NCBI RefSeq assembly: GCF_003096095.1
Contig: NZ_CP015453.1
Span: 1,426,001 to 1,490,000, forward strand
Source of the DNA: Dietzia psychralcaliphila
Lineage (GTDB): Bacteria > Actinomycetota > Actinomycetes > Mycobacteriales > Mycobacteriaceae
DNA: 64,000 bases
Reading direction: 5' to 3'
Shown: positions 1-64,000 of the stretch, piece by piece
Position numbering within the stretch: the stretch's first letter is position 1
Layout: every line of letters begins with the position of its first letter
The notes under the pieces: generated by a model
The model's input: the letters and a program-made list of their open reading frames with translations, nothing else
What the model was told of the DNA's origin: nothing
Database searches by the model: none
Program-made: the position numbers and the translations under genes

Positions 1-663
1 AACGTGACGCTCGACGACGAGGTCCGGGCCTCCTTCCGTCTGGTGACCCCCGACGGCCACGCGGACGTGGCTCTCCGTGTCCACGGTGAGCACCAGGTGG
101 GCAACGCCCTCTCGGCCGCCGCGGTGGGTATGGCCTGCGGGATGGACGTCGACGCCGTCGCCGCCGCACTCGGCACCGCCCGGGCCGCCTCCGCGCGCCG
201 GATGGACGTCCGGGCCACCGTGGACGGTGTCACCGTGATCAACGACTCCTACAACGCCAACCCCGATTCGATGCGGGCCGCGCTCAAGTCGCTGGCGGTG
301 ATGGCGCGGTCGGGTGGGGGCCACCGCCGGACCTGGGCGGTCCTGGGCGAGATGGCCGAGCTCGGAGAGGACTCGGTCACCGAGCACGACCTCATCGGTC
401 GCTTCCTCGTTCGCCTCGACGTATCCCAGCTCGTGGTGGTCGGCCGGGGTCGGCCCCAGCGTGCCCTGTTCCAGGGAGCGGTGCAGGAGGGCTCGTGGGG
501 AGCGGAGGCGGAGCACGTCGAGACCGTCGAGGAGGCGCTGGCCGTCCTCGACGAGCGTGTGGAACCCGGGGATGTGGTGCTGGTCAAGGCCTCGGCGGCC
601 GTCGGTTTGTGGAGCGTCGCGGAGCATCTGCTCGCGACGCGTGGTGAGGAGAAGTCCGAATGA
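1..663 (+). CDS. murF: UDP-N-acetylmuramoyl-tripeptide--D-alanyl-D-alanine ligase, 3' part
   Basis: Only the C-terminal ~220 residues are present; the frame is open to base 1, so the gene starts outside the window. MurF joins D-Ala-D-Ala to UDP-MurNAc-tripeptide in the cytoplasm, the last step of precursor synthesis before MraY. The visible part holds the end of the Mur ligase central domain ([14 protein letters not shown]) and the C-terminal domain with the ligase signature [16 protein letters not shown]. Its stop overlaps the start of mraY by 4 nt (ATGA), so translation is probably coupled. Identity follows from the motif and from its dcw position directly before mraY. Confidence 0.95.
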
Positions 664-1754
664 CCCAGATCATGATCGCAGGCATCGTGGCCTTCGTCGT
701 GAGCATCTTCCTCACCCCGGTGCTCATCATCTACTTCCGTAGGCACGGCTTCGGGCAGGAGATCCGCCTGGAGGGCCCGCAATCGCACATGAGCAAGCGC
801 GGGACGCCCAACATGGGCGGGATCGCGATCCTCGCCGCGGTGTGGCTCGGCTACATCGTGGCCGGGTTGGTCGGCCAGCTGACGGTGGGCGGCGGCGGAT
901 TCACCGCCTCGGGCCTGCTCATCCTCGGACTGGCGACAGCGCTGGCGGCGGTCGGGATGATCGACGACGGCCTCAAGGTGTTCAAGCGGCACAACAAGGG
1001 CCTGGGCATCCTGTCCAAGACCATCGGGCAGGTCCTCGCGGCCCTCGCGTTCGGAATCCTGGTGTTGGGCTTCCGCAACGACGACGGGCTCACGCCGGCC
1101 AGCAGGTCACTGAGCTACGTGCGCGACTTCGTCGCCGTGACCTTCCCGGTGGTCGTATTCCTGGTCTTCATCGTGCTCCTGGTCTACGGCTGGTCCAATG
1201 CGGTCAACTTCACCGACGGTCTGGACGGGTTGGCCGCCGGTTCCATGGCCATGGTCATGGGCACCTACGTGGTGTTCAGCTTCTGGCAGTTCCGGTACTC
1301 GTGCTTCTCCACGGCCGAGGGGGTGGACCTGTCAGGTTGCTACCAGGTCCGGGATCCGCTCGACATCGCCGTGGTGTGTTCCGCAGCGCTCGGGGCGTGT
1401 CTGGGGTTCCTGTGGTGGAACGCGGCACCGGCCAAGATCTTCATGGGCGACACGGGATCGATGTTCCTGGGCGGCATCGTCGCGGGTGTCTCCGTGGTCT
1501 CGCGCACCGAGCTGCTCATGGTCGTCGTCGGTGCGGTCTTCGTGATGGAGTTCGTCTCCGTGCTCATCCAGGTGGTGGCGTTCCGGACCACGGGTCGTCG
1601 TCCGTTCCGGATGACACCCATCCACCACCACTTCGAGAACGGCGGCTGGGCCGAGACCACGGTGACCATCCGGTTCTGGCTGCTCGTGGCCATCTCCTGT
1701 GGCCTGGCCATCGCGTTGTTCTACGGTGACTGGCTCGCGAGCTCGACGGGATGA
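660..1754 (+). CDS. mraY: Phospho-N-acetylmuramoyl-pentapeptide transferase
   Basis: A 364-residue polytopic membrane enzyme of usual MraY length. It transfers phospho-MurNAc-pentapeptide to undecaprenyl phosphate, making lipid I on the inner membrane face. Family hallmarks are visible: the Asp-rich loop [18 protein letters not shown], the nucleotide-binding MGDTGS and the histidine-rich loop HHHFE near the C-terminus, separated by hydrophobic helices. The ATG lies in the ATGA overlap with murF and the stop overlaps the murD ATG in the same way, placing it inside one translationally coupled dcw operon. Confidence 0.97.
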
Positions 1755-3307
1755 CGGACGTGACGCGGTACGAGGTGACACAGGGTGATCAAGCACAGGG
1801 TGATCAAGCACAGGGTGGTCAGGCACAGCAGGATCTGGCGCGGACGGCTGTGGACATCCGCGACCTGTCCGGCGCACGGGTCCTCGTGCTCGGCGCCGGC
1901 GTGTCCGGCCCGGGGGCGGTCCGGATCCTCCACGCGCTCGGCGCCGAGCCCGTGGTGGCGGACTCGCGACCGGACGCGGTCGACCTGCTGCGAGAGGCAC
2001 TCCGGGACGGGGTGAGCTGCACCGGGATCAGCCTGGACCGGGCCGCCGAACTGCTCGGTGGCACCGATGCGGGTGGAGTCGACCTGGTGGTGACCAGCCC
2101 CGGCTGGCGACCGAACTCTCCGTTGCTGCGCGCCGCCGCCGAGGCGGGCCTCGAGGTGTGGGGCGACGTCGAACTGGCCTGGCGCGCGGACGCCGCCGAG
2201 ATGTTCGGGCCGCGACGCACGTGGCTCGCGGTGACCGGCACCAACGGCAAGACCACCACCACCTCGATGCTCGAGGCGATCTGTGGGGAGGCGGGGATGG
2301 CCGTGCGGGCGTGCGGCAACATCGGCCTTCCAGTGACAGAGGTGCTGCTCGCCGAGCCGAGGGTGGACGTCCTCGCGGCCGAGCTGTCGAGCTTCCAGCT
2401 CCACTGGGCGCCCAGCTGCCGACCCGACGTGGGAGTGGTCCTCAACATCGCGGAGGACCACCTGGACTGGCACGGGTCGATGGAGGCCTACGCCGCTGCC
2501 AAGGCGCGCGTCCTCACGGGGCGGGTCGCGGTGGCCGGCGCCGACGACGAGATCGCCTCCCGACTGCTGGCGCAGGCCCCCGCCCCCACTCGGATCGGGG
2601 TGCGCCTGGGCGCACCCGGTCCGGGAGAGCTCGGTGTGACCGACGGTGTCCTCACCGCGCGGATCGGTGACCGGGACCGGGACGACGACGAGGTGACGCT
2701 GCTGCCGGCCGTGGACGTCCGCCCGCCCGGGCCCGCGGGCATCATCGACGCGTTGGCCGCCGCGGCCGTCGCGATGTCGGTGGGGGCGCGACCGGAGCAT
2801 GTGGCCGCCGCGCTCAGGGGGTTCACGGTGGCCGCGCACCGCGCCGAACTCGTCGACACGGTGGACGGGGTCCGCTACGTGGACGATTCGAAGGCGACCA
2901 ACCCGCACGCCGCGCGCACCTCGCTGCTGGCCGGCGGGACGATGGTGTGGCTCGCCGGCGGGCTGCTCAAGGGCGCCGATGTCGACCCCCTGGTGGCCGA
3001 GGTGTCGACCGTGCTGCGCGGTGTGGTCCTGATCGGCCGCGACCGCGGGCGGATCGCGGAGGCATTGTCCCGACACGCGCCGGGGGTGCCCGTCGTGGAG
3101 CTGGCCTCGGGAGACGATGTCGGTGCGGCGGCTCCCGACGAGCCGCAGCAGACGATGGACCGCGCGGTCGCCGAGGCCGCACGGATGGCCACCGGAGGCG
3201 ACACCGTGTTGCTCGCCCCCGCCGCCGCGTCGATGGACATGTTCACCGACTACGGTCACCGCGGGCGCAGCTTCGCTCTCGCCGTGGGCCGGGTCGCCGG
3301 GAGGTAG
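1751..3307 (+). CDS. murD: UDP-N-acetylmuramoyl-L-alanine--D-glutamate ligase
   Basis: A 518-residue ATP-dependent ligase that adds D-glutamate to UDP-MurNAc-L-Ala in the cytoplasm. Visible motifs: N-terminal dinucleotide-type [13 protein letters not shown], the Mur ATP-binding loop [12 protein letters not shown], and [13 protein letters not shown] in the C-terminal domain. The start overlaps mraY by 4 nt. Unusually, the first ~30 residues hold three copies of a five-residue Gln-rich repeat ([15 protein letters not shown]) ahead of the conserved domain. A later GTG at 1760 would not remove this repeat. Confidence 0.96.
1781..1825 (+). repeat. 3 x 15-bp tandem repeat in the murD N-terminus
   Basis: Three adjacent 15-bp units (CAGGGTGATCAAGCA twice, then a copy with two substitutions) keep the murD frame and encode the Gln/Asp/Gly-rich N-terminal extension. 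Confidence 0.9.
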
Positions 3308-3310
3308 GGC

Positions 3311-5023
3311 ATGGCACTTCACGAACCCGCTCGAAGAGACGACGCCGACGGTGCCGGCGCCGTGACCCGGCCCGACCTCCTGGGCCGCATCGCCGCGCCG
3401 CTGGCCGCGATCAACCGTGCGCCGCTGACCTCGTACCACGTGGTCATGGTGGTCACCGCCCTGCTCACCGTGATCGGCCTGGGGATGGTGCTGTCGAGCT
3501 CCAACGTCCTCGCGTTCTCCGGCGGCGGCACGCCGTTCGACATCTTCCTGCGCCAGGCGGTGTTCGTCACGATCGGCTGGGTGGCGTTCGTGGTGGCCCT
3601 GCGTATGCGCTTCGAACTGCTCCGGGCGGCCGCGCTGCCGATGCTGCTGGTGTCCATCGGCCTGCTCGTCGCCGTCCTGATCCCCGGTGTGGGAATGGAG
3701 ATCAACGGCTCGCGCAGCTGGATCGATCTCGGGTTCTTCGGGATCCAGCCCGCGGAGATCGCCAAGTTGGCGTTCATCGTCTGGGCGTCGTCGGTGGTGG
3801 CCAAGCGCATCCGCACCGGGTACTGGCTCGACCTGCTCTTCCCGGCCATCGTGGGGTACGGGGTGGTCGCCGCCCTCGTCGTCGTCGCCCCCGACCTCGG
3901 CATGGCCACGGCGGTGACCATCGCGTTCCTCTGCGTGCTGTGGTTCTCCGGGTACCCAACCCGGCACTTCGTGTGGGTGATCGCGTTCGGCACCGTCGTG
4001 TTCGGCGTGCTCGCCGTGACGTTCGCCTACCGCTTCGAGCGCATCCGAACGTTCTTCAACACCTTCGTCGGCGACTTCTCGAACCCGCAGGGCTCGGGGT
4101 ACCAGTCGTATCAGGGGATGCTCTCGCTCGCGGAGGGCGGACTCTTCGGGGTGGGCCTGGGACAGTCCAGCGCCAAGTGGTTCTACCTTCCCGAGGCGAC
4201 CAACGACTTCATCTTCGCGATCATCGGCGAGGAGCTCGGCTGGTTCGGCGCTGCCGTGGTCGTCTCGCTGTACCTGGCGCTGGGGTGGGCGGGCATGCGC
4301 ATCGCGTTGCGGTCGGCCGACCCGTTCCGGCGCCTGCTGGCCGGCACCATCACCACGACGATCGTCCTCCAGGCGTTCATCAACATCGGGTACGTGGTGG
4401 GTCTGCTCCCGGTCACCGGCCTCCAGCTGCCCCTCATCTCCAACGGCGGCACCTCGGCGATCGTCACCCTCGCGTCCCTCGGACTGCTCGCCAACTGTGC
4501 GCGGCACGAGCCCGAGGCGATCTCGGCGATCCTCAGTTCCCCGGAGCGCCGTCGGCGTCGGTGGTTCACACTCCCGGACCCGCGCCCGTACACCCCCGAG
4601 CGCCCGGTCCCGGCCTCGGATGCGCCCGGCCGCTCGAGTGCCGGTGCCCGTCGCTACGGCGCGCCCGTCACCCGGCAGGCGGCCCCGCGGACGCCCGCCG
4701 CCCGACCGTCCGCCGCACGGCCGTCCGCGACCCCGGGCCGCGACAGGTCCCAGGGAGCTCGCGGGGGCGCCCAGCCCGCTCCTGCACCGCGTCCGGCGCG
4801 CGGCGCTCCCAAGGCCCCGGCCTACGAGTCGATGCCGATCCCGGCCGACACCGCTCGTGACCGGCGCCGCGGGGCCACCGCCATGACCGGTCGCAACGCC
4901 CGCCCTGTCCGTGACCGGGAGGCCGAACGTCGCCAGCCCCGGCGCCCCGCACCCGAGCCCGGGTCCCGGCAGTCCCCGCGCGCCGGCACACCGAGCCCGA
5001 TCCACCGGGGACGGGAACGATGA
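3311..5023 (+). CDS. ftsW: Lipid II glycosyltransferase / cell-division SEDS protein
   Basis: A 570-residue SEDS-family membrane protein that polymerises septal peptidoglycan with a class b PBP. About ten hydrophobic segments fill residues ~35-400, with SEDS motifs such as GSRSWID, QPAEIAKLAF, GLGQSSAKWFYLPEA and PLISNGGTS. Beyond ~residue 400 comes a long Pro/Ala/Arg-rich, presumably cytoplasmic and disordered tail, much longer than in enteric FtsW but usual in Mycobacteriales. The start is 3 nt after murD and the stop overlaps murG by 4 nt. FtsW rather than RodA is chosen because of the dcw position. Confidence 0.95.
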   Translation: MALHEPARRDDADGAGAVTRPDLLGRIAAPLAAINRAPLTSYHVVMVVTALLTVIGLGMVLSSSNVLAFSGGGTPFDIFLRQAVFVTIGWVAFVVALRMRFELLRAAALPMLLVSIGLLVAVLIPGVGMEINGSRSWIDLGFFGIQPAEIAKLAFIVWASSVVAKRIRTGYWLDLLFPAIVGYGVVAALVVVAPDLGMATAVTIAFLCVLWFSGYPTRHFVWVIAFGTVVFGVLAVTFAYRFERIRTFFNTFVGDFSNPQGSGYQSYQGMLSLAEGGLFGVGLGQSSAKWFYLPEATNDFIFAIIGEELGWFGAAVVVSLYLALGWAGMRIALRSADPFRRLLAGTITTTIVLQAFINIGYVVGLLPVTGLQLPLISNGGTSAIVTLASLGLLANCARHEPEAISAILSSPERRRRRWFTLPDPRPYTPERPVPASDAPGRSSAGARRYGAPVTRQAAPRTPAARPSAARPSATPGRDRSQGARGGAQPAPAPRPARGAPKAPAYESMPIPADTARDRRRGATAMTGRNARPVRDREAERRQPRRPAPEPGSRQSPRAGTPSPIHRGRER

Positions 5024-6138
5024 GCGCATCCCGTACCGGTGGGCCCTCGGTCCTCGTCGTGGGCGGCGGGACCGCGGGCCACATCGAACCCGCCCTCGCC
5101 GTGGGTGAGGCGGTCGTCGGGCTCGACCCGGCCGCACGCGTCACCGCCGTCGGCACCCCCAAGGGTCTCGAGACGGAGTTGGTCCCGCGCCGCGGATTCC
5201 CGCTCGAGTTGGTCGACCCGGTTCCCCTGCCCCGGAGCATCGGTGGCGACCTGCTCCGTCTGCCCGCGCGACTGGTGCGTGCGGTGCGAGGCGCCCGCGA
5301 CATGCTGCGCCGGACGGAGGCCGACGTCGTGGTGGGATTCGGCGGGTACGCCTGTGTCCCCGTCTACCTGGCGGCAGCCCTCACCAGGGGCCGTGTCCCG
5401 ATCGTGGTCCACGAGGCCAACGCCCGCGCGGGGATCGCCAACAAGCTCGGCGCCAGGTTCGCGGTGGCGACCCTGGCGGCGGTCAGCGGCTCCGGCCTTG
5501 ACGCCCGGGTGGTGGGCAACCCGGTCAGGCGCGCAGTGGCCACACTCGACCGCGCGGCACTCCGCGCCGAGGCCCGCGCGGCATTCGGGCTGGATCCGGA
5601 TGCGCCGACAGTGCTGGTCGTGGGTGGATCCCAGGGGGCGAGGTCCCTCAACGCCGCGATGGCCGCGGTGGCGCAGGAGTTCTCCGACTCCGGCGTCGGG
5701 GTGCTTCACGCCGTGGGACCCAAGAACCTCGCGGACGCACCGGTCGTGGTGGGGGACGGGCCCGCCTACGTGACGGTGCCGTACCTGGACCGCATGGACC
5801 TGGCGTACGCGGCCGCAGATCTGATCCTGTGCCGCTCGGGGGCCATCACGGTTGCCGAGGTGTCCGCCGTCGGATTGCCCGCGGTGTTCGTCCCGCTCCC
5901 GCACGGCAACGGGGAGCAGGCACTCAACGCCCGTGACCTGGTGGCCGGCGGCGCGGCGCTGCTCGTCGAGGACGCGGCACTCACCCCGGATCACCTGCGG
6001 TCCACGATCCTGCCGCTCGCGCTGGACGGCAACCGGCTGCAGACCATGTCCGCCGCCGCCGTCAGTGGCGGCTCACGAGATGCGGCGGAGGTCGTGGCGC
6101 GCATCGCGCTCGACGCCGCCGGGAAGGCCCGGCGTTGA
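5020..6138 (+). CDS. murG: UDP-GlcNAc:lipid I N-acetylglucosaminyltransferase
   Basis: A 372-residue GT28 glycosyltransferase converting lipid I to lipid II at the cytoplasmic membrane face. The N-terminal lipid-binding loop GGGTAGHIEPALAV, a second Gly-rich loop (GFGGYA) and the C-terminal UDP-GlcNAc site (GGSQGARSLN, then CRSGAITVAEVSAVGLP and the HGNGEQALNA loop) are all present. The ATG overlaps the ftsW stop (ATGA), and the stop overlaps a TTG start of murC. Confidence 0.97.
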   Translation: MSASRTGGPSVLVVGGGTAGHIEPALAVGEAVVGLDPAARVTAVGTPKGLETELVPRRGFPLELVDPVPLPRSIGGDLLRLPARLVRAVRGARDMLRRTEADVVVGFGGYACVPVYLAAALTRGRVPIVVHEANARAGIANKLGARFAVATLAAVSGSGLDARVVGNPVRRAVATLDRAALRAEARAAFGLDPDAPTVLVVGGSQGARSLNAAMAAVAQEFSDSGVGVLHAVGPKNLADAPVVVGDGPAYVTVPYLDRMDLAYAAADLILCRSGAITVAEVSAVGLPAVFVPLPHGNGEQALNARDLVAGGAALLVEDAALTPDHLRSTILPLALDGNRLQTMSAAAVSGGSRDAAEVVARIALDAAGKARR

Positions 6139-7643
6139 CCGAGAGCACCACTCCAGAAGCCCGCTCCACCGGAGACGACGTCACGGCGGGGTCTGTTCCC
6201 GCCACCCTGACCCGGGTCCACATGATCGGGATCGGTGGGGCGGGAATGTCCGCCGTCGCACGCATCCTCCTCGACCACGGTGTGGCGGTCTCGGGCAGCG
6301 ACGCCCGGGATTCGGCGGACCTCCGCGCGCTCGAGGCCCGCGGAGCTGTGGTCCGGGTCGGCCACGACGCCGCCGCGCTGGAGGCGCTCGACGCACCGCC
6401 GCAGATCGTGGTGGTCTCCAAGGCCGCGATTCCCGCGGACAACCCCGAACTGGTCGCGGCCCGGGCCTCCGGCATCCCCGTCGTCACCCGGTCCCAGGTC
6501 CTGGGGCACCTCGCCCGGGCGGGCCGCTCGATCATGGTGTGCGGCACGCACGGGAAGACCTCCACGACGTCGATGCTGATCGCGGGCATGTTGGCCGCCG
6601 GCGCGGACCCGTCCTTCGCGGTGGGGGGTACGGTCCTGCAGTTCGGCACCAACGCCCACGGCGGAACCGACCCGGTGTTCGTGGCCGAGGCCGACGAGTC
6701 CGACGGTTCACTGGTGCACTACGAGCCCGACGTGGTGATCCTGACCAACGCGGAGCCCGATCATCTCGACCACTTCGGCACGGCCGAGGCGTACTTCGAG
6801 GTCTTCGACACCTTTCTCGCCCGCATCCCGGACACCGGTGTCCTGGTGGCGTGCCTCGACGACGCGGGAGCGGCCGAGCGCGCGCGGCGGGCGGCCACCC
6901 TGGGGGTCCGCGTGGTGGGTTACCGCACGTCGACCGGCCTGGTAACGGACCTGCCGGTGGTGGGCGAACTCGCCGGGATCGACGTGGACTCGGGCGGGAC
7001 CCGGGCCGAGCTCACGCTCGACGGGCAGCCGCGCGGCGAGCTCCACGTGGGGACCCCGGGCCGACACATGGCACTCAACGCTCTCGCTGCCCTCCTGGCC
7101 GCCCGGGAGGTCGCTGGGGTCGCGGGCATCGACGTCGAGGATTTCCTCGCCGGGCTGTCCGGTTTCGGGGGAGTGGGGCGCCGATTCGAACCCAAGGGTT
7201 CGGCTGTCGTGCAGGGCGGACGGGTCCGGGTGTACGACGACTACGCGCACCACCCGACCGAGGTCAGGGCTGTCCTGGGCGCCGGACGGGAGATCGTCGC
7301 CGCGGACGGGGGCCGCCTGATCGCCGTCTTCCAGCCTCACCTGTACTCGCGGACCCGCATCTTCGCCGAGGAGTTCGGGCAGGCCCTGTCGATTGCCGAC
7401 GAGGTGGTGGTGCTCGACGTGTACGGCGCACGCGAGCAACCCGAGGCCGGCGTCGACGGAGGACTCGTGGCCCGTCACGTCACCTCCCCGGTCCATCACG
7501 TCCCCGACCTCGACGCGGCCGCGTCGACGGTGTCGGCCATCATTCGGCCCGACGACGTGGTCTTCACTCTCGGAGCCGGCGACATCACCACGCTCGGCCG
7601 GAGGATCGTGGCAGGACCCGCGGGGAGCGGGGCGGATTCGTGA
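6135..7643 (+). CDS. murC: UDP-N-acetylmuramate--L-alanine ligase
   Basis: A 502-residue Mur ligase adding L-alanine to UDP-MurNAc. It has the N-terminal MIGIGGAGMSAVA loop, the ATP-binding CGTHGKTSTTSML, the EADESDGSL acidic motif and the C-terminal YDDYAHHPTEVRAV signature. The start chosen is TTG at 6135, overlapping the murG stop (TTGA); the first conserved segment lies ~28 residues inside, so the exact initiation codon is not certain. It is followed 13 nt later by ftsQ. Confidence 0.95.
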   Translation: MTESTTPEARSTGDDVTAGSVPATLTRVHMIGIGGAGMSAVARILLDHGVAVSGSDARDSADLRALEARGAVVRVGHDAAALEALDAPPQIVVVSKAAIPADNPELVAARASGIPVVTRSQVLGHLARAGRSIMVCGTHGKTSTTSMLIAGMLAAGADPSFAVGGTVLQFGTNAHGGTDPVFVAEADESDGSLVHYEPDVVILTNAEPDHLDHFGTAEAYFEVFDTFLARIPDTGVLVACLDDAGAAERARRAATLGVRVVGYRTSTGLVTDLPVVGELAGIDVDSGGTRAELTLDGQPRGELHVGTPGRHMALNALAALLAAREVAGVAGIDVEDFLAGLSGFGGVGRRFEPKGSAVVQGGRVRVYDDYAHHPTEVRAVLGAGREIVAADGGRLIAVFQPHLYSRTRIFAEEFGQALSIADEVVVLDVYGAREQPEAGVDGGLVARHVTSPVHHVPDLDAAASTVSAIIRPDDVVFTLGAGDITTLGRRIVAGPAGSGADS

Positions 7644-7656
7644 CGAGGGTCGCGCC

Positions 7657-8505
7657 GTGACCGACGAGCCACTCGAGCACCCGGCTGTCGAGCTGGACGC
7701 CACGACCTCGGACGAGCCGGACACCTCGACCTCGGACGACCCGGACCGGAGGCTCGCCGCAGCCGCCGTGCGGAGCTCCGACGAGCGGGTTCGGCACTCC
7801 GACCCGGCGGTCCGTGCCACGCTGCGCAGGCGCCGTCGCCGTACCAACCGCATCTACGTAGGGCTCGGCGTGGCGTTGGTCGTCCTCCTGGTCGGATACA
7901 TCGCGCTGTACTTCCTTCCGGTGTTCTCCGTCCGGGGTGTGCAGGTGGTCGGGACCAGGACCATCCCCGTGGAGGTGGTGACCGAGCGGGCGGCGGTGTC
8001 CCCCGGGACCCCACTGCTCCAGGTGGACACCCACGCGGTGGCGCGCCGCGTGGCGGGGATCCCCAGGGTGGACCAGGTCACGGTCAGGCGCGACTACCCG
8101 TCGGGCCTGCGGATCGAGCTGATCGAGAGGACCGCGCTGGTCGTGGTCGAGGTCGACGGCGAACAGCATCTGGTCGACGGGCAGGGGATCGACTTCGGGC
8201 AGGGGGACCCGCCACCCGGAACGCCCGAACTCACCGTCGGGGAGGAGGCCCGCTCCGACCTACCCGGGATCGTCCGGGACCTCGCGACGGTCTTCGCGGA
8301 GGTCCGGGGGACCGCGGGTCAGGAGATCGTGGCGGTCGACGTGGAGACGCCGGCGTCGATCGTGCTCACCCTCGTCGACGGGCGGACCGTGGAATGGGGA
8401 GCCGCGGGTCGCGACCGCGAGAAGGCGGTCGCGTTGCAGATGGTCCTCGAGCAGCCCGGCGAGGTCTGGAACGTGTCGAATCCGGCGCTGCCCGCCTCGC
8501 GGTAG
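7657..8505 (+). CDS. ftsQ: Cell-division protein FtsQ
   Basis: I start this at GTG 7657 (282 residues); the open frame runs further upstream but that part lies inside murC. Layout: a ~65-residue acidic then Arg-rich cytoplasmic tail, one membrane helix at about residues 66-86 (IYVGLGVALVVLLVGYIALY), a POTRA domain (FSVRGVQVVGTRTIP...) and the FtsQ C-terminal domain. FtsQ is the bitopic divisome scaffold linking early and late proteins. The position between murC and ftsZ is canonical for this order. Confidence 0.93.
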   Translation: MTDEPLEHPAVELDATTSDEPDTSTSDDPDRRLAAAAVRSSDERVRHSDPAVRATLRRRRRRTNRIYVGLGVALVVLLVGYIALYFLPVFSVRGVQVVGTRTIPVEVVTERAAVSPGTPLLQVDTHAVARRVAGIPRVDQVTVRRDYPSGLRIELIERTALVVVEVDGEQHLVDGQGIDFGQGDPPPGTPELTVGEEARSDLPGIVRDLATVFAEVRGTAGQEIVAVDVETPASIVLTLVDGRTVEWGAAGRDREKAVALQMVLEQPGEVWNVSNPALPASR

Positions 8506-8596
8506 ACCGACACGCCCGCGAGCCTCGTGGACGTGCGGGGCCGGTGCCCCTACCGTGTGATCCGACGGCGGAAACCGCCTCTGACCAGCAACTTTA

Positions 8597-8613
8597 ACCC
8601 TCAACTAGAGGGT
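8597..8613 (+). promoter_or_regulatory. Inverted repeat in the ftsQ-ftsZ intergenic region
   Basis: ACCCTC-AACTA-GAGGGT forms a 6-bp hairpin about 75 bp before the ftsZ start, in the 183-bp gap expected to hold the ftsZ promoter(s). There is no U-run, so I read it as a regulatory or attenuating element rather than a terminator. Its function is inferred only from position. Confidence 0.4.
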
Positions 8614-8688
8614 GAGAGTTAGGCGAGGGTCTTTCGTCGAGACAGCATGCAACCGAGCACGACACCCCCAAAGGAAGGCCGGGCCTCG

Positions 8689-9873
8689 ATGAGCTCACCG
8701 CACAACTACCTCGCAGTCATCAAGGTCGTCGGAATCGGGGGCGGCGGAGTCAACGCCGTGAACAGGATGATCGACGAGGGCCTCAAGGGCGTCGAGTTCA
8801 TCGCGGTCAACACCGATGCGCAGGCGCTGCTCATGTCCGACGCCGACGTCAAGCTCGACGTCGGTCGCGAACTGACCCGCGGCCTGGGTGCCGGTGCCGA
8901 CCCGGAGGTCGGCCGCAAGGCGGCGGAGGACCACAAGGACGAGATCGAAGAGGTCCTCAAAGGGGCGGACATGGTCTTCGTCACGGCCGGAGAAGGCGGC
9001 GGCACCGGCACCGGTGGCGCGCCGGTCGTCGCGGCCATCGCGCGCAAGCTCGGTGCGCTCACCGTCGGCGTCGTGACCCGCCCGTTCTCCTTCGAGGGCA
9101 AGCGTCGCGGGGGACAGGCCGAAGCGGGGATCGAGGGCCTTCGCGAGGCCTGCGACACCCTCATCGTGATCCCGAACGATCGTCTGCTCCAGCTCGGGGA
9201 CGCGGGCGTGTCCATGATGGAGGCCTTCAAGACCGCCGACGAGGTCCTCCTCAACGGCGTGCAGGGGATCACCGACCTCATCACCACCCCCGGCGTGATC
9301 AACGTCGACTTCGCCGACGTCAAGGGCGTCATGTCCGGAGCCGGCAGCGCGCTCATGGGCATCGGTTCCTCACGGGGTGAGGGCAGGGCCTACAAGGCCG
9401 CGGAGGCCGCCATCAACTCGCCGCTCCTGGAGACCACGATGGAGGGCGCCAAGGGTGTCCTCATGTCGATCGCCGGCGGCAGCGACCTGGGCCTGTTCGA
9501 GATCAACGAGGCCGCGACCCTCGTCCAGGAGGAAGCGCACCCCGACGCCAACATCATCTTCGGAACCGTCGTCGACGACTCTCTCGGCGACGAGGTGCGG
9601 GTGACCGTCATCGCGGCCGGGTTCGAGGGTGGATCCCGTCAGACCTCCGGAACGGGTCAGCCGCGACGCGGTCGCCACCACCTGGACGACGACGAGTCGG
9701 TCCCGGGCGCCTCCGGCGACACCGGCGGCGCCTCCGGACTCGGATCGACTCCTCTCGACGGTGGCCGACGCGAGGAGCGCCGGGAGTCGGGTCAGTCCGC
9801 CGCCGGTTCACAGGGCTCGCGCCGCCGGGACGAGGACGACGACATCGACGTCCCCCCCTTCATGCGGCACTGA
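8689..9873 (+). CDS. ftsZ: Cell-division GTPase FtsZ
   Basis: The tubulin homologue that polymerises into the Z-ring. I choose ATG 8689 (394 residues, starting [20 protein letters not shown]) over the in-frame ATG at 8647, because AAGGAAGG at 8671-8678 is a good ribosome site for it and homologues begin here. The GTP-binding signature GGGTGTGG lies at about residues 104-111, and the T7 loop ([15 protein letters not shown]) at about 204. After the core comes a variable Gly/Ser/Arg-rich linker and the conserved C-terminal peptide [11 protein letters not shown], which in this order binds FtsW and SepF. Confidence 0.98.
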
Positions 9874-9881
9874 GCCGGGCC

Positions 9882-10604
9882 GTGTCCACCCATAGTCCCG
9901 GGCGCGTCCGTCGGGTCATCACCACTCGCCGCGGCGGGGCCTCCACCGGGGACTTCGACTCGTTCAACCTCGGTGACCACGTCGGCGACGCCCCGGCCGC
10001 GGTGGCGGCCAACCGGGCCCGGCTCGCCCGCCGTCTCGGGCTGCCGGCCTCGGACGTGGTGTGGATGGACCAGGTCCATGGCACAAGGATCGCCCGGGTC
10101 ACCCGCTCGACGGGTGGAGCCGTCCCGGCGACCGACGGACTCGTCACGGACCGGCCCGGGTTGGCCCTGGCGGTGCTGAGCGCCGACTGTGTCCCGGTGC
10201 TCGCCGCGGACGAGCAGGCCGGGGTCATCGGCGCCGTCCACGCGGGCCGGGTCGGTGCCGTCGGCGGGATCGTCACCTCGCTGATCGGTGCCATGACCTC
10301 GTTGGGCGCCCGCGCCGAGCGGATCACGGTCCTGCTCGGGCCGGCGGCTGCGGGGCAGCACTACGAGCTCCCCGACGACCTCGCGGACCAGGTGGAGGCG
10401 GCGCTGCCGGGCAGCCGCACCCGGACCGTCGACGGGACGACCGGGGTGGATCTGCGCGCGGGACTCACCCGGCAACTCGCCGGGCTCGGCGTGGTCCGCG
10501 TGGATACCGATCCGCGGTGCACCATCGCCGACGACTCCCTCTTCTCCTATCGGCGGCAGGGTCGCACCGGGCGGCAGGCCAGTGTGATCTGGCGCCAGGC
10601 CTGA
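9882..10604 (+). CDS. pgeF: Purine nucleoside phosphorylase / laccase-domain protein (YfiH/PgeF family)
   Basis: A 240-residue multicopper-oxidase-like protein (DUF152/YfiH). Family members act as purine nucleoside phosphorylase/adenosine deaminase, and E. coli PgeF edits mis-incorporated amino acids in peptidoglycan precursors, which suits its place after ftsZ. The metal-site pattern is visible: H in WMDQVHG, C in SADCVPVL and H in GAVHAGRVG. That last motif is more often HAGWRG, so it is slightly divergent. GTG start 9882, 8 nt after ftsZ. Confidence 0.85.
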   Translation: MSTHSPGRVRRVITTRRGGASTGDFDSFNLGDHVGDAPAAVAANRARLARRLGLPASDVVWMDQVHGTRIARVTRSTGGAVPATDGLVTDRPGLALAVLSADCVPVLAADEQAGVIGAVHAGRVGAVGGIVTSLIGAMTSLGARAERITVLLGPAAAGQHYELPDDLADQVEAALPGSRTRTVDGTTGVDLRAGLTRQLAGLGVVRVDTDPRCTIADDSLFSYRRQGRTGRQASVIWRQA

Positions 10605-10632
10605 CCGGTCCCGCCGGGCCTCGCGCACGTGT

Positions 10633-10971
10633 CTACTCCGATGCCCTGACCAGGGTGCCGATCTCGATGCCGGAGGCGTTGACCACGTGGAGGGTGTCGC
10701 CGTAGACCCGGGCGGAGTCGAGCCCGGCGAGCCAGGTCTGCACATCGGGGCAGGCCATCATCGTGGAGCCGACCTCCTCGAAGGAGACGACATCCCCGTG
10801 TTGCTCCCAACTCCCGAACAGCCGGTTGCAGCCGTCAGTGCCCCCGAGCGACCCGTCTTCGGAGAGGACGAGCTGCGGCTGGTTCTCGGCGCCCTCGCCC
10901 CAGGTACCCACGGCTGAGACGGGTTCGGCTGGTTCGGGTTCAGCCATGTCGGGTTCAGCTGAGTCGGACAC
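10633..10971 (-). CDS. META/HslJ-domain small protein
   Basis: A 112-residue protein whose residues ~22-110 match the META domain found in heat-shock HslJ: GTWG, then LVLSEDGSLGGTDGCNRLFGSWEQ (18 central residues conserved in type) and a downstream conserved Cys. The N-terminus is Glu/Pro-rich (repeated AEP) and shows no signal peptide or lipobox, so it looks cytoplasmic; ATG at 10947 is an alternative start. It is the only minus-strand gene in the dcw stretch and runs convergently with pgeF. Function unknown. Confidence 0.7.
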   Translation of the reverse strand: MSDSAEPDMAEPEPAEPVSAVGTWGEGAENQPQLVLSEDGSLGGTDGCNRLFGSWEQHGDVVSFEEVGSTMMACPDVQTWLAGLDSARVYGDTLHVVNASGIEIGTLVRASE

Positions 10972-11191
10972 GGCGGATCAGGTCGTCAGCCGAGGGGGCG
11001 CGGCTCCGGCGGCGACCCCGTCCGTCACCGGCTTCCGGCGGTGACGAGGGGTGAACGAGCGGAACATGGTGACCGCCTCTCCGCGAACCGACCGTGGGGG
11101 TGCGTCGCGAGCCGAAGCTAACACGGGGCGACTCGCGTCGCCCCGTGATCGGCGCGCGGCAAGCGGGTGGCGACCGGTCGGGCGACTCCGA

Positions 11192-11245
11192 TAGGTTACC
11201 GACATGCATCGATGTACCCGTCCGGCGGCCGCACCCCGTGTCTGA
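11192..11245 (+). promoter_or_regulatory. -10 box and 13-codon leaderless upstream ORF before yggS
   Basis: TAGGTT (11192-11197) lies 6 nt before ATG 11204, the spacing of leaderless promoters. The ORF from this ATG (MHRCTRPAAAPRV, stop 11243-11245) runs out of frame over the GTG start of the next gene at 11238. A transcript starting at 11204 would carry this short ORF as its first coding sequence, coupling its translation to the PLP-protein gene. Confidence 0.4.
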
Positions 11246-11966
11246 TCCCCGATCCGAGGAGCTGTCCACGCGGCTCGCCGAGACCAGGGAGCGGCTCGAT
11301 GCGGCGCTGGCTGCGGCGGGCCGTCAGGACGGGGTCGACCTCGTGGTGGTCACCAAGTTCCACCCCGTCGGCGACGTCGTGCGGCTGGCCCGCCTGGGGG
11401 TCCGGGACCTGGGTGAGAACCGCGTTCAGGAGGCGGCCGCGAAGGTGGCCGACCTGTCGGCCGCGGACCCGGAGCTGGCGGCCGCGGTGCGGTGGAACAT
11501 GATCGGCCACATCCAGTCCAACAAGGCCGCCGCCGTGGCCGGTTGGGCCGACCGCGTGCACTCGGTGGACTCGGTCAAGGTCGCGAACGGGCTCGAGAAG
11601 GGCCGAGCCCGGGCCGCTGCGGAAGGGGAGCGCACCGGGGTGCTGCCCCTCCTCCTCCAGCTGAGCCTGGACGGTGACACCTCACGCGGTGGGGTGGCCC
11701 GCCAAGACCTCCCGGGACTCGCCGATCACGTCGCCGGTCTGGAACACGTGCGATTGGCCGGACTCATGGTGGTGCCCCCGTTGGAGGGGGCGCCGGCCGT
11801 CCACTTCGCCGACGCCGCACGGGTGGCGGAGGCGCTGCGTCGCGACCATCCGGGGGCCGACGAGTTCTCCGCCGGGATGTCCGGCGATCTGGAGTCCGCG
11901 ATAGCCGCCGGTTCGACGTGCGTGCGTGTCGGAACGGCGATCCTGGGACCGCGACCAGTAGTTTGA
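11238..11966 (+). CDS. YggS/PROSC-type pyridoxal-phosphate homeostasis protein
   Basis: About 242 residues from GTG 11238. It is a fold-type III PLP-binding barrel without known catalytic activity that buffers PLP in the cytoplasm. Visible motifs are VDLVVVTKFHPV (with the PLP lysine), LGENRVQEAAAK, WNMIGHIQSNKA, and the C-terminal MSGDLESAIAAGSTCVRVGTAILG. This gene always sits next to sepF in Mycobacteriales. The open frame continues upstream without a good ribosome site, so the GTG is my choice by similarity (VSDPRSEELSTRLAETRERL). Confidence 0.9.
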   Translation: MSDPRSEELSTRLAETRERLDAALAAAGRQDGVDLVVVTKFHPVGDVVRLARLGVRDLGENRVQEAAAKVADLSAADPELAAAVRWNMIGHIQSNKAAAVAGWADRVHSVDSVKVANGLEKGRARAAAEGERTGVLPLLLQLSLDGDTSRGGVARQDLPGLADHVAGLEHVRLAGLMVVPPLEGAPAVHFADAARVAEALRRDHPGADEFSAGMSGDLESAIAAGSTCVRVGTAILGPRPVV

Positions 11967-12038
11967 GGTCCAGCATCGTGGGGCATCTCCCCACGAGGAA
12001 CGGCCCGCGACGACCCGCATCAGGAAGGTCCCCGGAAG

Positions 12039-12737
12039 ATGAGCGCAATCGCCCGGTTCAAGGAGTACTTCGGAATGGCGCCCGTCGCGGCGTACGAGGA
12101 CGAGTACCTGGACGACTACGACCGCCCGGTCCACCACGACATCCGCGGCTCCCGTGCACTGCACGAGACCGATGACCTCGGTCCCGTCGCACGCGATCGT
12201 CGCGAGGACTACGGATACGCGGCCGACCGATACGGCGACGAGGCATCGCCCCGGCCCCGACTCGCGGACCTGGACCCCGTCGAGGACCACGTCCCCGACC
12301 GCCGGCAACGCGGTGGGCTCGACGAGCCCGCTCCGCGCCCGCGTCGCTACCACGCCGCCGAGGCGGGGGCCCGTGCCTCGCTGCGCGGAGTGCCGGTCAG
12401 CCGTGGCGCCGTCGCGTTGGCTCCGGAGGAGGACTTCGTCGAGGACGGCCTGGTGACCCTTCCCGAGACCGTGGTCGAGCGTCCGCGTGGATTCGGCGAC
12501 GGCAAGAGCCTCGGTGAGCACTTCCGCGCCGGCCGCGCCGTGGTGCTCGACCTGTCCACCATGGCCTCCGGTGACGCCCGCCGCATGGTCGACTTCGCCG
12601 CCGGACTGGTGTTCGGTCTCGACGGCCGCATGGAGAAGGTCTCCGACCGGGAGCGCACCTTCCTCCTCCAGCCCGCCGGCATGGACCTCACCGAGGCCGA
12701 GATCCGCGACGCCGTCAACGGCGCGTTCCGTCGCTGA
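12039..12737 (+). CDS. sepF: Cell-division protein SepF
   Basis: A 232-residue protein tethering FtsZ to the membrane and bundling filaments. The amphipathic N-terminus (MSAIARFKEYFGMAP) is the membrane-targeting sequence; a charged Asp/Arg-rich linker follows, and the SepF/DUF552 domain covers about residues 145-232 (GRAVVLDLSTMASGDARRMVDFAAGLVFGLDG core). An AGGAAGG ribosome site precedes the ATG. It is the main FtsZ anchor in this order, which lacks FtsA and ZipA. Confidence 0.95.
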   Translation: MSAIARFKEYFGMAPVAAYEDEYLDDYDRPVHHDIRGSRALHETDDLGPVARDRREDYGYAADRYGDEASPRPRLADLDPVEDHVPDRRQRGGLDEPAPRPRRYHAAEAGARASLRGVPVSRGAVALAPEEDFVEDGLVTLPETVVERPRGFGDGKSLGEHFRAGRAVVLDLSTMASGDARRMVDFAAGLVFGLDGRMEKVSDRERTFLLQPAGMDLTEAEIRDAVNGAFRR

Positions 12738-12795
12738 TCGCTGGTGCCCACCCCGCCTGACCGGGTGCCCGCGGCGCGACACCGACCAGTGCCAG

Positions 12796-12801
12796 TAGGG
12801 T
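12796..12801 (+). promoter_or_regulatory. -10 box of a leaderless yggT promoter
   Basis: TAGGGT, then 6 nt, then the GTG at 12808. There is no ribosome site, so the transcript probably starts at the GTG itself. Confidence 0.5.
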
Positions 12802-12807
12802 TGTCTC

Positions 12808-13107
12808 GTGCGTGAAACCCTGCTGGTCCTATACATCATCACCCAGGTCTTCTGGTATCTGCTGCTCGCCAGGATCGTCGTGGAGATGATCGCCTCCTTC
12901 TCCCGCGGCTGGAACCCCCGTGGTTTCGTGGCCGTCGTCCTCGAGTGGTTGTTCACCATCACCGACCCGCCGGTCAAGGCGCTGCGTAAGGTGATCAAGC
13001 CTGTTCGGATCGGCCAGGTCTCCCTGGATCTGTCGGTCCTGGTCCTCTTCGTGATCATCATCGTTATCCAGTTGATCCTGCGGATCATGATGACAAGCGT
13101 CGCGTGA
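12808..13107 (+). CDS. YggT-family membrane protein
   Basis: A 99-residue integral membrane protein with two hydrophobic regions (residues ~3-28 and ~70-95) around a conserved YggT loop containing FSRGWNPRG and TDPPVKALRKVIKP. YggT proteins are linked by conserved neighbourhood to sepF and wag31 and are thought to help organise the membrane or divisome at the pole or septum; the precise role is unknown. The start is GTG with a leaderless-type -10 box. Confidence 0.9.
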   Translation: MRETLLVLYIITQVFWYLLLARIVVEMIASFSRGWNPRGFVAVVLEWLFTITDPPVKALRKVIKPVRIGQVSLDLSVLVLFVIIIVIQLILRIMMTSVA

Positions 13108-13239
13108 GCCGCGTAGCGGGCCGCTGGTGACGCGCGGGCCGAATGTGACTAGATTGGCACGCGTTAAGGTAGTAATGATGTCGTGGGTCCGGTTCGAGAA
13201 CGCCGGGCCGGCACCCGAGACGATCACGAGGGGTATCCC

Positions 13240-14160
13240 ATGCGCTTGACTCCAGCCGATGTGCACAACGTCGCGTTCTCAAAGCCACCGATCGGTAAGC
13301 GGGGCTATAACGAGGATGAGGTCGACCAGTTTCTCGACCTGGTCGAGGAGGAGCTCGGAAAGCTCGTGGAGGACAACGACGACCTCCGTCAGCGTGTCGA
13401 GGAGCTGAACAAGGACCTCGAGAAGGCCCGCAAGGCAGCGGACAAGACCGACAAGGCCTCCGGTGACTCCGCGAGCGGATCGGGTGCCGGCCGTGTCGAG
13501 GAGCCGCAGGCCGCCGCGCCCGTCGCCCCGGCGCCGACCCCGGCCCCGACCCCTGCTCCGGCTCCCGCCGCAGCCACCCCCTCTCTCGCCAAGAGCGAGG
13601 ACAGCGGTGCCGCCAACTCGGACACCCATCTGCGGGCGGCCCGTGTCCTCGCGATGGCGCAGGAGATGGCGGACCGTCTCACCGGGGAGGCCAAGAAGGA
13701 GTCCGACGGACTCATGGCCAAGGCCCGCGGCGAGTCCGATCGCCTCGTCGGCGACGCCAAGTCCCAGTCGGAGAAGATGGTCGGCGACGCCCGCAAGGAG
13801 GCCGACAAGATCCTCGGTGAGGCCAAGAGCAAGTCGGACGGGATCGTCAAGGACGCCCAGACGCGCTCGGATCAGCAGATCAAGGAGGCGCAGGCGAAGG
13901 CCGACGCACTGCAGGCCGACGCGGAGCGCAAGCACACCGAGATCATGGCCACCATCAACCAGCAGCGTGGCGTGCTCGAGGGTCGGATCGATCAGCTGCG
14001 GACCTTCGAGAAGGACTACCGCAGTCGGCTCACCAGCTACCTCGAGAATCAGCTCTCCGAACTCGGCAAGTCCGGGTCAGCGGCCCCGTCCGCTCCGGCG
14101 GAGAACGCCGGTGCGCCCGAGCAGAGCTCCAAGAAGGACGGCGGCCACCGCGCCGAGTAG
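13240..14160 (+). CDS. wag31: DivIVA-family polar growth protein Wag31
   Basis: 306 residues from ATG 13240, chosen because GAGGGG (13228-13233) sits 6 nt upstream and homologues start [17 protein letters not shown]. This is the polar scaffold organising apical cell-wall growth in Mycobacteriales. The N-terminal DivIVA domain ([17 protein letters not shown]) runs into a first coiled coil to ~residue 75. A Pro/Ala-rich linker (~residues 90-115) separates it from a long coiled coil rich in Lys/Glu/Asp heptads (repeats of [20 protein letters not shown] type, to ~residue 270) and a short Ser/Ala tail. Confidence 0.96.
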
Positions 14161-14179
14161 TCCTCCGCTCTGATCCGTC

Positions 14180-14212
14180 CGGTCCCCGCCCCTGCCCAGG
14201 GTGCGGGGACCG
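14180..14212 (+). terminator. Strong hairpin after wag31
   Basis: A 10-bp stem, CGGTCCCCGC with GCGGGGACCG, encloses a second CCCTG-CC-CAGGG stem. It lies 20 nt after the wag31 stop and has no clear U-run. It probably ends the dcw transcript. Confidence 0.7.
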
Positions 14213-14284
14213 ACGTATATTCGGGGTGTGGGTCCGCCCGGGAGCAGGTGCGCCCCATGACTCGCCCCACTGCAGGAGGACCGC

Positions 14285-14515
14285 ATGCTCGTCGCCGCAC
14301 TAGGACTGACGATTCTCGGTTTCGCCTTCCTCGTGTCCGCCGTGGCCACCGGTCAGATCGGGTGGGCCTGGGCCTGCATCGCGGTCGGGGCTCTGGGGCT
14401 TCTGCTGCTGGTCATGGACCTCATCCGCGGTAGAGCGTCGCGCGACGGGTCGGGGCAGGGCCCGTCCGGCGTGGCGGGCGAGGCGGAAGAGGCGGGAACC
14501 CACACGGACAGGTAA
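14285..14515 (+). CDS. Small two-helix membrane protein
   Basis: A 76-residue protein with a good ribosome site (AGGAGG just before the ATG). Two hydrophobic helices (about residues 2-22 and 27-46, the second ending VMDLIRG) are followed by a hydrophilic Gly/Glu tail. Similar tiny membrane proteins sit between wag31 and ileS in relatives; function unknown. Confidence 0.7.
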
Positions 14516-14520
14516 CATCA

Positions 14521-14790
14521 GCCCATGTCCGGCGGTGAGCCGGACGCGCTGCGATCCGGCCATCACCGGGGAGCGCTCGGAAGAACGGCCGGTCCCGTGT
14601 TGGGGTCGGCTCAGTAGAACCGAACGGGGGATCCCGGCTGAGCCCCCGACCCACGAGTGGGCGTCGCACTGTCGTCGTCAAACGGGGTGGTACCGCGGAC
14701 GGACGCGCCAGTCGTGTCCGGATCGTCCCCGAGCGCAGGCCTGTCGGCCCCACGGTTGCCAACTCGTGCGGGCCCGTACCGCGAGGAGTC
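14521..14790 (+). promoter_or_regulatory. Ile-specific T-box leader of ileS (translational type)
   Basis: The 283-bp gap before ileS carries a T-box riboswitch. The T-box core TGGTACCGCG is at 14688-14697. An isoleucine codon ATC (14562-14564) sits in the short stem I (ATCCGGCC-ATC-ACCGGGGAG), and a GGCTCAG/CTGAGCC stem (14608-14614 with 14638-14644) lies between. The ribosome site GAGGAG (14783-14788) is only 10 nt from the ileS ATG and I see no U-run terminator, so uncharged tRNA-Ile probably frees the ribosome site rather than preventing termination, as known for actinobacterial ileS leaders. Confidence 0.88.
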
Positions 14791-14798
14791 CGCCCCAC

Positions 14799-17700
14799 AT
14801 GAGCACCGAGTCCGTGAACACCGAGCCCACCGCAACGGGTAGCGCGTACCCGATTCTCGACCTCACCGGCGGGACGGCCGCACAGTCGCCCTCGTTCCCC
14901 GCCCTCGAGGAGACCGTCCTGGCCCGCTGGGACGAGCGCGACACCTTCCGGGAGTCCGTCCGCAGACGGGCGGACGCAGAGGAGTACGTCTTCTACGACG
15001 GACCCCCGTTCGCCAACGGCCTACCCCACTACGGGCATCTGCTCACCGGGTACGTCAAGGACGTGATCCCGCGCTACCGAACCATGCGCGGCTACCTGGT
15101 CGAGCGCCGCTTCGGCTGGGACTGCCACGGTCTTCCGGCCGAGCTCGAGGCGGAGAAGCAGCTGGGGATCACCGAGAAGTCGCAGATCCTCGAGATGGGT
15201 CTGGCCGAGTTCAACTCCGCCTGTGAGAAGTCGGTCCTGCGCTACACCGACGAGTGGGAGGAGTACGTCCACCGCCAGGCCCGCTGGGTGGACTTCGAGA
15301 ACGACTACAAGACGCTGGACATCGACTTCACCGAGTCCGTCCTGTGGGCCTTCAAGCGGCTCCACGACAAGGGACTGGTTTACAAGGGTTTCCGCGTGCT
15401 GCCGTACTCCTGGTACGAGCAGACGCCCCTGTCCAACCAGGAGACCCGGTTGGACGACGCGTACAAGATGCGTCAGGATCCTGCGGTCACCGTCGGCCTG
15501 CCGCTCGAGGCGCCGCAGTCCAGCCCGTTCCACGGCGCCGAGGCCCTGGTCTGGACCACCACCCCCTGGACCCTGCCGTCCAACCTGGCCGCCGCCGTCC
15601 ACCCCGACATCGACTACTGCGTGGTGCAGGTGAACTCCGGTGAGCTCGCCGGCCGCCGCTTCGTCGTGGCCGAGGCCCGCCGGGGGGTGTACGCCCCCGA
15701 GTTCGGCGAGGACGCCGAGGTCGTGGCCACGGCGAAGGGCACCGAACTGGTCGGCCTGGCCTACGTCCCGCCGTTCGACTTCTTCAGTGGCCACGCGGGC
15801 GCCCACGTCATGCTCTCGGCCGACTACGTCACCACGGAATCGGGCACCGGCATCGTCCACCTGGCCCCCGCCTTCGGCGAGGAGGACAAGGACGCCTGCG
15901 ACGCGGCGGGCATCGAGTTGGTGATCCCGGTCGGCCCCGACGGCAAGTTCACCGCCGAGGTGCCGCCGTACGCGGGTCAGCTGGTCTTCGACGCCAACGC
16001 GCCCATCTCGCGAGACCTGCGCGCCGCGGGGCGCCTGATCCGTCACGAGACCATCGAGCACTCCTACCCGCACTCGTGGCGATCCGGACAGCCGCTCATC
16101 TACATGGCGCTGCCGGCCTGGTTCGTCAAGGTCACCGCGTTCCGGGACCGCATGGTCGAGCTCAACCGCGAGCACATCACCTGGATGCCCGAACACGTGC
16201 GCGACGGACAGTTCGGCAAGTGGCTCGAGGGCGCGCGGGACTGGAACATCAACCGGAACAGGTACTGGGGCGCGCCGATACCCGTATGGGAGTCCGACGA
16301 CCCGGCCTACCCGCGCGTGGATGTGTACGGCTCGCTCGACGAGCTCGAGGCCGACTTCGGGGTGCGGCCCACCGATCTGCACCGTCCGTACATCGACGAA
16401 CTGACCCGTCCCAACCCCGACGACCCGACCGGCAAGTCCACCATGCGCCGGGTGGCGGACGTGTTCGACTGCTGGTTCGAGTCCGGGTCCATGCCGTTCG
16501 CGCAGGTCCACTACCCGTTCGAGAACAAGGAGTGGTTCGAGACCCATAATCCGGGCGACTTCATCGTCGAGTACAACGGCCAGACCCGCGGCTGGTTCTA
16601 CACACTGCACGTGCTGGCCACGGCGTTGTTCGACCGCCCGGCGTTCACGCACGTCGCCGCGCACGGGATCGTGCTGGGCAACGACGGCCTCAAGATGAGC
16701 AAGTCCAAGGGCAACTTCCCCAACGTCAACGAGGTCTTCGCCCGCGACGGCTCCGACGCCATGCGGTGGTTCCTCATGAGCTCGCCCATCCTCCGGGGCG
16801 GCAATCTGGTGGTGACCGAACAGGGCATCCGCGAGGGCGTGCGACAGGCGATGCTGCCGCTGTGGAACTCCTACAGCTTCCTGCAGTTGTACGCCGCTGA
16901 GCGGGCCACGTGGCGCACCGATTCCCGGCACGTCCTGGACCGCTACATCCTGTCCCGGTTGGCCACCACCCGGGACGCGATGACCGAGGCCCTGGACGTC
17001 ACCGACATCGCCACCGCCTGCGACGAGCTGCGGCAGTTCGCCGACGCCCTGACCAACTGGTACGTGCGCCGGTCCCGGTCCCGGTTCTGGGCGGGGGAGT
17101 CGTCGGGTCAGGACTCCCGCGATGCGTTCGACACGCTCTACACGGTGCTCGAGACCACCATGCGGCTCGCGGCCCCGCTGCTTCCGCTCATGTCGGAGGT
17201 CGTGTGGACGGGGCTGACCGGCGAGGAATCGGTGCACCTGGTGGACTGGCCGGCCGCCGACGAGCTGCCGCGTGATGCCGGGTTGGTCGAGGCGATGGAG
17301 GCCGTGCGGTCGGTGTGTTCGACCGTCTCCTCGGTGCGCAAGGCCAAGCAGCTGCGGGTACGCCTGCCACTCAACTCGCTCACCGTGGCGATGCCTGACG
17401 CCGAGCGGCTCGAGCCGTTCGCCGGGATCATCGCCGACGAGGTCAACGTGCGGCACGTCCACCTGACCAGCGACGTGGCCGCCCACGGGCGGATGGAGTT
17501 GGCCGTCAACGCCCGCGCCGCGGGGCCGCGGTTGGGCAAGCAGGTGCAGGCGTGCATCAAGGCGGCCAAAACCGGGGACTGGTCCGAGACCGACGGCGTG
17601 GTCACCGCCGGCGGCGTGCAGCTGCAGGAGGGCGAGTACGAGCACCGTCTGGTGGCCGCCGACCCGGAGTCCACGGCGGCGCTGCCGGGCGGGGCCGGAC

Positions 17701-17993
17701 TGGTGGTGCTGGACCTGACCGTCACCGAGGAGCTGGAGGCGGAGGGCTGGGCCAAGGACCGGATCCGCGAGATCCAGGAGGCCCGGCGCGGCGCCGGGTT
17801 CGACATCTCCGACCGCATCCGGGTGCGGCTGGAGGTCCCTGCGACCCGCCGGGAGTGGGCCGACCGCCACGCCCAGCTGATCGCCGGGGAGGTCCTGGCC
17901 ACGGACTTCGCTGTGGTGGACGCGCTGAACCCGGGCGACGGTGACCCCGCCGAGCTCGCCGAGGGGGTCAGGATGACGCTGGCCCGGGTCTGA
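14799..17993 (+). CDS. ileS: Isoleucyl-tRNA synthetase
   Basis: 1064 residues from ATG 14799, chosen for the GAGGAG site just upstream and because the longer open frame runs back through the T-box leader. It charges tRNA-Ile. Class I signatures are present: the HIGH-type motif [18 protein letters not shown] near residue 70 and KMSKSKGN near residue 632. Between them is the CP1 editing domain ([19 protein letters not shown]). The eukaryote-like type 2 architecture (long, with a [15 protein letters not shown] segment) fits the actinobacterial form. It is followed 33 nt later by dinB. Confidence 0.97.
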
Positions 17994-18026
17994 TCGCGCC
18001 GGTTCAGAGCCGAGACGGGATCCGAC

Positions 18027-19496
18027 ATGGCTGACGGGCAGGACCGCTGGGTCCTGCACGTGGACATGGACGCCTTCTTCGCCTCCTGCGAGCAACTCAC
18101 CCGGCCGACCCTGCGGGGTCGGCCGGTGCTCGTGGGAGGTGTGGGGGGTCGCGGCGTGGTGGCGGGGTGCTCCTACGAGGCCCGCGCCCGTGGTGCACGC
18201 TCGGCCATGCCCTCCCACCAGGCGAGGCGACTCGTGGGCCCCTCGGCCGTCTTCGTGTTCCCGCGCATGGCGGTCTACCGCGCGCTGAGCCGCCGGGTGT
18301 TCGAGGTGTTCGCCGAGCACGCCCCGGTGGTCGAGCAGGTCTCGGTGGACGAGGCTTTCCTCGAACCTCCCGAGCTGCGTGGCGCCGACGTCGAGCGGAC
18401 CCGCCAATGGGCGCAGGACCTGCGGGCGGCGATACGCGAGGCCACCGGCCTGCCGGCCTCGGTGGGGGCGGGCGCGGGTAAGCAGTACGCCAAGATCGCC
18501 TCCGAGCTGGCCAAGCCGGACGGGGTCGCGGTGGTGCACCGTCGGGACCACGCCCGGGTCTTCGACCCGCTGCCGGTCCGGAGTCTATGGGGCGTGGGGC
18601 CGGTGGCGGGGGAGCGGCTGTCCCAGTTCGGGATCGCCACCATCGGGGATCTGGCGGCGATGGACGACGACGACGTGGTCCACGCCCTCGGCAGGACGGT
18701 GGGGCCCGCGATCGCCCGGATCGCGCGGGGGTACGACGACAGGCCGGTGCACGAGCGGGCCGAGGCCAAGCAGATCAGCGCCGAGAGCACCTTCGCGGCC
18801 GATCTCACGACCGCCGGCCAGGTGGCCGTGGCGGTGCGCAGGTCGGCGGAGGGGGCGCACCGGCGGCTGCTGGGCGACGGGCGGGCAGCCCGGACCGTGA
18901 CGGTCAAGGTCAAGCGCACGGACTTCACGTCGATCACGCGCTCCTACACCCTCTCGGCGGGGACCTCGTCTCTGGAGACCATCGTCGCCGTGGCACGGTC
19001 GCTGGCCCCCGACCCTCTGGACTTCGGCGCGATCCGGTTGCTGGGAGTGGGCCTCTCGGGACTCACCGAGATCCACCAGGACGCACTGTTCGAGCAGGAG
19101 TTCCTCCCCGGGGCGCGGCACGTCCCCGCCCACGACGAGGACGAGGACCTCCCCGACATCGTGGGGGTGGGTACCACTGTCACGACCGACAACGACAACG
19201 ACGACGACGCAGCCGCGGCCGGGACCGCGGCCGCAGCCGGGACCGCGGCCGCGGACGACGCCCTCCACCCGCTCCCGGCGATCGGGGCGTGGCGGCGGGG
19301 GCAGGAGGAGAGGTTCCGGACCGGCTCGGACGTGCGTCATCCCGAGTTCGGCCACGGCTGGGTCCAGGGCTCCGGCCACGGCCGGGTGTCGGTCCGGTTC
19401 GAGACCGCGGTCACCGGGCCCGGTCGGATGCGGACCTTCGCCGACGACGACCCAAGGCTCGAGGTCGCCGACCCATTGGACTCCCTCGGCTGGTGA
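18027..19496 (+). CDS. dinB: DNA polymerase IV, DinB1/DinX type
   Basis: A 489-residue Y-family translesion polymerase. The first catalytic motif [12 protein letters not shown] (residues ~12-23) and the second, [10 protein letters not shown], near residue 110 supply the metal-binding acids; [20 protein letters not shown] and the helix-hairpin-helix region ([24 protein letters not shown]) follow. After the little-finger domain comes a disordered Asp/Ala stretch (~residues 385-415) and a C-terminal domain ([13 protein letters not shown]) shared with mycobacterial DinX. The position between ileS and ansA matches M. tuberculosis Rv1537. No SOS box was found upstream. Confidence 0.93.
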
Positions 19497-19500
19497 CCCC

Positions 19501-19556
19501 GGCTCCGTCCCGGGTGCGCTGCGGCTCTGCCCTGGCTCCGTCCCGGGTGCGCTGCG
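19501..19556 (+). repeat. 23-bp direct repeat downstream of dinB
   Basis: A 23-bp sequence (GGCTCCGTCCCGGGTGCGCT plus GCG) occurs at 19501-19523 and again at 19534-19556, in the convergent gap between dinB and ansA. Each copy contains CCCGGG. Confidence 0.8.
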
Positions 19557-19656
19557 TGTCTGGACCGAACCAGCGTCACTCCAGACCAACCGGACGAACA
19601 GCCAGCGCAAGCTGAGGAGGCATCGAGGCGGGGCCGTAGAGGCGTGGGTCTGCTCC

Positions 19657-20724
19657 TCAGCTGTAGAGGTGGTATCGGGACCACTGTCTGCGGACCGCGG
19701 CTGCACCGGCCTCCGGGCTGGCATCCGCCCCGGCCTCCGCGCCGGCTCCCGCATTGGTGTCGGCGAGCGAGAGCAACGCTGTGAGCAGCACCCGCGCCTG
19801 AGCGGAGCGCAGGTATCCGCTGCTCAGGACGCCCCGCTTCGCGAGTTCGGCGCCCCCGCCGGGTCCCGAGTAGGTGGCTGTCGCCTCGCCTCGCGGCACA
19901 CGGCTCGCGGTCACCACCACGATGTCCGGGCGCTCGACCGACAGTTCCGTCACCGCCTCGGCGACGAGTGGGGGGAGGTTTCCGGACCCGGACCCCTCGA
20001 GGACTAGCCCCCGGGCACCGGCATCGACACAGGCCCCCAAAGCCACGGCGTCGGAGCCGGGCGGGCAGGACACCACGTCCACCCGGGTGCCGGTGAATCG
20101 GGCTCGGCCGGGAAGGGTGGGTCGTTCGAGTTCCGGGGGCAGGCCCTCGACGGGCGTGTCCGGGGCGTTGCGGGCGAAGGCGACCGGCTCCGTGGTGTGC
20201 CATTTCCGTACCCCTCGGGCCTGGAGGATCGCCCGCCCCAGGACCACCAGGACGCCGAGGCCACGTGAGACCGGGTCGGCCGCGAGCAGCACCGCGTCGA
20301 GGAGGTTGGCGGGTCCGTCGGATTTGGGGTGGTCGGCGGGCAGCTGCGCACCGGTGACCGCCACCGGGCGGGGGTCGGTGTGGTGGAGGTCCAGCGCCAT
20401 GACCGTCTCCTCGAGGGTGTCGGTCCCGTGGGCCACCACCACCCCGGACACGCCCGGATCGGCGAGGACGTCCGCGACCACGTCGACGAGGCGGTCCCAT
20501 TCCGGAGGGCCGAACGTCGACGAGTCGGCGTCCAGCACTGCTCGGGCGCTCACCCGTACCGAGGCGGGCAGCACCGTGCGGAGCTCGTCGAGCATGGCCT
20601 GCGTGGCCACGTCCGAGTCGCCTGCCACCACCACACCTCCCGGCGCCGTGGAGGCGGTGATCGTGCCACCGGTGGTGCAGATCACGACGTGGGGGGTATC
20701 GGTGCTGGTCTCGACGCTGTTCAC
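19657..20724 (-). CDS. ansA: L-asparaginase
   Basis: About 355 residues from GTG 20724; the open frame extends much further upstream but without similarity. It hydrolyses L-asparagine to aspartate and ammonia. Both active-site signatures are present: VICTTGGTITAS (nucleophile Thr) near residue 15 and VVVAHGTDTLEET near residue 88; the catalytic Lys is in AQLPADHPKSDGPAN. No signal peptide is seen. The C-terminus carries a low-complexity Ala/Gly stretch (NAGAGAEAGADASPEAGAAA). Position and orientation match Rv1538c. Confidence 0.92.
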   Translation of the reverse strand: MNSVETSTDTPHVVICTTGGTITASTAPGGVVVAGDSDVATQAMLDELRTVLPASVRVSARAVLDADSSTFGPPEWDRLVDVVADVLADPGVSGVVVAHGTDTLEETVMALDLHHTDPRPVAVTGAQLPADHPKSDGPANLLDAVLLAADPVSRGLGVLVVLGRAILQARGVRKWHTTEPVAFARNAPDTPVEGLPPELERPTLPGRARFTGTRVDVVSCPPGSDAVALGACVDAGARGLVLEGSGSGNLPPLVAEAVTELSVERPDIVVVTASRVPRGEATATYSGPGGGAELAKRGVLSSGYLRSAQARVLLTALLSLADTNAGAGAEAGADASPEAGAAAVRRQWSRYHLYS

Positions 20725-20889
20725 CCGGTCCACAGTGGTGGGCTCGGGACTCGTCGTCAACCACCCGGGCCGTGGTCGGTGGAACAATGGCGCGTCAGTG
20801 CTCGTTGGGCCGGTGAACGGCCCCGCTAGCCGAACACCACAGACGATCGAGCGACACGACGATCGCCCATCACGACGAAAGGACCATGC

Positions 20890-21384
20890 GTGAGTCTTCG
20901 ACGGACCATCGCCGCAGTCTCCCTGTCCGCCTTCGCCCTGGGCGGACTCGCCGCATGCGGCGGGGACGATGACACCCGGCCGAACACGGCACCGGCCCCT
21001 ACGGCCACCGAGCAGGAGCCCGAGACCGTGCCCACTGCCGAGGAGCTGTCCCAGCTGCTCGACCGGGCCTCCGACCCGACGGTGCCGCTGGAGGAGAAGG
21101 TCAACCTGGTGGAGGGCGGCGCCGAGGCGCCCGAACTCTTCGACCAGATCGCGGCCCTCAAGGCCGAACAGGGTGCCGACGTGACCATCACCGGTGCCGC
21201 CGAGGGCGACATCCCCGGGACACTCATCGCCAACGCGGTGATCATGCAGCCCGGACAGGAAGACATCAACGTCCAGGCGCAGTTCATCCAGCAGGGCGGC
21301 CAGTGGCAGTTGCAGCAGTCCTTCGCCTGCGCGCTCATCACCAACGCCGGGCTCCAGCCGCCGGCCACCTGCCAGGTCGCCTGA
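20890..21384 (+). CDS. Lipoprotein, MTB12-like low-molecular-weight antigen family
   Basis: A 164-residue lipoprotein: signal peptide MSLRRTIAAVSLSAFALGGLAAC with lipobox GLAAC, then an acidic Thr/Pro linker, then a compact domain (PTAEELSQLLDRASDPTVPLEEKVNLVEGG) resembling the MTB12/CFP-2 C-terminal fold. GTG start 20890, preceded by an AAAGGA ribosome site; the ATG at 20886 is out of frame. Function in the family is unknown; members are secreted antigens. A hairpin follows the stop. Confidence 0.75.
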   Translation: MSLRRTIAAVSLSAFALGGLAACGGDDDTRPNTAPAPTATEQEPETVPTAEELSQLLDRASDPTVPLEEKVNLVEGGAEAPELFDQIAALKAEQGADVTITGAAEGDIPGTLIANAVIMQPGQEDINVQAQFIQQGGQWQLQQSFACALITNAGLQPPATCQVA

Positions 21385-21392
21385 TCTCCTGG

Positions 21393-21419
21393 AGCGGCGC
21401 GGACGCAGTCCGCGCCGCT
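21393..21419 (+). terminator. Hairpin after the MTB12-like lipoprotein gene
   Basis: An 11-bp perfect stem AGCGGCGCGGA / TCCGCGCCGCT with a 5-nt loop, 9 nt after the stop codon and between convergent genes. No U-run. Confidence 0.65.
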
Positions 21420-21467
21420 GGGAGACCGACAGGTCTGACCGGCCGAGATTCCGCCCGCGGCTCCAGC

Positions 21468-21519
21468 CGGCGGTTCTAGTCGGCAGTTCTGGCCGGCAGT
21501 TCTGGCCGGCAGTTCTAGT
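21468..21519 (+). repeat. 4 x 13-bp tandem repeat at a lipoprotein gene end
   Basis: Four 13-bp units of type CGGCAGTTCTGGC/CGGCAGTTCTAGT in a row. The last unit supplies the TAG stop (CTA on this strand at 21515-21517) of the minus-strand lipoprotein gene. Confidence 0.85.
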
Positions 21520-22513
21520 CGGCGCGGCGGAACTCCAGGACCGAGTCCTCGTCGTACGTCGTCCGTCGGCCCGACTCCGGGTCCACGTAGACGGCACGCG
21601 TCGAGGACTCGGTCGTTCCGTCCACCGGCAGAGGCGCCCGTAGGTCCACGGTGAGTTCTCCCGAGCCCTCGACCTCGTATGCCTCGACCTCCAACGTGAC
21701 GCCCGGGCCACTGTCGGGAGCCGGTGCGTCCAGGGTCTCGGCGGTATCGGGCGCACTCGCCTCCATGTCGACGGTCGCCACGTCGCCGTCGAGGGCCGTC
21801 AGCTCGTAGGTGACGACCCGCGTCGGGGCCACCGCGTCGTCGACGGTGCGGGTGACGGTCCATCTGGCGCCCACCCCGATCGCCTCCGTCGGCCACGCGA
21901 CGGTCGCGTCCGACACCGCGTTGGCGGTGATCTCCACGCCGGCTCGGGCCGCGTCCGTCGCGGTGGCCGGCGCCTCCAGGGAGAGACCGCGCACGATGCC
22001 GTCGGCACTCCGGGTCCATGTGACCGCGAACCCGGGAGCGGTGGCGAACTGGGCCGAGCGGAGCTCGTCCACGGAGGTGAACTCCCGTGCCGTGACGGTG
22101 GCCCGCTGGGCGCCGTCGACATCCGGCTCCGACAACCCCTCGACGGTCAGGGTCTGCTCGGGGGTCTCGTCGATCCTCGGCTCCGCGCCCGGCACGGTCG
22201 TGCGAGCAGTCGCGGACCTGGTGACGGCGACGGTCACCGGCTCGCGTGACGGGGCGTAGGCCAACACCCGCAGTTCTCCGGAGCCCTCGTCGAGGAGCTC
22301 CACAGTGGGGGCGGGGCCGGGGTCCACCTCCACCGCCGGTTCCAGAGCCTGCTCCTCCTGCGAGTTGACCGCGTCGTCGCCGGGGGAGTCTCCGCCGTCC
22401 GAACACGCTGCCGTGGAGGCGACCAGCGCAGCAGCCAGGGCGGTGACGAGTAGTCGGCGACCGGCTCGCGTGGGTCGGGCACGGCCGGAGGCAAGGGGTG
22501 TTCGGGGGTTCAC
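21515..22513 (-). CDS. Predicted lipoprotein (DUF6263-like)
   Basis: A 332-residue protein: Arg-rich start, hydrophobic segment and lipobox STAAC (residues ~33-37), an acidic linker, then a large domain with alternating beta-type sequence (VTWTRSADGIVRGLSLEAP, TVAWPTEAIGVGARWTVTR) of the kind grouped as DUF6263. Export and acylation are predicted; no function is known. Its 3' end is convergent with the MTB12-like gene and its start is 70 bp from the divergent lspA start, so the two probably share a promoter region. The family assignment is tentative. Confidence 0.65.
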   Translation of the reverse strand: MNPRTPLASGRARPTRAGRRLLVTALAAALVASTAACSDGGDSPGDDAVNSQEEQALEPAVEVDPGPAPTVELLDEGSGELRVLAYAPSREPVTVAVTRSATARTTVPGAEPRIDETPEQTLTVEGLSEPDVDGAQRATVTAREFTSVDELRSAQFATAPGFAVTWTRSADGIVRGLSLEAPATATDAARAGVEITANAVSDATVAWPTEAIGVGARWTVTRTVDDAVAPTRVVTYELTALDGDVATVDMEASAPDTAETLDAPAPDSGPGVTLEVEAYEVEGSGELTVDLRAPLPVDGTTESSTRAVYVDPESGRRTTYDEDSVLEFRRAD

Positions 22514-22569
22514 GATCCCCGAGCCTAGAGGGTCACCCCACCGACACCCGGGCCCGCCGGGGGATCAGG

Positions 22570-22575
22570 GATACT
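22570..22575 (+). promoter_or_regulatory. -10 box of a leaderless lspA promoter
   Basis: GATACT lies 7 nt before the lspA ATG, with no ribosome site between. Confidence 0.5.
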
Positions 22576-22582
22576 GGACCGC

Positions 22583-23332
22583 ATGACGGAGACCAACGGG
22601 ACGCGGTCCGACGCGCCGGGACCGATGCCCGAGGGCGCACGCGCCCACTTCTTCCGAGCCGGGCCGGTGGTCATGCTGGTGATCGCCGCGGTGATCGTGA
22701 TCGCCGATCAGATCACCAAGGTGATCGCAGTGGCCGCGCTGGAGGGCGGTCCGCCGGTCCAGATCGTCGGAGACACGGTGCGTCTGCTCCTACTGCGCAA
22801 CCCGGGTGCCGCGTTCTCGATGGGCACCGAGTTCACCGTGGTGCTCAGCGTCGTGGCCACCGTGGTCGTATCGGGGCTGCTGTGGTTCTCGCGACAGGTC
22901 CATTCGCGGTGGTGGGCGTGGGGTCTCGGCCTGATCCTGGGAGGTGCCGCAGGCAACCTCATCGACCGGTACGTCCGCTCGCCCGGGGTGCTGCGCGGCC
23001 ACGTGGTGGACTTCGTCTCGGTGGGATGGTGGCCGGTGTTCAACATCGCCGACTCGAGTCTGGTCGTCGGTGTGATCGTGGTGGCCGTCGCCGTGTTCAG
23101 GGGAGTGGAGTTCGACGGCTCGCGTGGGCCGGATGAGAACGCCGCCGCCGCGACGGACAGTCTCGACGGCAAGGACGGCAGCGACGGAAGAGATAGCGAC
23201 GGCCAGCTCGGCGGTGACGGAAGAGATAGCGACGGCCAGCTCGGCGGTGACGGTAGAGATAGCGACGGCCAGCTCGGCGGTGACGGTAGAGACACCGACG
23301 GCCAGCGCGGCAAGGGCGGCACTGATGGGTGA
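22583..23332 (+). CDS. lspA: Lipoprotein signal peptidase II
   Basis: A 249-residue aspartic peptidase cleaving prolipoprotein signal peptides in the membrane. Four helices and the family motifs are visible: [17 protein letters not shown], and the catalytic Asp dyad in GNLIDRY and FNIADSS. The enzyme ends near residue 178. The rest is an extra hydrophilic tail built from four copies of an 11-residue Gly/Asp unit ([11 protein letters not shown]), longer than in most LspA. The 3' end overlaps the rluD-type gene by 8 nt. Confidence 0.95.
23186..23317 (+). repeat. 4 x 33-bp tandem repeat encoding the LspA tail
   Basis: Four 33-bp units starting GGAAGAGATAGCGACGGC or GGTAGAGA..., the first two near-identical, the last diverged. 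The period is a multiple of three, so lspA stays in frame. Confidence 0.95.
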
Positions 23333-24251
23333 ACTCCGCACCTTCCCCGTCCCTGACGGTCTCGACGGGATGCGGGTCGACGCGGGAATCTCCCGCCTCC
23401 TCGGGATTTCGCGGACGGCGGTGGCCGACCTCGCCGGTGAGGGCAAGGTGTTGGTCGACGGCCGGGCCGTGGGCAAGTCCGACAAGCTCACCGGGATGTC
23501 ATGGATCGAGGTCGAGATGCCCGATCCGCGGGCCGAACCCGCGGTGGTCGCGGAGCCGGTGGAGGGGATGGCGGTCATCTACTCGGACGCGGACCTCGTC
23601 GTCGTCGACAAACCCGTCGGCGTGGCCGCGCACGCCTCCGTGGGCTGGACCGGACCCACCGTGATCGGGGGCCTGGCGGCAGCCGGGTACCGCATCTCGA
23701 CCTCCGGGCCGCCGGAGCGCAAGGGGATCGTCCACCGCCTCGATGTGGGCACCTCGGGCCTGATGGTGGTGGCGGCCTCGGAGCGCGCGTACACGCTGCT
23801 CAAGCGGGCGTTCCGCGACCGCACAGTCGACAAGACCTACCACGCGCTGGTCCAGGGGCATCCCGATCCGCTGTCCGGGACGATCGACGCCCCCATCGGT
23901 CGCCACACCTCCAACGACTGGCGGTTCGCGGTGACCTCCGACGGCAAGCATTCCATCACCCACTACGACACGCTCGAAGCTCACCAGGCCGCCACGCTGG
24001 TCCAGGTGAAGTTGGAGACCGGGCGCACCCACCAGATCCGTGTGCACTTCTCGGCCCTGCACCACCCGTGCGCCGGCGACCTGACCTACGGCGCCGACCC
24101 GGTGCTGGCCAAGCGGCTCGGACTGGAGCGGCAGTGGCTGCACGCGGTGGGACTCGGGTTCGACCACCCGGGCACTGGTGAGCGCGTGGACTTCACCAGC
24201 TCCTACCCCGACGACCTCCAGCTCGCGCTGGACGCCCTCCGCCCGGCGTGA
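23325..24251 (+). CDS. RluD-family 23S rRNA pseudouridine synthase
   Basis: 308 residues from ATG 23325, overlapping the lspA stop by 8 nt, with AAGGG upstream; the open frame extends upstream only through the other reading of the lspA repeats. An N-terminal S4 domain ([29 protein letters not shown]) precedes the RluA/RluD catalytic domain with [17 protein letters not shown] (catalytic Asp in RLD) and [12 protein letters not shown]. By position it corresponds to Rv1540. Which uridines it modifies cannot be read from the sequence. Confidence 0.92.
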
Positions 24252-25114
24252 GCAGCCCCGCGGGCACCGGTCGGGCGACCCCCCGATCGGCCGGCCTGCG
24301 GATCGTGAAGATCGCGGGCGTCGGTGTGGTGATCGTCCTGGCACTGGTCGCCCTCCTCACCGCGCTGCGTACCGAGCTGCCGCGCAGCCCAGGGGTGATG
24401 AGCGATTCGCTGGGCCCGGAGAACGGCGAACTGGTCGACGACTACCTCGCGCGTGCCGCCGGCTCCCTCGACGGCGACGGCGACGACGACGACGGCGACA
24501 GCGACAGCGCCAGCGCCAGCGACGGCGGACGAGACAGCGACGGCAACGGCGACGCCGCCAACGGCGACGCCGCCAATGGCGATGTTGACGCTGATGCACC
24601 CCGGTGGGCGCTCATCACAGCGGGATGGGCGTGGACGGTTCCCGAGGCCGCAGGCGTGGTCCGGGAGCTTCCCCGCGTCTCCGGTCTCTATGTCCAGGTG
24701 CCGGTCGACGGCGTCGCGATGCCCGTGACCGGCGTGACGCTCGCCGAGCCGGTCGCAGGGGAGGCGGGCCGGGAGCCGGTGTTCGACCGCGGCCTCCGGA
24801 ACGTGGTGCAGCGACTGGACGGCGTCGACCCCGCTGGCCCCGGGGTTCCGAGCCCGCCCGACGCCGGCCGTGCGGCGGCGACCAACGCGCTCACAGTCTC
24901 GCGGCTCCGATCCGGGGCGCCGGCGATCGTGGGCCTGCTCGCGCGGGGCACCCCGGCTCAGCTCCGAGCCGTGGCCGAACAGCCGTGGGTGCGGGCCGTC
25001 GAGGCACTGCCCGCCGACGCGGTGTGGGAGCGCTTCGCCGTCCGTCCCCTCCAGCCCCAGCAGGTCGACGCCGCGTCGCCGCTGCCCGACGACGCTCCGG
25101 TGCCGCCGACCTGA
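24248..25114 (+). CDS. Membrane-anchored protein with an Asp/Ser-rich linker, unknown function
   Basis: A 288-residue protein with GTG start overlapping the previous stop (GTGA), so probably coupled. One N-terminal membrane helix (about residues 20-40, [20 protein letters not shown]) is followed by a low-complexity Asp/Gly/Ser linker (~residues 72-117) and a C-terminal domain of ~170 residues beginning [22 protein letters not shown] do not recognise the domain. Confidence 0.75.
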
Positions 25115-25126
25115 ACCCTCCGGGGC

Positions 25127-25132
25127 TAGGGT
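25127..25132 (+). promoter_or_regulatory. -10 box of a leaderless promoter for the RarD-like gene
   Basis: TAGGGT, 7 nt before GTG 25140, with no ribosome site. Confidence 0.5.
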
Positions 25133-25139
25133 TGCGCGG

Positions 25140-26087
25140 GTGAACGAGGACGGCGGGACGATCCGCGAGCAGGTTCCCGCCGACCGGTCGGTGGCGGTCG
25201 GGATGCTCTCCGGGGTTCTCGCGTACACGATCTGGGGATTCTTCCCGGCGTTCTTCCCACTGCTCGAGCCCGCCGGTGCGGTCGAGATCGTGGGCCACCG
25301 CATCGTGTGGTCACTGGTGATCATGGCGGTGGTGCTCACCGTGATGCGACGGTGGCGAGAGCTGTGGGCGCTCGACCGCCTCTCGTGGGCCAGGATCGCC
25401 GGCGCCGCCGCGTTCATCACCGTGAACTGGGGTGTGTACGTCTACACGGTCAACTCCGAACGGGTCACCGAGGCCGCGCTGGGCTACACCATCAACCCCC
25501 TGGTGAGCGTCCTCCTTGGAGTCCTGGTCTTCCGCGAACGACTGAACCGCCCACAGGTGCTCGCGGTGGCCCTCGCCGTCGTCGCCGTGGGCGTCCTGAC
25601 CGTGGGGTACGGACACTTCCCGTACCTCTCGGTGCTCCTCGCGGCGAGTTTCGGCCTGTACGGGGTCTTCAAGAAGAAGCTGCGGGTGCACCCGGTGGTG
25701 GGGATGACCGGTGAGGTGCTGATCATCGCCCCGCTCGCGCTCGTCGTGTTGGGATGGCTGGGGGCGACCGGCGCGGGCACGTTCACCGGACAGGGGGTGG
25801 GACACTCGGCGTTGCTCGCCACCTCCGGCCTGGTGACGGTGGTGCCGCTGCTCCTGTTCGCGGCGGCCGCCCAACGGATCCCGCTGGCCACCGTGGGCAT
25901 GCTGCAGTACATCATCCCGGTACTCCAGATGGCCTGGGGACTGCTGGTGGTGGGAGAGCGACTGGACGCCGTGCAGTGGGCGGGCTTCGCCTTGATCTGG
26001 GTGGCCGTGATCGCGTTCACGCTGGCCGGGAGGTCGCCACGCTCGGCCCGTGCTGGCGTTTCGGGTCGTGTCGTAGAACCGACCTAG
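25140..26087 (+). CDS. rarD: EamA/RarD-family membrane transporter
   Basis: 315 residues from GTG 25140, supported by a leaderless-type promoter. Ten hydrophobic segments in two EamA repeats; the sequence GVLAYTIWGFFPAFFPLLEPAGAVEIVGHRI is split as GVLAYTIWGFFPAFF and HRIVWSL, both RarD hallmarks, with SFGLYGVFKKK in the second half and TSGLVTVVPLLLFA near the end. RarD proteins belong to the drug/metabolite transporter superfamily and have been linked to chloramphenicol sensitivity; the substrate is not known. Confidence 0.88.
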   Translation: MNEDGGTIREQVPADRSVAVGMLSGVLAYTIWGFFPAFFPLLEPAGAVEIVGHRIVWSLVIMAVVLTVMRRWRELWALDRLSWARIAGAAAFITVNWGVYVYTVNSERVTEAALGYTINPLVSVLLGVLVFRERLNRPQVLAVALAVVAVGVLTVGYGHFPYLSVLLAASFGLYGVFKKKLRVHPVVGMTGEVLIIAPLALVVLGWLGATGAGTFTGQGVGHSALLATSGLVTVVPLLLFAAAAQRIPLATVGMLQYIIPVLQMAWGLLVVGERLDAVQWAGFALIWVAVIAFTLAGRSPRSARAGVSGRVVEPT

Positions 26088-26120
26088 ACTGGGCCGGACA
26101 AGCCGTAGGAGGAATGCTGC

Positions 26121-29100
26121 GTGGGCGGATCCCAGTTCGTGCATCTGCACAATCACACCGAGTTCTCGATGCTCGACGGGATGGCGCAGATCAACCCGAT
26201 GTTCGCGGAGGCCAAGAGGCTCGGGATGCCCGCGGTGGGCATGACCGACCACGGCAACATGTACGGGTCCTCGGACTTCTACAAGCAGGCCAAGAAGACC
26301 GGGATCACACCGATCATCGGGATCGAGGCGTATGTCGCCCCCGAGTCGCGGTTCAACAAGAAGCGCGTGCTGTGGGGCGAGAAGCACCAGAAGAGCGACG
26401 ACGTCGCCGGCTCGGGCGCCTACACCCACATGACCATGGTCGCCGAGAACGCCACAGGTCTGCGCAACCTGTTCCTGCTGTCCTCGCTGGCCTCGTACGA
26501 GGGCCAGCTGGGCAAGTGGGCCCGGATGGACGCCGAGATCCTGGCCGAGCACTCCGAGGGGATCATCGCCACGTCGGGCTGCCCCTCCGGCGAGATCCAG
26601 ACGCGCCTGCGCCTGGGCCATCACAAGGAGGCGTACGAGGCGGCCGAGAAGTGGCAGTCGATCTTCGGGAAGGACAGCTTCTTCCTGGAGCTCATGGACC
26701 ACGGCATCGACATCGAGCGACGGGTCCGGGAGGACCTGCTCAAGCTGGGCAAGGATTTGGGGATGCCCCCGCTGGTGACCAACGACTGCCACTACGTCAC
26801 CCGCGAGCAGTCCCACGCGCACGAGGCGATGCTGTGCGTGCAGACGGGTAAGACCCTCGCCGACGAGAACCGTTTCAAGTTCGACGGCGACGGGTACTTC
26901 CTCAAGTCCGCGGCCGAGATGCGCGCCCAGTGGGACACCGAGGTCCCTGGTGGTTGCGACAACACACTGTGGGTGGCCGAACGGGTCCAGCCCTACGACG
27001 AGATCTGGGCCCCCAAGGACCGGATGCCCAAGTTCCCCGTGCCGGAGGGCGAGACGGAGGACACCTGGCTGGCCCGGGAGGTTCACAAGGGCCTGGAGTG
27101 GCGCTTCCCCGCGGGGGTTCCCCAGGAGTACCTGGACCGCGCGGAGTTCGAGCTCGAGGTGATCAAGGGCAAGGGGTACCCCGGGTACTTCCTGGTGGTC
27201 GGTGACCTCATCGAGTACGCCCGCTCCATCGGCATCAAGGTCGGCCCGGGCCGGGGGTCCGCCGCGGGTGCGCTCGTGGCGTACGCGCTCAAGATCACCA
27301 ACATCGATCCGATCGAGCACGGACTGCTGTTCGAGCGGTTCCTCAACCCGGAACGCCCGTCCGCGCCGGATATCGATATCGACTTCGACGACCGTCGCCG
27401 TGGCGAGATGATCCGCTACGCCAGCGACAAGTGGGGCGCCGACAAGATCGCCCAGGTCATCACGTTCGGCACCATCAAGACCAAGGCCGCCATCAAGGAC
27501 GCCGCCCGCGTGAACTTCGGCCAGCCCGGATACGCGATCGCCGACCGGATCACCAAGGCCCTGCCCCCCGCGGTCATGGCCAAGGACATCCCCCTCTCGG
27601 GCATCACCGACCCCAAGCACGAGCGGTACGGCGAGGCCTCGGAGGTCCGCCAACTCATCGAGACCGACCCGGACGTCAAGCGGATCTACGACACGGCCCG
27701 CGGACTGGAGGGCATGGTCCGCCAGGCGGGTGTCCACGCGTGCGCCGTGATCATGTCGTCCGAGCCGCTGCTCGACGTGATCCCCATGTGGAAGCGGGCG
27801 CAGGACGGGGCCCTCATCACCGGGTGGGACTACCCCTCGTGTGAGGACATCGGCCTGCTCAAGATGGACTTCCTGGGCCTTCGCAACCTCACGGTGATCG
27901 GCGACTGCCTGGAGAACATCAAGAGCAACCGCGGCGAGGACATCGACCTCGACACGCTCAGTACCGACGACCAGGCGACCTACGACCTGCTGGCCAGCGG
28001 CGACACCCTGGGCGTGTTCCAGCTGGACTCCGGCGGCATGCGCGAGCTGCTCAAGCGGATGAAGCCCACCGGCTTCAACGACATCGTGGCCGCGCTCGCC
28101 CTGTACCGACCCGGCCCGATGGGGATGGGGACGCACTGGAACTACGCCGACCGCAAGAACGGCAAACAGGAGCTGACCCCCATCCACCCGGAGTTGGAGG
28201 AACCGCTCAAGGTCATCCTCGGGGAGACCCACGGCCTGATCGTGTACCAGGAGCAGATCATGGCCATCTCCCGCGAGCTCGCGGGATACACGGCCGGTGA
28301 GGCCGACGGCTTCCGTAAGGCCATGGGCAAGAAGAAGGCCGAGGTCCTGGCCGCCGAGTACGAGAAGTTCTCCGGCGGCATGTTCGAGCGGGGCTTTTCC
28401 AAAGCTGCGGTCGACGCACTGTGGGGCACCATCGAACCCTTCGCCTCGTACGCGTTCAACAAGTCCCACGCCGCCGGCTACGGGCTGGTCTCCTTCTGGA
28501 CCGGTTACCTCAAGGCCAACTATCCGGCCGAGTACATGGCCGCCCTGCTCACCTCCGTGGGTGACGACAAGGACAAGGCTGCGCTGTACCTGTCCAACTG
28601 CCGTCAGATGGGCATCAAGGTGCTACCGCCATCCGTCAACGAGTCGTTGACCAACTTCGCGTCGGTCGGCACGGACATCCGCTTCGGTATGGGCGCGGTT
28701 CGCAACGTCGGCTCCCATGTCGTGGACTCCGTCGTGACCGCGCGTAAGGAGAAGGGGGCGTTCACCGACTTCTCCGACTACCTGGCCAAGATCGACCAGA
28801 CCGCGTGCACCAAAAAGGTCACGGAGTCCCTGATCAAGGCCGGGGCGTTCGATTCCCTCGAGCATCCCCGCAAGGGACTGTTCCTGGTCCACGCCGATGC
28901 GGTCGAATCGGTCATGTCCACCAAGAAGGCCGAGGCGGTGGGCCAGTTCGACCTGTTCGGCGGGGGAGACGGAGACGACGCGGGGGGCGCCTCCGCCTTC
29001 AGCGACGTGTTCGCGGTGCGGGTCCCCGACGAGGAATGGGACATCAAACAGAAACTGGCGCTCGAGCGGGAGATGCTCGGGCTGTACGTCTCCGGCCACC

Positions 29101-29675
29101 CGCTCGACGGACTGGAGTCCGCGCTCGCGGCCAAGACCGACACGTCGATCGCCACCATCCACGAGGGAGAACTCCCCCACGGCACCGCCGTGACGATCGG
29201 CGGGATCATCTCCGGGGTGGACCGTCGGGTCAACAAGAACGGCGAGCCGTGGGCGATCGTCACCATCGAGGACTTCCACGGCAGCGTCGAGGTGCTCTTC
29301 TTCCCCAAGACGTATCGACTCGCCGCCCTCGACATCGCCGAGGACGCGGTCGTCCTGGTCAAGGCGCGCATCAACATCCGCGAGGACCGCGTCTCCGTCT
29401 TCGGCGACACCCTCGAGGTGCCGGACCTGGTCGTGGGGGGCAACGGCGCCCCGCTGGCGCTGACGCTGCCCACGCGCATGTGCACCATCGAGACCGTCAC
29501 CGCCCTCAAACAGGTCCTCGGGCGGCATCCCGGGCCCTCCGATGTCCACCTGCGGCTGGTCAACGGGAGTTCCTCCACGGTGTTGCGGCTGGACGATCAT
29601 CTGCGGGTCGAGACGTCGTCCTCTCTCATGGGGGATCTCAAGGCGCTGCTCGGGCCGGGTTGCCTCACCGGATGA
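26121..29675 (+). CDS. dnaE1: DNA polymerase III alpha subunit
   Basis: A 1184-residue replicative polymerase, usual DnaE1 length. GTG start with AGGAGG 8 nt upstream. The N-terminal PHP domain begins [15 protein letters not shown]; in this order it provides proofreading. The palm acids appear in [14 protein letters not shown] near residues 415-425, with [16 protein letters not shown] upstream and [13 protein letters not shown] downstream. The helix-hairpin-helix and OB domains follow at about residues 900-1060 ([18 protein letters not shown]). The mycobacterial counterpart is Rv1547. Confidence 0.97.
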
Positions 29676-29704
29676 CCAGTTGGCGGTGACAACCGGCGCG
29701 GTGG

Positions 29705-29710
29705 GACACT
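29705..29710 (+). promoter_or_regulatory. -10 box of a leaderless ilvA promoter
   Basis: GACACT, 7 nt before the ilvA GTG at 29718. Confidence 0.45.
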
Positions 29711-29717
29711 GGTCGTC

Positions 29718-30992
29718 GTGACCGTCACCGATTCCGCCGCGACCCAGGTAGTGACCCCCGACGACATCGACATCGCCGCCCGCCGTATCGGCGACGTGAT
29801 CCTCGCCAGCGATCTGCACCCGAGCGAGCGGCTGAGCGAGCAGACCGGCGCGAAGATCCTGCTCAAGCGCGAGGATCAGCAGGCGGTCCGGTCGTACAAG
29901 ATCCGTGGCGCCTACAACCTGATGTCGCAGTTGACCGGCGACCAGCGCAGCGCGGGCGTGGTGACGGCGAGCGCGGGCAATCATGCCCAGGGCGTGGCCT
30001 TCGCCTGCCGGAGCCTCGGGATCAATGGCCGCATCTACGTCCCCACCAACACCCCCAAGCAGAAGCGCGACCGGATCCTCGCCCACGGACGCAACTGGGT
30101 GGAGCTGGTGGTCACCGGAGTCAACTTCGACGCGGCCCAGACCGCCGCTCGCGCCGATGCCGAGCGCACCGGCGCCACGATGGTCCCGCCGTTCGACCAC
30201 CCGGACACCATGGCCGGCCAGGGAACCATCGCGGCGGAGATCCTGGCGCAGCTCGACGAGCTCCCCGACGCCGTGGTGGTGCCCGTCGGCGGCGGCGGAC
30301 TGGTCGGAGGCCTCGCCACATATCTGGCCGAGTACGCCCCCGACTGCAAGGTCATCGCGGTGGAGCCCGCGGGCGCACCCTCGCTGACCAGGGCTCTCGA
30401 GGCGGGGGAGCCGGTCACCCTCGACACCGTGGACACCTTCGTCGACGGCGCGGCGGTGGCCCGTCTCGGCGACTTCCCGTTCGGGGTGATCGCGTCGATG
30501 ACCGAGCGGATCCAGGTCCTCACGGTGGACGAGGGTGCGGTGTGCACCGCGATGCTCGAGCTCTACCAGAACGAGGGCATCATCGCCGAGCCCGCCGGCG
30601 CGCTCGCGGTCACGGCGCTGGACCAGCTCGACATCGACGAGGGCGCGACGGTCGTCTGCATCATCTCGGGCGGCAACAACGACGTCTCCCGGTACAGCGA
30701 GATCATCGAACGCTCGTTGGTGCACCAGGGTCTCAAGCACTACTTCCTGGTCAAGTTCCCTCAGGAGCCAGGACAGCTGCGCCGCTTCCTCGACGAGGTG
30801 CTGGGCCCGGAGGACGACATCACCCAGTTCGAGTACCTCAAGCGCAACAATCGCGAGTACGGGGCCGCCCTGGTGGGCATCGAGCTCGGCTCCGCCACGG
30901 GGCTGCACTCCCTGCTCGAGCGGATGGACGCCTCCCGAATCGACTGCGAGCAGCTCGAGCCCGGGACGGCGGCGTACGAGTACCTGACCTGA
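29718..30992 (+). CDS. ilvA: Threonine dehydratase (threonine ammonia-lyase), biosynthetic
   Basis: A 424-residue PLP enzyme converting threonine to 2-oxobutanoate, the first step to isoleucine. The PLP lysine is in REDQQAVRSYKIRGAYN, with the TASAGNHAQGVAF and GGGGLVGGLATY (phosphate loop) motifs. A single regulatory ACT-like domain covers about residues 330-424 (HYFLVKFPQEPGQLRRFLDEVLG), as in actinobacterial IlvA rather than the two-domain E. coli form; isoleucine feedback is therefore likely. Leaderless-type start; strong hairpin after the stop. Confidence 0.94.
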   Translation: MTVTDSAATQVVTPDDIDIAARRIGDVILASDLHPSERLSEQTGAKILLKREDQQAVRSYKIRGAYNLMSQLTGDQRSAGVVTASAGNHAQGVAFACRSLGINGRIYVPTNTPKQKRDRILAHGRNWVELVVTGVNFDAAQTAARADAERTGATMVPPFDHPDTMAGQGTIAAEILAQLDELPDAVVVPVGGGGLVGGLATYLAEYAPDCKVIAVEPAGAPSLTRALEAGEPVTLDTVDTFVDGAAVARLGDFPFGVIASMTERIQVLTVDEGAVCTAMLELYQNEGIIAEPAGALAVTALDQLDIDEGATVVCIISGGNNDVSRYSEIIERSLVHQGLKHYFLVKFPQEPGQLRRFLDEVLGPEDDITQFEYLKRNNREYGAALVGIELGSATGLHSLLERMDASRIDCEQLEPGTAAYEYLT

Positions 30993-31013
30993 TCGAGAGG
31001 GCTCGCGCCGGAA

Positions 31014-31061
31014 CGACAGAACCCCTGCAGGACGGTTGCTCGTCCTGCAGGGGTTCTGTCG
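31014..31061 (+). terminator. Bidirectional terminator with a perfect 21-bp stem
   Basis: The 21 bases 31014-31034 (beginning CGACAGAACCCCTGC) pair perfectly with 31041-31061 across a 6-nt loop. It lies between ilvA and the convergent gene ending at 31098, and could serve both strands. No U-run on either side. Confidence 0.85.
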
Positions 31062-31097
31062 ACTGGCAAGGGTGACGCTCCAGCCTGGGTGGTGAGG

Positions 31098-31610
31098 TCA
31101 GGGGAGTGCGGGCGCGGGCGGGGTGAAGGCGCCGAGCGCCGAGGAGCCGGACTGCACGATGTCGCCGACCGAACCGGCCGAGACGCCCGTGAGCATCCCC
31201 GTCAGGTCAGACGACATGCCGGCGGAACCCGTGTTGGCTTCCGTGACGCCGTCCGGGTCGATGTTGCCGGCGATCTGACCCATCGAGCCGGCCGATCCGT
31301 TGGAGGAGCCCGCTTCGAGCGTGTCGAGGGCTCCGGTCTGCGACCCGGCATCCCCGAGCGACCCGTCGACCGAACCGACCGAACCGGTGAGCGACCCGGT
31401 CTCGCCGACGGAGCCGTCGAAGAAGCCGTCGAGGTTGCCCCAGTTCCCGTCACCGATCAGCCCGGTGAGTGAACCGAGGCTTCCGAAGGACGGAGCCTCC
31501 ACGACAGGCTGAGCGCCCGCGGTCGCGGCGGTGCCGAAGACGGCGAGTGCGCCGAAAGCGCCGACTGCGACGGCGGTCCGCAGCGTTGAACGAAGCGAAG
31601 CTGGAGACAT
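31098..31610 (-). CDS. Secreted Gly/Ser-rich protein, unknown function
   Basis: A 170-residue protein with a clear Sec signal peptide (MSPASLRSTLRTAVAVGAFGALAV..., cleavage near AGA-QP) and a mature chain rich in Gly, Ser, Asp and Thr without cysteines (SLTGLIGDGNWGNLDGFFDG, then SxxGSxG-type repetition). Ribosome site AAGGGG. It has its own promoter region (31697-31730). It is compositionally like the secreted protein at 61317. I do not recognise the family. Confidence 0.75.
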   Translation of the reverse strand: MSPASLRSTLRTAVAVGAFGALAVFGTAATAGAQPVVEAPSFGSLGSLTGLIGDGNWGNLDGFFDGSVGETGSLTGSVGSVDGSLGDAGSQTGALDTLEAGSSNGSAGSMGQIAGNIDPDGVTEANTGSAGMSSDLTGMLTGVSAGSVGDIVQSGSSALGAFTPPAPALP

Positions 31611-31958
31611 GAGATTCCCCTTAAAGGAGGTGGTGGGATTTCGCCCGCGCCTGCGATGCGAAACTGTGATGCGCCTTACTTTGTGGACGCTTGCTTAGCA
31701 TTACATATGCCGGATGTGATCGCAAACACATTTCTCAGAATGTGTCCACTTCGGGTGTGGGCCAGGCGCAACTGTCGCCATGAACTGGATTGATAGCGCC
31801 AGTGGCCGTCGAGATCGCGGCGCTGCTGGTGGTGCGTCGTGTCCCGTTCGGCCTAATTCATGAGGTCTTGTTCATTAGTTCCGAAACACAAATGTGACCC
31901 GTGAAAAGGCTGAGGACAGACCGGTCGACGACGGTGACCGGTGGAGTCGGCTGCGATG
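31611..31958. other. Non-coding, relatively AT-rich region upstream of 31610
   Basis: A 348-bp gap, visibly less GC-rich than its surroundings. It contains the promoter and palindrome listed separately (31697-31745). I see no ORF, RNA gene or terminator that I can support in the remainder (31746-31958). Confidence 0.6.
31697..31745 (-). promoter_or_regulatory. Promoter with CRP/GlxR-like site and palindrome
   Basis: On the minus strand a -35 TTGCGA (31725-31720) and -10 AATGCT (31702-31697) are 17 bp apart and drive the secreted-protein gene starting at 31610. A CRP/GlxR-like half-palindrome TGTGA-N6-ACACA (31715-31730; consensus TGTGA-N6-TCACA) overlaps the -35. Just beyond it lies a perfect inverted repeat ACACATT-N6-AATGTGT (31726-31745). 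Confidence 0.45.
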
Positions 31959-32696
31959 TCAGCGGTTGCCCGTGGATCCGATCGGCAGGGTGCCGTTGCT
32001 GCTCGGAGAGGGCGGTGTCCCGCCTTCGTAGCCGGCGAAAGCGTAGGCCTGGCCACCGGGATCGGTGCACACGAGGAACGCCCCGGCGGCGAAGTCGGTC
32101 CGCGCTCCGTGGCTCGGAGGCGAGAGTGCAACAGTGCGCGACTGGGTGGCCCCGTTGTTGACCGAGAAGGTGCCGGTTGTCCCGGCGTGGCCCGCTATCT
32201 TTGCCGCGGTGTTGCTCCGTGCTATCCAGTCTCGCGCTGCATAGGCGTCTCCGAGGATGGGGGCGATGCTCCCGGAGGGCAGGAGACCGAGTAGCGGTCC
32301 GAAGGGGACCTGCGCGGTGATCGTGCCGTCCTGGTTCTGGACGTTGCCTGAGCTGCCGAACACAGAGACGGGATCCGACTTATGGGCGAAGTTCGCGTAG
32401 TAGTGCACCGCCGCCTGGGCGACCGGCGCCGCGGTCACGCTGACGCCGACGGTGCTGTTGCCCTCGGGGCCCGCGCAGGTGAGGTTACGCCCGGAACCGT
32501 TTGCTATCGAGACGGTGACAGAGGAGAGGTTTGGCTGGGTCACCGTGACAGCCACACCGGACAGTGACGTCACCACGACCTTGCCGGCATTGACGTCACC
32601 GGGGATCGAGTTCTGGGCCCCCGCGACAGCGGGGGCCGCGGTCAGGGTGGTGAGGATCGCGGTCGCCAGCAGCGCCGCTCGGATCGGGAATGTCAT
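31959..32696 (-). CDS. Secreted protein of a three-member tandem family (member 3)
   Basis: 245 residues from ATG 32696 (GGAAG ribosome site). The signal peptide is MTFPIRAALLATAILTTLTAAPAVAGA-QN. The mature part shares landmarks with the two genes upstream: an IPGDVNAGKVVV start, a first conserved Cys (LTCAG), a YYA motif (HYYANF), a LLGLLPSGS segment, a second conserved Cys (FLVCTD) and a FAGYEGG ending. The two cysteines probably form a disulfide. The last ~15 residues are a Pro/Ser/Gly tail. No known family recognised. Confidence 0.75.
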   Translation of the reverse strand: MTFPIRAALLATAILTTLTAAPAVAGAQNSIPGDVNAGKVVVTSLSGVAVTVTQPNLSSVTVSIANGSGRNLTCAGPEGNSTVGVSVTAAPVAQAAVHYYANFAHKSDPVSVFGSSGNVQNQDGTITAQVPFGPLLGLLPSGSIAPILGDAYAARDWIARSNTAAKIAGHAGTTGTFSVNNGATQSRTVALSPPSHGARTDFAAGAFLVCTDPGGQAYAFAGYEGGTPPSPSSNGTLPIGSTGNR

Positions 32697-32725
32697 GTGG
32701 GGGTCTTCCGTCGAGGTGTGGAGTG

Positions 32726-33424
32726 CTAGAGGGTTGGGGCGAGGCCGCCCTCGTAACCCGCGAATACGTGTGCGCGCCGGGCGCCGGTGGTCTCCGTGCA
32801 GAAGAAGAGGGCCGCGGCCTGAAAATCGGACCGTTGACCGCTCGCCGGTGTACCCAGTTGAGCACTCCACGTGACCGAGGCGTTGGCGCCGACGTTGAAC
32901 GCGACATTGCCCCCGACCCGCGGATCGCCGGTGTGGCCGGCTACGCGGGCGGCCTCCTGAGCCGAGCGGATATCCATGAGGTCCGATCTGGTGGCTCCGA
33001 GTGCCTTGTTGAAACTGCCGGTGGGCAGGATGTCTAGAAGACTCCCTATCGGCATGGGGTCGAGTTCGATTCCGGTGATGTCCAACCCGACACCACCGAT
33101 CGGTTGGAAGATGTTGTTGGCGTAGTAGCGCATGGACCTGGCTACTATTTCGGCCTCGGTGACCTGACCGGGGTATTCCAATCCCTGGACTCCCGGCGTG
33201 GCGCATCGGAAGCCGGTGCCGGTGGTGTTCTGGATCCGGCCGGTGACATTCGTCGCGGTGGCCTGGGCGGCGTCCACCGAGACCACGAGGCGGTTGCTGT
33301 CCGTGATCACGACGGTGCCGGCGTCGATCGCTCCGGGAATCTGCGCGTGCGCCACGGCGGGGGAGCCGAGCCCGACGGCGAGAGCCGAGATGAGTGCGAG
33401 CGTGCGGATGGGCAGTGCAGCCAT
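32726..33424 (-). CDS. Secreted protein of a three-member tandem family (member 2)
   Basis: 232 residues with signal peptide ending AVAHA-QIPG and ribosome site AGGAGA before the ATG. Shared landmarks: IPGAIDAGTVVI, IQNTTGTGFRCATPG, RYYANN, LLDILPTGS, SGQRSDFQAAALFFC and FAGYEGG. It lies 40 bp after the first paralogue and 29 bp before the third, so the three look like one operon. Function unknown; extracytoplasmic location is predicted. Confidence 0.78.
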   Translation of the reverse strand: MAALPIRTLALISALAVGLGSPAVAHAQIPGAIDAGTVVITDSNRLVVSVDAAQATATNVTGRIQNTTGTGFRCATPGVQGLEYPGQVTEAEIVARSMRYYANNIFQPIGGVGLDITGIELDPMPIGSLLDILPTGSFNKALGATRSDLMDIRSAQEAARVAGHTGDPRVGGNVAFNVGANASVTWSAQLGTPASGQRSDFQAAALFFCTETTGARRAHVFAGYEGGLAPTL

Positions 33425-33464
33425 GGTGGTCTCCTGGGTTCCTGGTGGAGTGTTGTCGCTTGAC

Positions 33465-34235
33465 TCAGCTGCCGAACCGGCCGGTCTCGGACGAGGTGAT
33501 GCTTCCCAGCGGGATCGTGGGCGTCGCGTCGCCGAAGTATCCCGAGAACAGGAAGTCCTGGCCAGAGATCTGACATGCGAAGAGAGCGCCGGGTCTGAAG
33601 TCCGCCGGTCGGGGCCCGGAAGCCGGGTCGTTCAACGCGACTGTCCGTGTGGTGCCGCTGGAAGCGGGAAGCGTGATCGACTCGATGACACCCACCAGTC
33701 CGTCGAGGCGTGCGGAGGTGTACATCTCGCTGAGTCGCCCGGCGGCGCCGAACTCCGAGCGTAGGCTCCCCGCGGCGCTGCCCGGTATGAGTCCGGTGAT
33801 GCTCCCCAGGTCGGCACCGATGGTGATGATGTTGGTGCCGTTGCTGCCCACCGGGATCGTCATGCCGGGATCGAAGGCGTGCGGGTACGTGGCGTAGTAG
33901 TCGACCGTTCGCGCGACGATCTCGTCGGTCGTGACCGTTCCGGCGCGGCTCGTGGTGCCGGTGTCGGTTCCACGGATGCCGTTGCAGGTGATCTGTGAGG
34001 TGGTGTTGTTCTGCAGACTCACCCCGACCGTTCCAGCTGTGAGATTCGGCGCATCGACCGCGACCTGTATCAGGGTGCTGTCCACGATCACCACGTTCGT
34101 CCCGGGATCGACCCCCGGCAGATTCGCCGACGCGGGGGCGGCTGCGGCCATGACGATCGCGACCGCGGTCGTGGCGGCGGCAGTCGAAGTGGCAGCCACA
34201 GAGCGGAATCGTACGAGGGTGCGGGTAGTGGGCAT
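33465..34235 (-). CDS. Secreted protein of a three-member tandem family (member 1)
   Basis: 256 residues from ATG 34235, chosen over 34274 because AGGAG sits 8 nt before it and the signal peptide (MPTTRTLVRFRSVAATSTAA... ending APASA-NLPG) then has normal length. Shared landmarks: LPGVDPGTNVVIV, LQNNTTSQITCNG, DYYATY, ITGLIPGS, SGPRPADFRPGALFAC and FSGYFGD. The first gene of the putative operon and the most diverged at its C-terminus. Confidence 0.75.
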   Translation of the reverse strand: MPTTRTLVRFRSVAATSTAAATTAVAIVMAAAAPASANLPGVDPGTNVVIVDSTLIQVAVDAPNLTAGTVGVSLQNNTTSQITCNGIRGTDTGTTSRAGTVTTDEIVARTVDYYATYPHAFDPGMTIPVGSNGTNIITIGADLGSITGLIPGSAAGSLRSEFGAAGRLSEMYTSARLDGLVGVIESITLPASSGTTRTVALNDPASGPRPADFRPGALFACQISGQDFLFSGYFGDATPTIPLGSITSSETGRFGS

Positions 34236-34305
34236 ACGTCCGACTCCTGGAGCGACGAGGTTGGCAAACTGCATCGGGGTGGACGCTGGGTGCCCTGACA
34301 GACGT

Positions 34306-34334
34306 AGTATTGACCGGAGTGATCAAAAACACAA
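34306..34334 (-). promoter_or_regulatory. Promoter of the secreted-paralogue operon with a CRP/GlxR-like site
   Basis: Minus-strand -35 TTGTGT (34334-34329) and -10 AATACT (34311-34306) with a 17-bp spacer, about 70 bp before the ATG at 34235. AGTGA-N6-ACACA (34318-34333) covers the -35, closely matching the site before the 31610 gene (GTGATCGCAAACACA versus GTGATCAAAAACACA). A further weaker candidate, TGTGA-N6-TCATG, is at 34400-34415. Confidence 0.45.
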
Positions 34335-34474
34335 CTCACTTACACTCATGCAAAGTTAAGGCATGGAACCGCTGATCATGACGTTAGTCTGCCTATAGAT
34401 GTGATTTCTATCATGGTCCGATGTTAGGTTTTTCGAGCCCGACACAGCGGGCTCACAGAGTCCTGTGGACGCGC

Positions 34475-34480
34475 TACGGT
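34475..34480 (+). promoter_or_regulatory. -10 box for the 544-residue secreted protein gene
   Basis: TACGGT, followed by a ~20-nt leader with AAGGA (34495-34499) and the ATG at 34507. Confidence 0.35.
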
Positions 34481-34506
34481 GTCACAGATTGATTAAGGAC
34501 GGTCGC

Positions 34507-36141
34507 ATGGCCTCGAAGCGGAAGACCTCTGCACTGCTCGCTGTAGGCCTGGTGGCCGGTATCGTTTCGCCGATCGCTCCCCTGGCCGTCGCACAGCAAC
34601 TGACAACGCAGTCGACGGCGGTCACGCACACCTGTGAGCTGGTCAAGCCGTGGGGCCTCCTGGGGGCCAAGAACCAGGGGACGATCGTCAGCCCCGAGAC
34701 TGTGGTGGTTCGATACCCGGCAACGGTCGCGCCGGGAGAGGTCTTCACGGCATACGTGCAACCGGGTGCCGCGGCGATGAGGACGACGGACGGTCGACAG
34801 GCCGGGCTCCTCAGCTACGACATCGCGTTCCCGTCGAATTCGACCAACCTCGCGGCCAACTACAACGGTGGCGGCAGTGGGTATTCCATTCCCGGGAACG
34901 GCCCGGCGTTGGTGGACCGGGTGGCAGCGAACGGGCAGCTCGCGACGGAGGGCCCCTTCGCGCGGATCTCGGGAGGGGCGACCGCCTTCCACGGCGCGAA
35001 CTCGCGGAACGGGGATGCGGTCGATCGCTGGAAGGCCGGTATGCAGGTCGCGTCCAACACTACTTTCCGGTTCCCCGAGGTCGCGTTGAAGATGCGCGCT
35101 CCGGTGTCCCTCGCGAACGGATCGACCATCACGACCGCCCTCAAGGCGGCGGGCCAGTCCGGGGATAGCGACGATCCGACGAGGAACACCATTCAGGGGG
35201 CTGAAGAGGGTGGCTGGGGGACCGAGCGTACCAACTACTACTTCTGTGGTTCCTCGGCCAACGCGGGATCGCTGTCCACGACAACCGTCAACAGCTCACT
35301 TCCCCGATATCTCGCCAAGACCACCACGCGGATGGTCACGTCGGATACCTTGCTCCCGCTCGCCGCGCGGACGACCAACCTCACAGCGGAGGTGTCCTCC
35401 ACTGAGGAGCTGATGTCCAACATCCGCCCTGGAGGGATGAATTTCACGATCCGACACAAGGCCACCGGACAGCTCCTCGCGACCGTGCCCAACGTGACGG
35501 TCGGGGCAAACGGCCAGGCCACGGCCAGTTACACCTTCCCCACCCTGTCAAACGGCTCGTACCGGGACGAGTACGAGGTCACCGCCACCTACGCCGGTCG
35601 TGTAGACGACATCGAGTCGAGCACGTCAGAGCCGGTCACGGTCAGCGTCGGCTACAACGAGGTGAACGCGAACGTAGTTCTCACCTCCACCAATGGTGCT
35701 CTCTCCGGTGGGACGATGCCCGTCACGCTTCGGGCCGCGTTCGCCCTTCCCGCCGGAAAACCGGCGCCTGCCGGCCTTGCGATCCAGCTCTTCCGGAACG
35801 ATCTGCCCCACGGTGCCCCGATCACGATTCCCACGGGAACGACGACCGCGAACTACACCTTCCCGACGGACACCCTGACCCAGGCCCAGGAGACTCGGAC
35901 ATACCGCTACCGGGCAGAGGTCGTGCCGGTCATCTCCGGAGTGGATCGCTTCGTCGGGGGTTCCGCGACGCCAGTGGCCGCCATCGTCGTAGGCAGCAGT
36001 CCCGGCTCGCCGCTGCCCGAGGGCGGACAGGGATCGGTTGCCCTCGAGGGCTTCTTCCGCGCACCCCAGCTCGTCTGGGACTGGCTGACCGGCAGTATCG
36101 GGCAGGCCGGCGCGTTCTCATCGGGTTTCGCCGAGAACTAG
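34507..36141 (+). CDS. Large secreted protein with Ig-like repeats, unknown function
   Basis: 544 residues from ATG 34507 (AAGGA 7 nt upstream). Signal peptide MASKRKTSALLAVGLVAGIV... with cleavage near AVA-QQ. The N-terminal ~240 residues have two cysteines (VTHTCELV and YYFCGSS) that may pair. Two stretches that look like bacterial Ig-like beta domains follow (about residues 270-385 and 390-500: VSVGYNEVNANVVLTSTNG, RTYRYRAEVVPV), then a short tail. No sortase motif or membrane anchor, so it is probably released or held non-covalently. It is divergent from the paralogue operon. Confidence 0.7.
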   Translation: MASKRKTSALLAVGLVAGIVSPIAPLAVAQQLTTQSTAVTHTCELVKPWGLLGAKNQGTIVSPETVVVRYPATVAPGEVFTAYVQPGAAAMRTTDGRQAGLLSYDIAFPSNSTNLAANYNGGGSGYSIPGNGPALVDRVAANGQLATEGPFARISGGATAFHGANSRNGDAVDRWKAGMQVASNTTFRFPEVALKMRAPVSLANGSTITTALKAAGQSGDSDDPTRNTIQGAEEGGWGTERTNYYFCGSSANAGSLSTTTVNSSLPRYLAKTTTRMVTSDTLLPLAARTTNLTAEVSSTEELMSNIRPGGMNFTIRHKATGQLLATVPNVTVGANGQATASYTFPTLSNGSYRDEYEVTATYAGRVDDIESSTSEPVTVSVGYNEVNANVVLTSTNGALSGGTMPVTLRAAFALPAGKPAPAGLAIQLFRNDLPHGAPITIPTGTTTANYTFPTDTLTQAQETRTYRYRAEVVPVISGVDRFVGGSATPVAAIVVGSSPGSPLPEGGQGSVALEGFFRAPQLVWDWLTGSIGQAGAFSSGFAEN

Positions 36142-36162
36142 CGCACTCATCGACGGCTGCGC

Positions 36163-37929
36163 TCACACCACCCGCACCACGGCGAACCCGAACGCCTGGC
36201 AGAAGACCGAGTCGTCGTCGGCCACCGCCCCCGAGACCAACACCGCTTCGCCGGCCAGCGGGACCCGGGACGGCTCGGTGCCCAGATTCACCACCAGCGC
36301 CAGCGAGCCGCGGTGGACCACGAGCCAGCGGCCGTCCTCGGCTTCGACCCCGCAGTCCACCCGCACCGACCCCAGCCACGGATCGCTGAGGTCGGGCTCG
36401 GACCGCCGGAGTGCGATGAGCGCGCGGTACCCCCGCAGGATCTCGGCGTGCTCGTCCTGGGTCTGCTCGGACCGGTCCAGCACCGACCGCCGGAACGTCT
36501 CCGGGTCCTGGGGGTCCGCCACCGTGGCCGGGTCCCATCCCATCTCGGCGAACTCGCGGGTCCGGCCCCGGCGCACGGCGTCGGCGAGCTCGGGCTCGGG
36601 GTGTGAGGTGAAGAAGCAGAACGGGGTCCGCGCGCCCCATTCCTCGCCCTGGAACAACATGGGGGTGAAGGGCGAGCACAGGACGATCGCGGCCTTGGCC
36701 AGCTGCTGGGCCGGGGTCAGGTTCATGGACGGCCGATCGCCCGCGGCGCGGTTGCCCACCTGGTCGTGGGTCAGGGTGTACGCCACGAACCGGCTGCCCG
36801 GTACCCGTCCCACGTCCACCGGGCGGCCATGGACCCGCCCGCGGAACGCGGACCACGTCCCGGCGTGCAGGAACGCCCCGGTGAGTACCTGCCGCAGCGA
36901 CTCGAGCGACCCGAAGTCCGAGTAGTAGCCCTGGCGTTCACCCGAGACGGCGGCGTGGACGGCGTGGTGCACGTCGTCGTCCCACTGCCCCTGGAGCCCG
37001 TACCCGCCGCCCTCACGCGCGGTGACCAACCGTGGATCGTTCTGGTCCGACTCCGCCACCAGAGACAGGGGTCGCCCGAGGTGGGTGGACAGGGACTCGA
37101 CCTCCACCGCCAACTGCTCGAGCAGGTGCACTGCCGAGGCGTCGTGCAGGGCGTGAACCGCGTCCAGCCGCAGGGCGTCCACGTGGAACTCGTCGAACCA
37201 GCGCAGGGCGTTGTCGATGATGTAGCGCCGCACCTCGCCCGAGTGCGGTCCGTCGAGATTGAGCCCCGCGCCCCACGGTCCGTCGGCGGCGGACAAGTAC
37301 GGGCCGAACTCCGGCAGGTAGTTCCCCGACGGTCCCAGATGGTTGTAGACCACGTCCAGGCACACGCCCAGTCCGCGTGCGTGGCAGGCGTTCACGAACT
37401 CCTGGAACGCGTCCGGCCCGCCGTACGGCTCGTGCACGGCGAACCACGCCACCCCGTCGTAGCCCCATCCGTACTCGCCGTTGAAGGCGTTGACCGGCAT
37501 CACCTCGACCATGTCCACGCCCAGCTCCACCAGTTCGTCAAGGAACTCGATCGCGCTGGTCAGGGTGCCGACTGGGGAGAAGGTACCTACGTGCATCTCA
37601 TAGATCACCGATCCAGCCAGTTGCCGACCGGTCCACGCGTGATCGGTCCACCGGGAGGTGTCCACCCGGTGCACCCGTGAGAGCCCGTGCACGCCGTGGG
37701 GTTGACGCCGGGACCGTGGGTCGGGACGCGGATCGCTCACCTCGCCGTCGTCGCCCGTCACCACGAACCCGTAGTCCCTGCCCACCTCCCGCACGACGGT
37801 CGACGTCCACCAGCCGTCGGCGGCGCGGTGCATGGCGATCGGATCGGCATCGGCGGAGTCCAGGACGAGTCCGACGGCATCGGCTGTCGGCGCCCAGACG
37901 GAGAACGTGTCACTGCTCGGGAAGGTCAC
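36163..37929 (-). CDS. treZ: Malto-oligosyltrehalose trehalohydrolase
   Basis: 588-589 residues; two adjacent GTG codons (37932, 37929). The second is preferred, because a minus-strand TACCCT box lies 6 nt before it. TreZ (GH13) releases trehalose from maltooligosyl-trehalose made by TreY. Present are an N-terminal CBM48-type domain (FSVWAPTADAVGLVL), the GH13 barrel with VVYNHLGPSGNYL, the nucleophile Asp in VDALRLDAVHAL and the acid Glu in LVAESDQNDPRL. It is separated here from treXY by five genes. Confidence 0.94.
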   Translation of the reverse strand: MTFPSSDTFSVWAPTADAVGLVLDSADADPIAMHRAADGWWTSTVVREVGRDYGFVVTGDDGEVSDPRPDPRSRRQPHGVHGLSRVHRVDTSRWTDHAWTGRQLAGSVIYEMHVGTFSPVGTLTSAIEFLDELVELGVDMVEVMPVNAFNGEYGWGYDGVAWFAVHEPYGGPDAFQEFVNACHARGLGVCLDVVYNHLGPSGNYLPEFGPYLSAADGPWGAGLNLDGPHSGEVRRYIIDNALRWFDEFHVDALRLDAVHALHDASAVHLLEQLAVEVESLSTHLGRPLSLVAESDQNDPRLVTAREGGGYGLQGQWDDDVHHAVHAAVSGERQGYYSDFGSLESLRQVLTGAFLHAGTWSAFRGRVHGRPVDVGRVPGSRFVAYTLTHDQVGNRAAGDRPSMNLTPAQQLAKAAIVLCSPFTPMLFQGEEWGARTPFCFFTSHPEPELADAVRRGRTREFAEMGWDPATVADPQDPETFRRSVLDRSEQTQDEHAEILRGYRALIALRRSEPDLSDPWLGSVRVDCGVEAEDGRWLVVHRGSLALVVNLGTEPSRVPLAGEAVLVSGAVADDDSVFCQAFGFAVVRVV

Positions 37930-37935
37930 CACCCC

Positions 37936-37973
37936 AGGGTAGGGAATACCCCCGGAGGCGGGGCGGCGATACT
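37936..37973. promoter_or_regulatory. Divergent leaderless promoters of treZ and the YigZ-family gene
   Basis: Minus-strand TACCCT (37941-37936) faces treZ, and plus-strand GATACT (37968-37973) lies 6 nt before ATG 37980. The two genes start only ~50 bp apart. Confidence 0.45.
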
Positions 37974-37979
37974 TGTTCC

Positions 37980-38657
37980 ATGACCGACCCCGGTACGCGC
38001 GTGCTCAGGCTGTCCGCCGGCCCGGACGTCACCGGTGAGTACGAGGAGAAGCGTTCGAGGTTCCTCGCAGTACTGAGGAGGTGCGACGACGAGGAGGGCG
38101 CCCGCGCGCTGGTCGCGGACCTCCGCCGTGCCCATCCGGCAGCGCGCCACCACTGCAGTGCCTTCCTCGTGGACGTCCCCGGTGCCAGCCGGATCGAGCG
38201 CAGCAACGACGACGGCGAACCCTCCGGCACCGCCGGGACCCCCATGTTGGAGGTGCTGCGTGGCAGTGGGCTGACGGGCGTGAGCGCGGTGGTCGTGAGG
38301 TGGTTCGGAGGCACGAAGTTGGGCACGGGCGGGCTCGTGCGGGCGTACGGTTCGGCGGTGTCGGCGGCCGTCGACGAGGCGTGGCGGGCGGGCCGGGTCG
38401 TAGAGGTGACGCGGACACCGGCGTGGCGCGCGGAGGTCGACCACACGCTGGCGGGAGGGCTCGAAGGGGCCGTTCGCGCCGCGGGGGCGCAGGTGCTCGG
38501 GGTGGACTACGGCCGGCGGGTGGCGTTGACCGTGGCCGGGGACATCGAGCAGCTGGGGCCGATCCTGGCCGCCCGGAGCTCTGGTGGTGTCGAATGGCGT
38601 GCGGCAGGGGTGGCGACCACCGAGAACGCGGCGCGGCGCCGAGATATGGAATCCTGA
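37980..38657 (+). CDS. YigZ/IMPACT-family protein
   Basis: 225 residues from ATG 37980. An N-terminal UPF0029/IMPACT domain (EKRSRFLAVLRRC, HPAARHHCSAFLV, DDGEPSGTAGTPMLEVL, VVVRWFGGTKLGTGGLVRAYG) is followed by a ferredoxin-like DUF1949 C-terminal domain. The family is widespread; the eukaryotic IMPACT relative regulates translation through GCN1/GCN2, but the bacterial role is unclear. Leaderless-type start. Confidence 0.9.
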   Translation: MTDPGTRVLRLSAGPDVTGEYEEKRSRFLAVLRRCDDEEGARALVADLRRAHPAARHHCSAFLVDVPGASRIERSNDDGEPSGTAGTPMLEVLRGSGLTGVSAVVVRWFGGTKLGTGGLVRAYGSAVSAAVDEAWRAGRVVEVTRTPAWRAEVDHTLAGGLEGAVRAAGAQVLGVDYGRRVALTVAGDIEQLGPILAARSSGGVEWRAAGVATTENAARRRDMES

Positions 38658-38661
38658 TGGT

Positions 38662-38898
38662 ATGAGCATGCAGCCCTACCAATCGAACTCGATCGAGGTC
38701 CAGAAGCAGCAGGTGCGCAAGGATGCGCGCACCACGGCGATCGCGCTGGGTGTGACCGTGGTGGCGCTGCCGATCGCGTTGTTCGCCAGTTCGTTCTTCA
38801 CCGTGGTGGCGATCCTCGCGGGAATCGTGGCGATCTACAAAGGCAATCAGGTGCGCCAGGCCATCTCGGGGAAGCCGAAGAACCGCGAGCTGCGCTGA
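38662..38898 (+). CDS. Small membrane protein, unknown function
   Basis: 78 residues from ATG 38662 (ATG 38668 is possible). A hydrophilic, Gln/Lys/Arg-rich N-terminus is followed by a hydrophobic span at about residues 25-55 (possibly two helices, ALGVTVVALPIALFASSFF and VVAILAGIVAIYKG) and a basic tail. It immediately follows the YigZ-family gene, so may be co-transcribed. Family not recognised. Confidence 0.65.
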   Translation: MSMQPYQSNSIEVQKQQVRKDARTTAIALGVTVVALPIALFASSFFTVVAILAGIVAIYKGNQVRQAISGKPKNRELR

Positions 38899-38954
38899 CA
38901 GACCCTGATCGCCCGGCCCGCGGAGTGGACGGCGCCGCGTCGGGGTGCCAACGA

Positions 38955-39629
38955 TCAGCCGTGGCGGCGAACCACGTCCGTGAGGTCCGCGCGATCCGCC
39001 CGGAACGTGTTGGCCGGATGTTCGGGGTCGGCGTAGCCGAACGCGATCCCGCACACGATCAGCCGGTCCTCGGGGATTCCCAGATGCTCGCGGACTCCGT
39101 CTGAGTAGAGCGCGAGCGCGGCCTGCGCGCAGGTGGACACGCCCAGCGAGGACGCCGCCGCCAGGAACGTCGCCACATAGCCACCGCAGTCGACCGCGCC
39201 GTAGGTGCCCAGGCCTGCGTCGGAGGTGATCACCGCGACGTGCGGGGCGCCGAAGAACCGGTAGTTCTCCAACATCTGGGTCAGTCGCGCATCCTTGTCG
39301 GAACGCTCGATGCCCAGCGCGGTGTAGAGGCCGTAACCGCTGGCCCGCCGCCGTTCGCCGTACACGCCCTCGTAGCGCTCGGGCGCCGGCAGATCGGAGC
39401 GCATGCCGTTGCCCAGCACGTACTCGGTGAGGTGCTTGCCGAACTCGGCGGTCGCCTGCCCGGTGACCAGGTCGACCTGCCAGGCCTGTGAGTTGCACCA
39501 GGACGCCGTGCGCTGGGCCATCTGCAGGATCCGGTCGATCGTCTCCTCGGGGACGGGCTCGGACGTGAACCCTCGGCAGCTGTAGCGGTCGTCGAGGATC
39601 TGCTCGAGCGTGGTGGCGGCGTCGGTCAT
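38955..39629 (-). CDS. Nitroreductase-family flavoprotein
   Basis: 224 residues from ATG 39629, chosen over 39674 because GGAGG precedes it. FMN-dependent oxidoreductase fold: ILDDRYSCRGF at the start (typical nitroreductase R-x-S-x-R phosphate-binding site), NSQAWQVDLV, then the Gly-rich YGAVDCGGYVATFLAAASSLGVSTC and IPEDRLIVCGIAFGYAD. It reduces an unidentified nitro, quinone or flavin substrate with NAD(P)H. Confidence 0.88.
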   Translation of the reverse strand: MTDAATTLEQILDDRYSCRGFTSEPVPEETIDRILQMAQRTASWCNSQAWQVDLVTGQATAEFGKHLTEYVLGNGMRSDLPAPERYEGVYGERRRASGYGLYTALGIERSDKDARLTQMLENYRFFGAPHVAVITSDAGLGTYGAVDCGGYVATFLAAASSLGVSTCAQAALALYSDGVREHLGIPEDRLIVCGIAFGYADPEHPANTFRADRADLTDVVRRHG

Positions 39630-39690
39630 GGGCCCTCCAGGGGATCGTCCGAAATTGTGATGCCAGTCTCGCACGGGGCCTGTTTCGGGC

Positions 39691-39730
39691 GCCCGCCAGC
39701 GCCCGCCAGCGCCCGCCAGTGCCCGCCAAG
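39691..39730 (+). repeat. 4 x 10-bp tandem repeat
   Basis: Four consecutive units GCCCGCCAGC / GCCCGCCAGT / GCCCGCCAAG, 32 bp before the left palindrome. Confidence 0.85.
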
Positions 39731-39761
39731 ACTGGCCGACTCTGGTCCTCAGTCACTGCAA

Positions 39762-39825
39762 CTGACCTATCGGAGTCCGACTGACCTACGGGATCCCAGC
39801 GGTCAGTCGTATTCCGGTGGGTCAG
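39762..39825. repeat. 64-bp near-perfect palindrome, left copy
   Basis: A palindrome centred on GGGATCCC (39790-39797) whose arms pair at 25 of 32 positions (3 more are G-T). It begins CTGACCTATCGGA, carries an inner CTGACC / GGTCAG pair, and ends GGTGGGTCAG. It shares 51 of 64 bases with the copy at 40904-40967 and lies 116 bp before the start of the gene between them. Confidence 0.9.
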
Positions 39826-39941
39826 CTCCCCGTGGGACCAGGCCGCTGCACGCATTCCACAGGGCTCGGTGTCTCCACAGATGCATCCGAAACGTGGGTT
39901 CAGCACCGGGCCCCGCATTCCGCGATCGCGATGATCTGACT

Positions 39942-40871
39942 GTGACCGACATCAATGGCCTGCGCTCCCGTCTCCTCACCACACAACAACTTCTCGGCCG
40001 GGGCCTGAGCAGTCAGGCGCTCAGCCGTTCCGTGGAGGCACGCGAGTTGATCCGTATCAGGCCCGGGTTCTACGTCGAGGGCGACGCGCGTGAGCTCCCC
40101 CGCGACGCGCGTCACCTGCTGTCGGTTCTGGCCGCGGACACGGCACTCGGTTGTCCGGTCTTCTCCCACTCGTCCGCGGCCGTCATCCTCGGACTCCCGT
40201 CGTGGGGGCTTGCGCTACGCCGGGTCGTCGTCTCGGAAGACGGCGCTAAGGGCCGGACCCGCACGACCAATCTGACCGCGCACCGCACCCTGCGGCTCCG
40301 ACGGGATGACGTCATCAGTGTCGATGGGCTTCGAGTCACGAAGCCGGCACTGACGGTGGTGGACCTCGCGACTTCGGCTAGGCGAGACGCGGCCGTTGCG
40401 GTGGCGGACGCCGCAGTCAACGGCGGGCTGGTCTCCGTGCCGGCTCTGGAGTGCGCCCTGGAGCAGGCGGTGGGCAGGATGGGGATCAAGAAGGCCCGGG
40501 CCGCGATGGTGATGGTCGACGGCCGGAGCGAGAGCGTTGCGGAGACCCTGAGCCGACTGTCGTTCAGCGATTACGGCCTGCCCACCCCGGAGACGCAGGC
40601 GAACATCTTCGATACCCATGGCAACCGAATCGCCAGAGTGGACTTCTTCTGGCGTGAATACGGGGTGATCGGCGAATGCGACGGCTTCGGCAAGTACTTC
40701 GACGGGGCGGATTCTGCCGAAACCAGGCGCCGGCTCGCCCGCGAGAAGGACCGGGACGCTGAACTGATGGCTCTCGGCTACCGGGTCGTCCACTGGAGAT
40801 GGGCTGATCTGGAACAGCCTTGGCTGCTGGCCGAGCGGATCAGGCGTGTGCTCTTTCCGGTTGCAGCGTGA
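39942..40871 (+). CDS. AbiEi-type N-terminal domain fused to a DUF559/Vsr-like nuclease domain
   Basis: 309 residues from GTG 39942. Residues ~1-150 resemble the AbiEi antitoxin-type winged-helix plus adjoining domain (LLTTQQLLGRGLSSQALSR, LIRIRPGFYVEGD, ISVDGLRVTKPALTVVDLA). The C-terminal ~90 residues resemble DUF559/very-short-patch endonuclease folds: RVDFFWREYGVIGECDGFGKY gives the acidic D...E-x-D residues, and REKDRDAELMALGYRVVHWRWADL the trailing strand. No AbiEii-like toxin gene is adjacent. Two 64-bp palindromes flank the gene. Function is inferred only; the protein could act on DNA, perhaps on the palindromes. Confidence 0.7.
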   Translation: MTDINGLRSRLLTTQQLLGRGLSSQALSRSVEARELIRIRPGFYVEGDARELPRDARHLLSVLAADTALGCPVFSHSSAAVILGLPSWGLALRRVVVSEDGAKGRTRTTNLTAHRTLRLRRDDVISVDGLRVTKPALTVVDLATSARRDAAVAVADAAVNGGLVSVPALECALEQAVGRMGIKKARAAMVMVDGRSESVAETLSRLSFSDYGLPTPETQANIFDTHGNRIARVDFFWREYGVIGECDGFGKYFDGADSAETRRRLAREKDRDAELMALGYRVVHWRWADLEQPWLLAERIRRVLFPVAA

Positions 40872-40903
40872 ACTTCCGGTTGGAGCTTGAACGGCCCCGA
40901 CGG

Positions 40904-40967
40904 CAGACCTATCGGATTTCGCCTGACCTGTGGGATCCCGTAGGTCAGTCGCAATCCGATAGGTGAG
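40904..40967. repeat. 64-bp near-perfect palindrome, right copy
   Basis: The same 64-bp element, centred on GGGATCCC (40932-40939), with 26 of 32 arm positions paired, including perfect CTGACCT/AGGTCAG and CCTATCGG/CCGATAGG blocks. It starts 32 bp after the stop of the AbiEi/DUF559 gene. The two terminal base pairs differ from the left copy (CAGACC and GGTGAG). Confidence 0.9.
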
Positions 40968-41026
40968 GTTGCGGGATTGCTGGTGCTCGGCGGGGCAGGG
41001 CGGAATGGAGCCTGCCGTGCCACGGT

Positions 41027-41032
41027 TATCCT
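41027..41032 (+). promoter_or_regulatory. -10 box of a leaderless promoter for the S4 gene
   Basis: TATCCT, 6 nt before the ATG at 41039. Confidence 0.45.
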
Positions 41033-41038
41033 CACCGT

Positions 41039-41404
41039 ATGGCAGTGCGGGTGGACGCGTGGACGTGGTCGGTGCGGCTGTTCCCGTCGCGGACCAAGGC
41101 GGCGGCCGCCTGCCGTGGCGGTCACGTCAAAGTCAATGGGGACGCCGTGCAACCGTCGAAGAGCGTCGTGCCCGGGGATCGCGTCCAGGTGACCGGTGCG
41201 CTCGGCCGGATCCGCATCCTCGAGGTCGTACGGACGGTCAACAAGCGGGTGGGTGCTCCCGTTGCCGCGACCTGCTACATCGATCACTCGCCACCGCCTC
41301 CGCCCAAGGAGGTGGTGGCCTCACAACCGCGGCGTGACAGGGGCGCGGGGCGGCCCACCAAGCGCGAGCGGCGGGAGACCGACCGGCTGCAGGGCCGCGG
41401 GTAG
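41039..41404 (+). CDS. S4-domain RNA-binding protein, Hsp15-like
   Basis: A 121-residue protein with an S4 fold at residues ~1-70 (VRVDAWTWSVRLFPSRTKAAAA, HVKVNGDAVQPSKSVVPGDRVQV), close to the Hsp15/RqcH-partner family that binds ribosomal RNA or stalled 50S subunits. The C-terminus is Arg-rich (RGAGRPTKRERRETDRLQGRG). Its last residues and TAG stop are made by the first unit of a 27-bp repeat that continues past the stop. Confidence 0.85.
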   Translation: MAVRVDAWTWSVRLFPSRTKAAAACRGGHVKVNGDAVQPSKSVVPGDRVQVTGALGRIRILEVVRTVNKRVGAPVAATCYIDHSPPPPPKEVVASQPRRDRGAGRPTKRERRETDRLQGRG

Positions 41405-41480
41405 ACCGATCGGCTGCAGGGCCGCGAGGCTGCAGGGCCGCGGGTAGACCGACCGGCTGCAGGGCCGCGGGTAGACCGAC
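41377..41480 (+). repeat. 27-bp imperfect tandem repeat across the S4 gene stop
   Basis: Units of about 27 bp beginning GACCGACCGGCTGCAG and ending GCCGCGGGTA recur from 41377 to ~41480, one copy having an extra GGCTGCAGGGCCGCG. The first unit encodes the protein end and stop; the others are non-coding. Confidence 0.85.
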
Positions 41481-41521
41481 AGGTCACAGGGTCACCGGCG
41501 AGGCCGAACGCGTGCGAACCC

Positions 41522-44074
41522 TCAGTCGGCCTCGCGCACGATCAGCACGACCGGCGACCCGCTGAGCAGGTCGCCCACGTCCACGCGTCCGGAGATCGAC
41601 CGGCCGTCCGGGCGGACAGCCCATTCACCGTCCGGGAGCTGGACCGACGTACCGGCGACGTCTGCGGCGCCGACGACCGCGGTGCGCCGCCGGGCGATCA
41701 TGCCGACCGCAGGCCGGCCGGCGACGGAGCGGGTGAACGCCACCACGTCGGCGGCAGCGGGGCCCCGCACCGGAAGCGGGACGTGGGCACCGCCCGCCAT
41801 GGCAGCCGGGTGCTCACGCCGGATCCGCAGCGCCTCGCGGACCAGCGTGAACTTGGGGTGCCCGCTGCGGGCGACCGCTCCGGAGCGCAGGGGCGCGTAG
41901 TCCACGAACCGGCGGTTGTCCGGGTCGACCAGCGAGTCCTCCCACACCTCCGTGCCCTGGTATACGTCGGGCACCCCGGGGGACATCAGTTGGGTCGCCT
42001 TGGCGATCAGCGAGTTGTCGCGACCGGCCGGGGCGATCCGCCGGGCGAACGGGGCCAGCAGCGCGCCACCCGAGTCGAGCAGTGTGTCGATCCACTTGTG
42101 GGCCGAGGATTCGAAGTCCCCGTCCTGATCGGTCCACGTGGTGTGCACGGCCGCTTCACGCAGTGCCTTCTCGGCGTAGTCGTGTAGTCGGGACCGCAGA
42201 ACGTCGGAGGGCTCGCCCGACTCCGGCCATACGCCCACGATCACCTGGAGCAGGAAGTAACCGGCGTCCTCGGCGGGCGGCGGAAACCTCCGGAACACCT
42301 CGGCGACGAGATCCGCCCACTCTCCGGGCAGCTGCGAGAGCACCGAGATCCGGGCACGCACGTCCTCGCCCCGCTTGGTGTCGTGGGTGCTCAGCGTCGT
42401 CATCGCCAACGGAGTGGCGCGGGCGCGCTCGGCCATCGCCAGGTGGAAGGCCTCCACCGGCAGGCCCATACGGCCCGGCGAGCCGCCGACCTCGTTCAGC
42501 GAGACCAGCCGACCGAGCCGGTAGAACAGGCGGTCTTCCTCGGCCTTGGCGGTGGCCGCGCCGGTGACCTGTGCCAATCGGATCGAGGCCTCGCCGCCGA
42601 GAGCCAACGCCCCCGCCACGAGCCGGAGTGCAGACTCCAGTTTGGGCTCTTGGCGCTGCAGGTCCTCCATGATCGACGGGAGGGTGCCCCGCAGGACGGG
42701 GTAGTCGGCGCGGTAGACGGGCGTCTTCGCGATCACCGAGACCAGGGCCTCACGGAGCATGGCGTCCGCGTCGTCGTCGCCACCGTCGATCCCACCACCG
42801 GCCACACCGTCCGGACCGACACTCGACACTCCGATCGGGTCCTGACCCGCGGCGTCGCTCGACTCCCGCCCACCGGCGGCATCCCGCCGGACCGCTCGAG
42901 CCAGCCGCGTCAGCTCGGGGGACAGGTCCTCGATCACGATCTGCCGCTTGAGCAGCGCGGACTGCTCGTGGACCTGCTCCTCGTCACCGGGGCCGCCGGA
43001 GTACCGCGTGGCCAGCTCGGTCAACCGAGCCTGCCCGCTGTGGTCCACCAGCATCTGGTCGATCAGACGGAGGGCGTCGTAGCCGGTGGTCCCGTCGACG
43101 GGCATGGCGGGCTCGAGTACCTCGGCGGGGGCGAGGATCTTCTCGACCAGCAGCCATCGGTCGTCGCCGGCCAGCTCGCGGAGCCGACGGGCGTAGCCCA
43201 CCGGGTCGGCGAGGCCGTCGGGGTGGTCGACCCGGATGCCGTCGACCAGGTCCTCCTCGCACCAGCGGCGTACCTCGGAGTGGGTGGCGTCGAAGACCGC
43301 GGGGTCCTCCTGCCGGAGGCCGGCGAGCCCGGTGACGGTGAAGAACCGCCGGTAGCCCAGGAGTGGCTCGCGCCAGTGGACCAGCCGGTAGTGCTGCCGG
43401 TCGTGAACCTGCTGCGCGCTGCCCTCCCCGGTGCCGGGAGCCACCGGGAAGCGGTGGTCGTAGAAGTGGAGCTCGGCCTCAACTGAACCGGCCTCGCCGG
43501 AGCCGGAGCCGGACTCGGTGCCGGAGCCGGACTCGGTCCCGGGGCCGGTGGGGGTGACGACGACGAGCTGCTCGATGTCCTCCGGTGATCCCAGCACCGG
43601 GATCGCGATCCGGCCGTCCGCCCCGTTGGCGGGTTCGGTGTCGAAGTCGAAGAACGAGAAGTACGGCGAATCGGGGCCCCGCCGCAGCGCGTCCCACCAC
43701 CACCGGTTCGCGACCGGCTGGTCGACACCCAGGTGGTTGGGCACGATGTCCACCACGACGCCCAGCCCGTGGGCCCGGCACGCCTGCCGCAGGGACCGTA
43801 GCGCGTCGATGCCACCGAGTTCCGCGGCCACTGTGGTCGGGTCCACCACGTCGTACCCGTGGGTCGATCCGGGGGTCGCGGTCATCAGGGGCGACAGGTA
43901 CACCGAGCCCACGCCGAGGTCGGCGAGGTAGGGGACCAGCTCCTCGACGTCGGCCAGGACGAACCCGCGGCCGTCAGGGTCGGAGGCGGGCGTCCGCAGC
44001 TGCACGCGGTAGGTGCTCGCCAGTGCCGCGCCCCGTCGCAGCGGCCCGGTCGTGGGCTGGTCCGCGGCGGCCAC
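41522..44074 (-). CDS. treY: Malto-oligosyltrehalose synthase
   Basis: An 850-residue GH13 enzyme converting the reducing-end glucose of maltodextrin to trehalose linkage, the first step of the TreY-TreZ route. Typical features: YRVQLRTPASDPDGRGF at the N-terminus, VVDIVPNHLGVDQPVANRWWWD, nucleophile Asp in GIRVDHPDGLADP and Glu in WLLVEKILAP. A Gly/Ser-rich insertion (~residues 185-200, SGSGTESGSGSGEAGS) is unusual. It starts 2 nt after the treX stop, so it is clearly co-transcribed with it. Confidence 0.95.
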   Translation of the reverse strand: MAAADQPTTGPLRRGAALASTYRVQLRTPASDPDGRGFVLADVEELVPYLADLGVGSVYLSPLMTATPGSTHGYDVVDPTTVAAELGGIDALRSLRQACRAHGLGVVVDIVPNHLGVDQPVANRWWWDALRRGPDSPYFSFFDFDTEPANGADGRIAIPVLGSPEDIEQLVVVTPTGPGTESGSGTESGSGSGEAGSVEAELHFYDHRFPVAPGTGEGSAQQVHDRQHYRLVHWREPLLGYRRFFTVTGLAGLRQEDPAVFDATHSEVRRWCEEDLVDGIRVDHPDGLADPVGYARRLRELAGDDRWLLVEKILAPAEVLEPAMPVDGTTGYDALRLIDQMLVDHSGQARLTELATRYSGGPGDEEQVHEQSALLKRQIVIEDLSPELTRLARAVRRDAAGGRESSDAAGQDPIGVSSVGPDGVAGGGIDGGDDDADAMLREALVSVIAKTPVYRADYPVLRGTLPSIMEDLQRQEPKLESALRLVAGALALGGEASIRLAQVTGAATAKAEEDRLFYRLGRLVSLNEVGGSPGRMGLPVEAFHLAMAERARATPLAMTTLSTHDTKRGEDVRARISVLSQLPGEWADLVAEVFRRFPPPAEDAGYFLLQVIVGVWPESGEPSDVLRSRLHDYAEKALREAAVHTTWTDQDGDFESSAHKWIDTLLDSGGALLAPFARRIAPAGRDNSLIAKATQLMSPGVPDVYQGTEVWEDSLVDPDNRRFVDYAPLRSGAVARSGHPKFTLVREALRIRREHPAAMAGGAHVPLPVRGPAAADVVAFTRSVAGRPAVGMIARRRTAVVGAADVAGTSVQLPDGEWAVRPDGRSISGRVDVGDLLSGSPVVLIVREAD

Positions 44075-44076
44075 GA

Positions 44077-46230
44077 TCAGGTGACCTTGCGCAGGACGAT
44101 CGTGCCGCGATCGGCCACGGTGATCGTGTCGTCCGAACCCAGCTCACCGGCGCGTTCCTCGAGGTGGTCGGCGGTGTCCAGGACGACCTCCCAGCTCTCG
44201 GCGTACTCGGAACCCAGCAGCGAGAACTCGATGGGCTCGTGGTGGGCGTTGAACAGCATGAGGAACGAGTCGTCGATGATCCGCTGGCCGCGCGCGTCGG
44301 GCTCGTGGATGCCCTCGCCGTTGAGGTAGACGGCCAGGGACTTGCCGAAGCCGGAATCCCAGTCCTTGCGGGTCATCTCCGAACCGTCGGGGCTGAACCA
44401 GGCGATGTCCTGGGGGTCTTCGTCGTCGCGGAGCACCGTGCCGAAGAACCTGCGCCGGCGGAACACCGGGTGGTCCTTGCGCAAGCGGACGAGTCTGCGG
44501 GTGAACGCGAGGAGATCCTCCTTCTCCTCGTCCAGTTCCCAGCTCATCCATGCGAGCTCGTTGTCCTGGCAGTAGACGTTGTTGTTGCCGCTCTGCGTGC
44601 GGGCGACCTCGTCACCGTGGGCGATCATCGGCGTCCCCTGCGACAGGATCAGGGTGGTGAGCATGTTGCGGCGCTGCCGGTGGCGCAGGTCCAGCACGGC
44701 CGGGTCGTCGGTGGGGCCCTCGACGCCGCAGTTCCAGGAGCGGTTGTGGCTCTCGCCGTCGTTGCCGTCCTCGCCGTTGGCCTCGTTGCGCTTCTCGTTG
44801 TAGCTGACCAGGTCGTTGAGGGTGAAGCCGTCGTGGGCGGTGACGAAGTTGATGGACGCGGTGGGGCGTCGGCCGGTGTTCTCGTACAGGTCCGAGGAGC
44901 CGGTCAGGCGCGAGGCGAACTCGCCCAGGGTGGCGGGCTCCCCGCGCCAGAAGTCGCGGACGGTGTCGCGGAACTGCCCGTTCCACTCGGTCCACAGTGG
45001 CGGGAAGTTGCCCACCTGGTAGCCGCCCTCGCCCACGTCCCACGGCTCCGCGATGAGTTTGACCTGGCTGACCACCGGGTCCTGCTGGACCAGGTCGAAG
45101 AACGAGGACAGCCTGTCGACGTCGTGCAGTCCCCGGGCCAGGGCGGAGGCGAGGTCGAACCGGAAGCCGTCGACGTGCATGTCGAGGACCCAGTACCGCA
45201 GCGAGTCCATGATGAGTTGCAGGGAGTGCGGGTGCCGGACGTTGAGCGTGTTCCCGGTGCCCGTGTAGTCCATGTAGTGCTGCTCGTCGCCCTCGACCAG
45301 TCGGTAGTAGGCCTGATTGTCGATCCCGCGGAAGCCGATCGTCGGCCCCATGTGGTTGCCCTCGGCGGTGTGGTTGTAGACCACGTCCAGGATCACCTCG
45401 ATGCCGGCGTCGTGGAACGCCTTGACCATGGCCTTGAACTCGCTCACCGCGTCGCCCGGCTTTTCGGCGAAGGCGTACTCGTTGTGCGGGGCCAGGAACC
45501 CGAAGCTGTTGTAGCCCCAGTAGTTGCGCAGACCCATGTCCACCAGGCGCTGGTCCTGCATGAACTGGTGGACCGGCATCAACTCGATCGCCGTGACGCC
45601 GAGGTCGGTCAGGTAGTCGATGATCGCCGGGTGGGTCATGCCGGCGTAGGTGCCGCGCATCTCGGCGGGGATGTCCGGGTGCGTGGCGGTCATGCCCTTG
45701 ACGTGGGCCTCGTAGATCACCGTGTTGTGGTACTCGTGTCCGGGCGAACGGTCGTTTCCCCAGTCGAAGTACGGGTTGATCACGACGGTGACCATGGTGT
45801 GGCCGAGCGAGTCCTCGGTGTTGCGGCTGTCCGGATCGTCGAGGTCGTAGCTGTGCAGGCTCGGGTGTCCGTCGAACTCGCCGTCGAACGCCTTCCCGTA
45901 CGGGTCGAGCAGCAACTTCGAGGGGTCGCAGCGCAGACCGTGTTCGGGCTCGTACGGTCCGTGCACGCGGAAGCCGTATCGCTGTCCGGGTGTCACGCCG
46001 AACAGGTAGCAGTGCCAGATGTTGCCGTCGACCTCGGTGAGCTCGACGCGCGTCTCCGCGCCCTCCCGATCGATCAGGCAGAGCTCGACGCGCTCGGCGA
46101 CCTCGGAGAACAGGGAGAAGTTGGTACCGGTCCCGTCGTAGGTGGCACCGAGGGGGAAGGCGGTACCAGGCCAGGCGCGGATGAGCTCTGGGGCGGACTG
46201 CTGCGCGTCGTCGTTGGTCACAAGGCCCAA
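44077..46230 (-). CDS. treX: Glycogen debranching enzyme
   Basis: A 717-residue GlgX/TreX isoamylase-type GH13 enzyme that debranches glycogen to feed TreY. An N-terminal CBM48 domain (FPLGATYDGTGTNFSLFSEVAERVELCL region) and catalytic motifs VVYNHTAEGNHMGPT, the nucleophile Asp in VDGFRFDLASALAR, the acid Glu in LIAEPWDVGEGG, and TAHDGFTLNDLV are present. It precedes treY by 2 nt and follows the acyltransferase gene by 47 bp on the same strand. Confidence 0.95.
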   Translation of the reverse strand: MGLVTNDDAQQSAPELIRAWPGTAFPLGATYDGTGTNFSLFSEVAERVELCLIDREGAETRVELTEVDGNIWHCYLFGVTPGQRYGFRVHGPYEPEHGLRCDPSKLLLDPYGKAFDGEFDGHPSLHSYDLDDPDSRNTEDSLGHTMVTVVINPYFDWGNDRSPGHEYHNTVIYEAHVKGMTATHPDIPAEMRGTYAGMTHPAIIDYLTDLGVTAIELMPVHQFMQDQRLVDMGLRNYWGYNSFGFLAPHNEYAFAEKPGDAVSEFKAMVKAFHDAGIEVILDVVYNHTAEGNHMGPTIGFRGIDNQAYYRLVEGDEQHYMDYTGTGNTLNVRHPHSLQLIMDSLRYWVLDMHVDGFRFDLASALARGLHDVDRLSSFFDLVQQDPVVSQVKLIAEPWDVGEGGYQVGNFPPLWTEWNGQFRDTVRDFWRGEPATLGEFASRLTGSSDLYENTGRRPTASINFVTAHDGFTLNDLVSYNEKRNEANGEDGNDGESHNRSWNCGVEGPTDDPAVLDLRHRQRRNMLTTLILSQGTPMIAHGDEVARTQSGNNNVYCQDNELAWMSWELDEEKEDLLAFTRRLVRLRKDHPVFRRRRFFGTVLRDDEDPQDIAWFSPDGSEMTRKDWDSGFGKSLAVYLNGEGIHEPDARGQRIIDDSFLMLFNAHHEPIEFSLLGSEYAESWEVVLDTADHLEERAGELGSDDTITVADRGTIVLRKVT

Positions 46231-46277
46231 CAGTAGTGCTTATCGGGGCGAGCGACGGTGTGCCGGGCCCCCGGCGG

Positions 46278-48437
46278 TCACCACCAGCCGGTCGCGGGCC
46301 CCATCTGCCGGGCCAGTTCGCCCGACGCGGACCGGACCCAGGAGCCCGAGAGGTGGTGGGAATCGTGGTAGACGATCACGTTGCCCACCACGACCGGGCA
46401 GTTCTCCGCGTCGCACAGGCCGTCGGTGAGGTCGATCAGCCGCACCGAGTCGATCCCGGCCCCGGCGAGTCCGGCGGGGTTGATCGGCGCGATGGACCGC
46501 TCCCGGGGCATCCCGCACTCTTCGGGAGTTCCACCGTCTCCCAGGCAGTCCCCGGCGCGGATCGGGCCGCGTCCCTGGTTGAGCCACGGGGTGTCGCGGA
46601 TGGCGATCACGCCGATGCCCTGCTGGTCCAGTGCGCGCCAGAGCTCCACGTACTGGCGCGGGGCGATGTCCGGACCCACGACCCCCACCGGCCGGGTGGC
46701 GGTGGTGAACACGAACTCGGGCGCCAGGCCCACGAGGGCGGCCAGGGCGGCCGGGGTCCACTCGGCGCAGCTCTCGTACAGCGGCTCGTCACTGTCGGAC
46801 ACCGAGGCGTCCAGGGTGAGGGGGCACCCCATCTTGAGCAGCGTCACCACGCGGAAGCCGTAGTGGCGCCCGACCTCGTCGAGGCCGCTGATCCAGTGCT
46901 CGGCGTGCGAACCTCCCACCAGCGCGACGGTGCGTGGCGCCGTGACATCGCCGTACACACACATCTGCACCTCGGACGACTCGAAGTTCGAGATGCACCC
47001 GTCCATGGTGCTCACGGGCAGGTCGTTGCCCACCTGCAGGAGGGAGGGGAGGTAGCCGACGCCCTCGGGGGCCGGGACCCCGTCGAAGAAGGCGCGGGCC
47101 CCGGGGTGGTCCGGGTCGGTGAGGGAGTCGACGTAGGGCACGGCCGAGCGGGAGGCGGACGTGGCCGTCCACCATCCGACGGTGCCGAGACTGGCCACGG
47201 CGGCGACGACGACGAGGACGGTCGCCTTCACGAAACGTTGCTGATCGCGGGCGGACCTTCCGGGCCCCTTGCGGAGTGCGTCCCGCTGCTGGGCCGCGGG
47301 TGTGGCCCGGCTCCGTGCCCGGCTGGCCATCCGCAGCGGTCGTTCGACGTACTTCTCGGTGAGGAGGGCCAACACCACGGAGACCGCGACGATCACCAGC
47401 CCAGACACCAGCGTGATCTCGGCCTGCTGGTCGTAGGAGAGCCAGAGGATGAGCAGAGGCCAGTGCCACAGGTACAAGGAGTACGAGATGTCGCCAAGGC
47501 GGCGGAACACCCTGGCGGACAACAGCCAGGTGACCGGGTCCCTCCGTGGCGTCGCGCGTTCACCCTCGGGGAGGTTGCCGCCGAGGATGATCAGCAGGGC
47601 CCCACCGATCGGATACCACGCCAGGGGGCCGGGGAAATAGGCGGCGCCGTCGAACAGGAAGCCGGTGCTCACCACGAGGAACAACCCCGCGATCGTGCTG
47701 AGCATGCGCAGCGGCCACGGCAGCACGATCCCGGCGAGCAGGATCGCCACGAGGCCGCCGATGAGCAGCTCCCACATGCGGGCGCCGGTGTCGTAGTAGT
47801 TCCACGGCTGGTTGACCGCCTGGCCATGCGCGGACCACCACACCGATGCCGCGGTGCCCGCGGCCACGACCACCAGGAGGAACGTCGTGGGCGTACCTCT
47901 CCGCACGACGAGCCGCCACAACGCGGTCAGGCCCAGGACGACGGCCAGGGCGACCAGGTAGAACTGCCCCTGCACCGACATGGACCACAGGTGCTGCAGC
48001 GGCGAGATGGTGGCGTCGGCCGCGGCGTAGTCCTGGGAGGTGAGTGCGAGTTCCCAGTTCTGGTAGTAGAACAGCGACGCGAGGGTCTGTTCGAAGATCG
48101 ATGACCACTGGGTGGGGGGTTTGATGAGGATCGTTCCCGCCACGGTCGCGGCCACCGTGACCACGAGCGCCGGGTACAGCCGGCGGACCAGCCGCGTGAG
48201 GTGGGGGATCGGGTTGAGCGGGGTGCGTCCGTCCGAGGCTCCGCGCAGGAGCGATCCCAGGAAGAAGAACCCGGACAGGGTGAGGAACACGTCCACGCCG
48301 CCGGAGACGCGGCCCATCCAGATGTGGAACACCACGACCAGGGCGATCGCCAGCCCGCGCAGCCCGTCGATGTCGTGCCGGTAGGCCATCTTCCCGCGCC
48401 GGCGGCGAGCAGGCGCGGCCGGGGTTTCAGTGGCCAC
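46278..48437 (-). CDS. OatA-like acyltransferase with SGNH domain
   Basis: 719 residues from GTG 48437 (AGGAAG 9 nt upstream); ATG 48389 would shorten it by 16. An acyltransferase-3 domain of about ten helices begins YRHDIDGLRGLAIALVVVFH and covers ~residues 17-370, with the motif RRLGDISYSLYLWHWPLL. The C-terminal extracellular SGNH hydrolase-like domain has the nucleophile motif VGGSHAEHW near residue 485 and YHDSHHLSGSW near the end. Such proteins O-acetylate peptidoglycan or exported glycans or lipids. It corresponds to Rv1565c in the treX neighbourhood. Confidence 0.88.
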   Translation of the reverse strand: MATETPAAPARRRRGKMAYRHDIDGLRGLAIALVVVFHIWMGRVSGGVDVFLTLSGFFFLGSLLRGASDGRTPLNPIPHLTRLVRRLYPALVVTVAATVAGTILIKPPTQWSSIFEQTLASLFYYQNWELALTSQDYAAADATISPLQHLWSMSVQGQFYLVALAVVLGLTALWRLVVRRGTPTTFLLVVVAAGTAASVWWSAHGQAVNQPWNYYDTGARMWELLIGGLVAILLAGIVLPWPLRMLSTIAGLFLVVSTGFLFDGAAYFPGPLAWYPIGGALLIILGGNLPEGERATPRRDPVTWLLSARVFRRLGDISYSLYLWHWPLLILWLSYDQQAEITLVSGLVIVAVSVVLALLTEKYVERPLRMASRARSRATPAAQQRDALRKGPGRSARDQQRFVKATVLVVVAAVASLGTVGWWTATSASRSAVPYVDSLTDPDHPGARAFFDGVPAPEGVGYLPSLLQVGNDLPVSTMDGCISNFESSEVQMCVYGDVTAPRTVALVGGSHAEHWISGLDEVGRHYGFRVVTLLKMGCPLTLDASVSDSDEPLYESCAEWTPAALAALVGLAPEFVFTTATRPVGVVGPDIAPRQYVELWRALDQQGIGVIAIRDTPWLNQGRGPIRAGDCLGDGGTPEECGMPRERSIAPINPAGLAGAGIDSVRLIDLTDGLCDAENCPVVVGNVIVYHDSHHLSGSWVRSASGELARQMGPATGWW

Positions 48438-48562
48438 TGGCGGGTACTTCCTGACGGTTCGTCCGGTCTGTGCAAGCGCCCCGACTCTGCGAGCGCGCAC
48501 ACCCGGAGCATGGCGGAGCCGCGTCCGATTACACCACAGACGGTCGATTCCGCCCGCGTTGG

Positions 48563-48568
48563 TACAGT
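48563..48568 (+). promoter_or_regulatory. -10 box of a leaderless promoter
   Basis: TACAGT, 7 nt before the ATG at 48576. Confidence 0.5.
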
Positions 48569-48575
48569 CCCGCCC

Positions 48576-49202
48576 ATGTTCAGCTCGCCGCCGTCCCGCG
48601 CCGTGGGCACCCTGTCGGGTGTGGTCGGGCCGGCCGTCGCCGCGCTGCTGGTGTGGATCGTGTCCGCACCCCGCTCGGAGTTGCTCTCGGTGGGCGACGG
48701 AAGGGGGCTGCGACTCCCGGAGTCCGGGACGGACGGCGGCAGTCAGCTCCTGATGCTGATCATCCTGCTGGGTGCCGCGGTGGTGTCGGCGGTGCTGGTG
48801 CTGTGGCACCGGCACCCGGGCCTCCGGCGGCCGGGTGGGATCCCCGTGTTCCTGCTGCTACCGGGACTGACGTGCGCGGTCGCCGCGGCTGTCGCCACCC
48901 CACTGGCCGCGCTCCTGGCTCCGCCGGCACAGGACGCGCCGTACGGGGCGGTGGTGGCGCAGTCGCCGGCGGTGGGGGCGCTGTTCTTCGACCGGATGAT
49001 CTACGGGACGTCAGGGCCGTCGTGGGACTGGTTCCCGCCCGGAGCCGGATGGCTGGTCTTCGGCGCGATGATCGCGGCGTTCACTGTCGCCGTGCTGGCC
49101 CACTTCAGCTATTCGTCGGATCTGCGCGACGGTCTCGACGGCGCGGAGCCGGGGAATCCACCGGAACAGCGCGGGGCAACAGGCCAGGTTCAGAGTTCCT
49201 GA
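48576..49202 (+). CDS. Four-helix membrane protein, possibly DUF2567
   Basis: 208 residues from ATG 48576 with a leaderless-type promoter. Four hydrophobic helices (about residues 10-30, 58-80, 90-112 and 160-180), with a conserved-looking loop AVVAQSPAVGALFFDRMIYG and a GPSWDWFPPGAGW segment. It resembles the DUF2567 membrane proteins found near nadA in mycobacteria (Rv1591), but this is a guess from layout and position. The 3' end overlaps the next, convergent gene by 13 nt. Confidence 0.65.
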   Translation: MFSSPPSRAVGTLSGVVGPAVAALLVWIVSAPRSELLSVGDGRGLRLPESGTDGGSQLLMLIILLGAAVVSAVLVLWHRHPGLRRPGGIPVFLLLPGLTCAVAAAVATPLAALLAPPAQDAPYGAVVAQSPAVGALFFDRMIYGTSGPSWDWFPPGAGWLVFGAMIAAFTVAVLAHFSYSSDLRDGLDGAEPGNPPEQRGATGQVQSS

Positions 49203-50164
49203 GCCGAGTCGCAGAGAGGCAGTGCTGTTCCGGAGCCATCTGTGATGGCGCTGAGGTACTGGAGCTGAGACGCGAGATTGCTGTGCAGGTCACGCTGCTC
49301 GGTCGTCGCGTCGAGGAGAACTGGCCCCTCAGGGGAAGGAGGCAGCACGTCGTCAAACGCTGCTGCCCGCTCCGAGTACACCGCCATCAGGTCGCGCTGG
49401 TCGAGCAGATCCGAGATGAGATCCAGATGCTCTCGATAGACGATGAGTGCAGCCACATGCTCAACGAGTTCGGCTCGTATCGCTCCGATACGTTGTTGCT
49501 CCCTCTGCCACTGGTGACGCAACTCCGGTTGGGACCTTGACGGCATCGGGGGAGCTGTCGAGGTGAACCGATAGAGACTCAGAGCCCGCTCCGTCAGATT
49601 GCCGAGAACACTTGAGACGTCGATCCGGCCGACGCCAGCGGCGAGCTCCTCCGACCTCCATGCCCGGGTGCGGACAATCGCAGCAGCCTGCCATCGGGCC
49701 ATCCAGATGATCCGGAGCTCGATCTCGGTGGCGTGTCCGCCGCCCACGGCGTCGTCCTGAGGAGTTCTGGTACTTGTGCGCGTCGTCTCACCGGATCCGC
49801 GCGGCCAGATGAGTGCCACCAACCACGCCACGCCGAAGAACAGCGAAAGCTCGGGACGGGCGGCACTTGCCACTGTGAGGACGAACAGCGCCCAGAGGAC
49901 CACCCGACGGCCCCGGAATAATTGAAGTCTCGGAGCGACCTCGTCGGGTTTGGCGTCCGGTCTGAAAGGAAGCGGGATCGCTGCGGGGAGCTGCTCCAGT
50001 GCGATCTCGCGTCTCCGTCGATGTGTCAGGCCAGCCGCGCTGTGGTCGAAGGGGTGGAGGTCGAAGACGCCCTGTATCGGGGCTGCGCGTTGCAGCGCGC
50101 TCTCAACGAGTTCGACAGTCTCGGCAAGAGCCTGATCAAGCGGGCGTTCTGCTCCAGTCGGCAT
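49190..50164 (-). CDS. Hypothetical protein with two membrane helices
   Basis: A 324-residue protein with ATG at 50164. Hydrophilic N-terminal ~85 residues, two closely spaced hydrophobic helices at about residues 86-118 (VVLWALFVLTVASA and LFFGVAWLVALIW), then a long, probably helical cytoplasmic region rich in Gln/Arg/Glu (RQPELRHQWQREQQR-like stretch). Base composition is less GC-rich than neighbouring core genes, suggesting later acquisition. No family recognised and no partner evident. Confidence 0.6.
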   Translation of the reverse strand: MPTGAERPLDQALAETVELVESALQRAAPIQGVFDLHPFDHSAAGLTHRRRREIALEQLPAAIPLPFRPDAKPDEVAPRLQLFRGRRVVLWALFVLTVASAARPELSLFFGVAWLVALIWPRGSGETTRTSTRTPQDDAVGGGHATEIELRIIWMARWQAAAIVRTRAWRSEELAAGVGRIDVSSVLGNLTERALSLYRFTSTAPPMPSRSQPELRHQWQREQQRIGAIRAELVEHVAALIVYREHLDLISDLLDQRDLMAVYSERAAAFDDVLPPSPEGPVLLDATTEQRDLHSNLASQLQYLSAITDGSGTALPLCDSAQEL

Positions 50165-50276
50165 CGCGGTTCTCCTAGAAGATGGTGACGCCAGGAACTT
50201 TATTCAGTTGGTCAGGTGATCGAGTCCGTTACCGCTTTCTGCCCGGTCCGGGGATTCGGCTGCGCAGCGGTCACTT

Positions 50277-51002
50277 TTATGTCCCGGAAGAACGGCACTG
50301 CTCGATGTCCGCGGGCGGCCGGAGTGTCGCGAACTGATCGGTGATCCGCAGTCTGCGCTCGGAGAACCGGTACAGCGCGGCGGGCCGACCGCCCGAGGGG
50401 CCCGGCGGCGCGCTTCGTCCGCAACGCACCAGTTCGCCTCGCCGGGTGAGCACCCGCTGGAGGTTGGTCGGGTCCACCGGGTGGCCGAGGGCGGCTGCGT
50501 AGTGCTGGGCCAGGGTGGAGAGGGTGAACTCCTCCGGCGCGAGCGCGAAACCCAGGGTGGAATAGGAGAGCTTGGCGGCGAGCCGGGCCCGTGCGCGGGC
50601 GACGATCTCGGCGTGGTCGAAGACGGTGTCGGGGAGCCGGTCCACCCGGAACCACGCCGTGTCCTCGGGGACGGCCGGGTCGGCATCACTGGGCAGCACC
50701 CCGAGGAAACCCGAGGCGAACACCCGGCGGCCTGGCACGCGCGACGGCTCGGAGAACTCCGCGACGGATTCCAGGTGGCTCAAGGAACGCACATCGACCT
50801 TCTCGGCGAGCTGCCGGGTGGCGGAGGCGGCCAGGTCCTCGTCGTCCCTGACGCCGCCGCCGGGGAGCGCCCACCGTCCGGCCGCCGGGCCGAGCGCGTG
50901 TTGCCACAGCAACACGTGGAGCACGGGAGAGGCGGCCTGCGGGACCGGCCGGACCTGGCCCACGACTACGAGTACCTCGTGCCCGGTGTTAGACTGTGAC
51001 AT
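50277..51002 (-). CDS. nrtR: Nudix-related NAD biosynthesis regulator NrtR
   Basis: A 241-residue regulator: an N-terminal Nudix-like ligand-binding domain, then a winged helix (ALGHPVDPTNLQRVLTRRGEL...). The Nudix box is degenerate: GGVRDDEDLAASATRQLAEKV has Gln for the first catalytic Glu after Arg and Lys for one of the pair, as expected for a sensor of ADP-ribose/NAD metabolites without hydrolase activity. It is divergent from nadA, and the ATG is directly next to a palindrome. By known NrtR biology it represses nadA-nadC. Confidence 0.85.
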   Translation of the reverse strand: MSQSNTGHEVLVVVGQVRPVPQAASPVLHVLLWQHALGPAAGRWALPGGGVRDDEDLAASATRQLAEKVDVRSLSHLESVAEFSEPSRVPGRRVFASGFLGVLPSDADPAVPEDTAWFRVDRLPDTVFDHAEIVARARARLAAKLSYSTLGFALAPEEFTLSTLAQHYAAALGHPVDPTNLQRVLTRRGELVRCGRSAPPGPSGGRPAALYRFSERRLRITDQFATLRPPADIEQCRSSGT

Positions 51003-51025
51003 GTTTTCGATTCTAAGTCGAAAAC
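51003..51025. promoter_or_regulatory. NrtR operator between nrtR and nadA
   Basis: A perfect inverted repeat GTTTTCGA-N7-TCGAAAAC (51003-51025). It contains a minus-strand -10 box TAGAAT (51015-51010) that is 7 nt before the nrtR ATG, so nrtR looks leaderless and its promoter lies inside its own operator. The nadA ATG is 48 bp away on the other side. Confidence 0.8.
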
Positions 51026-51073
51026 GCGGCCGGTGGCGTATCGGTCCGCAGAACCGACCCGGGAGGGGCAGCG

Positions 51074-52159
51074 ATGAACACTGCCACTGGACTGAACACC
51101 ACGACCGCGCCGCGGCCGGGCACCGCCATCGGCAGGCTCGACTCTCCGTTGGCCTCGCGGATCCGACGGACCGAACACGGCTACACGGGTGTCGAGGCCA
51201 CGGATGAGTGGGCCGACGAGATCCGGCGGCTCGCCGACCTTCGGGACGCGGTGATCCTCGCGCACAATTACCAGGTCCCGGAGATCCAGGACATTGCGCA
51301 TCACGTGGGGGATTCGCTCGCGCTGTCCCGCATCGCGGCCGGGGCCGAGCAGTCGACCATCGTGTTCTGCGGCGTCCACTTCATGGCCGAGACCGCCAAA
51401 ATCCTCTCGCCGGACAAGACCGTCCTCATCCCCGACGAGGCCGCGGGGTGTTCGCTGGCGGATTCGATCACGGCCGAGCAGCTGGCCGAATGGAAGTCCG
51501 AGCACCCCGACGCAGTGGTGGTCTCGTACGTCAACACCACGGCAGCGGTCAAGGAACTGACCGACATCTGCTGCACCAGCTCCAACGCGGTGGACGTGGT
51601 GGAGTCGATCGATCCCGCCCGCGAGGTGCTCTTCCTTCCCGACCAGTTCCTCGGGGCCCACGTCCGACGCAAGACCAGACGGGACAACGTTCTGGTGTGG
51701 GCAGGGGAGTGCCACGTCCACGCCGCCATCAACGGTGACCAGCTCGAGGATCAGGCGCGCCGCCACCCCGGCGCCGACCTCTACGTCCATCCCGAGTGCG
51801 GCTGCGCCACCAGTGCCCTGTACCTGGCGGAGGAGGGAGCCGTTCCGGCGGACAACGTCAAGATCCTCTCGACCGGCGGGATGGTCGACGCGGCGCGCGC
51901 GTCCGGGGCAAGCCAGGTCCTCGTGGCCACCGAGGTCGGGATGATCCACCAGCTGCGCAAGGCCGCGCCGGAGATCGACTTCATGCCCGTCAACGCGGAC
52001 GCCAGCTGCCCGTACATGAAGATGATCACCCCGGCCGCGCTACTGCGTGCCCTGGTGGAGGGTGCCGACGAGGTCCATGTGGACCCCGCCACCGCCGCCG
52101 CGGCACGCGGATCGGTGGAGCGGATGATCGCCATCGGCAACCCGGGGTCAGGGGAGTGA
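51074..52159 (+). CDS. nadA: Quinolinate synthase
   Basis: A 361-residue 4Fe-4S enzyme condensing iminoaspartate with dihydroxyacetone phosphate to quinolinate. Three conserved cysteines expected to hold the cluster are at about residues 99 (VFCGVHF), 213 (GECHVHA) and 312 (SCPYMKM); [20 protein letters not shown] and [12 protein letters not shown] are further signatures. Ribosome site GGAGG. The stop overlaps nadC (GTGA). nadB, its usual partner, is missing between the two. Confidence 0.95.
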
Positions 52160-53163
52160 CCGGACCCGGCGTGGGTGGTTCGGGCGTGAGCGGCACAGGT
52201 GTGCGCGGCGCGGGTGCGGGCATCGCGGGTTTGAGCGGAGCAGGCACGGACATCGCGGGTGTGAGCGGCGCAGGCGTGGGCCCAGTGGTGACCGGGGGCG
52301 GCGACGACGAGGTGTTCGACCCCGACACCCGTGCCGACGCCCTGATCGCGATCAGGCGCGCCCTCCAGGAGGACCTGCGTTACGGCCCGGATGCGACCTC
52401 GCTGGCCACCGTGCCCGCGGACGCCCGCGTCACCGCTCGTATGGCCACACGCGCCGACGGGGTGGTCGCGGGCCTACCGCTGATCCCGATGGTGCTGGCG
52501 GAGGTCCTCGGCGACGATTTCGCGGTCGAGCTGCTGGCCGCCGACGGTGACCGGGTGGCGGCCGGGGACGTGGTGGCCGAGATCTCCGCGCCCACACTCG
52601 GTCTGCTGACCGCGGAGCGCACCCTGCTCAACCTGGTCTGTCACCTGTCCGGGGTGGCCAGCGCGACCCGGGCGTGGGCGGATGAGCTCGAGGGCACCGG
52701 CTGCGCGGTCCGGGACACCCGTAAGACCCTGCCCGGGATGAGGCTGTTGCAGAAGTACGCCGTCCGCTGCGGCGGCGGGGTCAACCACAGGCTCGGCCTG
52801 GGGGACGCGGTCCTGGTCAAGGACAACCATGTCGTGGCCGCCGGGGGCGTCGTTCCGGCGCTGACCGCCGTCCGCGAGCGGTTCCCCGAGCTGCCCTGCG
52901 AGGTGGAGGTGGACTCACTCGAGCAGCTGGACCAGATGCTCGACGCGGGCGTGGACCTGGTCCTGCTGGACAACTTCCCGGTGTGGCAGACGCAGATGGC
53001 GGTGCAGCGGCGGAACACGCTCTCACCCCGTACCCGCCTGGAGTCCAGTGGTGGTCTCACGCTGGATGGTGCCGGCGACTACGCCCGCTGTGGTGTCGAC
53101 TTCCTCGCCGTCGGCGGGCTCACCCACTCGGTGGCGGTCCTGGACCTCGGTCTGGATATGTGA
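52156..53163 (+). CDS. nadC: Nicotinate-nucleotide pyrophosphorylase (carboxylating)
   Basis: 335 residues from GTG 52156, overlapping nadA by 4 nt. It turns quinolinate and PRPP into nicotinic acid mononucleotide. The core has [49 protein letters not shown] and [14 protein letters not shown]. The first ~45 residues are an odd Gly/Ala/Val repeat ([20 protein letters not shown]) not seen in NadC; a GTG near 52290 could start a normal-length enzyme instead. Confidence 0.93.
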
Positions 53164-53201
53164 GGTGCACCCCACCCGGCCGTTCGGGTGAGGTGTGCAC
53201 C
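53164..53201 (+). terminator. Hairpin directly after nadC
   Basis: GGTGCAC pairs with GTGCACC and an inner CACCCG with CGGGTG, immediately after the nadC stop codon. No U-run. It separates the nad operon from the next gene. Confidence 0.65.
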
Positions 53202-53214
53202 GCCACAACCCGCG

Positions 53215-53220
53215 TAAAGT
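53215..53220 (+). promoter_or_regulatory. -10 box of a leaderless promoter
   Basis: TAAAGT, 7 nt before the ATG at 53228. Confidence 0.5.
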
Positions 53221-53227
53221 TGATGTC

Positions 53228-53752
53228 ATGACGGGCTTCTGGGATACGAGCGAGAAGAGCACACCGGCGGAACGCCGACAGCAGCGGATGGCGGAGGCCC
53301 GCCGGCGCGTGGAATCGGGGGAGAACACCTCGCCGCCGCCCCCGCGATCCACTCCCGCCAAGCCCGCTCGGAGCGGCTCGGCCCGGACGTCCAGGGCAGC
53401 CACCGTGGACCCGCTCTCGGTGACGGGTGCCCAGTTCGCCGTCTGGCGCAGCGTGCAGCACTTCTGCGCCACCGACTCGCTCCCGGACGCCCGCGGGGGC
53501 GATCTCGACCTGCTGGTCGCCTGGTCGGATTCCATTCAGCCGTTCCGGCTGCGCCAGCGGATAGTGGCGCGCCTGGACTCCCAGGGCGCCTGGCTTCCGG
53601 TCTGTTACGCCAAGGACGGCTCCCGCGAATCCATCACCCAGGCGCAGGCCGACCGGTACCGGGAGGTTCGGCTCGGTGAGTCCACGCTCTCCGGTGGAGC
53701 GCAGAAGTCGCTCAAGGAGACCGACCACCCGGAGGTCACCGCGACGCTCTGA
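53228..53752 (+). CDS. Hypothetical protein
   Basis: 174 residues from ATG 53228 with a leaderless-type promoter. The N-terminal ~55 residues are charged and Pro/Ser/Arg-rich (probably disordered). A compact domain follows with Trp/Phe/Cys: QFAVWRSVQHFCATDSL, LLVAWSDSIQPFRLRQRIVA, GAWLPVCYAKDG. No signal peptide or membrane helix. Family not recognised. Confidence 0.65.
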   Translation: MTGFWDTSEKSTPAERRQQRMAEARRRVESGENTSPPPPRSTPAKPARSGSARTSRAATVDPLSVTGAQFAVWRSVQHFCATDSLPDARGGDLDLLVAWSDSIQPFRLRQRIVARLDSQGAWLPVCYAKDGSRESITQAQADRYREVRLGESTLSGGAQKSLKETDHPEVTATL

Positions 53753-53761
53753 ACCGGGACG

Positions 53762-54337
53762 TCAGCGGGAGGACAGGGCGAACCGACGACCCTGCGGTCG
53801 CGGACCGGTACTGAGGACCATCTCGTCTGCACCGGATTCCCGGCCAGCCGGGCCGGTGGTCTCCTTGGTGGCGGTGACCTCGTCGTGGTGGTGACCATCG
53901 TGGTCGATGTCGCGGTCCTCGTTCCGGTCGCCGGTCAGGTCGACGGCCTCGGCGTCACCGGATTGCTCGTCCACCGCGACGATCGTCCCCTCGCGCTGGA
54001 GATCGATGATCGCGGTGCGGGCCGCCCGGGCGTATCGCAGGTTGCGCAGCGCGGGGGTGTCGTTGTCCGGATCGGAGGGGTCGACGTCGGCGAGTCTCAG
54101 CGGCTCCCCCGAGTGCGCCTCGTAGGCCTCACAGACTGATTCGACGATCTCGTCCACCCCGAGGCTGTCCCACTCGCCGAGCTTGTCCACGACGATCATG
54201 CGGGCGCGCTCCAGCGCGTCGGCACCGGGCACCGTGGCGGCGTCGATGGCGGATCGGATCTCCCCGGTTCGGGTCTTCTCAGTAGGGGTCTTCTCGGTAC
54301 GGGTCACGTCGATGCGGGTCTCCTCGGTCGAACTCAT
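53762..54337 (-). CDS. Hypothetical protein with acidic C-terminus
   Basis: A 191-residue, probably cytoplasmic protein. The N-terminus has repeated short Thr/Glu units (TRTEKT, PTEKT, RTGEI). A helical central domain (residues ~35-120: ARMIVVDKLGEWDSLGVDEIVESV, RNLRYARAARTAIIDLQREG) looks like a winged-helix-like fold, but this is weak. A His/Asp-rich stretch (DRDIDHDGHHHDE) might bind metal. It is convergent with the previous gene; no family recognised. Confidence 0.55.
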   Translation of the reverse strand: MSSTEETRIDVTRTEKTPTEKTRTGEIRSAIDAATVPGADALERARMIVVDKLGEWDSLGVDEIVESVCEAYEAHSGEPLRLADVDPSDPDNDTPALRNLRYARAARTAIIDLQREGTIVAVDEQSGDAEAVDLTGDRNEDRDIDHDGHHHDEVTATKETTGPAGRESGADEMVLSTGPRPQGRRFALSSR

Positions 54338-54418
54338 GACCCGAGCCTGCCAGCCCCGGCGCCCGAACGCAGCCGGTCGCGCGGGCGCGCCCGGTGTGCG
54401 TGCGGGGTCGTCGGCCCG

Positions 54419-55345
54419 CTAGGACGACAGCTCGGCCATGACGCGCGGTACCTCCGACAACAGCTCCCGGGCGAGGAAGCCGGTGGGTCCGACCCGCACC
54501 GCGAGTCGTTCACCGGCCCGACCGTGGGCGTAGGTGGCCCAGGCGGCGGCCTGCGCGGGCTCCGCGCCGCGGGCGAGCAGCCCGGCGATGACTCCCGCCT
54601 TGACGTCTCCGGATCCGGACACGCCGAGCCCCTGAGTGCCCGACTCGTCCCGCCACCGGCGGCCGTCCGGAGAGGCGATCCACGAGGTCGCCGTCCCGGA
54701 CACCACCACGGCCCGGGTTCGCCGGGCGAGGTCCGTGACCCGGTGAGGGGTGTCGGCCTCGACCTCGGACTCGGGGACGCCGAGGGTTCTCGCGATTTCT
54801 CGTGTGTTCGGGGTGAGGACGGATCGCCCGTCGAGGTGGGCGACGCCGTCCGGGTACGCGGTCAGGTACGCGAGGCCGAGCGCGTCCAGCACCAGTGAGG
54901 AGTCGAGATCGGGGACGACACGGCCGAGCAGCTCCTCGGCGACCCCCACGCGGCTGAGGCCGGGCCCGATGACGACGGCGGCGCACCCCTCCGCCAGTTC
55001 ACAGATGGTCTCCGCACCGGCGGGGGTCAGCTCCCCGTCGTCGTCCTCGGGGAGCCCGACCGTCATCGACTCCGGGATCCGCAGGGCCAGACCAGGCGCG
55101 ACGGAGCGGGCCGTGGCGATCTGGAGCTTCCCGGCGCCTGCGTGCAACGCGGCCTCGGCGGCGAGGAGTACTCCTCCCGGTGTCGTGCGACCGCCTCCCA
55201 CCACGAGCACCCGACCGCGGCCCTCCTTGCCGCCGCCCGGCGTGGGCAGCGCCCACCCCCGCAGGCGGTGGGAGGTCAACACGACCTCCTCGGTGTTGAC
55301 GGGTGCGGCGTCTGACGGCCCGGTGTTCTTCGCGCCAGTACTCAC
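54419..55345 (-). CDS. nnrD: ADP/ATP-dependent NAD(P)H-hydrate dehydratase
   Basis: 308 residues from GTG 55345, inside a GTGA overlap with the phosphatase gene upstream. A stand-alone carbohydrate-kinase-like domain (YjeF C-terminal type) repairing damaged NADHX/NADPHX. Motifs: RGRVLVVGGGRTTPGG, VIGPGLSR, LTPNTREIARTLG, and the anion-hole loop GLGVSGSGDVKAGVIAGLLARG (Asp in SGSGD). The epimerase (YjeF N-terminal) part is not here and must be elsewhere. Confidence 0.88.
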   Translation of the reverse strand: MSTGAKNTGPSDAAPVNTEEVVLTSHRLRGWALPTPGGGKEGRGRVLVVGGGRTTPGGVLLAAEAALHAGAGKLQIATARSVAPGLALRIPESMTVGLPEDDDGELTPAGAETICELAEGCAAVVIGPGLSRVGVAEELLGRVVPDLDSSLVLDALGLAYLTAYPDGVAHLDGRSVLTPNTREIARTLGVPESEVEADTPHRVTDLARRTRAVVVSGTATSWIASPDGRRWRDESGTQGLGVSGSGDVKAGVIAGLLARGAEPAQAAAWATYAHGRAGERLAVRVGPTGFLARELLSEVPRVMAELSS

Positions 55346-56079
55346 CGGGCGTCCTCGTCGGCGGCGGAACCCTCGCGGGTGGTGGGCGCCTCGCCCCGCT
55401 CTACGGCCGTGGTGTCGGCGTACCGCTCGAGCTCGAGCGCCGCAGCGCCGAACCGATAGGTGGTGACCGAGCAGTTGGGCAGGGGGTCCTCGCGATCCAC
55501 ATGGAGGATGTCCTGCTCGGCCATCTGCTCCAACGCCACACGGAACCCCATGATCACCGCCTGGTGGCTGAACACGCACAACCGCTCCCCGGCGTACTGC
55601 TGACGCAGATCGGTGAGCAGGTAACGCACGCGCAGGACCACGTCCGTCCAGCTCTCACCGCCCGGGGGACGGTAGTAGAACTTCCCGATCCGGTCGCGCC
55701 GCTCCGCCTCTTCCGGGAAACGGTCGCGGATACCGTGGCCGGTGAAACCGTCGAGTATCCCCAGGTCCCGCTCGCGGAGCCGCTCGTCGGTGAGGAGTGT
55801 GGCGTCGACGCGGGCCGCCTCCAGCGCGGCGGCGGCGGTGTCCGCCGCGCGCCGGTAGGGGGAGGTCAGCCACACCGTGGGACGGTGCTCGTCGGGTAGT
55901 TCGCCGAGCCACGCGCCGACGGCCGACGCCTGGGTGAACCCGGTGTCCGAGAGCGGGGTGTCGGCGTCCCGGTAGTCAAGGTCGAGGCGGTGGGCCCCGG
56001 CGGCGCGGGCCTCGTCGTCGGCGATGTTCCCCACGCTCTGTCCGTGACGGACGAGCAGGAGTCGGGAGAGCTCGGTCAT
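55342..56079 (-). CDS. Histidine phosphatase family protein
   Basis: A 245-residue phosphoglycerate-mutase-like enzyme: catalytic LLLVRHGQSVGN at the N-terminus, second motif LTSPYRRAADTA, and the distal catalytic His in VFSHQAVIMGF. The substrate cannot be read from sequence. Its stop overlaps the nnrD start, so the two are probably co-translated. Confidence 0.88.
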   Translation of the reverse strand: MTELSRLLLVRHGQSVGNIADDEARAAGAHRLDLDYRDADTPLSDTGFTQASAVGAWLGELPDEHRPTVWLTSPYRRAADTAAAALEAARVDATLLTDERLRERDLGILDGFTGHGIRDRFPEEAERRDRIGKFYYRPPGGESWTDVVLRVRYLLTDLRQQYAGERLCVFSHQAVIMGFRVALEQMAEQDILHVDREDPLPNCSVTTYRFGAAALELERYADTTAVERGEAPTTREGSAADEDAR

Positions 56080-56119
56080 ACCCAGAACCTACCCATCCGG
56101 ATCCCACCCATCCCCGGCC

Positions 56120-57301
56120 TCACGGCGTGAGAACGATCTTCACGGCCCCGTCCTGCTTCTTCTGGAAGATCTCGTAGGCGTGGGGGGCGTCCGCGAGCGG
56201 GAGGCGGTGGGTGGCGAAGTCGTCCACGCCCAGCGGGTCGTCGTCGGTGAGCAGCGGCATGATGTCCGGGACCCAGCGCTTGACGTTGGCCTGGCCCATC
56301 TTGAGCGTCAGCTGCTTGTCGAACATCGTCAGCATCGGCAACGGGTCGGCGGTGCCGCCGTAGACGCCGGACAGGGAGATGGTCCCGCCGCGGCGGACGA
56401 TGTCGATGGCGGAGTAGAACGCGGCGAGCCGGTCCACGCCCGAGTGCTCCATCATCTTCTTGCCCAGGAACTTCGGCAGCATCCCCACGGCCGCGTGGGC
56501 CGCCGTGGCGACGGGGGACCCGTGTGCCTCCATGCCCACCGCGTCGATCACGGAGTCCGGCCCGCGGCCGTCGGTCATGTCGCGGATCGCGTCGCCCAGC
56601 TCACCGGGGAGCTCGGAGGGGTCGAGCACCTCGACACCCCGGTGCGCCTGCCGGGCCCGGCGCTCCGCGACAGGGTCCACTCCGATGACGCGGTGCCCGC
56701 GGTGGGCGGTGATCCGGGCGGCCATGTCGCCGATCGGACCCAGGCCCAGGACGACGACCGTCCCGCCGTCGGGGATCAGTGCGTACTCGACAGCCTGCCA
56801 GGCCGTCGGCAGGACGTCGGAGAGGTAGAGGTACCGGTCGTCGGTGTGCTCGTGCGGCACCGTGATGGTGGTGTTCTGGGCCTGCGGGACGCGCAGGTAC
56901 TCGGCCTGCCCACCCGAGACGCTGCCGTACAACTCGGAGTAACCGAACAACGCCGCGCCCATGCCCTGGTCGCGGACCTGCGTGGTCTCGCACTGGGTGT
57001 TGAGGCCCTTGTCGCACATGTAGCAGTGGCCGCACGAGATCTGGAACGGCATCACCACCCGGTCGCCGGGCTTGAGGTCGGTGAGCCCGGACCCGACCTC
57101 CTCCACGATCCCCATGGGCTCGTGACCCAGGATGTCGCCCTCGTTCATGAACGGCCCGAGCACCTCGTACAGGTGTAGGTCGGACCCGCAGATATTGGTG
57201 CTGGTGATCTTGACGATCGCGTCGGTGGGGTCCTCGATCCTGGGATCGGGCACCTCCTCCACGCGGACGTCGCGCTTGCCGTGCCAGGTGACCGCCTTCA
57301 T
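56120..57301 (-). CDS. Zinc-dependent alcohol dehydrogenase (FDH-like)
   Basis: A 393-residue medium-chain dehydrogenase. Catalytic zinc: CGSDLHLY and GHEPMG near residues 38-65. Structural zinc: Cys spaced CGHCYMCDKGLNTQC near residue 90. The Rossmann loop is VVVLGLGPIGDMAAR. The long form with a YSELYGSVSGGQAEY loop is similar to glutathione-independent formaldehyde dehydrogenases and related actinobacterial enzymes; the substrate remains unknown. Divergent from the monooxygenase gene. Confidence 0.88.
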   Translation of the reverse strand: MKAVTWHGKRDVRVEEVPDPRIEDPTDAIVKITSTNICGSDLHLYEVLGPFMNEGDILGHEPMGIVEEVGSGLTDLKPGDRVVMPFQISCGHCYMCDKGLNTQCETTQVRDQGMGAALFGYSELYGSVSGGQAEYLRVPQAQNTTITVPHEHTDDRYLYLSDVLPTAWQAVEYALIPDGGTVVVLGLGPIGDMAARITAHRGHRVIGVDPVAERRARQAHRGVEVLDPSELPGELGDAIRDMTDGRGPDSVIDAVGMEAHGSPVATAAHAAVGMLPKFLGKKMMEHSGVDRLAAFYSAIDIVRRGGTISLSGVYGGTADPLPMLTMFDKQLTLKMGQANVKRWVPDIMPLLTDDDPLGVDDFATHRLPLADAPHAYEIFQKKQDGAVKIVLTP

Positions 57302-57472
57302 GGCAGATTCCTCTCGCTGGTCGTGTCATGCGCGCTCACGCATATCAGCGACGCTACGAGGCCGCGGGTGTCGTCGCATCCGGTCGCACGGAGGGCCGTG
57401 GCGTGTGGAGGGCTGCGCACGGCGGACCACGTTCCCGGGCGATGTCGGGTCCGAGGCGGTAGACCTAGAACG

Positions 57473-58945
57473 GTGACCGACCTCCGCCAGCCCCGCATAG
57501 TGATCATCGGCGCAGGCGTCGCGGGGATCGCCGCCGCGCACACGTTCAAGCAGGCCGGGCTGACCGATGTGACGATCTGCGAGAAGGGCACCGACGTCGG
57601 CGGGGTGTGGCACTGGAATCGCTACCCGGGCCTGACCTGCGACGTCCCCTCGCAGCTCTACCAGTTCGGGTTCGCCCCCAAGGCCGACTGGTCGCGCGTC
57701 TGGGCATCAGGGGAGGAGATCCAGCGCTACCACCGGGACGTGGTGGAGCGCTGCGGGCTGGACGGGTGGTTGCGGCTCGGGACCGAGGTGACCGACGCCG
57801 TATACGACGACGAGTCCGCCACCTGGACACTGTCGACGGCAGCGGGGGAGACTCTCCACGCGGACTTCGTGGTGTGCGCCACAGGAGTGTTGCACCACCC
57901 GCATGTGCCCCGTATCGACGGACTCGACTCGTTCACCGGCCCGGTCGTCCACACCGCCCGCTGGGACCCCGGGCTCGAGACCGGTGGGACGAGAGTCGGG
58001 GTGATCGGCTCCGGTTCCACGGGAGTGCAGATCGTGTCCGCCCTGCAGCCGCAGGCGGCACGGCTACTGCACTTCACACGCTCACCGCAGTGGATCCTCT
58101 GGGCACCCATGGGTGTACGGCAGCCCGCTCCCCTCACCGCCCTGCTCCGTCGGTCACCGGGACTGCAGCGGAGGCTGTACGCGTCAGCCCTGTGGGCGTC
58201 GGGGATCCTGGCGGACGTCGTCCTCCAACCGACCTGGCGACGCCGGGCGGTACAGGCGTACGCGCGGTCGAGTCTCCGCCGGCAGGTCCGCGATCGTCGG
58301 CTCCGTGAGGAGTTGACCCCCGATTACGAACCACTGTGCAAGCGGCAGGTCGTCTCCGGGACCTACTACCGGGCCATCACCGCTCCCAACGCCCAGCTGG
58401 TCACGGGGCCGATAGCCGAGGTGACGCCCACCGGCATCCGTACCGCCGACGGCACCCACCACGAGGTCGACGTGATCGTGCTGGCCACGGGTTTCCGCAC
58501 ACACGAGTACATGCGCCCCATGCGGATCACCGGCCGGGACGGACGGAGTCTCGACGAGGCCTGGGCGGGCGGTCCGCGCGCGTACCGGATGACCGCGATC
58601 CCGGGGTTCCCCAATCTCTTCACCGCCCTCGGCCCCAACTCGCCGACCGGGTCGATCTCACTGCAGTTCTCGGCGGAGCTCACCTCCCGGTACATCGCGC
58701 AGTGGATCGAGCGGTGGCGGCGCGGTCAGTTCGACGCGATCGAGGTGACCGAGAAGGCGACCGACGAGTTCGCCCGGGCGGTGGGGGCGGCGATGGGGCC
58801 GACTGTGTGGAACACCGGGTGTACGTCCTGGTACCAGACCGCCGGCGGTCAGATCGATCTGTGGCCCTTCGACCGGAAGCGGATGGAGGAGATGCTCGAC
58901 CACCCCGATGACCGGCACTTCGACGAGGTCCTGCTCGGCTCCTGA
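57473..58945 (+). CDS. Flavin-containing monooxygenase, Baeyer-Villiger type
   Basis: 490 residues from GTG 57473 (VTDLRQPRIVIIGAG); the longer open frame crosses the divergent promoter region. FAD loop IIGAGVAGIAAAHTF, NADPH loop GVIGSGSTGVQIVSAL, and the BVMO fingerprint in FTGPVVHTARWD; ATGFRTHEYM near the end. It would insert oxygen into ketones or aldehydes with NADPH and FAD. The 171-bp gap to the divergent alcohol dehydrogenase probably holds both promoters; oxidation of one enzyme's product by the other is a possibility, not shown. Confidence 0.88.
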   Translation: MTDLRQPRIVIIGAGVAGIAAAHTFKQAGLTDVTICEKGTDVGGVWHWNRYPGLTCDVPSQLYQFGFAPKADWSRVWASGEEIQRYHRDVVERCGLDGWLRLGTEVTDAVYDDESATWTLSTAAGETLHADFVVCATGVLHHPHVPRIDGLDSFTGPVVHTARWDPGLETGGTRVGVIGSGSTGVQIVSALQPQAARLLHFTRSPQWILWAPMGVRQPAPLTALLRRSPGLQRRLYASALWASGILADVVLQPTWRRRAVQAYARSSLRRQVRDRRLREELTPDYEPLCKRQVVSGTYYRAITAPNAQLVTGPIAEVTPTGIRTADGTHHEVDVIVLATGFRTHEYMRPMRITGRDGRSLDEAWAGGPRAYRMTAIPGFPNLFTALGPNSPTGSISLQFSAELTSRYIAQWIERWRRGQFDAIEVTEKATDEFARAVGAAMGPTVWNTGCTSWYQTAGGQIDLWPFDRKRMEEMLDHPDDRHFDEVLLGS

Positions 58946-58970
58946 GAATGCGGTGCGCTGCCGGCCGCGA

Positions 58971-58990
58971 GATGGATAAAGTAATCGTCA
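58971..58990 (+). promoter_or_regulatory. Shared motif GATGGA-N5-TAATCGTCA (copy 1)
   Basis: The motif ends 47 bp before the ATG at 59038. The same spaced sequence occurs at 61254-61273, 43 bp before the GTG at 61317. Both genes encode exported or membrane proteins. A regulator site is inferred. Confidence 0.35.
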
Positions 58991-59037
58991 TTCTTCGGAC
59001 GTAGGCCGTGTCGTCGGCCCTGTCGATGGTGGTGACC

Positions 59038-59979
59038 ATGAGCAATCCGTCAGGTGGCTCCGGCTGGGATGGCTCCGGCTGGGATGGTTCGGGCTGGGAT
59101 GGCTCCGGCCGGAACGACGAGGGATGGGCGCAGGCGGCCCACGGACCAGGTTCCCGGACTCCCTCCCGCAATGGCCTCGTGTGGGCGATGGGTGTGCTCA
59201 TCGTGGTGCTTCTCGTCGCGCTCGCCGGCGTGGCCGGGTATCTCTTCGCGTCGGACGGTGAGGAGCCGGGTGCGGTACCGGCACCCACGACCAGCGCGGT
59301 GGAACCGGGTACGGGGTCCCCCGGCCCTGCGGCCACGCCGGCGGGTACCGGTGCACCACCCGACCGGACCTCGGAATGCGACCCGGACGAGATCGCCGGT
59401 GACGCGGGGATCGCCCGCCGGAACGTCAACGTGGACAGGTGTGCGGGCGAGTGGGCGCTGGCGCACGTGTTCGTGCCGCCGGGCGAACCCGCCGGCGACA
59501 CGCAGTACATAGTGAGCCGTGTCGGCGGGAGCTGGACCCGGTACACCGGGATCCCGTCGACTGTGTGCCGACAGGAGGCGGAGGCTGACGGCATGCCCAC
59601 CGAGATCGCTGCGGCCCTGGACGACTGCCGGTCCTCGGCCACGCCGACCGGTGATCTGGGACTGGGTGTCCCCATGTCCCGCCCCGCGTGCGACGGCCGG
59701 GGGATCGTGGTCTTGTATTCCGCCGTCACCCCGGGTGCGTACGCGCAGGAGATCTCGGCCGCGCTGGCACAGAACCCCGGCGCGTCCTACCTGCGCACCG
59801 ACATGGCGTGCCCCTCGCTGCGTGCACGGGACGAGAACGGCAATGTCATCTATGCGGTCTACCGTGCTTCCGGGTATTCCCGGCAGGAGCTGTGCTCGGA
59901 CGTGCGAGCCGTGGGGCCGCCCGCCTACGGCCGCTGGCTGGACACCACCAGCGACCCGTCGGCGCTGGTCACCTGCTGA
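59038..59979 (+). CDS. Membrane-anchored protein with Cys-rich extracytoplasmic domain
   Basis: 313 residues from ATG 59038. Layout: a cytoplasmic N-terminus with repeats of GSGWD, one membrane helix at about residues 48-72 (WAMGVLIVVLLVALAGVAGY), a Pro/Thr/Gly linker, and an extracytoplasmic domain with about eight cysteines (from SECDPDE to the terminal VTC), likely disulfide-bonded. Only 15 bp separate it from the convergent phosphodiesterase-like gene. Family not recognised. Confidence 0.72.
   Translation: MSNPSGGSGWDGSGWDGSGWDGSGRNDEGWAQAAHGPGSRTPSRNGLVWAMGVLIVVLLVALAGVAGYLFASDGEEPGAVPAPTTSAVEPGTGSPGPAATPAGTGAPPDRTSECDPDEIAGDAGIARRNVNVDRCAGEWALAHVFVPPGEPAGDTQYIVSRVGGSWTRYTGIPSTVCRQEAEADGMPTEIAAALDDCRSSATPTGDLGLGVPMSRPACDGRGIVVLYSAVTPGAYAQEISAALAQNPGASYLRTDMACPSLRARDENGNVIYAVYRASGYSRQELCSDVRAVGPPAYGRWLDTTSDPSALVTC
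59056..59115 (+). repeat. 4 x 15-bp tandem repeat in the membrane protein gene
   Basis: Units GGCTCCGGCTGGGAT at 59056, 59071, 59086 and a diverged fourth at 59101, encoding repeated Gly-Ser-Gly-Trp-Asp. Confidence 0.9.
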
Positions 59980-59994
59980 GCGCGGCCCTGGGGA

Positions 59995-61140
59995 TCACCG
60001 CAGGATGAGCGGGATGTGCTGCTCCGCGGCGGTGTTGGCGCCGTGGTGGCCGAGCAGGGTCGACTCCATCTGCTCGTGGCGGGTGCGGGCGAGGACGACG
60101 CCGCCGGTGGCGATCGCGATGACGTCCCCGAGTCTGTCGGCATGCTCGCGGCCCGGACCGAACAACTGCTCGTCGAGCGCTTGTTCCCGGCTCAGCACCC
60201 GGGCGTGGTCCGCCAACTCCGCACCCCACGCGGCCAGCACCGCCGGCTCCGAGCCGGCCCGCGCGTAGGCGTGTCGTACCCGGGCCTCGCCGGCGACGGC
60301 CTCGACGTCCGCGAGGAGCGACGGGGTGGCGTCGATATCGATGACGGTCTCCGCGGCGACCATCCCGTGATCGGCGGTCACGAGCATCTCGCAGTCGCGG
60401 GGCAGGTCCGTCGCCAGGTCGGCGACGAAGGCGTCCACCTCGCGCAATGACTGAACCCACTCCGGGGACCCCGGTCCGTGGATGTGTCCGATGAGGTCGA
60501 GGTCGCCGAAATAGGAGTAGACGAACCGTCGGGAGCGCGACGGCCCCGCGACCGTGTCGAGCACCGCCTCACGGATCTCCCGCAGCGAGATCGCCGGCCG
60601 GTAGGCGCCGTCCGCCCGGAAGGCGGCGCGGGTGAGTCCGGACGCCCGGAAGTCCTCGCGCATGACATAGGTGACGTCGACACCCTCCTCGGCGAGCAGC
60701 TCGAGCAGACTCGGCAGCACCTGGACCTCGCGCGGAGGGAACCGGTCCAGTGCGGAAGGGCCGTCCGCGGAGCCCGTGGTCCAGCGCAACGAATTGAAGA
60801 CGGTGGGGGTGTCGCCACCCTCGTCCGGTAGCGCGAAGCTGTAGCCCACGATCCCGTGACGGGAACACGGCGCTCCCACCGCGAGGCTGGTCAGACTCGT
60901 GGCCGTGGTGGCGGGGAATCCCGCGGAGATCATGCGCGTGGTCATCGCTGCGAGGGTGGGCGCGTCGTCGGCGTGTTGCCGGATGAGTTCGGCGCCGAGG
61001 CCGTCGACCAGGACGAGCACCGCGTCCCGCGTGGGCGGAAGCGCCAGCGGGTTGCGGACGTCCACACCCAGCGAGGCGGCGATCGACGGCATGACGTCGG
61101 CAAGCGAACGGTCGGCGGGGCTGGTGGGGATCCCGGTCAT
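59995..61140 (-). CDS. Alkaline-phosphatase-superfamily phosphodiesterase/nucleotide pyrophosphatase-like
   Basis: 381 residues from ATG 61140; the in-frame ATG at 61236 adds 32 residues of poor similarity. Metal-site motifs: AVLVLVDGLGAELI (Asp), the nucleophile Thr in FPATTATSLTSLAVG, YFGDLDLIGHIHG (Asp/His) and VTADHGM. No signal peptide, so it is probably cytoplasmic. Substrate unknown; relatives hydrolyse phosphodiester or nucleotide pyrophosphate bonds. Confidence 0.85.
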   Translation of the reverse strand: MTGIPTSPADRSLADVMPSIAASLGVDVRNPLALPPTRDAVLVLVDGLGAELIRQHADDAPTLAAMTTRMISAGFPATTATSLTSLAVGAPCSRHGIVGYSFALPDEGGDTPTVFNSLRWTTGSADGPSALDRFPPREVQVLPSLLELLAEEGVDVTYVMREDFRASGLTRAAFRADGAYRPAISLREIREAVLDTVAGPSRSRRFVYSYFGDLDLIGHIHGPGSPEWVQSLREVDAFVADLATDLPRDCEMLVTADHGMVAAETVIDIDATPSLLADVEAVAGEARVRHAYARAGSEPAVLAAWGAELADHARVLSREQALDEQLFGPGREHADRLGDVIAIATGGVVLARTRHEQMESTLLGHHGANTAAEQHIPLILR

Positions 61141-61253
61141 CACTCCACTCTCCCTCATCCCGCCGGTGAGCGGTGCAGACCGGCGGGAGCGGACCCGCGC
61201 TTCCGGGGCGGGTTCGTCGTGGCGTAACACCGCCACGCTCGTGGCGGATATGT

Positions 61254-61273
61254 GATGGACTCGATAATCGTCA
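61254..61273 (+). promoter_or_regulatory. Shared motif GATGGA-N5-TAATCGTCA (copy 2)
   Basis: See copy 1 at 58971. The two copies keep the same internal spacing and a similar distance to the start codon. Confidence 0.35.
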
Positions 61274-61316
61274 ATCCGCCGAGGGGCTCGCGCCCCCGAC
61301 CTGCTCGGAGATCACT

Positions 61317-61889
61317 GTGACCAGATCCATCGCCTACGCCGGAGCGCTGGCCGCCGCGCTCCTCGTCTTCTCGACCGGCGCCGCCGCAGCCCAGAGCGCG
61401 GACGGCCTGTCGTCGGGCGCCCTCGACTCGTCGTCGCTCACCGGTTCCGTCGAATCGGGGGCCGATACGGACACCGACGGCGGCCTCGGTTCCGCCGGCG
61501 AACTGCTTCCGGCTTCCGTCACCGGCTCTCTGCCCGGCTACACCTCCGGGCCGATCGGGTCGGTCGCCAGCGCCGTCTGTGGCGTCGGCACCGTGGCCGG
61601 CACGGCAGCCAACCTCGCAGGCATTCCGCTGCCGCCCATCGGGGTCCTGTGCATGGTCGTCAAGCCCGTGGCGGAATCCGTCGACCACCTGATGCGCGGT
61701 GACGTCCCGGGTTCGGTCGGCGCCGTCATCGGCGGGGTTCCGGTGGTGGGCGACTCCCTGGGTGACGTCGTCGACACGGACTCGGCCACCGAGGCCGTGG
61801 AGGGTTCGCTCGGGGAGGAGCGGCTCGGCTCCATCTCCGGGTCCTCGGTGTCCCCGGAGATCACCCCGGACGTTACTCCGGAGAACTGA
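61317..61889 (+). CDS. Secreted Gly/Ser/Val-rich protein, unknown function
   Basis: 190 residues from GTG 61317. Signal peptide VTRSIAYAGALAAALLVFSTGAAAA-QS, then a low-complexity Ser/Asp/Gly stretch and a moderately hydrophobic middle with two cysteines (ASAVCGVGTVAG and IGVLCMVVKPV). It ends in a Glu/Thr/Pro-rich tail. Similar in style to the secreted protein at 31098. No family recognised. Confidence 0.7.
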   Translation: MTRSIAYAGALAAALLVFSTGAAAAQSADGLSSGALDSSSLTGSVESGADTDTDGGLGSAGELLPASVTGSLPGYTSGPIGSVASAVCGVGTVAGTAANLAGIPLPPIGVLCMVVKPVAESVDHLMRGDVPGSVGAVIGGVPVVGDSLGDVVDTDSATEAVEGSLGEERLGSISGSSVSPEITPDVTPEN

Positions 61890-61895
61890 CCGGGC

Positions 61896-62282
61896 TCAGC
61901 GCTGGCCGCGACCGAAGGCGTGGGGCTCCACCGGCCGTTGCGCGATCGGGAGCCCGGCCACCACGAGCCGGTAGGACTCGGTGACCAGCTCCTCGACCAT
62001 GTCGGGGCTCAGGGTCCCACCGGGGTGCAGTGAGATCCAGTGGCGCTTGTTCATGTGGTAGCCGGGCGTGATGTCCTCGTGCGCGTCGCGGAGTGCGAGG
62101 CTGTCCGAGGGCGAGGCCTTGAGCACCACGCGGCGCTCATCCTCGACCTCGGTGTGGAGCATGAACACCTTGCCCCGGACCTTGTAGACGTCGACGTCCC
62201 GCCCGAACGGGAACTCCAGAGTCGTCGCCGGTAGTTCGCGCGCCCGCATCGCCGCACACCTCTGGAGTTCCCGCCCGTTCAT
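61896..62282 (-). CDS. MmcQ/YjbR-family protein
   Basis: 128 residues from ATG 62282, overlapping the siderophore synthetase stop by 4 nt (ATGA). CyaY-like fold: LEFPFGRDVDVYKVRGKVFMLH, RVVLKASPSDSLALRD, MNKRHWISLHPGGTLSPDMV. The family is called MmcQ/YjbR and is often annotated as DNA-binding; its true role is unknown. The overlap suggests co-translation with the NIS synthetase. Confidence 0.85.
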   Translation of the reverse strand: MNGRELQRCAAMRARELPATTLEFPFGRDVDVYKVRGKVFMLHTEVEDERRVVLKASPSDSLALRDAHEDITPGYHMNKRHWISLHPGGTLSPDMVEELVTESYRLVVAGLPIAQRPVEPHAFGRGQR

Positions 62283-64000
62283 ATCCCTGACGTTACGACA
62301 CGCTCGTGTCGGCCCGCGGGACCGGTCGGGCTCTGCGCGAGGGGATTGACCAGGGTGCCCGCGAACTGCAGCGAGCCCGCCTGATCTGTCAGATCGACCA
62401 TCTGGCGGGTGTCGCGCAGCTGCAGCCGGTTGAGGCACGAGTGCCGGAACCGCGGTGCGAACAGCGCCTGCCACATCGATTCGTCGACCTCTCCCGGGTC
62501 GCCGTCGCTGCCGTCCAGGGTCTGCAGGCACCGGCGGGTCTCGTCCCAGAACTCCGACGCCGGCAGGACCCCGGCGTCGTCGCAGATCGCGGCCAGATGA
62601 CGAAGTACCCCGTCCATGACGTCGGTGTGGATGCTCAACACCGCCGTCTCGGCATCCACGATGTGCCGGATCCGATCGATCCCCTCGGGCAGCGGGCGGT
62701 CGGTCACCACGGCCACCTCCTCCCCGATGTCCTTGAACAGCACCCGGCGCGGGAGGTGGTCGGGGCCGATCACCACGATCACGTTCTCCCCGTGCGGCAT
62801 GAACACCAGACCGTGCGTGAGCAGGCACCGGGCCACCGGCAGTACGTAGGCGTCGAGCAGGGCGCGGAGCCACGTGCGGGCGACCGACCCGGATCGCTCC
62901 AGATGTTCGACGACGAGGGGGCGCCCGTGCAGGTCCACGTGCAGTAGCGAGGCCAGCGTGAAGGCCCGCTCTCCCTCCGCCAGACGCGGCACCGGGCTCT
63001 CGCGCCACAGAGCGGCGATCATCTTGGTGTGCGGCCCCTCGTCCGAGACGCCGTACTCGGCTGCCCGGTGGTACGCGTCGCCGGTGTAGCCCACCGCCGC
63101 GACCTCGCGCAGGATCCCGAAGTCGAGAGCCCGGAGCACGGGATCCCCGGCGACCAGACCGGCAACCCAGTCGTTAACCGCCGGGGTGTCACGCATGTAC
63201 TTCGGCGACAGCCCGCGGGTGAAGCCCATGTTCTGCACCGCCAGCGCCGTCTTGACGTAGCCGCGCTCGGGACGGGTCACGTCGAAAAACGTACGGACGG
63301 ACTGTTGGGGGCGGTACTCACTGCGGGACTCGCCCAGATAGACGAGGTCACGGCGGGCCAGGTCGGGGCCGAACGCCACGGCGATCTTGTGCTCCCACTG
63401 CCACGGATGAACGGGCAGGAGACGGTACCCGCCGGGGTCCAGACCCAGCGCGCGGAGTGTGTCTCCGCATTCCTCGAGGGCCTCACGGCCGAACTCGCGG
63501 CGATAGAGGTCGTCCTCGTCGAGCCCGCTCACGGTGGCGAGGTGGCTCAACTCCCGGCGGACCGCCAGCCACACCAGGCGCACGGTGGCGGATGCCTCCG
63601 GGGTGTAGTGGTGCCGGTCGGCGAGTCCCAGTCCGATGCGCCCGTTGTTGGCCACGAACCCGGGGTGCCCCTCGGTCATGGCGGCCTCGACCTCCTGCAG
63701 GTCCGCCCCGGCGAGAACCTGCGCCGGACGGTCGCGGTGGTGCAGGCAGAACGCGGCCGATCCGAGGGTCGCGGCGATCTCCTCCAGGTAGACGCCGACG
63801 AGCGACTCCGGGATCCCGAGAGCCGGGGCGATCGCGGTGATCAGGGCCTGGGCGTCGGGCTCGACCGGGTCGCCGCAGACCTCGCGGCGGAGCGACCCCT
63901 CGTCCACCACCCAGTGTTCGAGCGGCAGCACACGGGCCCGGAACGTCCACCGCTCGTCCCCGGCTCGGACTTCGTAGGACCCGGGTCCGGCGCCCGGCCC
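62279..64000 (-). CDS. IucA/IucC-family NIS siderophore synthetase, 5' end cut
   Basis: At least 574 residues; the frame is open to the window edge (…YEVRAGDERWTFRARV before the first internal GTG), so the start lies outside. An ATP-dependent ligase joining citrate- or succinate-type carboxylates with amines or alcohols in non-ribosomal siderophores. N-terminal substrate/ATP segment TEGHPGFVANNGRIGLG, YRLLPVHPWQWEHKIA, SVRTFFDVTRPERGYVKTA, and the ferric-reductase-like FhuF-adjacent C-terminal part with HGENVIVVIGPDHLPRRVLFKD. Desferrioxamine-type (DesD-like) enzymes are the closest guess. Iron regulation is expected but the promoter is outside the window. Confidence 0.9.
   Translation of the reverse strand, partial: GPGAGPGSYEVRAGDERWTFRARVLPLEHWVVDEGSLRREVCGDPVEPDAQALITAIAPALGIPESLVGVYLEEIAATLGSAAFCLHHRDRPAQVLAGADLQEVEAAMTEGHPGFVANNGRIGLGLADRHHYTPEASATVRLVWLAVRRELSHLATVSGLDEDDLYRREFGREALEECGDTLRALGLDPGGYRLLPVHPWQWEHKIAVAFGPDLARRDLVYLGESRSEYRPQQSVRTFFDVTRPERGYVKTALAVQNMGFTRGLSPKYMRDTPAVNDWVAGLVAGDPVLRALDFGILREVAAVGYTGDAYHRAAEYGVSDEGPHTKMIAALWRESPVPRLAEGERAFTLASLLHVDLHGRPLVVEHLERSGSVARTWLRALLDAYVLPVARCLLTHGLVFMPHGENVIVVIGPDHLPRRVLFKDIGEEVAVVTDRPLPEGIDRIRHIVDAETAVLSIHTDVMDGVLRHLAAICDDAGVLPASEFWDETRRCLQTLDGSDGDPGEVDESMWQALFAPRFRHSCLNRLQLRDTRQMVDLTDQAGSLQFAGTLVNPLAQSPTGPAGRHERVVTSGI

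Follow-up and report, generated by a model that had tools for sequence, protein, structure and literature searches.

Genes for an AbiEi-like protein with a Vsr-like nuclease domain lie between matched palindromes in Dietzia and other Actinomycetota

In the 3.9 Mb genome of Dietzia psychralcaliphila, a gene for a 309-aa protein lies between two 64-bp palindromes, situated 116 bp before and 32 bp after it (Table 1). All positions given without a genome label are those of the window, i.e. the whole stretch of 64,000 nucleotides that was analyzed (NZ_CP015453.1, positions 1,426,001 to 1,490,000). A preliminary description had reported this arrangement, and its coordinates, pairing and palindrome centers were reproduced on recomputation. 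The likeness of the two palindromes to each other is also real, with 50/64 identical bases found in direct register where 51/64 had been claimed, and 53/64 in inverted register. The neighboring genes encode a nitroreductase (38955-39674) and an S4-domain protein (41039-41404). Together with these neighbors, the unit is enclosed by two alpha-amylase-family genes (36163-37932 and 41522-44074), which we take to be treZ and treY by name, and the earlier placement of the unit inside a tre neighborhood thereby holds. Just outside the left palindrome, at 39689-39728, there are four tandem copies of the 10-bp unit GCGCCCGCCA, one of them with a change.

Table 1. Features of the palindrome-flanked gene in the window. 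The last column gives the score of each palindrome with the Dietzia covariance model R1 in its own genome; both copies are themselves in the model alignment.
Feature	Position	Strand	Description	Model R1
Left palindrome	39762..39825	.	Two half-sites per arm (CTGACCTAtcgg / CTGACCTAcggg, 19 nt apart), center GGGATCCC; 25/32 pairs	E=8.6e-13
309-aa protein gene	39942..40871	+	Predicted AbiEi-antitoxin-like part (about 1-193) and Vsr/EDxHD-homing-endonuclease-like domain (about 194-309)	
Nuclease-like domain	40521..40868	+	Predicted from alignment A3 and structure matches	
Right palindrome	40904..40967	.	Same architecture as left, center GGGATCCC; 26/32 pairs	E=6.4e-16

The two flanking palindromes are the best in the window among those with 32-nt arms, the next best reaching 22/32 pairs. 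By a simple binomial estimate, 0.0007 palindromes of at least 25/32 pairs are expected in 64 kb, while a palindrome of 26 pairs was also reached in one out of 20 single-base shuffles of the window, which is the point in favor of coincidence. A single palindrome is weak evidence; a matching pair around one gene, recurring at homologous loci, is strong evidence. A count of palindromes over the whole genome, one of the checks suggested by the preliminary description, yielded only the two flanking palindromes as full copies by BLAST, in addition to two fragments of 20-25 nt (E 0.03 and 0.4), and one further degenerate solo copy at C1:2493154 by the covariance model.

By employing the best 80 out of 416 relatives in named genomes, we found 102 palindromes of at least 20/30 pairs in the 108 kb within 700 bp of the genes, compared with 31 in the 473 kb farther away, and 36/80 loci had one such palindrome per side. 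In fixed windows, counted for the 75 loci with full flanks (five were dropped as too close to contig ends), a palindrome of at least 19/30 was present upstream of the start at 52 loci, downstream of the gene at 58 and on both sides at 43, with the strict pair absent at 32; among 1715 control windows, 5.7% reached the same threshold. The upstream and downstream palindromes of the same locus were at least 40/60 identical in 39 of the 43 double-palindrome loci, and the median identity was 47/60 within loci versus 21/60 between them. A 44-mer shared between the two flanks (at least 30/44, no palindrome required) was found at 62 of the 74 loci used out of the 80, against a null of 4.5%. In a phylum-wide sample from a search of 396 genomes, with six candidates scored per genome, it was found at 19/28 loci against a null of 2.4%, the remaining 9/28 being without one; this sample held 30 loci, of which one was dropped as the window itself and one as too short. 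Three distant paralogues in the D. psychralcaliphila genome have shared flank 44-mers with scores of 35, 33 and 32 out of 44, of other sequences and without a null of their own. The link between gene and palindromes is not accidental, and coincidence, whose probability we regard as negligible, is refuted by these statistics (43/75 pairs, 62/74 and 19/28 shared flanks). Consequently, the REP/RAYT-like association put forward in the preliminary description stands, with matched flanking palindromes at homologues across Actinomycetota and with dispersed copies; the palindromes are neither confined to the window nor missing from homologous loci, which had been named as the marks of an accidental link.

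The protein itself matched Pfam AbiEi_4 at 23.7 bits, slightly below the cut-off of 25, and gave no match in an NCBIfam search. AbiEi models were its sole PADLOC matches (8.8e-15). An AlphaFold model was obtained with a pLDDT of 94.3, and structure comparison (VIA) yielded matches to I-Bth0305I, Vsr and AbiEi. By the model and these matches, the protein consists of an AbiEi-antitoxin-like part followed by a Vsr/homing-endonuclease-like domain, in agreement with the earlier guess of an AbiEi-like DNA-binding part and a Vsr/DUF559-like nuclease. Residues E201, D234, E245, D247, K251, E268 and R271 are invariant in alignment A3, which comprises 71 out of 81 proteins; L079, L107, L109, L114 and L136 were excluded because their matched stretch has a reading-frame problem or a stop codon, and L073, L074, L115, L128 and L141 as near-duplicates or partial. 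DUF559 matches seven of the 71 members and MTES_1575 one. A HUH/Y1 tyrosine transposase domain, as in RAYTs, was not among the Pfam, NCBIfam and PADLOC matches, and with a fold and invariant residues that are Vsr/AbiEi-like the protein was rejected as a RAYT. The family has matches in at least 111 of the 396 actinobacterial genomes (E<=1e-20), a subset of which was examined for palindromes.

As AbiEi is one half of a phage-defence toxin-antitoxin system, and the protein fuses antitoxin-like and nuclease-like parts, the palindromes might restrain or silence a harmful nuclease, or label the cell's own DNA, in a defence or addiction module. However, the window gene is flanked by the nitroreductase and S4-domain genes and not by a toxin partner, and PADLOC recognized AbiEi models only, making such a module very unlikely. 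For the defence element envisaged in the preliminary description, the AbiEi resemblance was the only evidence found. Compared with the AbiE type IV toxin-antitoxin systems (AbiEi / Rv2827c), the AbiEi fold is shared, as seen in the PADLOC and structure matches, but no AbiEii nucleotidyltransferase toxin gene adjoins the window gene, the one gene whose neighbors were checked.

The palindromes have a characteristic internal structure. Averaged over 24 palindrome families, the self-similarity of the arms peaks at exactly 19 nt (0.515, compared with 0.21-0.31 at other lags from 8 to 25); the families come from 39 of the 43 loci with a palindrome on each side, L091, L106, L109 and L122 being excluded because their own two palindromes do not match each other (14-20/60). 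The outer half-site thus recurs 19 nt inwards, so that the palindrome typically consists of four half-sites, in tandem within each arm and inverted about the center. In 28 Dietzia copies (alignment A2) the paired positions covary, at 0.335 versus 0.171 when shuffled (0/500), although these copies were chosen partly for palindromicity, which biases the pair percentages upward. Strong conservation of 20-nt arms around a variable 16-nt center was seen across 19 copies in G076, a distant genome. Cognate palindrome pairs vary from lineage to lineage, the TGCCCCTCGG type being an example that is non-cognate to the 309-aa protein. The correlation between domain-wise protein distance and palindrome distance is weak, with partial rank correlations of 0.08-0.11 over 35 loci. 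Upstream of the S4-domain gene in G019 (L149) and G005 (L152), the 19-bp unit appeared by eye to be repeated further, forming short arrays.

Such extended self-complementarity could also reflect RNA hairpins or transcription terminators. On the gene strand, however, G-T mismatches did not outnumber A-C ones (126 and 142, respectively); neither was any terminator-like site found in window positions 39600-41100, where all Rfam matches fell far below gathering scores. We therefore consider a role in RNA extremely unlikely.

Model R1 found palindromes in 18 out of 23 Dietzia genomes, with 1 to 35 matches each (a site usually being counted once per strand) and solo copies at up to about 18 sites per genome, and found none in G011, G016, G017, G018 and G022; since just 150 first-look candidates were scored per genome, both counts and zeros are provisional. 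Matches were present in all 15 Dietzia genomes with a close gene, including G020, counted as a carrier by gene fragments at contig ends, versus three of the eight others (Fisher p 0.0017, with species that are non-independent). These three are G007, G013, where the contig begins at the palindrome, and G021, which is 64% complete. G007, with an assembly 95% complete, has type-A palindromes at about ten sites (19 strand matches) and no close gene; the gene may have been lost, its contig may be missing, or the palindromes may have another partner. Outside Dietzia, one G076 palindrome used as query gave 38 strand matches in G076 (19 sites), 22 in G386 (12 sites) and 15 in G164 (8 sites), placing the solo copies of this distant family at 8-19 sites per genome. 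Similarly, a palindrome from G310, of another genus in the same family, gave 24 strand matches (16 sites) in G310, and three other genomes had none. In G004 there are three types of solo copy, and judged by eye these look like the palindromes at three separate gene copies. According to crude gene calls, the solo sites are mainly intergenic (12/17 in G076 and 30/37 in Dietzia), without orientation bias, and adjoin genes of every orientation, at promoters and elsewhere.

An alternative role would be that of a regulator only, in which the palindromes serve as operators for the AbiEi-like part: repression of its own gene would act through the upstream palindrome, the rest would form a regulon or decoys, and the nuclease domain would have another job. 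AbiEi and Rv2827c are described as autoregulating via inverted repeats (PMC7319586), the arms are constrained in the manner of binding sites, and 52/75 loci carry a palindrome upstream of the start. On the other hand, even more of the loci (58/75) carry one downstream, promoters are not favored alone among the solo sites (by the same crude gene calls), the nuclease residues are invariant, and the paired spacer positions covary, which plain operators do not need. Regulation by itself is thus an unlikely account.

The solo sites are often common to several species. Ten of 17 G076 sites also occur in the sister species G420, and over these the identity is 395/400 in the arms, 2406/2744 in the flanks and 132/160 in the central loop. 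The loop is inverted at two of the ten; one of two gene-flanking palindromes shows a weaker sign of such an inversion. One G076 palindrome site is missing in G420. Another site has a full palindrome in G004 and a shortened one in G009, and one of at least 20/30 in none of the 14 other genomes compared. At this last place (L189, L253), G010 and G019 carry two genes, VOC-like and AraC-like by eye, and apparent remnants of one gene remain. Half-sites also differ between lineages: the motif CTGT is found in 7/12 outer half-sites at the six solo sites retrieved from G019 and in 3/4 half-sites of its gene-flanking pair at 3489902, versus 0/66 half-sites in four relatives, orthologous sites included (counted in ungapped registers, a few shifted by one; the Fisher test was run against 0/53, the full count being 0/66). 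A second unit in G019 (L034) has a different palindrome type. For one genome and one of its units, the CTGT pattern suggests that half-sites may change in step with the gene-flanking pair.

Comparison of loci with and without the gene, also suggested in the preliminary description, placed the gene between the same neighbors in 11 Dietzia genomes and showed it to be absent there in G007, G016, G017 and G020, the other Dietzia genomes (with other neighbors, contig ends or an unclear spacer) lying outside this count. Among the 11 gene-bearing loci, G012 has one weak palindrome and G015 none at threshold. In two Rhodococcus records (L100 and L123), flanks that are 93-99% identical enclose differing units, with genes 65% identical and in opposite orientation, and the breakpoints fall at the palindromes, as in a cassette-like swap. 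These cases speak for a transposon or homing element that is active at present, has palindromic ends and carries gene and palindromes along as one unit. Yet among the locus pairs listed, related gene copies are mostly syntenic and diverged, and the locus comparisons gave no clean insertion with target duplication. With one genome per species, neither a near-identical second gene copy inside one genome nor the recent copies at several sites with target duplication typical of insertion sequences were seen. Furthermore, a single-protein query gave 0 matches in 50,697 phage records and three in 72,556 plasmid records. Such an element is consequently quite unlikely, and from the mobile unit of the preliminary description there remain the presence and absence of the gene unit at one locus, the gain and loss of solo sites and one cassette-like swap. 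The plasmid homologues (32-41% identity) are on three large plasmids of Tsukamurella tyrosinosolvens, namely NZ_LR134465, NZ_LR134451 and NZ_LR134463.

Taking the data together, we lean towards an antitoxin-derived, nuclease-driven analogue of REPIN-RAYT, in which the palindrome is the putative site of the enzyme; binding, cutting and copying by the enzyme are what we infer. AbiEi is reported to bind two 23-bp inverted repeats (PMC7319586), and the I-Bth0305I family to dimerise on a target that is nearly 60 bp long (PMC3943268). A palindrome of about 60 bp made of four half-sites, beside an AbiEi and I-Bth0305I-like fusion, would most simply be the protein's own site. The antitoxin-derived N-terminal part would bind the half-sites spaced by about 19 bp, placing two (or four) protomers symmetrically on the palindrome, and the C-terminal domain would nick or cut the palindrome, perhaps as a hairpin or cruciform. 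Repair of the break would then keep the arms symmetrical, invert the centers and rarely copy or lose palindromes, and a small cognate population (two at the gene, the rest between genes) would persist, changing in step with the enzyme. Cutting and repair would account for the symmetry, the flipped centers, the gain and loss and the change in step, while operator use alone would explain neither why a copy lies downstream nor why the nuclease residues are invariant. Template switching or arm-arm recombination could, however, maintain symmetry and invert loops without an enzyme. Other points that weigh against our reading are the 32/75 loci lacking a strict pair, the 9/28 phylum-wide loci in which no flank repeat is shared, the palindromes of G007 with no close gene, the second palindrome type in G019, the syntenic gene copies and the weak correlation of protein with palindrome distance. 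A bolder version, to which we give somewhat less than even credence, would be a second independent invention of the REPIN-RAYT lifestyle, phylum-wide, in which the nuclease fusion acts on its own 60-bp palindrome, probably in extruded form, by cutting and inverting it, spreads copies of it through repair of the breaks, and is kept by its hosts along with the palindromes.

Among known systems, REPIN-RAYT is the closest by behavior. As in REP systems, cognate palindromes flank the gene, as the locus statistics indicate, and palindromes like those at the gene are dispersed and mostly intergenic (by crude gene calls). Conserved ends around a variable middle, compensatory changes and several gene-palindrome pairs per genome are further common traits. 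According to published work, RAYTs occur as single copies and are inherited vertically (PMC3116915, PMC8049555). Unlike REPIN-RAYT, the enzyme here joins an AbiEi-like part to a Vsr/EDxHD-like nuclease, the copies are fewer than the 69-235 REPINs reported for E. coli, the arms carry a 19-nt tandem half-site repeat, and mobility is a proposal. Because the defining tyrosine transposase is absent, the system is not a member of REPIN-RAYT. With the EDxHD homing endonucleases (I-Bth0305I) and Vsr it shares the Vsr-like catalytic fold, as indicated by the structure matches, but the gene is free-standing between two intact palindromes and the DNA-binding part is AbiEi-like. PF18741 REase_MTES_1575 and DUF559 are similar in belonging to Vsr-fold nuclease families (PMC3710099), and among the papers listed from the open-access literature no palindrome partnership turned up under these names. 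By that literature we rate the system as new in kind: its parts come from three known kinds, to none of which, as far as tested, it belongs; if all enzyme-palindrome partnerships are counted as one kind, it would be a variant of that kind. If true, this would point to a role for a large family that goes mostly under AbiEi-antitoxin or DUF559 labels, and would bring a second, unrelated enzyme to the question of the REPIN field, i.e. why bacteria retain enzyme and palindromes for so long. Since cognate pairs differ between lineages, specificity is open to swap tests.

Lastly, a separate observation was made in G420 (L379, C1:31000-40500), where two palindrome copies with duplicated flanks enclose 7.8 kb that include an operon, molybdopterin-oxidoreductase-like by eye, and where the sister species has a single palindrome at the corresponding place.
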